Shown here: positions 1 to 32,870 of the stretch, one piece after another
How the letters are laid out: every line of letters starts with the position of its first letter
Position numbering within the stretch: position 1 is the stretch's first letter
Assembly: GCA_013813875.1 (NCBI GenBank)
Contig: JACCQZ010000046.1
Location: forward strand, 1-32,870
Source of the DNA: Gemmatimonadales bacterium
GTDB lineage: Bacteria; Gemmatimonadota; Gemmatimonadetes; Gemmatimonadales; GWC2-71-9
DNA: 32,870 bases
Reading direction: 5' to 3'
Position numbers and translations under genes: made by a program
The notes under the pieces: generated by a model
Seen by the model: the letters and a program-made list of their open reading frames with translations, nothing else
Database searches by the model: none
Told to the model about the DNA's origin: nothing

Positions 1-95
1 GGCACAGAGAACACGGAGAACGATTGGTGGTCAACAGCACACCCACAAAGTCCTTCTCTGTGTCCTCGGTGTCCCCTCTGTGCCTCTGTGGTGAA
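1..95. repeat. CACAGAG-type inverted repeat at window edge
   Basis: Short degenerate units resembling CACAGAG and ACACGGAG occur at about 3-20. Their complements (CTCTGTG, CTCGGTG, CTCTGTGCCTCTGTGG) occur at about 54-92, so the stretch can fold into a long imperfect hairpin. It lies upstream of the glycosyltransferase gene and may be cut by the window edge. No reading frame is evident here. It is built on the same plan (short tandem units in two opposed arms) as the repeats at 8597, 10507, 18825 and 21730. Confidence 0.6.
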
Positions 96-167
96 AAAAG
101 CAGAGATGCCCGCTAAATGACAGCCAACTTCCTGACCACGACGTAAATCCCAGCAAGGAAACCGCGC

Positions 168-1394
168 ATGGCTTCAGCGGCACCTCGAGTCGGTATCATG
201 CTGCGCCACGTCACCGCGCCCGGCGGGGTGACGGTGTTCACCAAGCGGGTGGTGCGATACCTGCTCACCCACCCACACGGCATTGACTACCACCTGCTCT
301 ACAGCGAGGAAGCCCAGCGGGAGGTGTTCGAGGATCTACCGGCCACGCATGTCGTACTCGCGGACGGAGCCCGGCTTCGCTGGGACCAGGTGACCGCTCC
401 ACGGTACGCCGAGCGAAACGGGCTCGCGCTGCTGTTCAACTGCAAGTTTTCGGTTCCCCTCGCGGCAAAGGTGCCGACGCTGATCGTGATACCGGGGCGC
501 GAGCAGTTGGCGATGGCCCACGTCTTTCCCTGGTATAACCGCTGGTACAACCAGCTCCTGGTTCCCGCTTTCTGCCGCAGCGCCACCGCGCTGATCACCC
601 ATACCGAGATCGGCCGGGAAGACTGCATCATGATGGGTGCCCGCCCCGAGAGCATCCACGTGGTGCCCCACGGAGTGGATCGCTATCTCCGCCCGGCGTC
701 GGAGGAGGCCAAGACCGCCGTCAAACGCAAGCTCGGCCTCGAGCGTCCCTACATCCTCTTTCTCGGAGGCATCACGCCGCTCAAGAACATCGGCAACCTG
801 CTCCGCGGCTTCGCCCGGGTGGCAAAGACCCATGATGTAAATCTGGTGCTCGCCGGGTTCAAACGCTGGAGCTTCGAGGGAGAGCTGGCGCCGATTCAGG
901 AGCTGGGTCTCCAGGACCGGGTCAAGTACGTGGGCTATGTGCCCGACGAGGACCTCGCCGCGCTCTACTCGGCCGCGGAATGCCTCGCCCTGCCATCGTG
1001 GTACGAGGGGTTCGGCATCCCGATCGTGGAGGCGATGGCCTGCGGCTGCCCGGTGGTCACCTCCAGCGGCCGGCATGCCGCGCCCGAGGTGGCGGCAGGC
1101 GCGGCGGTGCTGGTGAATCCCGCGGATCCCGAGTCCATCGCGGCCGGGTTGAGTCAGGTTCTCGACGATCCCAAGCTCCGGATGGAGCTCATCGCCAAGG
1201 GACTGGTGCGCGGGCCTCAATTCGACTGGGACACGACCGGACGGCGGACGGCGGAGATCATTCGCTCGGTGGCCAACGCCCCGGCTGCGAGACCCGGGGT
1301 GCTGGAGACCCCCGCGCGGGTGCTGGTTCGCGGAGGCGCGTCGGTGGGGGCGGCGGTGACGGAGAAGATCGCCAGGGGGTTCAACAAGCAGTGA
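168..1394 (+). CDS. Glycosyltransferase family 4 (GT-B) protein
   Basis: A 408-residue glycosyltransferase of the GT4/GT-B type, predicted to move a sugar from a nucleotide-sugar donor to a cell-surface or glycolipid acceptor; the substrate cannot be read from sequence. The N-terminal Rossmann half holds the acceptor side. The C-terminal half carries the nucleotide-sugar site: ILFLGGITPLKN near residues 196-207, then WYEGFGIPIVEAMACG, the retaining EX7E motif (E280 and E288). There is no signal peptide or membrane segment, so it is probably cytoplasmic or peripheral. The ATG at 168 is supported by AAGGAA seven bases upstream. The convergent oligopeptidase B gene ends 14 bases downstream. No other polysaccharide genes are in view, so its pathway is unknown. 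Family assignment is firm, specificity open. Confidence 0.9.
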   Translation: MASAAPRVGIMLRHVTAPGGVTVFTKRVVRYLLTHPHGIDYHLLYSEEAQREVFEDLPATHVVLADGARLRWDQVTAPRYAERNGLALLFNCKFSVPLAAKVPTLIVIPGREQLAMAHVFPWYNRWYNQLLVPAFCRSATALITHTEIGREDCIMMGARPESIHVVPHGVDRYLRPASEEAKTAVKRKLGLERPYILFLGGITPLKNIGNLLRGFARVAKTHDVNLVLAGFKRWSFEGELAPIQELGLQDRVKYVGYVPDEDLAALYSAAECLALPSWYEGFGIPIVEAMACGCPVVTSSGRHAAPEVAAGAAVLVNPADPESIAAGLSQVLDDPKLRMELIAKGLVRGPQFDWDTTGRRTAEIIRSVANAPAARPGVLETPARVLVRGGASVGAAVTEKIARGFNKQ

Positions 1395-1407
1395 GCCCGG
1401 TGGGGCG

Positions 1408-3546
1408 CTAGCTCTGGACCCCTACCACGTCGAGCACAAAGGCATACTTGAAGGCCACTTCCCGCAGATGGTCGTATCGGCCCGATGCTCCGCCGTGTCC
1501 CGCTCCCATGTTGGTCCGCAGCAGCAGGCGGTTGCCGTCGGTCTTCCGGGCGCGCAGGCGAGCCGTCCACTTGGCCGGTTCCCAGTAGGCCACCCGGGGA
1601 TCGTTGAGCCCGGCGGTTACCAGCATGTGGGGGTAGTCCTTCGACTCGACGTTGTCGTAGGGAGAGTAGGAGCGGATGTACTGGTAGAAGGCGGCATCGT
1701 GGGGGTTGCCCCACTCGTCGTACTCGATGACCGTGAGCGGCAGCGACGCATCGAGCATGGTATTGATCACATCCACGAACGGCACCTCCGCCAGCACGGC
1801 GCGGAAGAGGTCGGGGCGGAGATTGGTCACCGCGCCCATGAGAAGCCCGCCGGCGCTGCCGCCCCCGATCACCAGCCGGTCGGAAGCGGTGTAACCTTCC
1901 TCAATCAGGTGTTGGGCCGCGGCGATGAAGTCGGTAAAGCTGTTCCGCTTCTGAAGCAGCTTGCCGCCCTCGTACCAGGCCCGTCCCATCTCCTCGCCGC
2001 CCCGCACGTGGGCGATGGCCACCACGAAGCCCCGGTCGAGCAGGCTGAGGGCATTGGAGGAGAATCCGGGATCGTAGCTGAGCCCGTAGGCGCCGTAACC
2101 GTTGAGCAGCAGCGGACGCGGACTGTCGCTCTCCTGTCGCTGCCGGTACACCAGTGAGATGGGGATGGCGGCGCCGTCGGCCGCCGTGGCGAACAGCCGC
2201 TCGCTCCGGTAGAGCGTGGGATCGTACCCTCCCAGCACCTCGGTTTCTTTGCGAACCGTCCAGCTCCGGCCGGCCATGTCGTAGTCCACCACCGACGGCG
2301 GGGTGACCAGCGACGTGTAGGTGAAGCGGAGCAGCGTGGAATCGAACTCGGGGTTGGCGTGCGGCCGCACCGTATACACCGGCTCGGGAAAGGAGACCAG
2401 GTGCTCTCCACCCGAGTCGAGCTCCAGGATCCGGATCTGGCGGAGCCCCGCTTCGCGCTCGTACACCACCAGGTGGCCGAGGAAGGCATCGGCGGCGTCC
2501 ACCTTGATCTGGGGGCGGTAGGGGAGCGCCGGCGTCCACTTTGCTCTCGAGGGATCGGCCTCGGGAGCCGAAAGCAGGCGGAAGTTAGGGGCCTCGTCAT
2601 TGGTGGTAATGAAGAATCGCTCGCCATGGTGGGTGGCGGTGTACTCGACTCCGGCGCGGCGCGGCTCCATTACCCGGAACGGCTCGGTTGGGCTGTCGGC
2701 GCTCACGAAGCGGACTTCCGACGTCGAATGGCTGGCGATGTCCAGCATCAGGTAGCGCCGGCTCCGGGTGCGGCCGATGTCGAGGAAGAACGATTCGTCC
2801 GGCTCGAAATGCGCCATCTCGTCGGCGGCGGGGTTGTCGCCAAGCAAGTGGCGGAACAGCCGGCAGGGCCGGCGAGTGCTGTCGAGGACGATGTAGAAAA
2901 GCGTCCGGTTGTCGTTGGCCCAAGCGACACTGGGCGAGACCCCGGCGATCGTCTCCGCCAGCAGCTCGCCGGTCGAGAGATCCTTGAAGTACAGAATGAA
3001 AGATTCTGATCCGCTGGTGTCCACCGAGTAGGCCAGCACCCGATGATCCGGGCTGACCGCGAATGCCCCCAGCCGGAAGTAGCCGTGTCCGGCGGCCAGG
3101 GGATTCTGGTCGAGCAGAATCTCCTCGGCTCCGGCGGGGCCGAACCGCCGGCAGAAGATCGGGTACTGTCCGCCGGTTTCGGTGCGGGTGTAGTAGAGCC
3201 ATCCATCGAGCGACTCGGGGACCGACAGATCGGTCTCTTTGATCCGCCCTCGGAGCTCCTGGTAAAGACTCTCCTGCAGCTCCTCGGTGTGCCGCATGAC
3301 CACTTCGGTGTACCGGTTCTCGGCCTCGAGGTGGGCCAGCACCTGAGGGTCGTCGCGGTTGCGAAGCCAGGAGTATTCGTCAATCCTGATCTCACCGTGG
3401 ATCTCGTGCGCCCGCGGGGCAACCCGGGCGATCGGCGGCAACAGAGGCTGCTCGGGGCGCTCGGGCACTCCTTCCAGCGCGGACTGCCCGCCGGCAATAC
3501 CGAAGGGGGTGGCGAGCGATGGCAGAGTTCGAGTTGGGTTGGACAT
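1408..3546 (-). CDS. ptrB: Oligopeptidase B, prolyl oligopeptidase family S9
   Basis: A 712-residue serine peptidase of family S9A, expected to cut short peptides after basic residues. The N-terminal part (to about residue 430) has the blocked beta-propeller pattern, beginning with HGEIRIDEYSWLRNRDDP, typical of oligopeptidase B. The C-terminal alpha/beta hydrolase carries GGGSAGG with nucleophile S564, D649 in GLNDPRV and H684 in GAGHGGASGR, a complete catalytic triad. No signal peptide is seen, so it is probably cytoplasmic. The ATG at 3546 follows AAGGAT with normal spacing. Length is close to the family norm (about 690). It is convergent with the glycosyltransferase and stands alone. The gene symbol rests on family resemblance; the exact P1 preference is not proven. 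Confidence 0.9.
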   Translation of the reverse strand: MSNPTRTLPSLATPFGIAGGQSALEGVPERPEQPLLPPIARVAPRAHEIHGEIRIDEYSWLRNRDDPQVLAHLEAENRYTEVVMRHTEELQESLYQELRGRIKETDLSVPESLDGWLYYTRTETGGQYPIFCRRFGPAGAEEILLDQNPLAAGHGYFRLGAFAVSPDHRVLAYSVDTSGSESFILYFKDLSTGELLAETIAGVSPSVAWANDNRTLFYIVLDSTRRPCRLFRHLLGDNPAADEMAHFEPDESFFLDIGRTRSRRYLMLDIASHSTSEVRFVSADSPTEPFRVMEPRRAGVEYTATHHGERFFITTNDEAPNFRLLSAPEADPSRAKWTPALPYRPQIKVDAADAFLGHLVVYEREAGLRQIRILELDSGGEHLVSFPEPVYTVRPHANPEFDSTLLRFTYTSLVTPPSVVDYDMAGRSWTVRKETEVLGGYDPTLYRSERLFATAADGAAIPISLVYRQRQESDSPRPLLLNGYGAYGLSYDPGFSSNALSLLDRGFVVAIAHVRGGEEMGRAWYEGGKLLQKRNSFTDFIAAAQHLIEEGYTASDRLVIGGGSAGGLLMGAVTNLRPDLFRAVLAEVPFVDVINTMLDASLPLTVIEYDEWGNPHDAAFYQYIRSYSPYDNVESKDYPHMLVTAGLNDPRVAYWEPAKWTARLRARKTDGNRLLLRTNMGAGHGGASGRYDHLREVAFKYAFVLDVVGVQS

Positions 3547-3752
3547 CGGGATCCTTCGGTGACGGCAGCGGTCCGCGGTTGAGGTCGGCGGACCCGTGCG
3601 TTAAGTCCTGGCCGGAATTACGAACCCCTTCCGGGACAAGTCAAGTGCAACCGAAGTCGTTCCCGTTAAAGCGTTTAGCCATTGATCGGCCCTGCCTCCG
3701 ACGCGTCAGATTCCTGCCTATTTGACGGGCCGGTTGCATCTATTTGTGCGAC

Positions 3753-3772
3753 CGGGACATAGCTCAGCTGGT
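3753..3772 (+). other. tRNA 5'-end-like fragment
   Basis: CGGGACA-TA-GCTC-AGCTGGT matches the layout of a tRNA acceptor strand, positions 8-9, D-stem and D-loop. The sequence then diverges: no GAGC closing the D-stem, no anticodon arm and no T-arm follow. It ends exactly on the stop codon of the convergent PrcB-domain gene. It could be a remnant of a tRNA left by recombination, or chance. It is not a functional tRNA. Confidence 0.3.
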
Positions 3773-4383
3773 CAACACCCCCTGGTCTCGTTTCGCTCGA
3801 CGAAGCTCCAACTGCGCGCTCCGGCACCCGCAACCACCACCACGTCAACAGGTTGGGTCAACGCCTGAGAAGTCACGCAGCTGGGGCCGGGGTAGGTCTC
3901 GGTCACCTCGATGAGCAGTTCCCCGTCGTTCAGCCTCACCCGCTCGACGGCGATGCCGTGCCCGCCGGAGCTGCGCTCGCCCGCCGCCACTCCGATCACC
4001 ACGTTCCGGCTGAAGTCCACCTGGGGCCGGGGACCAGCGTTGAGAGCGGACCAGAACTGCTCCCACGAGCTTTCGTCGCGGATGAGCACCCTTCGCGGCT
4101 CGCTGATGCCACTCTGGCTCCATTGTCCGATGCGCCGGAGGTCGAGGTTTGTCCTGCGGTCGGCAGCAGTGTCAGGCTGCCCGGATGGTGCTGCCGGCGC
4201 CGGAGCTGGAGCGGGATCCGCGGCGGGTGTGGGCGCCGGTTCGGCTGCGATTGGAGGGTTCACTACCGGGGATGGCGCCACCGGATCGGCGCCGCCGGCC
4301 TCGTCGGTGGGTCGAAGGGTGCGACCTGCGCCGCAGCCGAGGAGCAGCGTGAGGGCGATCAGAGCTACCGGGCGCGTCGGCAT
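3772..4383 (-). CDS. PrcB-domain lipoprotein
   Basis: A 203-residue secreted lipoprotein. The start at 4383 is chosen over upstream starts because GGAGG lies five bases before it and the protein then opens directly with a lipoprotein signal peptide (MPTRPVALIALTLLLGC, lipid-modified C17). A proline/alanine-rich linker to about residue 75 is followed by a globular domain. That domain's SSWEQFWSALN, FSRNVVIGVAAGERSSGGHGI and TYPGPSCVTSQALTQPVDVV segments resemble the PrcB C-terminal domain first described with the Treponema PrtP protease complex. No protease partner is adjacent, so a role as inhibitor or chaperone of an envelope protease is only a family-based guess. The gene is followed by a tRNA-like fragment at its stop codon. 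Confidence 0.75.
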   Translation of the reverse strand: MPTRPVALIALTLLLGCGAGRTLRPTDEAGGADPVAPSPVVNPPIAAEPAPTPAADPAPAPAPAAPSGQPDTAADRRTNLDLRRIGQWSQSGISEPRRVLIRDESSWEQFWSALNAGPRPQVDFSRNVVIGVAAGERSSGGHGIAVERVRLNDGELLIEVTETYPGPSCVTSQALTQPVDVVVVAGAGARSWSFVERNETRGC

Positions 4384-4694
4384 GGAAGCCTCCAGCGGTC
4401 GTGGGGAATGTCCGGGTTCTGCCATCAACCTACCGCCGTGTGCTCGCGTCCGGCCCCCCTGCCGATCCCGGGCCTCGAGTGACCCAGGTCACCTGTCTTG
4501 TCACCCTGAGCAGAGCGAAGGGGGCATGATTCAGGTTATGTCCCCTTGGCTTCGCTCAGGGTGACACAGGGGCTTCTCCCAGGCAGCTTCCCTTCAGTTC
4601 CGCCCCGCTCCCTCTTTACGCGCGCGGTTTGACGGCGCACTTTAGGTCGCCCTTCCTGTGCCACCGATCTTCGCCTGCATCCAAGGAGCCCCCG
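4384..4694. other. Divergent intergenic region
   Basis: This 311-base gap separates the divergent PrcB-domain lipoprotein and YIP1 gene starts. It contains the palindromic element at 4500-4565 and the ribosome binding sites of both genes. TTGACG occurs near 4633 but no convincing -10 box lies at the right distance. I see no small gene in it. Confidence 0.6.
4500..4565. repeat. GTCACC/GGTGAC palindromic element, copy A
   Basis: A 66-base imperfect palindrome. The left arm is GTCACCCTGAGCAGAGCGAA followed by GGGG, and the right arm is its near-complement ending GCTCAGGGTGAC. The central segment contains TTCAGGTTATG. One frame reads CHPEQSEGG, a peptide signature shared by the copies at 14974, 23412 and 24930. 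It lies between divergent genes. Confidence 0.8.
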
Positions 4695-5286
4695 ATGGGT
4701 TTGGTAGACCGCGTCAAGCGCATCCTGCGTGCCCCCCGGCAGGAGTGGCAGGTCATTGATGGTGAGGTCACTACGCCAGGGGACCTCTACAAGGGATACA
4801 TCGCACCGCTGGCGGCGATCGGGCCAATCGCCCAGGCGATCGGGTATTCGGTCTTCGGCCTCACCCTCCCATTCGTGGGTACCTATCGCACCCCGGTCGG
4901 CTCGGCCATCATCTCCGCCCTGGTGGCGTACGTGCTGACGCTGGTAGGGGTGTACGTGCTGGCGTTGATCATAGACGCGCTGGCACCCACCTTCGGCGGA
5001 ACCAAGAACCAGATGCAGGCGCTCAAAGTCGCTGCGTACTCCAGCACAGCAAGCTGGGTCGCCGGGATTTTCGCGCTGATCCCCCGCGCTCAGCATCCTC
5101 AGCATCCTCGGTCTCTACAGCCTCTATCTTCTCTATCTCGGTCTGCCGGTGCTGATGAAGGCGCCACCGGAGAAGGCCATGGGGTACACCGTCGTCGTGA
5201 TTCTGGCAGCAATCGTGCTGTTCATGATTATCGGGCTCGTCGCCGGGAGGTTTGCGGCGGGGCCGATGGGCGGGATGCCGAGCTAA
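4695..5286 (+). CDS. YIP1 family membrane protein, frameshifted
   Basis: An integral membrane protein resembling bacterial YIP1-family proteins. It opens MGLVDRVKRILRAPRQEWQVI, has AAGGAG seven bases before the ATG at 4695, and shows five hydrophobic segments. The frame breaks at a run of five C (5081-5085). With four C the protein continues ALSILSILGLYSLYLLYLGL and then VVVILAAIVLFMIIGLVAG, ending at TAA 5284-5286 as a 196-residue protein. As given, the first frame instead runs on to 5384 with a non-membrane tail. Both halves look intact and conserved in character, so a sequencing or assembly error in the homopolymer is likelier than old decay. The molecular role of bacterial YIP1 proteins is not well defined. 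Confidence 0.8.
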
Positions 5287-5296
5287 ACGTCGGAAA

Positions 5297-5325
5297 GGGG
5301 CGCGGATCACTGTCTCCGCGTCCCC
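5297..5325 (+). terminator. Hairpin after YIP1 gene, weak terminator candidate
   Basis: GGGGCGCGGA pairs with TCCGCGTCCCC (one bulged T) across a short loop, 10 bases after the YIP1 stop codon. Only TTT follows, beyond GGCGG, so intrinsic termination would be weak. The M48 gene begins 56 bases downstream. Confidence 0.35.
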
Positions 5326-5380
5326 GGCGGTTTAGGATACGGGCACTCGCCGTAGTGACAACGCGAACCGAGGAGTGTCC

Positions 5381-6877
5381 ATGAATCGACGTTTCGCCGT
5401 CGCGTACCGATCCCAGATCCGCTCGTTGCGGCTCCGCGCCTGCTTTGCTGCTGGAGTGGCCGCCGTGGGGCTGTCGGCTTGTGCCCGCAACCCGGTCACC
5501 GGCAAGAACGAGCTGGCCCTCGTCTCCGAAGCCCAGGAGATCGAGATGGGGCGGGGGGCCGCCCAGCAGGTGGAGCAGTCAATCGGGTTCGTCAATGATC
5601 CCCAGCTGCAGACCTATGTGGCCACCATCGGGAAGCGGATGGCGGCCCAGTCCGAGCGGCCCGAGCTTCCCTGGGAGTTCCACGTCGTCAACGACGCCTC
5701 GGTCAATGCCTTCGCGCTGCCCGGCGGCTTCATCTATGTCACTCGCGGGCTCTTGACCCACGTCGGCAACGAGGCCCAGCTGGCCAGCGTGCTGGGACAC
5801 GAGATCGGCCACGTCACCGCCCGCCATTCGGTGCAGCAGATCAGTAAGGCGCAGGTCGCCCAGTTGGGGCTCGGCCTCGGCAGCATCCTGTCGTCTGACG
5901 TCGCTCAGGTCGCCGGTATTGCCAGCCAGGGCTTGGGAATCCTTTTCCTCAAGTACGGCCGCGATGCCGAGAAACAGGCCGACGAGCTCGGATTCAAGTA
6001 CGCGCTGGGCCAGAACTACGACGTGCGGGAGATGGACGACGTCTTCGTCACGCTGGGCCGGGTCGGTGAGGCCGCCGGCGCCGGGCGGCTTCCCGAGTGG
6101 CTCTCCTCCCATCCCAACCCCGAGAATCGAGTGGAGAGCACCCAGGCAAGACTCGATTCCCTCTCCCGGGATCTCGGCAACCTCACGCTCGACCGCGACG
6201 AGTACCTCAGCCAGATCGCCGGGCTTACCTACGGGGAAGATCCGCGCCAGGGCTTCTTCGAGGGGAACGCGTTCTATCACCCCGATCTCCGCTTCCAGCT
6301 CGAGTTCCCCGAGGGCTGGCAGACCCAGAACACGCCCCAGGCTGTTGTCGCCGTAAGCGAGAGCCAGGACGCGATGATTCAGCTCGGATTGGCTGGGCGG
6401 ACCCCCCCCGGGCAGGCAGCCCAGCAGTTTCTCTCCCAGGAGGGGGTACGGGCCGGCCAGGCCTCGACCTCGAGCGTCAACGGCAATCAGGCGGCGTCGA
6501 GCTATTTCGAAGCGCAGACCCAGCAGGGCGCGGTGCAGGGGCTGGTATCGTTCATCTCCTACGGTGGAAACACGTACGGTCTGCTGGCCTATACCACCGC
6601 GGGAAAGCTGCAGCAGTACGACCGGGTCTTTCAGGAGGCCATCGGCAGCTTCAGCCAGTTGCGGAACCAGGCAGCGCTCAGCGTTCAGCCGGCCAAGCTC
6701 GAGCTGGTAAAGCTGAGAGAGGAAATGACACTGCAGGAGTTCAACGCCCGCTATCCTTCGACCGTGCCGATCGAGGAGCTGGCGATCATCAACGAGGTCG
6801 AGGGTCCGGCATCGGAGATTCCGGCGGGCCGAACGCTCAAGCGGGTGGTGGGAGGGCGGCCGAGCTCGACTGGTTGA
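5381..6877 (+). CDS. M48 family metalloprotease lipoprotein (BepA-like)
   Basis: A 498-residue zinc metalloprotease anchored as a lipoprotein. The N-terminus has a signal sequence ending LSAC (C34). The M48 catalytic motif HEIGH lies at residues 140-144 (ligands H140 and H144, catalytic E141), with third ligand E197 in EKQAD. This part resembles BepA/YfgC, which trims misassembled outer-membrane proteins in the periplasm. Instead of the BepA TPR domain, residues from about 290 form a domain that fits no repeat pattern I recognise. The tail LKLVKLREEMTLQEFNARYP resembles LysM-like C-termini seen in related Gram-negative proteins. The ATG at 5381 follows GAGGAG by five bases and is preferred over a GTG six bases upstream. 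Its role in outer-membrane quality control is inference from the family. Confidence 0.9.
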   Translation: MNRRFAVAYRSQIRSLRLRACFAAGVAAVGLSACARNPVTGKNELALVSEAQEIEMGRGAAQQVEQSIGFVNDPQLQTYVATIGKRMAAQSERPELPWEFHVVNDASVNAFALPGGFIYVTRGLLTHVGNEAQLASVLGHEIGHVTARHSVQQISKAQVAQLGLGLGSILSSDVAQVAGIASQGLGILFLKYGRDAEKQADELGFKYALGQNYDVREMDDVFVTLGRVGEAAGAGRLPEWLSSHPNPENRVESTQARLDSLSRDLGNLTLDRDEYLSQIAGLTYGEDPRQGFFEGNAFYHPDLRFQLEFPEGWQTQNTPQAVVAVSESQDAMIQLGLAGRTPPGQAAQQFLSQEGVRAGQASTSSVNGNQAASSYFEAQTQQGAVQGLVSFISYGGNTYGLLAYTTAGKLQQYDRVFQEAIGSFSQLRNQAALSVQPAKLELVKLREEMTLQEFNARYPSTVPIEELAIINEVEGPASEIPAGRTLKRVVGGRPSSTG

Positions 6878-6886
6878 AGCCGACGG

Positions 6887-7195
6887 CTACTCGGGGAGCC
6901 GAAGCAGCAGCCGTTCGTCGCTATCGGCTCCCCGCGGCTCCACCTGGGCAAAGATGGTGAGGGGAGCGCCGGCTTCGAAGCCGGCGCTCTTGTAACAGGT
7001 AGAGGGAACCAGGCCGCGCACCTCGACCGACCATCCTTCGGAGGCCAGCACCCAGGCGCCGGTAGACCTCCCCGCGCCGGCCAGGGCGCATGACCCCGAA
7101 ACCCGGACTCGGCGGCCGAGCAGGCTGTCCGCCTCGACGATCTGGCGGACGGTGACCAGCGGCGCATGCGCCGGCCGCAGGGGAGGAGGACCCAT
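6887..7195 (-). CDS. Small putative lipoprotein, start unresolved
   Basis: At least 102 residues of a small envelope protein with no family I recognise. The first usable start in this frame is the ATG at 7195. The same frame continues upstream to about 7270 as AQALCLLAAGALAGCGGASGG, an evident lipoprotein signal peptide with lipobox LAGC, yet no ATG, GTG or TTG precedes it in frame. A GTG lies at about 7272 in the adjacent frame; one added base just after it would give MPRALCLLAAGALAGC. A base missing from the sequence, or a rare start codon, is therefore likely. It directly follows the VWA gene (stop at 7279-7281) and is probably co-transcribed with it. The mature part has a beta-rich look and two cysteines (SGSC, STCYK). 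Confidence 0.55.
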   Translation of the reverse strand: MGPPPLRPAHAPLVTVRQIVEADSLLGRRVRVSGSCALAGAGRSTGAWVLASEGWSVEVRGLVPSTCYKSAGFEAGAPLTIFAQVEPRGADSDERLLLRLPE

Positions 7196-7278
7196 CGGCA
7201 GGGGAGCGCCGCCGGAAGCGCCGCCGCAGCCGGCCAGCGCGCCGGCGGCGAGCAGACACAGCGCCTGGGCACTCGCGG

Positions 7279-8568
7279 CTACGACACCCTCCGCGTCTTC
7301 CGCTTCATGAAATCCATCAGAATGAACTGCCCCAGTGTCATCGTGTTGGTGAAGTACGCCTTGCCCTTGCAGATGGAGGCGACCTGCTTGACAAATTCCA
7401 CCAGGCTGCGGTCCCGCGCCAGCATGAAGGTGTTGATCATGATTCCCGCCCGCCGGCAGTTGGAAACTTCGCGGTAGGTGGCTTGCAGGATCTGAGGGTC
7501 GAGCCCCATCGAGTTCACGTAGATCCGGCCATCCGGCATGGTGAGCGCCGAAGGCTTGCCGTCGGTGATCATGATGATCTGGCGCATGTCCTTCTTCTGT
7601 CCCTGCAGGATGCGCCGGGCCAGCTTGAGGCCTTCCGCGGTGTTGGTGTGATAGGGCCCCACCTGCGCCGTTGCCAGCGCGCTCAGGGGGATCTCTTCCG
7701 CCGAGTCGTGGAAGAGGACGACCCGAAGGCTGTCGCCGGGGAACTGGGTGCGGATGAGGTGGGTGAGGGCCAGGGCCACTTTCTTGGCCGGGGTGAAACG
7801 GTCCTCGCCGTAGAGGATCATCGAATGGGAGCAGTCGAGCATCAACACCGTCGCCGCGGACGAGCGGTACTCCGACTGGCTCACCATCAGGTCGGAGTAT
7901 TCGATATTGAGCGGAACCCCGAGCCCTTCACGAGCGATGGCGTTGGTGAGCGTAGCGGAAACGTCGAGATTGAGGACGTCGCCGAACTCGTACGGCTTGC
8001 TCACCCCTTCGGCCTCGACGCCGGTGGCGAGGTAGGGGGTGTCGTGCGCCCCGAAGCTCGACTTCCCGACGCTTCCCAGCAGATTCTTGAGCGTCTTATA
8101 TCCCAGGAAGTCTATGCCCTTCTCGGTCAGGTTGAACTGAACCTGTTGGGCGGCGGAGTGGGCCTGTCCGCCGGGTCCGAACATCGGCTGATAGTCCTGC
8201 GGCACCTGGGGCGCCTGGCCGACGTTGAGATAACCCTCATCAATGAGCCGCTGAACGATCCGGTCGAGCAGCTCACCGAGCTGGCGCTCGATCTCGCGGT
8301 CCTTGCTCTCATCGCCGGTGGATTCGCCGCGCAGAACCTTGAGCATCTCGGGCGTGAGCTGCCCGGAGTCCATGAGCGCCTGCAGGATCGCCTGCCGCAG
8401 TGAGTCGAGCGACCTCTCGCCGTCTCCCATCTCGTCGTGCCAGAACGAGGGCGACCCTCCGGCGAACCCGGACTGCAGCAGAAAATCGCTGAGCTGGTCG
8501 AGCAACCCCTGCAGATTGACCGCGTCGGCCAGCTCGGGGTGGTATTTGGAGTAGGTGGTGAAGCGCAT
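7279..8568 (-). CDS. VWA domain protein, partner of MoxR-type ATPase
   Basis: A 429-residue protein with a C-terminal von Willebrand factor A domain. The metal-binding MIDAS motif DCSHS starts at D245, followed by a threonine in YHTNTAEGL and by ITDGKPS. The N-terminal 230 residues are helical and charged, with no signal peptide. Proteins of this type work with AAA ATPases of the MoxR/magnesium-chelatase class as metal-dependent chaperones or insertion factors. Such an ATPase is encoded nearby at 10631-12103 on the same strand, with two opposite-strand genes between. The start at 8568 ([13 protein letters not shown]) is chosen because anything upstream would translate the GTCGAAG repeat; no clear ribosome binding site is seen. 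The small lipoprotein gene follows downstream. Confidence 0.85.
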
Positions 8569-8596
8569 GATTGGGAATGGATAATTGGGGTGTGGT

Positions 8597-8665
8597 AAAG
8601 TCGAAAGTCGAAGGTCGAGGGTCGCCCGCACGACCTTCGACCTTCGACTCTTCGTCTTCGACTTT
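8597..8665. repeat. GTCGAAG-type hairpin, copy 1
   Basis: The left arm at 8597-8624 is made of AAAGTCGA, AAGTCGA and AGGTCGA units. The right arm at 8631-8665 is made of the complementary TTCGACC and TTCGACT units. The loop is six bases. The element fills the space between the divergent VWA and MFS start codons. Confidence 0.8.
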
Positions 8666-8693
8666 CCCCCACCATCCCAACTACCTTGCCCCC

Positions 8694-9890
8694 GTGCCCC
8701 GCCCCTCCATTCTCGCCGCGATGCGGCACCGTAACTTTCGGCTGTTCATCATCGGGCAGTTCGTCTCGCAGTGTGGCACTTGGATACAGACGGTGGCGCA
8801 GGGGTGGCTGGTGCTGCAGCTGACCGATTCGGCGTTCGCGGTCGGGCTGGTGACGACGCTCGGGTCCATGCCCATCCTGCTGTTCAGCCTCTACGGTGGG
8901 GTGGTGGCGGATCGGGTGAACAAGCGGCGGCTGGTGCTGGTGCTCCAGAGTCTGATGCTGGTGGAGGCGGTGGCACTGGGAGTGCTGACCCAGTTCGACT
9001 GGGTGACCGTCGAGGCGGTGATGGCGCTGGCCGCCTTTTTCGGACTGCTCTCCGCCTTCGAGGTGCCCACCCGGCAGGCTATGGTCGCCGAGCTGGTGGG
9101 CCGACAGGACCTGATGAACGCCATCGCGCTGGGATCGAGCGCCTTCAATGTGGCGCGGGTGATCGGTCCCGCCATCGCCGGCGCGCTGATCGCGACGGTC
9201 GGGCTGGCGGCCTGCTTCTACGTCAACGCGGCGAGCTACCTCGCGGTGGTGACGGGATTGCTGATGATGCGGATCGAGCGGCCCGTCATCCCGGCGCGGG
9301 TCCCGGCCCTCGGCGCCCTCAAGGAGGCCTTTGTGTACGTGTTCGGAAGCCGCTGGCCCCGGGCCATAGTCACCCTCATCGCGACCTTCAGTATCTTCGG
9401 CTTCTCCTTCATGACGATGATGCCGGTGTTCGCCCGCGACGTACTGCATCTCGACGCCAGCGGCTACGGGGCGATGGTCTCGGCGATCGGCGTGGGCGCG
9501 GCCGGCGCCGCCATCTTCATGGCCGCGATCGGCGGCCGGCAGCAGCAGTCCCGCTTGATGCTCGCCTCTTCCGTACTCTTCGGCGCGGTGCTTACCGTCG
9601 CCGCTTTCGCGCCCGAGTTCTGGTCGGCGGTGGTGCTGTTCACCATCGCGGGGTGCGTCATGGCGCTCAACGGGATTCTGGCCAATACCATGCTCCAGAC
9701 CGAAGCTCCCGACCAGCTCCGCGGCCGCATCATGGGCTTCTACTCCTTCATGGTCCTCGGCATGGCGCCGTTCGGCTCGCTCCAGGCAGGTTGGGTGTCG
9801 GAGCGCGTCGGGGTGCGGGCGTCGCTGGCCATGGGAGGTCTGGTGTGCTTCGTGGTGGCGCTGGGAGTGGCGTGGAAGATGAGGCGATAA
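8694..9890 (+). CDS. MFS transporter, EntS-like exporter
   Basis: A membrane transporter of about 398 residues in the major facilitator superfamily, with about twelve hydrophobic segments. The opening MRHRNFRLFIIGQFVSQCGTW and the segment GLLSAFEVPTRQAMVAELV are typical of the EntS/DUF894 branch, which exports siderophores, macrolides or other small molecules by proton antiport. The substrate cannot be told. The start is uncertain: GTG at 8694 or ATG at 8721. Longer frames reaching 8571 would translate the repeat and are rejected. The cytidylate-kinase-like gene starts seven bases after its stop, so the two are probably one transcript. Confidence 0.88.
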   Translation: MPRPSILAAMRHRNFRLFIIGQFVSQCGTWIQTVAQGWLVLQLTDSAFAVGLVTTLGSMPILLFSLYGGVVADRVNKRRLVLVLQSLMLVEAVALGVLTQFDWVTVEAVMALAAFFGLLSAFEVPTRQAMVAELVGRQDLMNAIALGSSAFNVARVIGPAIAGALIATVGLAACFYVNAASYLAVVTGLLMMRIERPVIPARVPALGALKEAFVYVFGSRWPRAIVTLIATFSIFGFSFMTMMPVFARDVLHLDASGYGAMVSAIGVGAAGAAIFMAAIGGRQQQSRLMLASSVLFGAVLTVAAFAPEFWSAVVLFTIAGCVMALNGILANTMLQTEAPDQLRGRIMGFYSFMVLGMAPFGSLQAGWVSERVGVRASLAMGGLVCFVVALGVAWKMRR

Positions 9891-9896
9891 AACCCG

Positions 9897-10535
9897 ATGC
9901 TCATAACCATTTCCCGCCAGTACGCCGCCGGAGGTACCGAGGTGGCCGAGCAGGTGGCCGCCGCGCTGGGGTGGCGCGTGGTAGACAACGAGCTGGTGGA
10001 GCGGGTAGCTGCGCGCGCGGGGTTGGCGCCGGAGGACGTGGCCGACCGAGAGGAGCGGGTGCCCACCTTCGTGGAGCGGCTGGCCCGCACGCTGGTGGCC
10101 GGCACTCCCGAGCTGGTCGTCCCCCCCGAAGCCGGTGGCACCGTCCCCGCGCTCTCGGAGGCGGACCTGGTGCGGATCACCGAGACGGTAGTGGCTGAGA
10201 TCGCGGCCGAGGGGCGAGTGGTGATGGTCGGCCGGGCCGCCCCCGCGGTGCTGGCCCATCGCGACGCGCTCCATGTCAAGCTGGTGGCCCCGAGAGAGCA
10301 CCGCATCCGGACCGCCGCCGCCAGCCTGAGCGTCTCGGTGGAGGAAGCCACCCGCATCCTCGACGACACCGACAAGATGCGCGCCCGCTACCACCGCGAG
10401 TACTACCATCGCGACTGGCACGATCCGGTCAACTACCACATGGTGCTCAACACCGCCGTGCTGGGGTTTGAGGGGGCGGCGGAGGTGGTGGTGGGGGAGG
10501 CAAGGCGAAAGTGGCAAGTGACAAGTGACAAGTGA
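9897..10535 (+). CDS. Cytidylate kinase-like family protein
   Basis: A 212-residue P-loop protein of the cytidylate-kinase-like family (Cytidylate_kin2 type). The N-terminus MLITISRQYAAGGTEVAEQV matches that family's usual ITISRQYGSGG opening, though AAGG replaces the common GSGG. The central VVMVGRAAPAVLAHRDALHV and the late REYYHRDWHDP segment also fit. A phosphotransfer function on a nucleotide or similar substrate is likely, but the family's substrate is poorly defined; the true cytidylate kinase is usually a separate cmk gene. Its last eight or so residues (RKWQVTSDK) and its stop codon are supplied by the AAGTGACA repeat, so the native C-terminus may have been replaced. It follows the MFS gene closely. 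Confidence 0.82.
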   Translation: MLITISRQYAAGGTEVAEQVAAALGWRVVDNELVERVAARAGLAPEDVADREERVPTFVERLARTLVAGTPELVVPPEAGGTVPALSEADLVRITETVVAEIAAEGRVVMVGRAAPAVLAHRDALHVKLVAPREHRIRTAAASLSVSVEEATRILDDTDKMRARYHREYYHRDWHDPVNYHMVLNTAVLGFEGAAEVVVGEARRKWQVTSDK

Positions 10536-10627
10536 CAAGTGACAAGTCACTTCCGCACCTGCCACCTTTTACCTCTTCACTTTCAACCTGTCACTTTCCA
10601 CTTTCCACCTGTCACTTTCCACTTTTC
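10507..10627. repeat. AAGTGACA-type inverted array, copy 1
   Basis: Four tandem AAGTGACA-like units preceded by AAGTGGC (10507-10546) face a longer, more degenerate array of GTCACTTTCC and CACTTTCCAC units (10547-10627). The array sits between the convergent kinase-like and AAA genes and overlaps the 3' end of the first. A long imperfect stem is possible. Confidence 0.8.
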
Positions 10628-10630
10628 CTC

Positions 10631-12103
10631 TCACCCAAACGATATCCCCCCCTTCCCATACCCCCCCTCCCTCCGCTCCGGCTTGGCGCGGGTATAGCCC
10701 AGCTCCTCGCTCCGGCTGATGCGCTTCTGGGCGGCGAGGCCTTCCAGGATCAGCTCGCAACCGGCCACGGTGCAGGGGATATCGCTCTTGGGGGAGAGGC
10801 CGCAATCGGCGACGGTTTCCACCAGGGTGGGGACCACGCTGAAGCCTTGGTGGCAGAGCTCCGAGCGCTCGTCGCCGGGGACTTTGAGTGCGCCGCCCTG
10901 ATCGAACCAGGCGATGATCCGGGCCAGATCGGCGCCGCCCATCCGTTCCTCCATGACCTTGCCGGCAGCGCGGCGGATGAGCTCCCGCGCGATGACGTCG
11001 CCTCCCTGCAGCTCGCCCTCGTACTCCAGCTCCAGCTTGCCGGTAATGGAGGGCACCGCGGCGTAGATGTCGCTCACCCGCGGCACGATCCGGCCCTCAC
11101 CCAGCGTCACCGAGCGTCGCTCGGCGTTGGAGAGAGCGTTTTCCAGCACGCTGATCGGCAGCCGCTGGCTCACGCCCGAGCGCTTGTCCACTCGCTTGTC
11201 TTCCCGCGCCTCGAACGCCACCCGCTCGATCACCTCGAGCACGAAGTCGGGAATATCGGGCGGCGCGCCGCCCCGGCTGATCCACGCCTCCTGCACTGTG
11301 ATCTCCATGCCCAGCTGCACGGTGCGGGGGTAGTGGGTGATGATCTCCGAGCCGATCCGGTCCTTGAGCGGCGTGATGATCTTGCCGCGCGCGGTGTAGT
11401 CTTCCGGATTGGCGGTGAAGGCCAGGAGCACGTCCAGCGGCAGGCGGACCGGATACCCTTTGATCTGGACATCACCCTCCTGCATGATGTTGAACAGTCC
11501 CACCTGCACCTTGCCGCTCAGGTCGGGCAGCTCGTTGATGGCGAAGATGCCGCGGTTGGCCCGCGGCAGCAGGCCGAAGTGCATGGTGAGCTCGTCGGAG
11601 AGCAGGTGTCCCCCCCGCGCCGCCTTGATCGGGTCAACGTCGCCGATCAGATCGGCGATGGTGACGTCGGGCGTGGCCAGCTTTTCGACGTAGCGCTGGT
11701 CCCGCCCCAACCAGGCGATCGGGGTGGCGTCACCGCATTCGGCCAGCATCTCGCGGGCGTACTTGGAGATCGGTCCGAAGGGGTCGTCGTTCACCTCACT
11801 GCCCGCCACGATCGGTATGCGCTCGTCGAGCAGCCCAGTGAGCTCCCGCAGGATCCGGCTCTTGGCCTGTCCCCTGAGCCCCAGCAAGATGAAGTGATGC
11901 CGTGCCAGCAGCGCGTTCACGATGTGAGGCAGGATGGTATCTTCGTACCCGACGATCCCGGGAAACAGCGGCGCGCCGGACTGGATGTGGCGAAGCAGGT
12001 TGTGCCGAATCTCATCGCGGACGCTCCGGCCCCTGAGCGGAGGCTCGGCCCAGGGAGTTCGCTTGAGGTCACCGAAAGTGCGTGGTTCGATCATATCGGA
12101 CAT
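10631..12103 (-). CDS. MoxR/magnesium chelatase-type AAA ATPase
   Basis: A 490-residue cytoplasmic AAA+ ATPase. The Walker A loop is GLRGQAKS (residues 75-82, K81). The Walker B-like strand is GIFAINELPD with E191, differing from the usual DE pair. VLLAFTANPEDYTARGKIITPLKDRIG matches sensor and arginine-finger regions of magnesium chelatase I and MoxR proteins. The C-terminal third is a helical extension with no recognised domain. Such ATPases act with VWA proteins to remodel or metallate client proteins, and the gene at 7279-8568 is the obvious candidate partner. The ATG at 12103 has only a weak GAG before it; a second in-frame ATG lies nine bases on. The client protein is unknown. Confidence 0.87.
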   Translation of the reverse strand: MSDMIEPRTFGDLKRTPWAEPPLRGRSVRDEIRHNLLRHIQSGAPLFPGIVGYEDTILPHIVNALLARHHFILLGLRGQAKSRILRELTGLLDERIPIVAGSEVNDDPFGPISKYAREMLAECGDATPIAWLGRDQRYVEKLATPDVTIADLIGDVDPIKAARGGHLLSDELTMHFGLLPRANRGIFAINELPDLSGKVQVGLFNIMQEGDVQIKGYPVRLPLDVLLAFTANPEDYTARGKIITPLKDRIGSEIITHYPRTVQLGMEITVQEAWISRGGAPPDIPDFVLEVIERVAFEAREDKRVDKRSGVSQRLPISVLENALSNAERRSVTLGEGRIVPRVSDIYAAVPSITGKLELEYEGELQGGDVIARELIRRAAGKVMEERMGGADLARIIAWFDQGGALKVPGDERSELCHQGFSVVPTLVETVADCGLSPKSDIPCTVAGCELILEGLAAQKRISRSEELGYTRAKPERREGGYGKGGISFG

Positions 12104-12205
12104 CGCTCGTGGAGATAGCGGAAAGTAGGGCTTAAGTCGTTACGGTAATGTGCCTTGAGGTTAAACCGCTGGCTTCTGCTACCCGCCGGTGGTGAGCCTG
12201 TCCGC

Positions 12206-12233
12206 TTGACAATTCGGCCCCGCACTGTAGCTT
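12206..12233 (+). promoter_or_regulatory. Sigma-70-type promoter candidate for small lipoprotein
   Basis: A consensus -35 box TTGACA at 12206-12211 is followed by 16 bases and TAGCTT at 12228-12233. The -10 match is modest (three of six). It points at the lipoprotein gene starting at 12313. Confidence 0.4.
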
Positions 12234-12312
12234 CGCCCCCCTGAAGACCGCGACGGTGACAGGCGCAGACCCCGAGGCCCTCTGGGCTTCCCACCCCCTG
12301 TAAGGAGTGACG

Positions 12313-12483
12313 ATGAAGAAGATTCTCATGACGGCCGCAGTGTTGGCTTTCGCCGCATGTGGCGAAAGACAGGCCGACGCTCCCGCCACCGGCGAGATGG
12401 CTCCGGCCGACACGGCAATGATGTCCAGCGACACCAGCATGATGCACTCGGACTCCATGATGCCCCGGGACACCGCCAGGTAG
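12313..12483 (+). CDS. 56-residue Met/Ser/Asp-rich lipoprotein
   Basis: A very small secreted lipoprotein: signal peptide MKKILMTAAVLAFAAC with lipid-modified C16, then a 40-residue polar tail. The tail contains seven methionines in pairs or singles, among Ser and Asp (TAMMSSDTSMMHSDSMMPRD). AAGGAG lies five bases before the ATG, a promoter candidate lies about 80 bases upstream, and a strong terminator follows, so the gene is well bounded. No known domain is recognised. Methionine-rich and Asp/His motifs can bind copper, so a metal-buffering role is possible but unproven. It is a stand-alone transcript between the divergent AAA gene and the convergent ygfZ gene. Confidence 0.75.
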   Translation: MKKILMTAAVLAFAACGERQADAPATGEMAPADTAMMSSDTSMMHSDSMMPRDTAR

Positions 12484-12509
12484 GGGTGCGCGGTCGCACG
12501 TCGCGTCGG

Positions 12510-12541
12510 GCCCCGGGCACTGCTCGGGGCTCGATTTTTTT
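12510..12541 (+). terminator. Rho-independent terminator
   Basis: GCCCCGGGC pairs with GCTCGGGGC across the loop ACT (nine pairs, one G-U), followed by TCGA and seven T. It lies 26 bases after the stop codon of the small lipoprotein gene and abuts the end of convergent ygfZ. Confidence 0.85.
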
Positions 12542-13528
12542 CTACCCATCCAGGTCGTCTCCACTGAAGGGCAGGGACGCTACCACGGCCTGGCGCCCAC
12601 CTACGATTACCTCGTGGCCTGGAGCGATCTCACGGCGGATGAGGGCGAGGCCCAGCGTACGGCCGTCGGTAGTAAGGGTTGAACGAACCGATCCGACCTC
12701 CTTGCCCGCGGCGAGGACGGTTCGTCCCTCGACCGGCTGCAGACCGTTCCAACGCACCCCGCGCAATTCCCGATTGGTGTGACCCCGGAAGTGGAGGCGG
12801 GCCACGGTCTCCTGTCCGGTGTAGCAGCCTTTGGTATAAGAGACCCCGCCGATCTCGTCGTAGCGAACCTCTTGCGGGAGGGTTCGTTCGTCAATCTCCA
12901 GACCGAGCGCGGGCCAGCCGGAGAGAATGCGGGCGGCGTGCAGGTCAGTCTCGTCCCCGGTCTTGGCGCCCGCATTTCGGAGCTGGTCCGCCACTCCCCC
13001 GACCGCGGGAGCCAGGCCCACCGCGACGGCCACGAACGGCGCCGACTCCGGGGCGAGGCCCACCAGTACCGGGCTCAGGTCGCCACCGACCGATACCGTC
13101 CGTCCGGCGGCCTCGGGCATGCCCACGCCGGACTGAGCCAGCGTCTGGAAGCCGTGGGCGCCGAGGAGCCATGCCGCCCGCGCCTCGCCAGTGAGATCGG
13201 TGACCTTGGCCAGGCGCGGCGGCAGGGCCCGTTGGAAGAGTGCGAGCGCCGCGTCGTGTCCCAGGCGCGGAATAACCAGGGTGAGGGCATCGCCCTGCCG
13301 GAAGGTCCACGCGTCCACCACGATCATGCCTTTGGGGGTGAGCAGCGCGCCGTAGACCAGGCTCCCGTCGCCCGGCTTGACCAGATCGTTGGTGAGCAGT
13401 CCCTGGAGGCAGGCGAGGGAGCCTGGGCCGGCAACCCGGAAGACGGCCGGCTCGGTCAGGACCACGGTGGCGCCGTACCGCACGTCCTCGAGCCGACCCC
13501 GCTCCAGGGTCAGGTCGAGCTCAGCCAT
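12542..13528 (-). CDS. ygfZ: Folate-binding protein YgfZ (GcvT-like)
   Basis: A 328-residue member of the YgfZ/GcvT/IBA57 family, which uses tetrahydrofolate to help assemble or repair certain Fe-S enzymes in the cytoplasm. The signature KGCYTGQE lies at residues 233-240 with the key C235. The N-terminal FRVAGPGSLACLQGLLTNDL and the C-terminal barrel (ALIRREIAPGHEVIVGG) also fit. The start MAELDLTLERG at 13528 overlaps the end of the HAD gene by eight bases, implying translational coupling; longer upstream frames are rejected. Its place in the glc gene run fits a job maintaining the Fe-S protein GlcF, which is inference. Confidence 0.9.
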   Translation of the reverse strand: MAELDLTLERGRLEDVRYGATVVLTEPAVFRVAGPGSLACLQGLLTNDLVKPGDGSLVYGALLTPKGMIVVDAWTFRQGDALTLVIPRLGHDAALALFQRALPPRLAKVTDLTGEARAAWLLGAHGFQTLAQSGVGMPEAAGRTVSVGGDLSPVLVGLAPESAPFVAVAVGLAPAVGGVADQLRNAGAKTGDETDLHAARILSGWPALGLEIDERTLPQEVRYDEIGGVSYTKGCYTGQETVARLHFRGHTNRELRGVRWNGLQPVEGRTVLAAGKEVGSVRSTLTTDGRTLGLALIRREIAPGHEVIVGGRQAVVASLPFSGDDLDG

Positions 13529-14183
13529 GGGTCCACGGCAACTCGGCCGGTTCGTGGCCAACGAAGTCCCGCCAGACCAGGTCGGCCTCGCCCAGAGCGC
13601 TCTCGGGGTGGGATGTAGCGAGCATGGCGCAGGGCAAACCGGCTGCACGCGCGGCGGTGAGCCCCGGGATGGAATCCTCGACGACCACGCAACGGCTGGG
13701 CTGCAGGGCCAGGGACGTACGGGCCCGATTGTACCCCTCCGGATCCGGCTTGCATGCGCTCACGTTCTCGGCCGCCACGATCTCGGCGAAATGAGGCCGC
13801 AGCCCAGCCAGATCGAGCACCAGGTCTATCTCCCGCCGCAACGCCGCGGACACGATGGCGAGCTGAAAGCCGTCGAGCGCCGCCGCCTCGATGAAGTCGG
13901 ATACACCAGGCACCAGCCGCATGGAATGGCGGACCGAGCGCTCGTAGTGGGTGCTCTTTCGCTCGACCGCCTGCAACAGGGTAGCGTCGTCTGCCGGGAG
14001 GCCGGCGCGTACGAAGCTGAAGCGGAAGCACTCCCGGTCGTCAAAGCCGAGATAATCGCGATAGTAGGTATCGCGGTCGAGGGTGTATCCGTATTCGGCC
14101 AGGGTGGTGGTAAGGGCATCGCAGTGCTGCGGCTCGTCGTCAATGATGACGCCGTTGAAATCGAAGAGGATGCCGCAGGTCAT
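13521..14183 (-). CDS. HAD family hydrolase, possible phosphoglycolate phosphatase
   Basis: A 220-residue haloacid dehalogenase-superfamily protein with a helical cap after motif I. Motif I reads LFDFNGVIIDDEP, with the nucleophile Asp kept but Asn where most phosphatases have the second Asp acid/base. Motif II is likely the serine in VSAALRRE, motif III CKPDPEGY, and motif IV VVVEDSIPGL. The family includes phosphoglycolate phosphatase and beta-phosphoglucomutase. Lying 49 bases after glcF, a phosphatase that makes glycolate from 2-phosphoglycolate is attractive but unproven. The ATG at 14183 opens directly on the core strand; a TTG at 14213 is the alternative. The 3' end overlaps ygfZ by eight bases. 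Confidence 0.82.
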   Translation of the reverse strand: MTCGILFDFNGVIIDDEPQHCDALTTTLAEYGYTLDRDTYYRDYLGFDDRECFRFSFVRAGLPADDATLLQAVERKSTHYERSVRHSMRLVPGVSDFIEAAALDGFQLAIVSAALRREIDLVLDLAGLRPHFAEIVAAENVSACKPDPEGYNRARTSLALQPSRCVVVEDSIPGLTAARAAGLPCAMLATSHPESALGEADLVWRDFVGHEPAELPWTHG

Positions 14184-14232
14184 GAGAGAAGGTATAACCG
14201 CCTGAAAGGCCAAGGGCGAGGTGGCGCTTGAA

Positions 14233-15519
14233 CTATTGGTACAGCCCCCCTGCCCGATAGCTCTGGTCCAGAAGTTCCACCGGATGGGCTACGCCAATGT
14301 CGAGACCGGCGGCCCTGAGGCCCGCGCCGATCTGCATCAGGCAGCCGGGGTTGCCGCTTGTCACCAGGCGCGGCCGGGGAGCGGCGGCGGCGATGCCGGC
14401 GATCTTGTCGTCGAGCACTGCGCGGGCCATGTCCGGCCGCAGCAGGGAATAGATCCCGGCGCTGCCGCAGCAGCGGTCGGAACCGGGAAGAATATCGAGA
14501 CGAAGGCCGGGAATGGCACGCAGCAGCGCAAGCGGCGCCTGGTGAACCCGCTGCGCGTGTTGCAGGTGACAGGGCGCGTCGTAGGCCACGTCGAGCTCGA
14601 GCCGCCCGCCGGCGCGCGGCCCCACGTCGGCGAGGAGCTCGGAGATGTCGCGCACCTTGGCCGCCATTGCCTGGGACCCGGCGGTCCCGAGCAGGTGGCC
14701 ATAGTCCTTGAGCAGGGCCCCACAGCCGGCGCTGTTGACGGCGATATAGTCGGCCGATGCGGCAAAGGCCGCGACGTTCTCCGCCGCCAGCGCTCGCGCG
14801 GCCTCGCGATCGCCGGCGTGCTGGTGCAGCGCGCCACAACAGACCTGCCCCGAGACCTCCAGCACCCGGTAGCCGTTGGCCTCCAAGGTGCGGCGGGTGG
14901 CGTGGTGCACGTGGCCGAACAGGGTGTCCATCACGCAGCCGCGAAAGAGGGCGACAGTGGGGTGGGTGGTGTTGTCACCGTTGTTGCCCAGAGCGGAGCG
15001 AAGGGGCCGTGCCTCAGGGTATGCCCCCTTCCCCCTCCCTCTGCTCGGGGTCAGGGTGACATCGCTTCGGGTGGCGGCCAGCATGCCGAGCCCGAAGCCA
15101 GCCCGTGCTCCACCGGCTAGTAAACCCGGTATCCCCGTGGCCCGGAATACCCGGGCCAGCGCGAACAGCGGCCGCCACAGCCACTGGTGGCGGAACACCC
15201 CGAGCACCGCGCGTGCGAGTGGCGGCAGGCCGCGTTCCTGAAACAGCCGCTCCCGTGCCATCTCCAGCCCGCGGCCGTAGCCAACTCCCGAGGGACAGAC
15301 CGGCTCGCATCCGCGGCAGCCCAGGCAGGCGTCGAGATGCTGCACCAGCCCCGCGTCTCCCGATCCGAGCTCACCTCGCTCGAGCGCGCGCATGAGCACG
15401 ATCCGTCCGCGGGGGCTGTCCGCCTCATCCCCAGTGGCGAGGTAGGTCGGGCAGGCCGGGAGGCAGAAGCCGCAGTGGACACAGGGAGCGAGGGGGTCGG
15501 CCGCGGCCGTGCTAGTCAT
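14233..15519 (-). CDS. glcF: Glycolate oxidase iron-sulfur subunit
   Basis: A 428-residue electron-transfer subunit of glycolate oxidase, passing electrons from GlcD toward the membrane quinone pool. Two 4Fe-4S motifs of form CxxCxxCxxxCP lie at C13-C23 and C65-C75. Two cysteine-rich CCG domains follow, with VCCGALHQHAG and DRCCGSAGIYSLL. Residues about 152-182, between the ferredoxin part and the first CCG domain, are encoded by a palindromic repeat (14974-15060) and read VTLTPSRGRGKGAYPEARPL; related proteins have only a variable linker there. The ATG at 15519 follows GGAGG and overlaps the glcE stop by eight bases. Apart from the insert the protein looks intact. Confidence 0.92.
   Translation of the reverse strand: MTSTAAADPLAPCVHCGFCLPACPTYLATGDEADSPRGRIVLMRALERGELGSGDAGLVQHLDACLGCRGCEPVCPSGVGYGRGLEMARERLFQERGLPPLARAVLGVFRHQWLWRPLFALARVFRATGIPGLLAGGARAGFGLGMLAATRSDVTLTPSRGRGKGAYPEARPLRSALGNNGDNTTHPTVALFRGCVMDTLFGHVHHATRRTLEANGYRVLEVSGQVCCGALHQHAGDREAARALAAENVAAFAASADYIAVNSAGCGALLKDYGHLLGTAGSQAMAAKVRDISELLADVGPRAGGRLELDVAYDAPCHLQHAQRVHQAPLALLRAIPGLRLDILPGSDRCCGSAGIYSLLRPDMARAVLDDKIAGIAAAAPRPRLVTSGNPGCLMQIGAGLRAAGLDIGVAHPVELLDQSYRAGGLYQ
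14974..15060. repeat. GTCACC/GGTGAC palindromic element inside glcF, copy C
   Basis: An 87-base element with ends GTCACC and GGTGAC, containing GAGCGGAGCGAAGGGG on the left, a centre CCTCAGGGTATG close to that of copy A, and CTGCTCGGGGTCAGGGTGAC on the right. Its length is a multiple of three, and it keeps the glcF frame open. One other frame reads CHPDPEQREGEGG, related to the CHPE-SEG signature of the other copies. Confidence 0.75.
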
Positions 15520-16729
15520 TCCCCGCCTCCAGCGCCACGCTGAGGCACTGTCTCGGATCGAAGCTGTCCCGCAGCCGTCCCACCAGCTGCCCCACTCCCT
15601 CGCGATAGGCCCCGAAGTGACCTAGCGCTCGGCGCAGAGCCCACGGAGCCCGCTCCAGAGTCATCGGGATCTCGCGAGCGGCGCCGGCGCGGCGAACCGC
15701 GCGCAACTGCTCGACCGGGGCGTTGCCGGTCCAGCGGATCATGCCGGCGCCGGCGCCCGCGGCCACCAGGCCTTCATCGAGGTCATGGGACAGCAGGTCA
15801 ATGCTGTCGTCAATTCCGTCGCCCAGCACGCCGAGCCGGAGGGTGATGGGCCCGCCGAGACTCCCCCGCGACACCATGCTCCAGAACGCCGCCGTACGGT
15901 CGGTGGGGACCGGTTGCCAGGGAAGCTCGCCCAACGAGGACAGCCGGCGGACGTCGGCTTGAACCGCCGCGTCGGTGCCCACGAAGCGGGCCGCGAGGAT
16001 CCAGTCGGCCTCGGCGGCGAGGGCGGGAGAGAGGAGCTCGAGCGCGCCGGGCAGGAGGCGGGCCGCGATCAGGTCGCGGGCGGCGGAGGTGAGCGTATCC
16101 CGCGGCCCGCGTGCCAGGAGGGTCACGTCCGCCCGCGGCAGCGCGCGCAGGCGGAGATGAACTTCGGCGATAATCCCGAAGCCGCCGAACCCGCCAACGT
16201 GAAGCTTGGTGAGGTCGTACCCCGCGACGTTTTTCACGACCCGGCCGCCGGCCTTGACCAACCGCCCGTCGCCGGTCGCCACGGTGCAGCCGAGCACGTG
16301 GTCGCGAACCGGACCGAAGCCTTGGCGCAGCGGCCCGGCGGTGGCGGTCGCGATAATGGATCCGACGCTGCGTTCCGGCCGGCCCGGCGGGTCGAGGGCC
16401 AGCCACATCCCCTCTTCCGCCAACCGGCGTCGCACCGAGTCGAGAGTCGCCCCCGCCTGAACCGTGGCGACCAGATCGGCCGGACTCACCGAGACCACTT
16501 GGTCGAGCCCTCGAGAGCTCACGGCCAGGTCGGCGGGGGCGTCGGAGGGGAGCCAGGTGCCTCGGCCCTCGATCCGGATCTTCCAACCCTCTTCGTGGGC
16601 CAGGCGGCAGACCAGCGACAGCGCGTCGGCGGTGTCCGGGGTGGCGCAAGGAAGCCCGTCGGCATCGCGCTCTACGCCGCTGGTGCCGAGCAGCGCGCGA
16701 AGCCGGGCGAAGATGGCATGATCGCTCAT
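15512..16729 (-). CDS. glcE: Glycolate oxidase FAD-binding subunit GlcE
   Basis: A 405-residue FAD-binding protein of the PCMH type, the second flavin-fold subunit of glycolate oxidase. IRIEGRGTWLPSD, LDPPGRPERSVGSIIATATAG and VVKNVAGYDLTKLHVGGFG are characteristic of GlcE, which is shorter than GlcD and lacks the GlcD HAGDGN motif. The ATG at 16729 shares bases with the glcD stop codon (ATGA) and is preceded by AGGGGGG, so coupled translation is likely. It overlaps glcF at the other end. A partial role in binding FAD or stabilising GlcD is known for the family. Confidence 0.9.
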   Translation of the reverse strand: MSDHAIFARLRALLGTSGVERDADGLPCATPDTADALSLVCRLAHEEGWKIRIEGRGTWLPSDAPADLAVSSRGLDQVVSVSPADLVATVQAGATLDSVRRRLAEEGMWLALDPPGRPERSVGSIIATATAGPLRQGFGPVRDHVLGCTVATGDGRLVKAGGRVVKNVAGYDLTKLHVGGFGGFGIIAEVHLRLRALPRADVTLLARGPRDTLTSAARDLIAARLLPGALELLSPALAAEADWILAARFVGTDAAVQADVRRLSSLGELPWQPVPTDRTAAFWSMVSRGSLGGPITLRLGVLGDGIDDSIDLLSHDLDEGLVAAGAGAGMIRWTGNAPVEQLRAVRRAGAAREIPMTLERAPWALRRALGHFGAYREGVGQLVGRLRDSFDPRQCLSVALEAGND

Positions 16730-18144
16730 CGGACCCCCCTGGCGGCGCGCCACTCCCGGCAAGCGTGCAGCGGGATGACTTTTCCCGGATTGGCCCGCTC
16801 GGCCGGGTCGAACACCCGCCGCACCGCGCGCATGGCGCCGAGCGTCTCCGCGTCGAAGATCGAGGGCATGTAGTCAATCTTGTCGGAACCGACTCCATGC
16901 TCCCCGGTAATGCTTCCGCCGGCCGCGACGCAAGCGGCCATGATGTCCCGGCAGGCGTCGTGCACCCGGCCGGCCACATTCGGATCGCGCCGGTCGAAGC
17001 TGATATTGGGATGCAGGTTTCCGTCTCCCGCATGGAAGACGTTGCTGATGGTGAGTCCGTAGCTCAGGCGGATCTCTTCGATTCGATCCATGATGTCGGG
17101 CAACGCCGAGCGGGGGACGACGGCGTCCTGCACCGCGAGGTCGGGCGCGATCCGGCCCATGGCGCCGAACGCCTTCTTCCGCCCCTGCCACAGCCGGGCG
17201 CGATCGGCCGGGGTGGAGGCGCTCCGCACCGTCCGCGCCCCCCGCTCCTGCAGCAGGGAGACGACGGTTTTCGCCTCTGCCTCCACCGCATCGGTCTGGC
17301 CGTCGAGCTCCACCAGGAGCACCGCGGCGGCATCGGTGGGATAGCCGGCGGCGTAGATCGAAGCCTCGACCGCGGCCACGCAGGCCCGATCCATCATCTC
17401 CAGAGCGGCGGGGACGATTCCCGCGGCGATGATGGCCGATACCGCCTGACTCGCGGCGCGCACCGTGGAAAAATCGGCGAGCATGGTTCGCACGCTCTCG
17501 GGCAGCGGCTCGAGCCGCACGGTGATCTCGGTGGCTATCCCGAACATTCCTTCGCTGCCCACGAAGAGCCCCACCAGATCGGGGCCCCACGGCTCGCCTT
17601 GACGGGAGCCCAGCCGGGTGGTGGAACCGTCGGGCAGCACCACCTCGAGCTCGACGATGTGATTGGTGGTCACGCCGTACTTGAGACAGTGAGGCCCGCC
17701 CGCGTTCTCGGCCACGTTGCCGCCCACGGTGCACGCCGCCTGACTCGAGGGGTCGGGCACGTACTGGAGACCGTGGGGAGCGGTGGCCTCGGAGAGTCGC
17801 GCGTTGACCACGCCCGGCTCCACCCGCGCCCGCCGCCGGCAGGGGTCCACCTGCAGAATGCGATTCATCCGTCCCAGCGCGATGAGTACCGCGTCGGGAT
17901 CGGCGACGGCGCCGCCGGAGAGACCGGTTCCCGCTCCCCGGGCCACGAACGGCACGTCCACCAGATGCAGCAGCCGCACTACCTCGCACACTTCACCCGC
18001 GGTCTTCGGCATGACCACCACGCCGGGATAGGACTCACGGGTGGGTAACCCATCCATAGTGTAGGTGGCCAGCTCAGCCCGCCGGTGCCGCAGCCAGCGC
18101 GGCCCCACGATTCGGCCGAGGGCCTCGATGAGCTCGGGCTTCAT
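16726..18144 (-). CDS. glcD: Glycolate oxidase catalytic subunit GlcD
   Basis: A 472-residue FAD-linked oxidase, the catalytic subunit oxidising glycolate (or a related 2-hydroxyacid such as D-lactate) to glyoxylate. The flavin PCMH fold shows RGAGTGLSGG at residues 69-78 and CTVGGNVAENAGGPHCLKYG. The C-terminal FAD-oxidase domain has FHAGDGNLHPNISFD and GEHGVGSDK. The ATG at 18144 overlaps the stop of the LON-domain gene as ATGA, which fixes the start; an extended upstream frame is rejected. It is followed by glcE and glcF, so the complete three-subunit enzyme is present. The D-lactate alternative is less likely because all three glc genes are together. Confidence 0.93.
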   Translation of the reverse strand: MKPELIEALGRIVGPRWLRHRRAELATYTMDGLPTRESYPGVVVMPKTAGEVCEVVRLLHLVDVPFVARGAGTGLSGGAVADPDAVLIALGRMNRILQVDPCRRRARVEPGVVNARLSEATAPHGLQYVPDPSSQAACTVGGNVAENAGGPHCLKYGVTTNHIVELEVVLPDGSTTRLGSRQGEPWGPDLVGLFVGSEGMFGIATEITVRLEPLPESVRTMLADFSTVRAASQAVSAIIAAGIVPAALEMMDRACVAAVEASIYAAGYPTDAAAVLLVELDGQTDAVEAEAKTVVSLLQERGARTVRSASTPADRARLWQGRKKAFGAMGRIAPDLAVQDAVVPRSALPDIMDRIEEIRLSYGLTISNVFHAGDGNLHPNISFDRRDPNVAGRVHDACRDIMAACVAAGGSITGEHGVGSDKIDYMPSIFDAETLGAMRAVRRVFDPAERANPGKVIPLHACREWRAARGVR

Positions 18145-18809
18145 GTTCCAGCGAGCAGGTCGGGGTGGCCCGACCCTTGGCCGTTGGTGGGGGCGCACCG
18201 GTGGACCCGAAGTGCCGATTCGACGGCGCTGGTGAGAATCGGAAGCAGAAGAAGCAGGGCACCGACCCGCCGCGCCGTCGAGCGCTCGGCGAGCAGGCGC
18301 TGCTTGACCCCGGGATCGCACTCGACGGCGGCGGCTACGTGGAAGGAGAGCTCCAGCGGCACATCGGGAAGGGTAGGCTCATCGGGCCCGATGTCGTTGA
18401 GCTGCCGAAGCAAGGCGTAGTAGCGTTGGAACTGTTGGCGCAGGCGGGTAAGCTCATCGTCCGGCGGAGCGGTAGCCGGCTGCTCATCGAAGGTCTCCAC
18501 CAGCGCGACGTGGTAGGGCACCGCCTCTTCCAGCACGCGCACCACCACAAATCGCTGCCCCCCGACCACGACGATGGTTGCCCGGCCGTCGGGCAGATCC
18601 TGGTGCACCCGGATCTCCGCGATGCACCCCACCGTTCCGGCGTCCGGCACCTCCCCAGCCGCCCCCGGCGGCGTGATCCCGAACTTCCGCTCTCCCGCAA
18701 GACAATCCGCCAGCATCTGCTGATACCGCGGCTCGAAGATGTGCAGCGGCAGTGGAGTGCCGGGAAAGAGGACGGCAGAGAGAGGAAAGATCGGGAGACG
18801 AGCGGGCAT
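18141..18809 (-). CDS. LON substrate-binding domain protein
   Basis: A 222-residue protein made only of the N-terminal substrate-binding domain of Lon protease: RLPIFPLSAVLFPGTPLPLHIFEPRY and CLAGERKFGI are characteristic. A helical tail follows, with no AAA or protease part. Stand-alone LON-domain proteins (YcaO/PUA-LON type) are common in bacteria and their function is poorly known; peptide recognition is a family-based guess. The ATG at 18809 begins the domain at once, while the longer frame runs into the AAGTGACA repeat and is rejected. Its stop codon overlaps the glcD start, so it is the first gene of the glc run after the repeat. Confidence 0.85.
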   Translation of the reverse strand: MPARLPIFPLSAVLFPGTPLPLHIFEPRYQQMLADCLAGERKFGITPPGAAGEVPDAGTVGCIAEIRVHQDLPDGRATIVVVGGQRFVVVRVLEEAVPYHVALVETFDEQPATAPPDDELTRLRQQFQRYYALLRQLNDIGPDEPTLPDVPLELSFHVAAAVECDPGVKQRLLAERSTARRVGALLLLLPILTSAVESALRVHRCAPTNGQGSGHPDLLAGT

Positions 18810-18824
18810 TAGGGAAGATAAACG

Positions 18825-18957
18825 AGTGACAAGTGCAAAAGTGGCCAGTGACAAGGGGGCGGCAAATGGCAAGTGCGGAATGGGAGCTGGGCATCCACTG
18901 CCAGCTTCCACTCCGCACTTGCCACTTCAACACTTGTTACTTGCCACTTTCTACTCG
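18825..18957. repeat. AAGTGACA-type inverted array, copy 2
   Basis: GAGTGACAAGTGC, AGTGGCCAGTGACAAG and GGCAAATGGCAAGTGCGG units on the left face CCACTCCGCACTTGCC and CACTTGTTACTTGCC on the right. The core arms 18868-18890 and 18901-18923 match in 21 of 23 positions around a ten-base loop. It separates the sigma factor gene from the LON-domain gene on the same strand, and could terminate or attenuate read-through. Confidence 0.8.
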
Positions 18958-18960
18958 CCT

Positions 18961-19854
18961 TTACGCCGCCCCCCAATACCCCCTGAGCGAGCGAATATCC
19001 GGCGAGTCGCGCAGCTTCTCGAAGGCGCGCTCGCGGATCTGGCGGATGCGCTCGCGGGTGACACCGAGCAGCTCGCCGATCTTTTCGAGCGTGAGCGCCT
19101 CGGAGCCCTCTTCCAGGCCGTAGTAAAGGGAGAGGATCTTCTGTTCGCGAGGGGTGAGGTGACGCTGGAAGATGCGGTCTATGAACTCGCGCTGAAGACG
19201 CGCGTCCGTCATCTCCTCGATCTCGATGGAGCCGGTGCCGGCTACCCGATCGCCGAAGGTGCTGGCGCTGCGCTCCTGCCGCTCGACCGGTGCGTCGAGC
19301 GAAACCTCCGTGGAGGTCATCCGCCGGGCGGAGCGGATGTTGTCTACGGTGTCGTTGAGGGCGGTCGCGATTTCCTGGTCGGTGGGCTCGCGGCCCAGCT
19401 CCTGAGCCAGGAAGCTCTGGGCTCTCCCCATGCGTACCAGCGCGGAGTTCTGGTTCAGGGGGATCCGCACACTTCGAGTCTGCTCCGCGAGCGCTTTGAG
19501 CACTGCCTGGCGAACCCACCAGACCGCGTAGGAGATGAACTTCACGCCGTGATCGGGATCGAACTTCTTGACCGCCTTGAGCAGTCCCTCGTTGCCGATG
19601 GCCACCAGCTCGGAGAGGTCGAGGCCGTGCCCCTGGTACTTCTTCACGTAGGAAATCACGAACCGCAGGTTGGCGGTCACCAGCCGCTCGGCCGCCAGGT
19701 CGTCTCCGGCCAGGGCGCAGCGAGCCAGACGCTTCTCCTCGGCGGGGTCGGAGATCATGGGGAGCTTCTGGATGTCCAGGAGGTACTGATCGAAGGCGCC
19801 GGAAGGAGATGCGCGCACGATTGCGCGGACTTTCCCGGGACGTACGTGGGCCAT
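18961..19854 (-). CDS. RpoD/SigA-family RNA polymerase sigma factor
   Basis: A 297-residue sigma-70 factor that directs RNA polymerase to promoters. Region 1.2 (SGAFDQYLLDIQKLPMIS) is present but region 1.1 is absent. Region 2 contains RLVTANLRFVISYVKKYQG, DLSELVAIGNEGLLKAVKKFD and FISYAVWWVRQAV. Region 3 has GREPTDQEIATALN. Region 4 has LTPREQKILSLYYGL and TLEKIGELLGVTRERIRQIR. It could be the principal factor of a phylum with short SigA, as in Bacteroidota, or a group 2 paralogue; the sequence alone does not decide. The ATG at 19854 is preferred to a TTG two codons upstream. A strong promoter lies upstream. Confidence 0.88.
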   Translation of the reverse strand: MAHVRPGKVRAIVRASPSGAFDQYLLDIQKLPMISDPAEEKRLARCALAGDDLAAERLVTANLRFVISYVKKYQGHGLDLSELVAIGNEGLLKAVKKFDPDHGVKFISYAVWWVRQAVLKALAEQTRSVRIPLNQNSALVRMGRAQSFLAQELGREPTDQEIATALNDTVDNIRSARRMTSTEVSLDAPVERQERSASTFGDRVAGTGSIEIEEMTDARLQREFIDRIFQRHLTPREQKILSLYYGLEEGSEALTLEKIGELLGVTRERIRQIRERAFEKLRDSPDIRSLRGYWGAA

Positions 19855-19936
19855 AAACAACCCCGCAGAAGGTTGAACCTGACTACAGGAATGTGACGAG
19901 TGCGCCGACCAGAGCTATTCGAGGAGAGGAGCAGCC

Positions 19937-19965
19937 AATATATGGACCGACCGGAGCCGGGTCAA
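19937..19965 (-). promoter_or_regulatory. Sigma-70-type promoter of the sigma factor gene
   Basis: On the minus strand TTGACC (19960-19965) is followed by a 17-base spacer and TATATT (19937-19942), close to consensus with ideal spacing. Transcription would begin near 19930, about 75 bases before the sigma gene start. The segment is also AT-richer than its surroundings. Confidence 0.6.
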
Positions 19966-19985
19966 GCAAAATACGATATCCACAT

Positions 19986-20000
19986 CACAAAGTGTTTGTG
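19986..20000. promoter_or_regulatory. Inverted repeat near sigma promoter
   Basis: CACAAA and TTTGTG arms spaced by GTG form a small dyad about 20 bases upstream of the -35 box. It could be an operator; no family is recognised. Confidence 0.25.
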
Positions 20001-20092
20001 GGTAACCAGTTTCTTACTTTGTCCACTCCGGCGGCCGGGCCGGGTGCAACCGAGGTATATGGATAATGTTTAAATATTTGTGGGAATTGAAC

Positions 20093-21184
20093 TTAGATGA
20101 TCGCTGCCAGGGCCTCGCGGATCCGGCTCTCCGGAGCATCGGCGGTCCACCCCTCCGCCGAGTGCATTTCGCCTACGGCGCGGGGCAGGGCGAAGCGGAT
20201 GCGCGCGTTGCGGTTTTTCTTGTCGCTCCTCATGGCCTCCGTCACCTGCCCCGGCGAGAGGGTCCCGGCGTAGCGGAGGGGTAGTCCGAGTCTTTGCAGC
20301 AGAGCCTCTACCGCGGTCCTCACTTCCGCGGACGCCATCCCCAACAGCCGGGCCAGCTCGCACTCCGCCACCAGGCCCAGGGCAACCGCCTCGCCATGGC
20401 TCAGTCGGTAGTCGGTGACCCGCTCCAGGGCATGCGCCACGGTGTGGCCGGCGTTGAGGATGGCCCGGCGCCCGTCCTCCCGCTCGTCCGCGCCCACCAC
20501 CTCCGCTTTGATCTCGACGCTCCGGCGCACCAGCCGGGTCAGGGTGGCGAGGTCGCGCCGGCCCAGGGGGTCAGCTTCCCGGCCTATCCAATCGAAGTAG
20601 TCCCGGTCCGCGATGAGCCCGTGCTTGACCGCTTCGGCCAGCCCGCTTCGAAACTCTCGCTCGGGAAGGGTGCCGAGCACCGCCGGGTCGGCCACCACGG
20701 CAACCGGCGGATGAAAAGCGCCGATCAGATTCTTGCCCTGCGGAGCATCCACGCCCGTCTTGCCCCCCACCGAGGCGTCGAGCATGGCGAGCAGTGTGGT
20801 CGGCACCTGGATACAAGGCACCCCTCGCATGTACGTGGCAGCCACAAAGCCCGCCAGATCGCCGGCCACCCCGCCGCCGAGCGCTATGATCCCGCTGTCG
20901 CGCCCGTATCCTCTCTCGAGCAGGCCGTCGGTGAGCCGGGCCCACCACTCCCGCGACTTGGAGGCCTCCCCTGCCGGAAAGGTGAGCGCCTCACCCCGCC
21001 ACTGGTCGCCGGGGCCGAGTTTCCGCTCCAGATAGAGCTGGTATACGGTGTCGTCCGCGATCATGGCCGAGCGCAGGCCGGCCAAGTGGTGGGAGGCGAT
21101 CGCCGGCAATCGCGCGAGGGCTCCCGCTTCGACGTAGACCGGGTAGCTCCCGAGCGCGTGAGTGACGGTCACCGGCTCCGTCAC
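20093..21184 (-). CDS. aroB: 3-dehydroquinate synthase
   Basis: A 363-residue enzyme of the shikimate pathway, converting DAHP to 3-dehydroquinate with NAD+ and a divalent metal in the cytoplasm. GGGVAGD at residues 103-109, SVGGKTGVD at 138-146, GLAEAVKHGLI, NAGHTVAHALE and LSHGEAVALG carry the known NAD-, substrate- and metal-binding residues. The GTG at 21184 overlaps the stop codon of the adenosyltransferase gene as GTGA, fixing the start; a much longer open frame in phase is a shadow of that upstream gene. Length is typical. The link with cobalamin metabolism is positional only. Confidence 0.93.
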   Translation of the reverse strand: MTEPVTVTHALGSYPVYVEAGALARLPAIASHHLAGLRSAMIADDTVYQLYLERKLGPGDQWRGEALTFPAGEASKSREWWARLTDGLLERGYGRDSGIIALGGGVAGDLAGFVAATYMRGVPCIQVPTTLLAMLDASVGGKTGVDAPQGKNLIGAFHPPVAVVADPAVLGTLPEREFRSGLAEAVKHGLIADRDYFDWIGREADPLGRRDLATLTRLVRRSVEIKAEVVGADEREDGRRAILNAGHTVAHALERVTDYRLSHGEAVALGLVAECELARLLGMASAEVRTAVEALLQRLGLPLRYAGTLSPGQVTEAMRSDKKNRNARIRFALPRAVGEMHSAEGWTADAPESRIREALAAII

Positions 21185-21726
21185 CAGGTCACATCTCCGG
21201 TACCCTGCCGGTGGTTGGCCACCCGCGCCAGGGTGAAGAGCAGATCGGAGAGCCGGTTGAGGTAGACCACGAACAGCACCGGCACCTCGGCCTCGTGCCC
21301 GAGGTGGATGACGCTCCGCTCGGCGCGGCGGCACACCGTCCGGGCCAGGTGGAGCGACGCGGCCTTGGGCGTTCCGGCCGGCAGCACGAAGGCGCGCAGC
21401 GGAGTCAGCTCCACGTCGGCCTCGTCCATGACCCGCTCGAACAGGGCGACGCGCTCCTCGGAGAGGTCGGCCTTCTGGAGCGCCCTGGCCACCTTGTCCG
21501 GGTCGGGCGTGGCCAGATGGCCGCCGATGGAAAAGAGATCGCGCTGGACCGACTCGAGGAGTGGATCGAAGAATTCCACCGGCGCGGCCGCTCGAGCGAC
21601 ACCGAGGGCCGAGTTGAGCTCGTCCACATCTCCATAGGCGGCCACCCGCGGATGGTCCTTGGGAACCCGCCCGCCGCCGAACAGTCCGGTGTCGCCTTGG
21701 TCGCCGGTTTTGGTGTAGATGGGCAT
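21181..21726 (-). CDS. PduO-type ATP:cob(I)alamin adenosyltransferase
   Basis: A 181-residue enzyme that attaches the adenosyl group of ATP to cob(I)alamin to make coenzyme B12. The N-terminal TKTGDQGDTGLFGG is the family ATP-binding signature, and the helical core with LARTVCRRAERSVIHL and FVVYLNRLSDLLFTLAR matches PduO/MMAB. The ATG at 21726 (MPIYTKTGDQG) begins at the signature; upstream sequence in frame is the GTCGAAG repeat and is excluded. It is translationally coupled to aroB. No B12 biosynthesis genes are in the window, so it probably serves salvage or repair of cofactor for B12-dependent enzymes elsewhere. Confidence 0.92.
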   Translation of the reverse strand: MPIYTKTGDQGDTGLFGGGRVPKDHPRVAAYGDVDELNSALGVARAAAPVEFFDPLLESVQRDLFSIGGHLATPDPDKVARALQKADLSEERVALFERVMDEADVELTPLRAFVLPAGTPKAASLHLARTVCRRAERSVIHLGHEAEVPVLFVVYLNRLSDLLFTLARVANHRQGTGDVTW

Positions 21727-21729
21727 GGT

Positions 21730-21814
21730 TAGGTCGAAGGTCGAAGGTCGAAGGTCTTGGGTCCGTGGGGGAAGACGCTCGGGACCACACGACCCAAGAC
21801 CTTCGACCTTCGAC
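21730..21814. repeat. GTCGAAG-type hairpin, copy 2
   Basis: Three GTCGAAG units then GTCTTGGGTC on the left (21730-21763) face an exact 24-base complement on the right (21791-21814), with a 27-base loop. The element starts four bases before the adenosyltransferase start codon and ends 33 bases before the start of the divergent reductase gene. Confidence 0.85.
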
Positions 21815-21847
21815 AAACTATCTTCATCCCATCTCCCATCGCCAGGA

Positions 21848-22879
21848 ATGCCCGTGTCCCAGCAGGAACTCAAAGATATCTCCATCATCGGCGGCGGGCC
21901 CACCGGGCTGTTTGCCGCGTTCTACGCCGGCATGCGGGGGGCGTCCGCGCGCATCATTGACGCGCTGCCCGCGCTGGGCGGGCAGCTCATGGCGCTCTAC
22001 CCCGAGAAGTTCATCTTCGACGTGGCGGGGTTTCCCAAAGTGCTCGCCAAGGATCTCGTGCGCGACATGGTGACACAGGGTCTGCAGTTCGGCGCCACCG
22101 CCCATCTGGGTGAAGTGGTCACCGGACTTCGCCGCATCGAGGAGGGCGACGAAGGTCACTTCGTAGTGGAGACCTCGGAAGGCGAGTACCCCTCGCGCAC
22201 CATCCTGATCGCCGCCGGCATCGGCGCCTTCGAGGCGCGCCGGCTCGGCATCGAGGGCGAGGAGCGGTTCGAGGAGAGAGGACTCTACTTCAAGGTTCTC
22301 GACCCCAAGCAGTTCGCCGGGAAGCGGGTGCTGCTGGTCGGTGGCGGCGACTCCGCGTTCGACTGGGCCGTCAATCTCCAGGGTGTGGCCAAGTCCATCA
22401 TGCTCATTCACCGGCGCGACGGCTTCCGCGCCCACGCCGCCACCATCCGCCAGGTCGAGGAGTTCCAGCGCTGCGGGCAGTGTCAGCTACGCACCTTCTG
22501 GGAGGTGAAGGCGCTGCACGGCAACGGGCAGGTGGAGCGGGTCACCCTGGTCAACAACAAGACCAAGGACGAAGAGACCCTGGAAATGGATGCCGTCATT
22601 CCGCTGCTGGGTTTCCACTCCGATCTTGGCGCGATCAAGCAATGGGGTCTCGACACCGAGAAGGCCGACATCAAGGTGGATCAGGTGATGGCTACCAACG
22701 TCCCCGGGATCTACGCCGCCGGAGACATCACCGCGTATCCGGGCAAGCTCAAGCTGATCGCCACCGGCGCCTCCGAAGCCTGCATCGCGGTGAACAACGC
22801 CGTGCACCTCATCAACCCCAAGGCCAAGGTCAACCCGGGCCATTCCTCCAATCTGGCCATCTTCGGCCAGAGCGAGTAG
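21848..22879 (+). CDS. Thioredoxin reductase-like ferredoxin-NADP+ reductase
   Basis: A 343-residue flavoprotein expected to pass electrons between NADPH and ferredoxin or flavodoxin. The FAD-binding dinucleotide fold IIGGGPTGLFAAFYAG opens at residue 13, and the NADP fold VLLVGGGDSAFDWA lies at 161-174, followed by IHRRDGFRAH; GIYAAGDITAYPGKLKLIATG closes the FAD site. The usual thioredoxin reductase CxxC between the two folds is missing, which favours the TrxR-like FNR group. A CGQC pair at C209-C212 lies instead in the NADP domain and is unusual. The ATG at 21848 has only a weak AGGA before it. SixA is convergent downstream. Confidence 0.9.
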   Translation: MPVSQQELKDISIIGGGPTGLFAAFYAGMRGASARIIDALPALGGQLMALYPEKFIFDVAGFPKVLAKDLVRDMVTQGLQFGATAHLGEVVTGLRRIEEGDEGHFVVETSEGEYPSRTILIAAGIGAFEARRLGIEGEERFEERGLYFKVLDPKQFAGKRVLLVGGGDSAFDWAVNLQGVAKSIMLIHRRDGFRAHAATIRQVEEFQRCGQCQLRTFWEVKALHGNGQVERVTLVNNKTKDEETLEMDAVIPLLGFHSDLGAIKQWGLDTEKADIKVDQVMATNVPGIYAAGDITAYPGKLKLIATGASEACIAVNNAVHLINPKAKVNPGHSSNLAIFGQSE

Positions 22880-22899
22880 GCGGCGGGAAGGCTTCGCCG

Positions 22900-23388
22900 T
22901 CAGAGAAACTTGGGCCGCAGCAGGAATCTGAGCTCCCCCGCGCCCGGCGCCAGCTCTCCCAGCTCGATCCCCATCACCCCGCTCTTGGGAAATTCCACTC
23001 GGAGGCTCGTCGCGGAGCCACCCAGGACAATCGCGGCCAGCTCCTCCATCCAGGGGGAGTGTCCCACCATTGCCACGATGTCGTCCGGGCCACGGTCACC
23101 GATGTAGTCGGAGAGGCGGATGAGGTCGGGATCCTGGGCCAGCGGGTCGCAGGGAACCGCCGGCTGCGTGAGCCGCGACTCCGCGATCAGGATGTCGGCG
23201 GTCTGGGAGGCGCGGACCCATGGGCTGGTGAGCACGCTGTGAGGGACCAGGTCGAGCCGGCGCAACGCTCGGCTCACCTTGCGGTGGGTCTTTCGTCCCT
23301 TGTCGGTGAGGGGACGGTCGCGATCGTCGGGCCACTGCGCGGAGTCGCGCTCGCCGGCGTGGGCGTGACGGACGAGGAGGAGGAGCAT
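22900..23388 (-). CDS. sixA: Phosphohistidine phosphatase SixA-like
   Basis: A 162-residue histidine phosphatase. The catalytic motif LVRHAHAGE with H8 at the very N-terminus, ALRRLDLVPHSVLTSPWVRASQTA and the later MVGHSPWMEELA (second catalytic histidine) are those of SixA, which removes phosphate from phosphohistidine in phosphotransfer proteins. The short length fits SixA rather than phosphoglycerate mutase. The ATG at 23388 has GGAG nine bases upstream; the longer frame to 23445 reads MSSRAQRGILPGHP, a translated repeat, and is rejected. The true substrate in this organism is unknown. Confidence 0.85.
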   Translation of the reverse strand: MLLLLVRHAHAGERDSAQWPDDRDRPLTDKGRKTHRKVSRALRRLDLVPHSVLTSPWVRASQTADILIAESRLTQPAVPCDPLAQDPDLIRLSDYIGDRGPDDIVAMVGHSPWMEELAAIVLGGSATSLRVEFPKSGVMGIELGELAPGAGELRFLLRPKFL

Positions 23389-23411
23389 AGGGGTCTCCGA
23401 TCGGGGATGCC

Positions 23412-23443
23412 CAGGCAAGATCCCTCGCTGCGCTCGGGATGAC
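23412..23443. repeat. Half copy of a CHPERSEG-type repeat, copy E
   Basis: Read on the minus strand it is GTCATCCCGAGCGCAGCGAG then GGATCTTGCC. It is related to, but distinct from, the left arm of the palindromes at 4500 and 24930. The opposing arm is missing. It sits between dacB and sixA, both on the minus strand. One frame reads CHPERSEGS. Confidence 0.65.
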
Positions 23444-23455
23444 AACGGTGGCCCC

Positions 23456-24928
23456 TCACCTGCCCTTCGCCATCTCCACCACCAGGCTGTCTATCCCCGC
23501 TACGATGACGCGGCTGGGCAGGGAATGGTGGTTCGCCTCGACCGCGAAGGTCAGCACTTTTCCGTCGGCCAGGTCAATGTAGCCGGCGAGCGTGTTCACC
23601 CCGCCGATGCTGCCGGTTTTCGCGCGTACCCGGCCGGCGAGCGGGGTGCCGACGAACCGGGTGCGAAGCGAGCCGGTGTTGCCCGCCTGCGGCAGCCCGG
23701 CGGCGAATGTCGGGTAGCGCGGGTGCGCCCGAATGAAGCGCAGGAGACGGGCAAAGGCGTTGGGGCTCACCAGGTTTCCCCCCGCGAGGCCGGAGCCGTC
23801 CACCAGCGAAAACTCGGTGGAGTCTATTCTCACCGAGTCAATGAGAAAGCGGCGCTCGACCGCGAGTCCTTCCTCCCACGAGCCCGCCCTGCCGAAGCGC
23901 TTGCCGAGCTGCTTGACCAGCAATTCGGCGAAGAGGTTCTGGCTGGTGTTGAGAATGGAGAAGATCCAATCCCGGAGGGGCCGGGACGCCACCTCGGCCA
24001 GCGGCGCCGAGCTTCGCGCCTGGCGGTAGAGCATCGAGTCGGTGGTGGAGAGGGTGGCGCCGGTGATGGCGATGCCGGCCTCGAGCAGCACCTGCCGCAG
24101 GGCCCGCGCGGAGTAGAGGTTGGGGTCGGGCAGGGCGAACGACTCGGTTTGCGGAGCGCGGTCACGCGCCACCGTTCCCTCGGCCCAGATCTGAAGCGTG
24201 CCCGGCACCCGGAAGAAGCGGTCACCGATGTCGGTGACGCCCCCCGCGGCCACCGTCACCGTCCGATTCTCGAAGGCCACGTCACCGAGATCGGGGGTCA
24301 TGGTGATCATCGCCGGCGAGCCGGCCGCCGCCGCCGGCGACCAGCGGAAGTCGAGGCTGTTGTCGTTGAACGCCAGCCCCGACACCGGCGCGGCGTACCA
24401 CCAGTTCAGGTCGAACAGCTCCCACCCCGGGTGCACGGTGGTGGGCTCGAAATAACTGCCGTCGCCCACCAGGTCTCCCCGGATCTCCCGCACCCCTCTG
24501 GCCCCGAGCGCCGCGGCGAGCTGACGCAGGCGCATGAAGGGGTCCGAGTCGCACACCCCGGGCGCTAGGGTATCGGTGGCGTAGCACCGCTTGCTCAGCG
24601 TGGGATCTCCCCTTCCATAGAGCACCAGGTCGCCGTGCAGCACTCCGCCCACGACGGGTCCGCCCGGGTACAGGCTGGTGCGAACCCGCCAGTCGGGCGG
24701 CAGCAGCGCCGCGGCCACCGCGCCAACCACCAGTTTGGTGTTGCTCGCGGGGGTGAACAGCTTCCGCTCGTCTCGACCATAGAGAAGCTTTCCCCGCTCG
24801 TCGGCCAGCGCTACACCCCAGAACTGGCGGTCGAAGGGAGGAGTGTCGAGCCGGGCATCGAGGCGCTTGGGCAGCGACTGGGCGGAGGCGCTGGAGAGGA
24901 TAGAGAGAAGGCAGAGGGCGAGACCCAT
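23456..24928 (-). CDS. dacB: D-alanyl-D-alanine carboxypeptidase, PBP4 type (S13)
   Basis: A 490-residue periplasmic class C penicillin-binding protein that trims peptidoglycan peptides. A signal peptide MGLALCLLSILSSASAQ is followed by the three S13 motifs: SxxK as S62-NT-K65, SxN in NTSQNLFAELL, and KTG at 437-439. The long insert between SxxK and SxN is typical of PBP4/DacB. The start at 24928 lies one base after a palindromic repeat; the nearest Shine-Dalgarno-like sequence (AGGGTGA) is part of that repeat. An in-frame extension to an upstream ATG would put about 40 repeat-derived residues before the signal peptide and is less likely. Confidence 0.9.
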   Translation of the reverse strand: MGLALCLLSILSSASAQSLPKRLDARLDTPPFDRQFWGVALADERGKLLYGRDERKLFTPASNTKLVVGAVAAALLPPDWRVRTSLYPGGPVVGGVLHGDLVLYGRGDPTLSKRCYATDTLAPGVCDSDPFMRLRQLAAALGARGVREIRGDLVGDGSYFEPTTVHPGWELFDLNWWYAAPVSGLAFNDNSLDFRWSPAAAAGSPAMITMTPDLGDVAFENRTVTVAAGGVTDIGDRFFRVPGTLQIWAEGTVARDRAPQTESFALPDPNLYSARALRQVLLEAGIAITGATLSTTDSMLYRQARSSAPLAEVASRPLRDWIFSILNTSQNLFAELLVKQLGKRFGRAGSWEEGLAVERRFLIDSVRIDSTEFSLVDGSGLAGGNLVSPNAFARLLRFIRAHPRYPTFAAGLPQAGNTGSLRTRFVGTPLAGRVRAKTGSIGGVNTLAGYIDLADGKVLTFAVEANHHSLPSRVIVAGIDSLVVEMAKGR

Positions 24929-24929
24929 T

Positions 24930-24994
24930 GTCACCCTGAGCGCAGCGAAGGGGGCGAAGCGCCGTGCTGGCCCCTTCACTTCGTTCAGGGTGAC
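24930..24994. repeat. GTCACC/GGTGAC palindromic element, copy B
   Basis: A 65-base imperfect palindrome, left arm GTCACCCTGAGCGCAGCGAA then GGGG, right arm CCCCTTCACTTCGTTCAGGG then TGAC. The centre (GCGAAGCGCCGTGCTGG) differs from copies A and C. It abuts the dacB start codon. One frame reads CHPERSEGG. Confidence 0.85.
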
Positions 24995-25016
24995 ATAACA
25001 GCGGAGCATCGCTCGC

Positions 25017-25246
25017 TCAGTCATACGCCACCCGCGAATCCACCTTCGCATAGATCATGTCGGTCACCAGGTTCACGATCACGAACAACCCTTGGCCCGC
25101 GCCGTGCGGATGAAATCGCTCTGGAGCACCTCCTGCATGGCGGCCCGGGTCATCCGCGACAGAAAGGCGACCGAGCGCATTCCCCCGGTCTGCAGGTCGG
25201 TCGGGAGCGCCGCCGCCCCCATCGCCGCGGACAACCCGCTGGCCAT
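25017..25246 (-). pseudogene. Decayed ABC transporter permease (DppB/OppB type)
   Basis: Two fragments of a dipeptide/oligopeptide ABC permease lie in different frames. The first (25246 to 25079) reads RSVAFLSRMTRAAMQEVLQS then DFIRTARAKG, the EAA loop that contacts the ATPase. The second (about 25090 to 25017) reads LFVIVNLVTDMIYAKVDSRV, the last membrane segment and tail. About 70 residues expected between them are missing, as is the N-terminal half with its first membrane segments. A deletion with frameshift, after loss of the 5' end, explains this. No ATPase or binding-protein genes accompany it. It cannot make a working permease. Confidence 0.8.
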
Positions 25247-25251
25247 CGTTG

Positions 25252-25280
25252 TTGACATGTGGGCGTAAGGTGGTCAAACT
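25252..25280 (+). promoter_or_regulatory. Promoter candidate for tamA-tamB-lipid kinase operon
   Basis: TTGACA (25252-25257) is followed by 17 bases and CAAACT (25275-25280). The -35 box is consensus, the -10 box poor (three of six). It overlaps the 5' end of the permease remnant and points at the Omp85 gene. Confidence 0.35.
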
Positions 25281-25353
25281 ACCGGGCTTACATCATGCCG
25301 TCAATCGCGCGTCCACCCCGGCTTACGGGCCCACCCTCTGTTTCGGAGCACCG

Positions 25354-27504
25354 ATGAGAGCGGCCTTCGCGCGGGGTTGCGGGCTGCTTCCCTCACTGGT
25401 GCTCGGGGCATGGCTGGCAGTCGCGGCGCCGTCCGGCGTCGCGGCCCAGGAGCCCGAGCGGGTGGTACGCCAGCTCGACTTCGAGGGCAATGAAGCGATC
25501 GGCGATCAGGTGCTGGCCAGTGCCATCAGCACCACCAACTCGAGTTGGTTCGCCCGCACTTTCCTCCTGCGGTCCATCGGCCTGGGCGAGAAGCGCTACT
25601 TCGACGAGCAGGAGTTTCGCCGGGACGTGATCCGGCTGAACGTGCTCTATCGCCGCAGCGGCTACCCCGGGGTGGAGCTCGACACCATCGTTCGGCGGAC
25701 GCCGACGGACGTCTACGTCACCTTCCGGATCGAGGAAGGCGAGCCGATCCGGGTAACCTCTTTCGACGTGACCGGCCTCGACTCGCTCCCCGCCTGGCTG
25801 CAGACCAGAGCGTTGGAGGATCTCCCACTCCAGGCCGACGACCCGTTCAACCGCTTCCAGATGCAGGCGGCGGCCGATTCGATAACCCGCACGCTCAAGG
25901 ATCGCGGTTATCCCAACGCCAGGGTGTTCTCCAGCTTCGAGACCAACCGCGACGCCAGAATCGCGACGGTTCAACTGGAGGTTCTCCCCGGCAGTCGCAC
26001 GGTGATCGGCAACGTCGAGGTGGTGGGAACCAGCAGGATCGAGCCGTCGCTGGTGCGCGATCTGCTCATCTCGCGCCCGGGGCGGCGCTACTCTCAGGAC
26101 GAGCTCTTCCAGAGTCAGCGCAACCTGTACAGCTCCGATCTGTTTCGCTATGCCACGGTGAACATTGACTCGGCGGAGTACCAGCCGGGCGCGGACTCGG
26201 TTCCGCTCATCGTGCTGGTAAACGAGAGCCGTCCGCGGCGGATCCGGGGCGGCATCGGCTACGGCACCGACGACTGCTTTCGCGGTTCGCTGGGTTGGAC
26301 CTCGCGCAACTTCCTGGGGAGCGAAGGACGCACTCTCGATCTCACCGGCCGGTTGTCCAAGGTGGGCGTCGGCGAGCCGTTGGACTGGGGGCTGGCCGAC
26401 GACATCTGCAGCGCCTCGCGGGACGACTCGGTTGGGTCCGCCAAGGTCAACTTCAGTCTCGGCGCCGCCATCCGGCGCCCCGCCTTCCTCTCGCCATACA
26501 ACACGATCTCGGTCTCGGTGTTCACCGAGCGGCGATCGGAGTTCAAGGTCTACCTGCGGCAGGAAACCGGCACCACCGTCACCCTCCGGCGGGAGACTCC
26601 CAGGCGGGGAATTCCGCTCTCGCTCGGCTATACGCTCTCCTACGGCCGCACCGAAGCCACCGCGGTGAGCTTCTGCGCATCGTTCAATGCCTGCACCCCG
26701 GATGTGGTAGCATTGCTGCGGCAGAACCGGGTGCTCGCCACGCTCACCGGTGTGGCGACGAGGCCGCGAGTCAACAACCCGGTTGACCCATCGCGGGGCT
26801 CGGTGGCCTCGACTGAACTGACGGTGAGCTCGCGATTTCTGGGCTCTTCGCCGTTCCAGCAGTTCACCCGCATCGCCGCCGACGCGGCCTGGTACCGGCA
26901 GCTGAGCCGGGATGTGGTGTTGAGCTGGCGGGTGCGGGGCGGCGCGATCTTCTCGCCCCGCGTGGACGTCGCAACCACGTCGGGCAACTTCATTCCCCCT
27001 GAGCAGCGCTTTTACGCCGGCGGCCCGAACGACGTACGCGGCTTTGAGCGCAACGAGCTGGGACCGGTGGTGTACGTCGTTCCCAAGGCCGAGGTGGACT
27101 CGGCCACGGCCGGCAGCCGCTTGATCGATCCCGATTCGGTGCGGGTGGCGGCGACCGGGGGCAATACCCTCGCCATCGCCAATATCGAGCTGCGGATTCC
27201 CTCGCCGGTCTTGAGCTCCCGGCTGCGCCTGGCCGCCTTCGTGGACGCTGGTGGGGTATGGCAGCGCGGGGTAGAAAACTCGAGCGCGGTAATCCGGGTG
27301 ACCCCGGGGATCGGGCTCCGGGTGAGCACCCCACTGGGCCCGGCCCGGCTCGACGTCGCCTACAATCCATATCGGCTGCAGGCCGGGCCGCTCTTCCAAT
27401 TCGATGCGCAGGAGACATTGACGCCGGTGGACGGTCAGGGGTCGTACGTGCAGGACCGGCGGCATCGGTTCACCTATCACTTCGCCGTGGGACAGCCGTT
27501 CTGA
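25354..27504 (+). CDS. Omp85 outer-membrane protein, TamA-like
   Basis: A 716-residue outer-membrane barrel of the BamA/TamA family. A signal peptide ends near residue 31 (GVAAQ). About three POTRA domains follow (roughly 33-130, 131-215 and 216-300), then a C-terminal barrel with the conserved VRGFERNELGP (near residue 561) and a terminal phenylalanine, the usual insertion signal. Three POTRA domains and the tamB gene immediately downstream favour TamA over BamA, which usually has five. The ATG at 25354 follows GGAG by five bases. TamA works with TamB in moving proteins or lipids across the envelope. Gene stop and tamB start overlap as TGATG. Confidence 0.88.
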   Translation: MRAAFARGCGLLPSLVLGAWLAVAAPSGVAAQEPERVVRQLDFEGNEAIGDQVLASAISTTNSSWFARTFLLRSIGLGEKRYFDEQEFRRDVIRLNVLYRRSGYPGVELDTIVRRTPTDVYVTFRIEEGEPIRVTSFDVTGLDSLPAWLQTRALEDLPLQADDPFNRFQMQAAADSITRTLKDRGYPNARVFSSFETNRDARIATVQLEVLPGSRTVIGNVEVVGTSRIEPSLVRDLLISRPGRRYSQDELFQSQRNLYSSDLFRYATVNIDSAEYQPGADSVPLIVLVNESRPRRIRGGIGYGTDDCFRGSLGWTSRNFLGSEGRTLDLTGRLSKVGVGEPLDWGLADDICSASRDDSVGSAKVNFSLGAAIRRPAFLSPYNTISVSVFTERRSEFKVYLRQETGTTVTLRRETPRRGIPLSLGYTLSYGRTEATAVSFCASFNACTPDVVALLRQNRVLATLTGVATRPRVNNPVDPSRGSVASTELTVSSRFLGSSPFQQFTRIAADAAWYRQLSRDVVLSWRVRGGAIFSPRVDVATTSGNFIPPEQRFYAGGPNDVRGFERNELGPVVYVVPKAEVDSATAGSRLIDPDSVRVAATGGNTLAIANIELRIPSPVLSSRLRLAAFVDAGGVWQRGVENSSAVIRVTPGIGLRVSTPLGPARLDVAYNPYRLQAGPLFQFDAQETLTPVDGQGSYVQDRRHRFTYHFAVGQPF

Positions 27505-30500
27505 TGCGCCGCAAGGCCGCGCGCTTCCTGTTCGTCTTCCTGCTGGGGACCGTCGCCATGATCCTGGGCGTGCTGACGTCCATGGTCCTCACCCCGCCCG
27601 GACGCGACCTGCTGGCCCGCACCGTTACCCGCCTGCTCGACGGGATCGTGATCGGACAGGTGCAGGTGGGGGCGATCTCGGGGTCCTTCCTCTACGACCT
27701 CACGCTCGAGGACCTGGTGATCCGCGACACCAGCGGCGCCCTGCTGGTGGATCTGCCCCGCGTCCGGGTGAACTACCGGCTGCCCAACCTCCTTGCCGGC
27801 CAGGTGGTGTTGAGCGGCGTGCAGCTGGAGCGCCCGGTCATTCAACTCATCAAGCACCGCAACGGCCGGATGAACTTCGAAGAGGTGCTCGGTCTCAAGA
27901 AGGGAAGGGGCGGGGGCACGTCTCCGCTGATTGACTTTTACAACGTGCGGGTCAACGGCGGAACGCTGCGCATCGTGCTGCCGTGGAACCCCGACCGCTC
28001 GCTCCGCACCGAGGAGGCGAAGGACTCCGCGCTTCGGGCGGAGCGGGCCAAGCCAGGACGGGTCATCGAGGCGAGCGACGAGGGGCTGCGCCGGATCATC
28101 GTCTTCTCCGATCTGGCGACCCGGATGTCGCGGATGCGGATCACCACCCCCGACCGGCTGCCGTTTACCGTGGACCTCGACTCGCTGGCGGCGCAAGTAA
28201 ACGATCCCGCTGTCACCATCAGTGACGCGGTGGGGCGGGTCCGCCTCCGTGGCGACAGCCTGGTCTTCAGCCTGGCGCGCGGCGCGCTGCCCGACACCCG
28301 CGTCTCCGGCGGCGGCGCCGTTACCTGGCCCGGCGGTCCCACGCTCTTCGATTTCCAGCTCATCTCGCCGCACGTGAACCTGGAAGATCTCCGCTGGGTG
28401 TCGCCCGACTTCCCCTCGATGACCGGCCGCGGGGTCATCGCTGCGCGCTCGGTGAGCAGCACGCGCACCGAGTACGACATCCGCGACCTCCATCTGCGCG
28501 AGGGTCCCCAGCGCATTGACGGCGAGCTGGTCGCCATCACCGACAAGCGGCGGGGGCTCGGCTTCCGCAACATGCGCCTCGCGCTGCGCAACCTCGATCT
28601 CGACGCGGTGCGCGGCTACGTGGACTCGCTGCCTTTCTTCGGCGTGCTCACCGGTACGGTGGCCGGCTCCGGCTGGCTCACCGGCATGAACGTGAATCTG
28701 AACTGGGCCTTCGCCGACGAGCGGGTGCCGGGGCAGCCGGTCACCACCTTGGCCGGTCAGGGCGGGATCGGTGCTACCCGCGACAGCGGGCTCACCTTCG
28801 ACGGATTTACCCTTCGGCAGTCCGACATTGATCTCCGCACCGTCCGGCTGGTGGCGCCCGCCGCCATTCTCGAGGGTCGGCTGGCCGTCGAGGGCACTCT
28901 GGAGGGGCCGCTCCGCAACGTGACACTCGATGGCACCATCCGGCACCGCGACGGCGCGCGCCCGGTGAGCGTGGCCACCGGCACGCTCCATCTGGACACC
29001 CGCTTCGACACCCTCGGCCTGGCCACCGACCTGACCTTCTCGCCGCTCTCTTTCGAGGGCATCCGGCGCGCCTTCCCCTCGCTCGAGACCAGGGGAGAGC
29101 TGGCCGGCCGGTTCGAGAGCGAAGGCACCCTCTCGCAGCTCGCCGTGGACGCCTCGCTGAGCGGCCAGATCGGCGACGTGGTGGCCGAAGGCGTCGTCAC
29201 CCTGCTGCCGCCGCTGTGGGGTGCCGAGGGGCTGCTGCTCCGGTTCTCCCGCCTCGATCTCGCCGCACTGAGCGGCGGTGAGCTGCCGCAGAGCTCGCTC
29301 AACGGCCAGCTCCGGGCCACCGGCAGCATAGACACCCTTCGGGTGCCCGAGGGAGAACTTCAGCTTGCGCTCACCCGGAGTCGGCTGCGGGAATGGACCC
29401 TCGACAGCGTCTTTGCCCGGGGAGCCAGCCAAGACAGCGTGATTCGAGTGGACACCGCCTACGCCGAGTGGCAGGGGGCGCGGGCGGCGGGCGGCGGAAC
29501 GCTGGGTTGGGCGGCGCCGCACAGCGGGAAGATGGCCTTCACCCTGGTGGCCGACAGCCTCATCGGCTTCGACTCGCTTCTGTTGGCTGCCACCCGGCAG
29601 CGCCGCGACACCGCGGCCGAGTCGGTAGCTCTCGGCGGCGCCGCGCGGGGAGCGGTGCGGCTGGCCGGCAGCCTCGACAGCCTGCAGGCGGCCGGAGATC
29701 TGGTGGTAGACGCCTTCGAGTGGCAAACCATCCGCTCTCCCCGGCTCACCAGCGCCTTCACCTGGGTCGGCGGGCGGCGGCCCCAGTTGACCGCCTCCGC
29801 CAGCGCCGATTCGCTGGCCGCGGCCGGCTGGATCTTTCGTCGCACCGGCGTGCAGACCCGGGGTTACGCCGACTCTCTCCGGTGGAGCGCGGGCAGCACG
29901 CTGGGTGAGGCCACCCGGGTGGACGCGACCGGCCAGTGGTACCGCAGAGACAGCGTGCAGCTGGTCTGGCTCGACAGCCTGAGCGCCAGGCTGCCGTCCC
30001 ACCGCTACCGGCTGCAGGAACCGGTGGTGGTGGCGCTGCGGGATTCTCTCGCGCCCAGCGTCAGCCCGCTCACGCTCACTGCGCTCGACGGGTCGGGCGT
30101 GATCCGCGTGGCGGGGTCGGTGCCGGCCGAAACGCCCGGCCAGCTCAGCATCGAGGTGTTGGGTCTGGACCTGCACGATCTCTACGGCCTGATCCAGCGG
30201 GACACGCTCGGGGTGGACGGCGAGATCGGTCTCGACCTGCAGGTGGGCGGCACCGCGCGGGCGCCGACGCTTCGCGGCACCGCGCGCTTGGGGGAGGCCA
30301 AGTTCGGTGATTTCCGCGCTCCCTTCATCCAGGGTGTCGTCAACTACGGGCAGCGCCGGCTCGAAGCCAACCTCGACCTCTGGCGCACCGGCGAGAACAT
30401 TCTCGAGATCGAGGCCAACCTTCCGCTCGACCTGGCGCTGCGCGGGGCGGAGCGGCGGCGGCTCGACGGCCCGCTCTCGGTGCGGGCCTACACCGACAGC

Positions 30501-31907
30501 GTTGATCTGGGGATTCTCGAGGCGCTCACTCCGGCGGTGAGACAGGTGAGCGGCGTGCTCGCCGCCGACGTCCAGGTGGGAGGCACCTGGGCCGCCCCGC
30601 GGCTGCGGGGCTCGGTGAATGTGAGCGGTGGCGGCATGTCCGTGCCCGGGCTCGGCGTGCGGCTCGCCACCCTGGACGGTGGCGCCGTGCTGCAGGGCGA
30701 CTCGGTGCAGTTGCGCGGCGTGCGTCTCACCAGTGGCAGCGGCGAGCTCACCGTGGGCGGTGCCATACGGCTGGAAGAACTTTCCCGGCCGATTCTCAGT
30801 CTCGATTTCAGGGCCAACGAGTTCCACGCGCTCGACGTGCGCAACTTCGCCACCCTCACCGCCACCGGCGACCTGCAGTTGCGCGGCCCCGTCTTCGGCG
30901 CGACCCTCACCGGCAGCCTGCTGGCCAACAGCGGCGTGCTCTACTTTGCCGACCTGGTCAACAAGCGCATCATAGATCTCGAGGATCCCACCATCGCCGA
31001 TCTGGTGGATACGACGCTGCTCCGCCGGGAGGACCTCGGCGCCGGGTTCCAGAGCCGGTTTCTCGACTCGCTTCAGATGGAGGATCTCCGGCTGGCGATG
31101 GGCTCCGATGTGTGGCTTCGCTCCGCCGAGGCCAACATTCAGTTGGAAGGCGAGATCCGGGTGAGCAAGGCGGCCTCGGAGTACATCCCCACCGGCACGC
31201 TCAACGCCCCCCGGGGCAGCTATACGCTCAAGATCGGGCCGGTGGCCCGCGATTTTTCCGTCTCCAGGGGAGAGGTGCAGTACTACGGCAACCTGAACGC
31301 CGGGCTCGACATTCAGGCGCGCCACACGGTGCGCACGGTGCAGCGGGAGGAGATCCCGGTCATCGCCAACATCGAGGGTACGCTCTACGCGCCCAGACTC
31401 ACCCTCGAGAGCACCTTGCGCCCGCCGATCGCCGAGGCCGATCTGGTGTCCTACCTGATCACCGGCTACCCGGCCAACGAAGCCACGCTGCTGGGGCAGG
31501 GGAACGCACTGCAGGCCGGGCTCTCCTATTTCTCGAGCGCCCTGTCCAGCGAGCTGGAGCGGGCGCTGATTCAAGATCTCCAGGTGCCCATTGACCTGAT
31601 CGAGATCCGGCCGGGAGTGTCTTCGACCCAGAGCGGCGGCTCGTTTACCCAGCTGGCGGCGGGGTGGCAGATAGGGAGAAAAACCTTTCTCACCTTCAAC
31701 GCCGGCTTCTGCCCCGATTTCAGCCAGGTCAGCTACCACAATCTCGGTGCCAGCCTCGAGTTCCGGTTCAGCCCGGAATGGCGGCTGCAGGGCTCTATCG
31801 AGCCCACGTTCCAGTCGTGCAGCAGCCGAGCCCGGTTCTTCACCTCACTCAGTGCCACCAACCCCTACCAGATCGGCTTTGACATCTTCTGGGAACGGGA
31901 ATTCTGA
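27504..31907 (+). CDS. tamB: TamB-like translocation/assembly protein
   Basis: A 1467-residue AsmA-like protein. One N-terminal membrane anchor (FLFVFLLGTVAMILGVLTSMVL) is followed by a long periplasmic run of repeated beta-strands with LRGSVNVSGGGMSVPGL-type segments, and by the C-terminal TamB (DUF490) domain including LNAPRGSYTLKIGPVARDFS and DLVSYLITGYPANEATLL. Such proteins form hydrophobic grooves spanning the periplasm, linked to phospholipid transport and barrel assembly. The ATG at 27504 overlaps the stop of the tamA-like gene by one base; longer frames starting at 27258 are rejected. The size is usual to large for the family. The lipid kinase gene begins at the next base after its stop. 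Confidence 0.92.
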   Translation: MRRKAARFLFVFLLGTVAMILGVLTSMVLTPPGRDLLARTVTRLLDGIVIGQVQVGAISGSFLYDLTLEDLVIRDTSGALLVDLPRVRVNYRLPNLLAGQVVLSGVQLERPVIQLIKHRNGRMNFEEVLGLKKGRGGGTSPLIDFYNVRVNGGTLRIVLPWNPDRSLRTEEAKDSALRAERAKPGRVIEASDEGLRRIIVFSDLATRMSRMRITTPDRLPFTVDLDSLAAQVNDPAVTISDAVGRVRLRGDSLVFSLARGALPDTRVSGGGAVTWPGGPTLFDFQLISPHVNLEDLRWVSPDFPSMTGRGVIAARSVSSTRTEYDIRDLHLREGPQRIDGELVAITDKRRGLGFRNMRLALRNLDLDAVRGYVDSLPFFGVLTGTVAGSGWLTGMNVNLNWAFADERVPGQPVTTLAGQGGIGATRDSGLTFDGFTLRQSDIDLRTVRLVAPAAILEGRLAVEGTLEGPLRNVTLDGTIRHRDGARPVSVATGTLHLDTRFDTLGLATDLTFSPLSFEGIRRAFPSLETRGELAGRFESEGTLSQLAVDASLSGQIGDVVAEGVVTLLPPLWGAEGLLLRFSRLDLAALSGGELPQSSLNGQLRATGSIDTLRVPEGELQLALTRSRLREWTLDSVFARGASQDSVIRVDTAYAEWQGARAAGGGTLGWAAPHSGKMAFTLVADSLIGFDSLLLAATRQRRDTAAESVALGGAARGAVRLAGSLDSLQAAGDLVVDAFEWQTIRSPRLTSAFTWVGGRRPQLTASASADSLAAAGWIFRRTGVQTRGYADSLRWSAGSTLGEATRVDATGQWYRRDSVQLVWLDSLSARLPSHRYRLQEPVVVALRDSLAPSVSPLTLTALDGSGVIRVAGSVPAETPGQLSIEVLGLDLHDLYGLIQRDTLGVDGEIGLDLQVGGTARAPTLRGTARLGEAKFGDFRAPFIQGVVNYGQRRLEANLDLWRTGENILEIEANLPLDLALRGAERRRLDGPLSVRAYTDSVDLGILEALTPAVRQVSGVLAADVQVGGTWAAPRLRGSVNVSGGGMSVPGLGVRLATLDGGAVLQGDSVQLRGVRLTSGSGELTVGGAIRLEELSRPILSLDFRANEFHALDVRNFATLTATGDLQLRGPVFGATLTGSLLANSGVLYFADLVNKRIIDLEDPTIADLVDTTLLRREDLGAGFQSRFLDSLQMEDLRLAMGSDVWLRSAEANIQLEGEIRVSKAASEYIPTGTLNAPRGSYTLKIGPVARDFSVSRGEVQYYGNLNAGLDIQARHTVRTVQREEIPVIANIEGTLYAPRLTLESTLRPPIAEADLVSYLITGYPANEATLLGQGNALQAGLSYFSSALSSELERALIQDLQVPIDLIEIRPGVSSTQSGGSFTQLAAGWQIGRKTFLTFNAGFCPDFSQVSYHNLGASLEFRFSPEWRLQGSIEPTFQSCSSRARFFTSLSATNPYQIGFDIFWEREF

Positions 31908-32813
31908 GTGGCCCGGGTTCTCCTCATCACCAACCCCGCCGCGGCCCGCACCCAGCCGCGTACGGTGGGGGCGGTGATGCGGGCGTTGCGCTCCGCCGGC
32001 TGGAGCGCCGAGGTGCTCGCCACCGGCGGCCCCGGCGACGCCCGTAGTCTCGCCGAGTACGGCGTGGCCCAGGGCGTGGACGTGGTGGCGGTGTTCGGCG
32101 GAGACGGCACCACGATGCAGGCGGCTGCCGCTCTGGTGGGCACTGAAGTGAGCCTTGGAGTGATACCGGGCGGCACCGGAAATCTCCTGGCCGGCAACCT
32201 GCGGATCCCCGCCTCTCCCGAGCGGGCCGCTCGCGCGCTGATTGCCGGCAAACCCCGTCCCTTCGACCTCGGCCGGATGGAACGGCCCGGCGGGCCGCTC
32301 TACTTCGCGGTGGCCTGCGGCGCCGGCTACGACGCCCGGGTCATGGCGGGGACGCTGTCCGAGCACAAGCGGCGCTGGGGCATGGCGGCCTACGTCGCCA
32401 CGACGCTCCGCCTCATCGGCGACATCCGCAGCACCGCCCACCTCATCACCATTGACGGCGTCGAATACGACGCCCATGCCGCCATGGTGCTGGTGGCCAA
32501 CTGCGGCGAGGTGATTCCGCCGTTCGTGAGGCTGCGCCCCGGTATTCGCCCCGATGACGGTCTGCTGGATGTGGTGGTGATGCAGGCCAACAGCTTCGGA
32601 CAGAGCGTCCGGGCGGTCTGGGACCTGCTTCGCGATGCCCCGGGTGTTGATGGTGAAGACACCTACGTCGGATACGCGACGGGCCGGGACATCCGGGTGG
32701 AGAGCTTCCCGGTCCAGCCGGTGCAGCTCGACGGGGAGCCGGGCGGGGAGACACCCTTCACGGCCAAAGTCGTACCCGGGGCGATCCGGATCATCATGCC
32801 GGCGCTTCCCTGA
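31908..32813 (+). CDS. Diacylglycerol kinase family lipid kinase
   Basis: A 301-residue lipid kinase of the DAGK/YegS/DgkB superfamily. The nucleotide-binding signature GGDGT is at residues 64-68 and GVIPGGTGNLLAGNL follows near 82. The C-terminal beta-sandwich includes VRLRPGIRPDDGLLDVVVM, where metal- and lipid-binding residues lie. It phosphorylates a lipid alcohol such as diacylglycerol or a sphingoid base; which one is unknown. The GTG at 31908 is the next codon after the tamB stop, with GGGA about eight bases before it. Coupling with tamB suggests a role in envelope lipid supply. Confidence 0.88.
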   Translation: MARVLLITNPAAARTQPRTVGAVMRALRSAGWSAEVLATGGPGDARSLAEYGVAQGVDVVAVFGGDGTTMQAAAALVGTEVSLGVIPGGTGNLLAGNLRIPASPERAARALIAGKPRPFDLGRMERPGGPLYFAVACGAGYDARVMAGTLSEHKRRWGMAAYVATTLRLIGDIRSTAHLITIDGVEYDAHAAMVLVANCGEVIPPFVRLRPGIRPDDGLLDVVVMQANSFGQSVRAVWDLLRDAPGVDGEDTYVGYATGRDIRVESFPVQPVQLDGEPGGETPFTAKVVPGAIRIIMPALP

Positions 32814-32870
32814 GGCATGGCGCCGGGGCGAGGACTGACTAATTTCTGGGGGTCTGCTGCCGCCCTGAGC
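32814..32870. other. Window end, no feature seen
   Basis: The 57 bases after the lipid kinase show no terminator hairpin with a T run, no start with a ribosome binding site and no repeat. Confidence 0.5.

Follow-up and report, generated by a model that had tools for sequence, protein, structure and literature searches.

Among the closest described counterparts of the locus reported here is glcDEF of Escherichia coli, whose three subunits are encoded in the same order. Both sets comprise the same subunit families, with the same 4Fe-4S and CCG motifs in GlcF, but the set described below scores under the equivalog cut-offs, is coupled to ygfZ and a HAD gene, and comes from a genome (85.8% complete) in which no lactate/glycolate permease (PF02652) was found. 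The same glcDEF genes have been reported in MAGs of Gemmatimonadota (PMC10581226); the passages of that report available to us do not mention a HAD or ygfZ neighbour. COG0354/ygfZ genes often cluster with those of Fe/S proteins (PMC3223725), and a study from 2023 (PMC10002905) describes the precise role of YgfZ/IBA57 in Fe-S cluster metabolism as uncharacterised. The YgfZ protein of the present locus resembles YgfZ, COG0354 and IBA57 in family score, KGCYxGQE motif and gene clustering with Fe-S proteins, whereas its near-fixed place after glcF is a trait of the order of Gemmatimonadota examined here. The HAD protein shares its fold and motifs II-IV with CbbY (xylulose-1,5-bisphosphate phosphatase) and beta-phosphoglucomutase (beta-PGM); the Asn10 that it carries naturally was engineered into CbbY (4uat, 4uau) and beta-PGM (D10N) to trap the ligand. 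The glcDEF genes, YgfZ and the clustering of ygfZ with Fe-S genes are of already known kinds. In the open-licence PMC literature we found no published report of a conserved HAD pseudo-phosphatase at this place, and no paper that deals with glcF together with ygfZ.

In the window (the whole stretch of DNA analysed, 32,870 nucleotides, from an assembly of 3.30 Mb in 363 contigs), the genes for a LON-domain protein, GlcD, GlcE, GlcF, the HAD protein and YgfZ form a single row on the minus strand, with overlaps of 4, 4 and 8 bases, a gap of 49 bases and an overlap of 8 bases. The features are as follows:

18961..19860, minus strand: sigma-70 factor, RpoD/RpoS-like, 299 aa, just upstream of the row (PF04542/04539/04545)
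18141..18809, minus strand: LON substrate-binding-domain protein, 222 aa (PF02190, 110 bits, cut-off 28.7)
16726..18144, minus strand: glcD, FAD-linked 2-hydroxyacid oxidase subunit, 472 aa (PF01565 and PF02913, FAD_binding_4 and FAD-oxidase_C)
15512..16729, minus strand: glcE, FAD-binding subunit, 405 aa (PF01565, FAD_binding_4, 88 bits)
14233..15519, minus strand: glcF, iron-sulphur subunit, 428 aa (PF02754 CCG in two stretches, and 4Fe-4S dicluster)
14184..14232, minus strand: gap between glcF and the HAD gene, 49 bases (from the sequence)
13521..14183, minus strand: HAD-fold protein, beta-PGM/CbbY-like, 220 aa, natural Asn10 (PF13419 HAD_2, 102 bits, cut-off 23.8)
14154..14162, minus strand: HAD motif I, codons 8-10, Asp-Phe-Asn (D8 and N10 conserved without exception in the 15 sequences of alignment A1)
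12542..13528, minus strand: ygfZ, folate-binding Fe-S maintenance family, 328 aa (TIGR03317, 87.2 bits, cut-off 49; GCV_T, 42.9 bits, cut-off 25.6)

Gene order, strand, overlaps and gap agree exactly with those given in an earlier note on this DNA. Two further features do not appear there, namely the sigma-70 gene upstream and motif I of the HAD protein, which reads D-F-N-G rather than D-x-D.

The three oxidase subunits have the right domain make-up and lie in a single gene row (Pfam), and GlcF contains two 4Fe-4S motifs (CxxCxxCxxxCP at residues 13 and 65) and two CCG motifs (at residues 227 and 350). At the family level, domains and motifs therefore bear out the proposal of a GlcDEF-type enzyme. 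All three subunits fell below the curated equivalog cut-offs (GlcD, TIGR00387, 455 of 568 bits; GlcE, NF008439, 130 of 284; GlcF, NF008434, 243 of 333), which makes the substrate uncertain, and the enzyme was filed as GlcDEF-type only. Oxidation of glycolate is plausible, since glcDEF has been reported for the phylum (PMC10581226) and malate synthase is encoded in the source genome; D-lactate and other 2-hydroxyacids may be considered as candidate substrates beside it. A tblastn comparison of GlcF with plasmids yielded a best match of 40% identity, which was not used.

To follow the locus in related bacteria, 150 genomes of the phylum were searched with GlcF, HAD and YgfZ. The 120 neighbourhoods fetched came from 120 of the 149 genomes other than the source, and included all 35 of the window's family (f1), all 53 of its sister family (f2) and both of f3 (f2 and f3 being families of the same order), as well as 30 of the 59 from other families. 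Loci were annotated with phmmer and with models built from the fetched loci themselves. Three of the 90 loci of f1-f3 were cut by contig ends and four carried no glcF, which left 83 usable loci (29 f1, 53 f2, 1 f3).

In 80 of these 83 loci (29 f1, 50 f2, 1 f3) ygfZ was located downstream of glcF, on the same strand and within 4 kb, and in 45 (12 f1, 32 f2, 1 f3) the HAD gene was placed between them. The 30 loci of other families had neither ygfZ after glcF nor HAD in between. The earlier note had suggested looking for both genes next to glcF across the phylum, and had named a lack of conservation beside the glc genes as evidence against its proposal; the counts demonstrate that both do adjoin glcF in related genomes. 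Since the gene order recurs across the window's order, the row is not due to chance. The operon is genuine and conserved at the level of the order, and it is of the kind known from COG0354/YgfZ genes beside Fe-S proteins. A glcF-ygfZ arrangement without HAD was found in 35 of the 83 loci, and in 27 of the 35 ygfZ starts at most 90 bases past the end of glcF (measured as offsets of model envelopes). The HAD gene is therefore dispensable. When a DxN HAD was sought elsewhere in the 17 f1 genomes of this type, the best matches had E values of 1.4e-17 or worse, with identities of at most 33% among the rows listed, and three genomes gave no match; the glcF-adjacent HADs of f1 scored 2e-52 or better. 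Because these matches were so weak, the orthologue was treated as absent from the 17 genomes.

The product of ygfZ carries the motif KGCYTGQE (K-G-C-Y-x-G-Q-E) at residue 233 and is assigned to the YgfZ/COG0354 family, with putative roles in folate binding and Fe-S maintenance. The idea that it protects the clusters of GlcF agrees with the position of ygfZ next to the gene of the Fe-S subunit. A service specific to GlcF is at most a possibility, given that ygfZ is present in 144 of the 150 genomes and persists without an adjoining glcF orthologue (L186-L188).

The HAD protein of the window (ILFDFNGVIIDDE) gave a confident AlphaFold model (pLDDT 94.2), as did an f2 HAD (92.6), and the PDB matches obtained were to CbbY, beta-PGM and the phosphatase domain of MtlD. 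The solved folds nearest to the window model are CbbY 4uar (E 2.9e-17, TM 0.81) and the engineered D10N mutants 4uau and 4uat; according to the entry title, CbbY D10N was crystallised with its substrate. The closest named relatives of the protein, among the best 80 of at least 513, are gemmatimonad MAGs, in keeping with an organism of the Gemmatimonadota. As judged from sequence and model, the protein is a member of the HAD superfamily and of its C1-capped beta-PGM/CbbY group, with an incomplete catalytic set. In comparison with beta-PGM-type HADs, Asp8 (the nucleophile), Ser112, Lys145, Glu169 and Asp170 are present, and the acid/base position 10 is occupied by Asn. Alignment A1, in which D8 and N10 are invariant, comprises the window protein, the f1 proteins, one f3 protein and that of locus L185; D8, S112, K145, E169 and D170 are retained throughout f1, save in one row cut by a contig end. 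In beta-PGM, the D10N exchange is described as making proton transfer to the leaving group impossible (PMC11283535).

The f2 proteins have diverged further. Among the 31 that were aligned, position 8 is Glu in 22, Ala in seven and Asp in two, position 10 is Glu in 18, Asp in 12 and His in one, and Lys145 and Asp170 are kept in 19 and 18, respectively. The nucleophile is thus lost in 29 of 31 (30 of 32 by regular expression on raw ORFs), and the two proteins retaining it (L104, L105) lack both Lys145 and Asp170. The alignment omits the f2 HAD L154 and the f3 fragment L100, which are too short, and the loose regular expression misreads seven rows (six f1, one f3), its f2 counts agreeing with the alignment. 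The full catalytic set (D8, D/E10, S/T112, K/R145, D170) was detected in none of the 47 glcF-adjacent HADs (the window protein, 14 f1, 1 f3, 31 f2), as against all ten chosen non-adjacent gemmatimonad paralogues (L004, L007 and eight non-adjacent ones among L058-L069, with L005 (DAGN), L008 (DIDGT) and L009 left out). Because the outgroup rows of the motif alignment had been selected for their DxD motif, the full set that they show has no value as a test. An assembly error or a frameshift was dismissed as an explanation for the unusual motif I, since the 47 aligned rows represent 47 genomes and have open frames.

The dN/dS ratio of HAD was 0.09-0.45 in 17 species pairs, ten of which are f2 pairs without the nucleophile; some species were reused and synonymous differences are partly saturated (pS up to 0.67), which makes the ratios rough. 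In 13 pairs the value for HAD did not exceed the higher of those for GlcF and YgfZ, and in four it lay above both: L103/L108 (0.365 vs 0.185 and 0.204 for GlcF and YgfZ, respectively), L150/L154 (0.284 vs 0.152 and 0.136), L165/L179 (0.447 vs 0.276 and 0.311) and L090/L091 (0.146 vs 0.141 and 0.111). One pair has no YgfZ value. On these rough, partly saturated estimates pseudogene decay was rejected, and at the sequence level they show purifying selection acting on HAD. In a tree calculated without the motif I columns, the f2 proteins occupy a single, long branch (support 100, length 0.76), and residues specific to f2 are fixed or nearly so (R20 in 31/31, D65 in 31/31, R116 in 30/31). In the same tree, a branch with an SH-aLRT of 83 separates the adjacent HADs of f1, f2 and f3, together with those of L185, L194 and L195, from the other sequences. 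A single origin of the glcF-adjacent HADs is therefore likely, the support of 83 being moderate.

The proteins of L185, L194 and L195, which nest inside f1 in the tree, come from loci without glcF. The glc genes have been lost in genus g3 and its relatives: genome G044 (L185) carries a sigma gene, a lone GlcE-like gene, HAD and ygfZ, and no GlcF match was found in this genome. Locus L194 comprises GlcE, HAD and ygfZ, with no glcF between them (the contig ends inside glcE), L195 comprises sigma, HAD and ygfZ, and L186-L188 have sigma and ygfZ only. The presence of HAD beside ygfZ in the first three loci indicates that it can outlive glcF. All strong HAD matches in the phylum (E 1e-45 or better, 18 genomes including the source) either adjoin ygfZ or stand where a contig ends.

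The reading that we favour, and consider rather probable, is that of a glcDEF-ygfZ operon with a conserved HAD pseudo-phosphatase, most likely a non-hydrolytic accessory or regulatory protein. From what is known of these families, the genes would be cotranscribed. GlcDEF would produce glyoxylate by oxidising glycolate (or a 2-hydroxyacid like it), with electrons leaving via the clusters of GlcF, and glyoxylate could pass to the malate synthase encoded in the genome. YgfZ would aid the insertion or maintenance of 4Fe-4S clusters, GlcF being one among several clients. The HAD protein, which is C1-capped and lacks the proton-transfer residue in the window's family and, in almost all f2 proteins, the nucleophile as well, keeps its fold and lineage-specific residues. 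Its ligand may be a phosphorylated compound or some other anion, or it may bind a partner protein, and in this way it would most likely serve the ygfZ-glcDEF module as an accessory or a regulator. Several points count against this reading, namely the pNPP activity of an Asp-to-Asn variant of PfISN1 (see below), the resemblance of the f1 residues D8, S112, K145, E169 and D170 to a working phosphate/Mg site, the absence of HAD from 35 of the 83 loci, the moderate support for a single origin, the scores of GlcD, GlcE and GlcF below the equivalog cut-offs, and the four of 17 pairs in which dN/dS of HAD lies above that of both GlcF and YgfZ.

It is possible, though unlikely, that the DxN proteins of the window's family are still enzymes, acting on an unusual substrate that can release its leaving group without an acid (e.g. 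an acyl or enol phosphate) or as a slow phosphoryl trap, and that f2 lost activity later. The residues kept in f1 fit this idea, and so do results on PfISN1 (PMC7320144): its D172N variant is inactive on IMP yet binds it (Kd(app) 4.5 uM), and its activity on pNPP is 91-fold that of the wild type. Despite the Asp-to-Asn exchange, f1 proteins might thus still hydrolyse substrates that have a good leaving group. Natural DxN HADs also occur in other phyla. In a wider scan, 61 of the best 80 loci of at least 513 relatives were non-gemmatimonad, and these divided into 23 DxN and 38 DxD; within the flanks fetched, of at most 6 kb on each side, ygfZ was present in nine of the 23 DxN loci and none of the 38 DxD loci. 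The nine, whose genes were named by Pfam on representatives, show two gene orders among these best 80: LysR-YgfZ-[Rieske and/or Nudix]-HAD-SDR-ThiI in seven and c50 hydrolase-YgfZ-HAD in two. Since there are two gene orders only and most of the DxD loci come from Nitrospira, lineage explains much of the contrast. The link outside the phylum is narrow, and no universal HAD-YgfZ link is claimed. In the phylum of genome G150, which carries one of these nine loci (99 genomes), the pair was seen, among the matches listed, in G150 itself alone, the HAD of G199 being on a contig fragment; only three of the 30 loci fetched there had DxN (L270, L277, L283) and L279 was cut, which makes this a weak test. 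What speaks against an enzyme is f2, whose orthologues hold their gene place under purifying selection without the nucleophile, so that catalysis is not what f2 conserves. Activity of the pNPP type offers no rescue here, because 29 of the 31 proteins have no nucleophile and the other two have neither Lys145 nor Asp170.

We regard it as quite improbable that HAD is a passenger, once an enzyme and now drifting, which only its position in the operon retains. Its absence from 35 of the 83 loci, the long f2 branch and several fast pairs would suit such a view; however, dN/dS is well below 1 in all 17 pairs, the reading frames are open and tightly packed against glcF, the folds are confident and the f2-specific residues are fixed.

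The weakest explanation, and one we would give hardly any credence, is that of the earlier note, in which HAD is a phosphoglycolate phosphatase feeding GlcDEF: the gene does separate glcF from ygfZ in 45 of the 83 loci and its nearest PDB relatives are CbbY-type phosphatases of the HAD fold, but motif I lacks DxD (Asn10 in f1 and f3, nucleophile lost in f2), the assembly, 85.8% complete, yielded no RuBisCO, and HAD is retained without glcF in L185, L194 and L195. The protein shares with Gph the HAD superfamily and a cap; the DxD pair of nucleophile and acid/base is replaced by D8-F9-N10, and the score against TIGR01449 is 64.4 bits for a cut-off of 180, a cut-off passed by only one of 14 control genomes and thus weak evidence alone. 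Because the leaving group of 2-phosphoglycolate is a poor one (an alkoxide), the acid/base Asp would be expected to matter. For a separate canonical gph, which the earlier note had named among the findings that would refute its proposal, there is a candidate: a DLDGT HAD on contig 112 of the source genome scores higher (112.7 bits), although also below the cut-off, and of 101 genomes from the phylum, the source included, 68 contain matches to it of at least 127 bits. On sequence grounds, HAD would not be a phosphoglycolate phosphatase.

Within the favoured reading of a non-hydrolytic accessory protein, a more specific version can be put forward tentatively. HAD might be a pseudoenzyme dedicated to YgfZ/GlcDEF: a CbbY-like phosphatase that came to serve, under the control of a ligand, in the assembly or quality control of 4Fe-4S enzymes. 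Its active site would have been taken apart stepwise, from DxD through DxN to ExE/AxD, without the gene ever leaving the side of ygfZ. If so, sister lineages would display successive states in the making of a pseudophosphatase. The graded series of DxD outgroups, DxN and ExE/AxD provides material for studying the change from phosphatase to pseudoenzyme, and HAD is a testable new candidate partner for YgfZ/IBA57. The family-level label "HAD phosphatase" in a glycolate operon invites the phosphoglycolate story, and the sequence argues against ordinary chemistry of this type.

The surroundings of the module are conserved to different degrees. A sigma-70 gene was present upstream in at least 24 of 29 f1 and at least 42 of 53 f2 loci (lower bounds, as some loci are cut), whereas the LON gene, detected with a locus-built model, was found upstream of glcF in 12 of 29 f1 and 7 of 53 f2 loci and is an optional member of the operon. 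In G097, one of the 29 genomes whose neighbourhoods were not fetched, ygfZ and a distantly related paralogue of glcF (42% identity) are approximately 2 kb apart and lie on opposite strands.

Natural DxN HADs, in which Asn replaces the second Asp of the DxD motif I, were found in the acidobacterial loci L204, L210, L211, L222 and L235 with no ygfZ within the fetched stretches; the DxN subfamily therefore extends beyond the glcDEF-HAD-ygfZ operon. In one non-gemmatimonad lineage (loci L236, L255 and L231) ygfZ is followed by a gene of 100–130 aa, identified in L236 as Rieske by Pfam, and a natural DxN HAD lies 1–2 kb beyond this gene. At the Nitrospira loci L250 and L247, DxD HADs related to that of the window are clustered with a squalene/phytoene synthase gene and an amine-oxidase-type FAD gene in a hopanoid-like cluster.

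In some genomes of the window's own family, glcF is separated from HAD/ygfZ by a further gene, assigned by eye:
L090, 7002-8087: alpha/beta-hydrolase-like gene
L093, 4018-5172: alpha/beta-hydrolase-like gene

At two loci lacking glcF, a GlcE-like gene stays with HAD and ygfZ:
L185, 4781-5989: GlcE-like gene
L194, 1-993: GlcE-like gene, with the contig end falling inside glcE

At L185 glcD is likewise missing, as viewed at the level of the locus. The GlcE-like protein is a lone FAD subunit.

The operon of the window is flanked by the following genes:
10631-12103, minus strand (as the operon), downstream: Mg-chelatase/AAA+-like gene, a weak assignment with NCBIfam scores far below cut-off
7279-8631, minus strand, downstream: VWA-domain gene
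18961-19860, upstream: sigma-70 factor gene (RpoD/RpoS-like)

The two downstream genes (7279-12103) are outside the ygfZ-glcDEF module. The sigma-70 gene is a frequent upstream neighbour of the glc operon, and is also present at loci that have lost glcF (L185-L188 and L195).

Follow-up and report, generated by a model that had tools for sequence, protein, structure and literature searches.

The glcF gene of a Gemmatimonadales bacterium carries a palindromic segment within its reading frame, and the locus thus raises two questions: whether this segment is a dispersed repeat that was inserted into a working gene, and why such a repeat would be kept there. The window, i.e., the whole stretch of DNA analysed (32,870 nucleotides), is contig C283 of a 3.3-Mb genome (G000; 363 contigs, 85.8% complete), and the genomes compared with it are MAGs or drafts.

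The element within glcF

The host gene (14233..15519, minus strand) was assigned by Pfam and NCBIfam and encodes a glycolate oxidase iron-sulfur subunit of 428 amino acids. Its product matches Fer4_8 at residues 11-79 and CCG in two stretches (best 189-270); it also matches the NCBIfam model PRK11274 (GlcF) at E=5e-72, which lies under the model's curated cut-off. Adjoining ORFs resemble glcE and glcD, the genes for the FAD-binding subunits (named by eye from sequence), and GlcF matches are present in 59 of the 61 genomes searched. A search of the window for known structured RNAs in Rfam returned no match.

Comparison with other genomic copies and with sister linkers delimits an in-frame element of 81 nt, or 27 codons, that runs from TTGTTGCCC (14981) to GGGTGACA (15061) and covers GlcF residues ~153-180. 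The first-pass annotation had described an 87-base element at 14974-15060 encoding roughly 30 residues at 152-182; the repeat itself held, while its left border lies about 7 nt further inward and its placement in the protein was corrected. The GTCACC at 14974-14979 is probably an extra copy of the end motif outside the element, arisen by chance or by duplication. The segment aligns to many dispersed copies of the same genome (61 matches at E<=10; best non-self match 85% identical over 80 nt, E=3e-19), which confirms that glcF contains a palindromic repeat and leaves no room for the possibility that the segment bears no relation to other copies. The centre that had been noticed in both the glcF copy and the intergenic copy near 4500 (TCAGGGTATG and TCAGGTTATG, respectively) is indeed shared, and it is the spacer of the family.

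Judged from its sequence, the full element consists of two REP-like units, each with a TGTC head, that form an inverted dimer with the heads outward. In glcF, the left unit (14981..15006, plus strand; TTGTTGCCCAGAGCGGAGCGAAGGGG) is of the standard type and, compared with other copies, has an eroded head, TGTT for TGTC. The right unit (15025..15061, minus strand; TGTCACCCTGACCCCGAGCAGAGGGAGGGGGAAGGGG) keeps its TGTC head and belongs to a long-arm subtype that also occurs in L003, L005, L006, L007, L008 and L025. As single-stranded DNA the glcF copy folds no better than its shuffles (z -0.56); it is an eroded copy that has largely lost its hairpin.

The gene has remained intact around this insert. 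The element lies between the ferredoxin part and the first CCG domain, as first proposed, both the Fer4 and the CCG domains are intact, and every Fe-S/CCG cysteine of GlcF is kept. The element is also in frame; the further claim that the inserted length is divisible by three is beyond proof, since the ancestral linker sequence cannot be aligned.

The repeat family and its known relatives

The family is abundant in the source genome, where exact matches to the core motif number 114 (none for the reversed-pattern control) and a search with the intergenic copy at 4498 gave 79 matches, many places being counted on both strands. Most sampled copies in G000 are inverted dimers of about 68-80 nt; the consensus from extracted copies reads TTGTCACCCTGAGCGNAGCGAAGGGGGCAT-spacer-ATGCCCCCTTCGCTCCGCTCAGGGTGACA (about 68 nt), and the long-arm subtype contains CCCTGACCCCGAGC..GCGAGGGGGAAGGG. 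Besides the glcF copy, the window holds a full-length intergenic dimer at about 4498-4566, found by the genome search and folding strongly as DNA (z -8.8), a dimer at 24929..24995 upstream of a D-Ala-D-Ala carboxypeptidase (S13) gene, and a single unit, or half element, at 23422..23448 (minus strand) on the 5' side of a histidine-phosphatase gene, the last two located by repeat match and Pfam. The longest ORFs at the latter two places translate repeat DNA (VTLNEVKGP and SSRAQRGI, respectively). The dimer overlaps an over-long ORF whose Pfam S13 match begins at residue 62, and the histidine-phosphatase match begins at ORF residue 22, past the repeat-coded part; gene starts called within either repeat are likely too far upstream. 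The genome also has a second dispersed hairpin class, in which 7-bp units of the AAGTGGC/AAGTGAC and GTCGAAG types are arrayed in inverted tandem; it was seen in the window at 8588-8623, 10498-10543, 18864-18960 and 21721-21814, and arrays built in this way lie in the GlcF linker of other genera.

The units share a common build, namely a TGTC head (outermost in intact copies), a stem, tandem G.A mismatches (GA/GA), two G-C pairs and a three-base loop, which can be written AYCCY-GA-GC-GNA-GC-GA-RGGR, the stem starting with AT only in the ATCC variants. Among 59 distinct units the stem covaries (CCCT/AGGG in 33, TCCC/GGGA in 12, CGCT/AGCG in 4, and others), and all four stem positions are paired in 54 of them, as against 24 of 224 control sites that have the same inner motif without the head. 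The loop is GNA in 52 of the 59. GNA loops closed by two G-C pairs form DNA mini-hairpins of exceptional stability (PMC4686876), and the GC-GNA-GC core of the units matches that structure. It is conceivable that this stability matters for the mobility of the repeat.

Copies inside genes are rare. They were counted with a Markov coding-frame model trained on the genes of the window, which called 204 of 204 test positions in known genes as genic and on the right strand; the census covers a sample of the copies, taken regardless of context except for the glcF genes of congeners, which were examined on purpose. A single one of 37 curated sampled copies was genic in G000, and this was the glcF copy itself; in G004 there was none among 37 besides glcF, whose insert scored as genic when taken at full length, and among 58 classified copies of G002 the genic ones were that in glcF and one in dnaE. 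Because genic copies are so rare in these three samples, we regard the family as almost confined to intergenic DNA. The dnaE copy of G002 (L267:680-760) is a single in-frame unit in a DNA polymerase III alpha/DnaE-type gene, encoding the peptide GCHPERSEGATTRGMT. In G003 there are only three exact core matches genome-wide, yet its glcF linker (L062) holds a TGTCATCCCGAGG...GGGATGACA insert; the genomic family of that species may be of a different subtype or mostly lost.

Rickettsia palindromic elements are small palindromes whose in-frame insertion spares the host gene, often adding 20-30 residues to its product, and they occur in many genes of one genome. The glcF element resembles them in behaviour, having inserted in frame into a gene that keeps its Fe-S/CCG motifs, but differs in that its family is almost purely intergenic, with one of 37 sampled copies genic instead of copies in many genes; the parallel suggested at the outset therefore stands for the in-frame behaviour. 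As to kind, the likeness is partial: the R. conorii elements RPE-4 and RPE-6 were placed among the CGTC-tagged REPs, a group defined with TGTC allowed (Di Nocera et al., 2013; PMC3733652), and the head of our family is the TGTC variant of their tag. According to the same study, CGTC-tagged REPs have no associated transposase, and some lie in frame inside genes, including those of DnaE-type polymerases, a tendency with which the G002 dnaE copy agrees. In-frame intragenic REPs have already been documented in several phyla, so that the in-frame behaviour, which the first-pass annotation had considered noteworthy, is not in itself a novelty.

We conclude on the same sequence grounds that the glcF-element family is CGTC-like without belonging to any of the four families of Di Nocera et al. 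(2013; PMC3733652), because it shares with them the head, the dimers, the lack of a transposase and the genic copies but not the build of stem and loop. Like those REPs, it has an unpaired terminal TGTC head (the glcF copy has kept it on the right side and reads TGTT on the left), frequent inverted dimers with spacers, a mostly intergenic distribution with occasional in-frame genic copies, and no transposase association, there being no REP unit near five Y1 matches. Unlike them, it has tandem G.A mismatches in the stem, a GNA triloop and no CCA tail, whereas CGTC-tagged REPs have an 8-9 bp stem starting with complementary AT, a loop of 4-5 nt and a CCA-like tail. Its host phylum, Gemmatimonadota, goes unmentioned in that study. 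A likeness to REPINs (Bertels and Rainey, 2011; PMC3116915) lies in the dispersed inverted dimers, the single units and the non-autonomous nature; the REPIN head is GTAG, not TGTC, and our family differs from the REPIN/RAYT pairing in having no REP-flanked RAYT and in that several congeners rich in copies lack Y1 transposases.

The transposase search covered the Y1 class, within which no mobilising enzyme for the repeat was identified. IS200-type Y1 transposases (PF01797) occur in four of ten genus members and are missing from G001, G002, G004, G006, G008 and G009, and the surroundings of the five Y1 matches of the genus, out to about 1.5 kb, are free of REP units. A RAYT was accordingly rejected as the mobiliser, since most congeners lack Y1 transposases and those present have no repeats on their flanks. 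The target-site duplication expected of an IS-derived MITE was rejected as well, the junctions of G000 copies showing no direct repeats above shuffles. Literature searches with the sequence string of the repeat core found no earlier description, the string matches being on unrelated subjects by title, and searches combining Gemmatimonadota with REP returned nothing on this subject by title and abstract.

The GlcF linker across relatives

The GlcF comparison combined the matches from 59 of 61 genomes with 80 named loci from Gemmatimonadales/Gemmatimonadota MAGs and gave 87 distinct proteins, in which the linker was measured between the conserved GM[LV] and CVM motifs. Nearly all Gemmatimonadaceae have linkers of 33-36 residues (near-constant 34); elsewhere the length ranges from 33 to 74, without conservation at the protein level, so that relatives do not all carry one and the same conserved segment. 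This species has 53 residues, the extra ones being the repeat, which is absent from sister linkers. Together with the near-constant length in Gemmatimonadaceae, this supports insertion rather than an ancestral segment, as had been supposed. In an AlphaFold2 model built from an alignment of 47 sequences, residues ~151-182 form a coil of low confidence (pLDDT 50-66). This coil follows a helix at 139-148 and precedes the CCG domain, whose first strand is at 188-191. In our reading, the GlcF linker is a disordered, permissive segment where insertions that arrive at random can persist.

The same linker was hit elsewhere. REP-type inserts occur in five of nine genus members (G000, G002, G003, G004 and G008), and a different REP type sits in the linker of L101, which the tree places outside the genus. 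The inserts begin 27, 75, 68, 42, 41 and 22 nt from the GM[LV] codons (G000, G002, G003, G004, G008 and L101, respectively), fall into three reading phases and belong to different subfamilies; those of G008 and G004 have 89% and 84% copies, respectively, elsewhere in their own genomes. When a GlcF tree is built with the linker left out, the REP label needs four changes, at least three of them forced by starred branches, and the nested sister G001 has a 40-residue linker without the repeat. REP-type elements have thus probably entered the GlcF linker several times independently in the genus. A precedent on a smaller scale is provided by recB, where REPs lie at about the same site in two Xanthomonas species (PMC3733652).

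In other genera of the order the linker is occupied by inverted tandem arrays of period 7, 8 or 10, whose units differ even between close relatives. These arrays are unrelated to the REP element in sequence or build, and we take them to be akin to short tandemly repeated heptamer arrays (STRR-like) in inverted pairs. Compared with equal-length windows of the same gene, the linker has the best hairpin in 25 of the 42 long cases (about one expected) and in two of the 45 short ones; a hairpin score of at least 15 is reached by 17 long linkers and nowhere else in the 87 genes, and against dinucleotide shuffles 21 of the 42 long linkers beat all and stand at the floor of p, with none of the 45 short ones doing so. 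The linker of G002, with only one REP unit, gives no hairpin signal. Relatives also carry inverted tandem arrays, with units differing per species, where glcD meets glcE and glcE meets glcF; these lie ~1.3 kb upstream of glcF in L080, L083 and L084 and just upstream of it in L064 and L067.

Why the linker accumulates repeats

The explanation that we consider likely is that a non-autonomous REP dimer inserted into the glcF linker and was kept there since it was tolerated. A trans-acting enzyme, with single strands as its probable substrate, would move a copy of the small palindromic repeat into the interdomain linker, where nearly any protein sequence would be tolerated; the copy would be retained if it brings neither frameshift nor stop. 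That tolerance is the cause of its retention is what we infer. Copies landing in other coding sequence would be purged, leaving survivors that are nearly all intergenic, and a copy once inserted would decay, as the eroded hairpin of the glcF copy suggests. The linker would then be a recurrent safe landing site, both for REP-type elements and for the unrelated inverted tandem arrays, and since unrelated repeat classes converge on it, we attribute this to a property of the site at the protein level and not to one transposase.

It is also possible, but in our judgement unlikely, that the linker is a lineage-wide selected slot for hairpin DNA or RNA that serves glcDEF expression or co-translational folding. 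An mRNA structure might, for example, slow translation between the domains, tune glcDEF stoichiometry or protect the mRNA, and unrelated hairpin families would have been recruited to the same place for that function. Such selection would account for unrelated hairpins at one place in many species, far above the control windows, and for their being kept while the unit changes among close relatives; a clade of 12 species that has hairpins throughout, built from changing units, could hint at the same. However, a significant hairpin is missing from ~17 of the 42 long linkers and from almost every one of the 45 short ones, and neither the copy described here (z -0.56) nor the single unit of G002 folds convincingly. 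The absence of the hairpin from many species and the decay of the glcF copy argue against a required hairpin, although the data do not sharply distinguish tolerance from positive selection, be it for a hairpin or for a longer linker.

We give less weight still to a single ancestral REP insertion in the genus, followed by vertical descent and overwriting by gene conversion. The concentration of REP-type inserts in one genus would fit it, and the four label changes on the tree can be divided between gains and losses; against it stand the differing subfamilies, offsets and reading phases, the repeat-free linker of the nested sister G001, and the different REP type in the same linker of L101, outside the genus. 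That the insertion machinery prefers the DNA of the glcF site, tolerance aside, is very improbable: one locus has been struck repeatedly while other genes are almost free of copies, but the repeat classes converging there are unrelated and presumably move by different mechanisms, and neither a strong flanking motif shared among the G000 copies nor a target duplication was found. Chance or low-complexity convergence in an ordinary hypervariable linker, to which its variability and GC richness might lend themselves, is refuted by the match at E=3e-19 over 80 nt including the family-specific spacer, by the comparison of copies and by the shared long-arm subtype.

Reports of in-frame palindromic insertions have come one by one, chiefly from Rickettsia and from a few species rich in REPs. 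What appears to be new here, in-frame REPs themselves having been published, is the recurrence of hits by several families on one linker: on the preferred reading of tolerated insertion, a family almost banned from genes enters one linker repeatedly across species, alongside unrelated hairpin repeats. For annotation the finding is a warning that predicted proteins may include translated repeat DNA, of which peptides such as VTLSEAKG, HPERSEG and SSRAQRG can be a sign, and the GC-GNA-GC core offers a lead to how the repeats might be recognised as single strands. Moreover, whether repeats shape proteins by drift or by recruitment becomes testable at one gene with many natural replicates.
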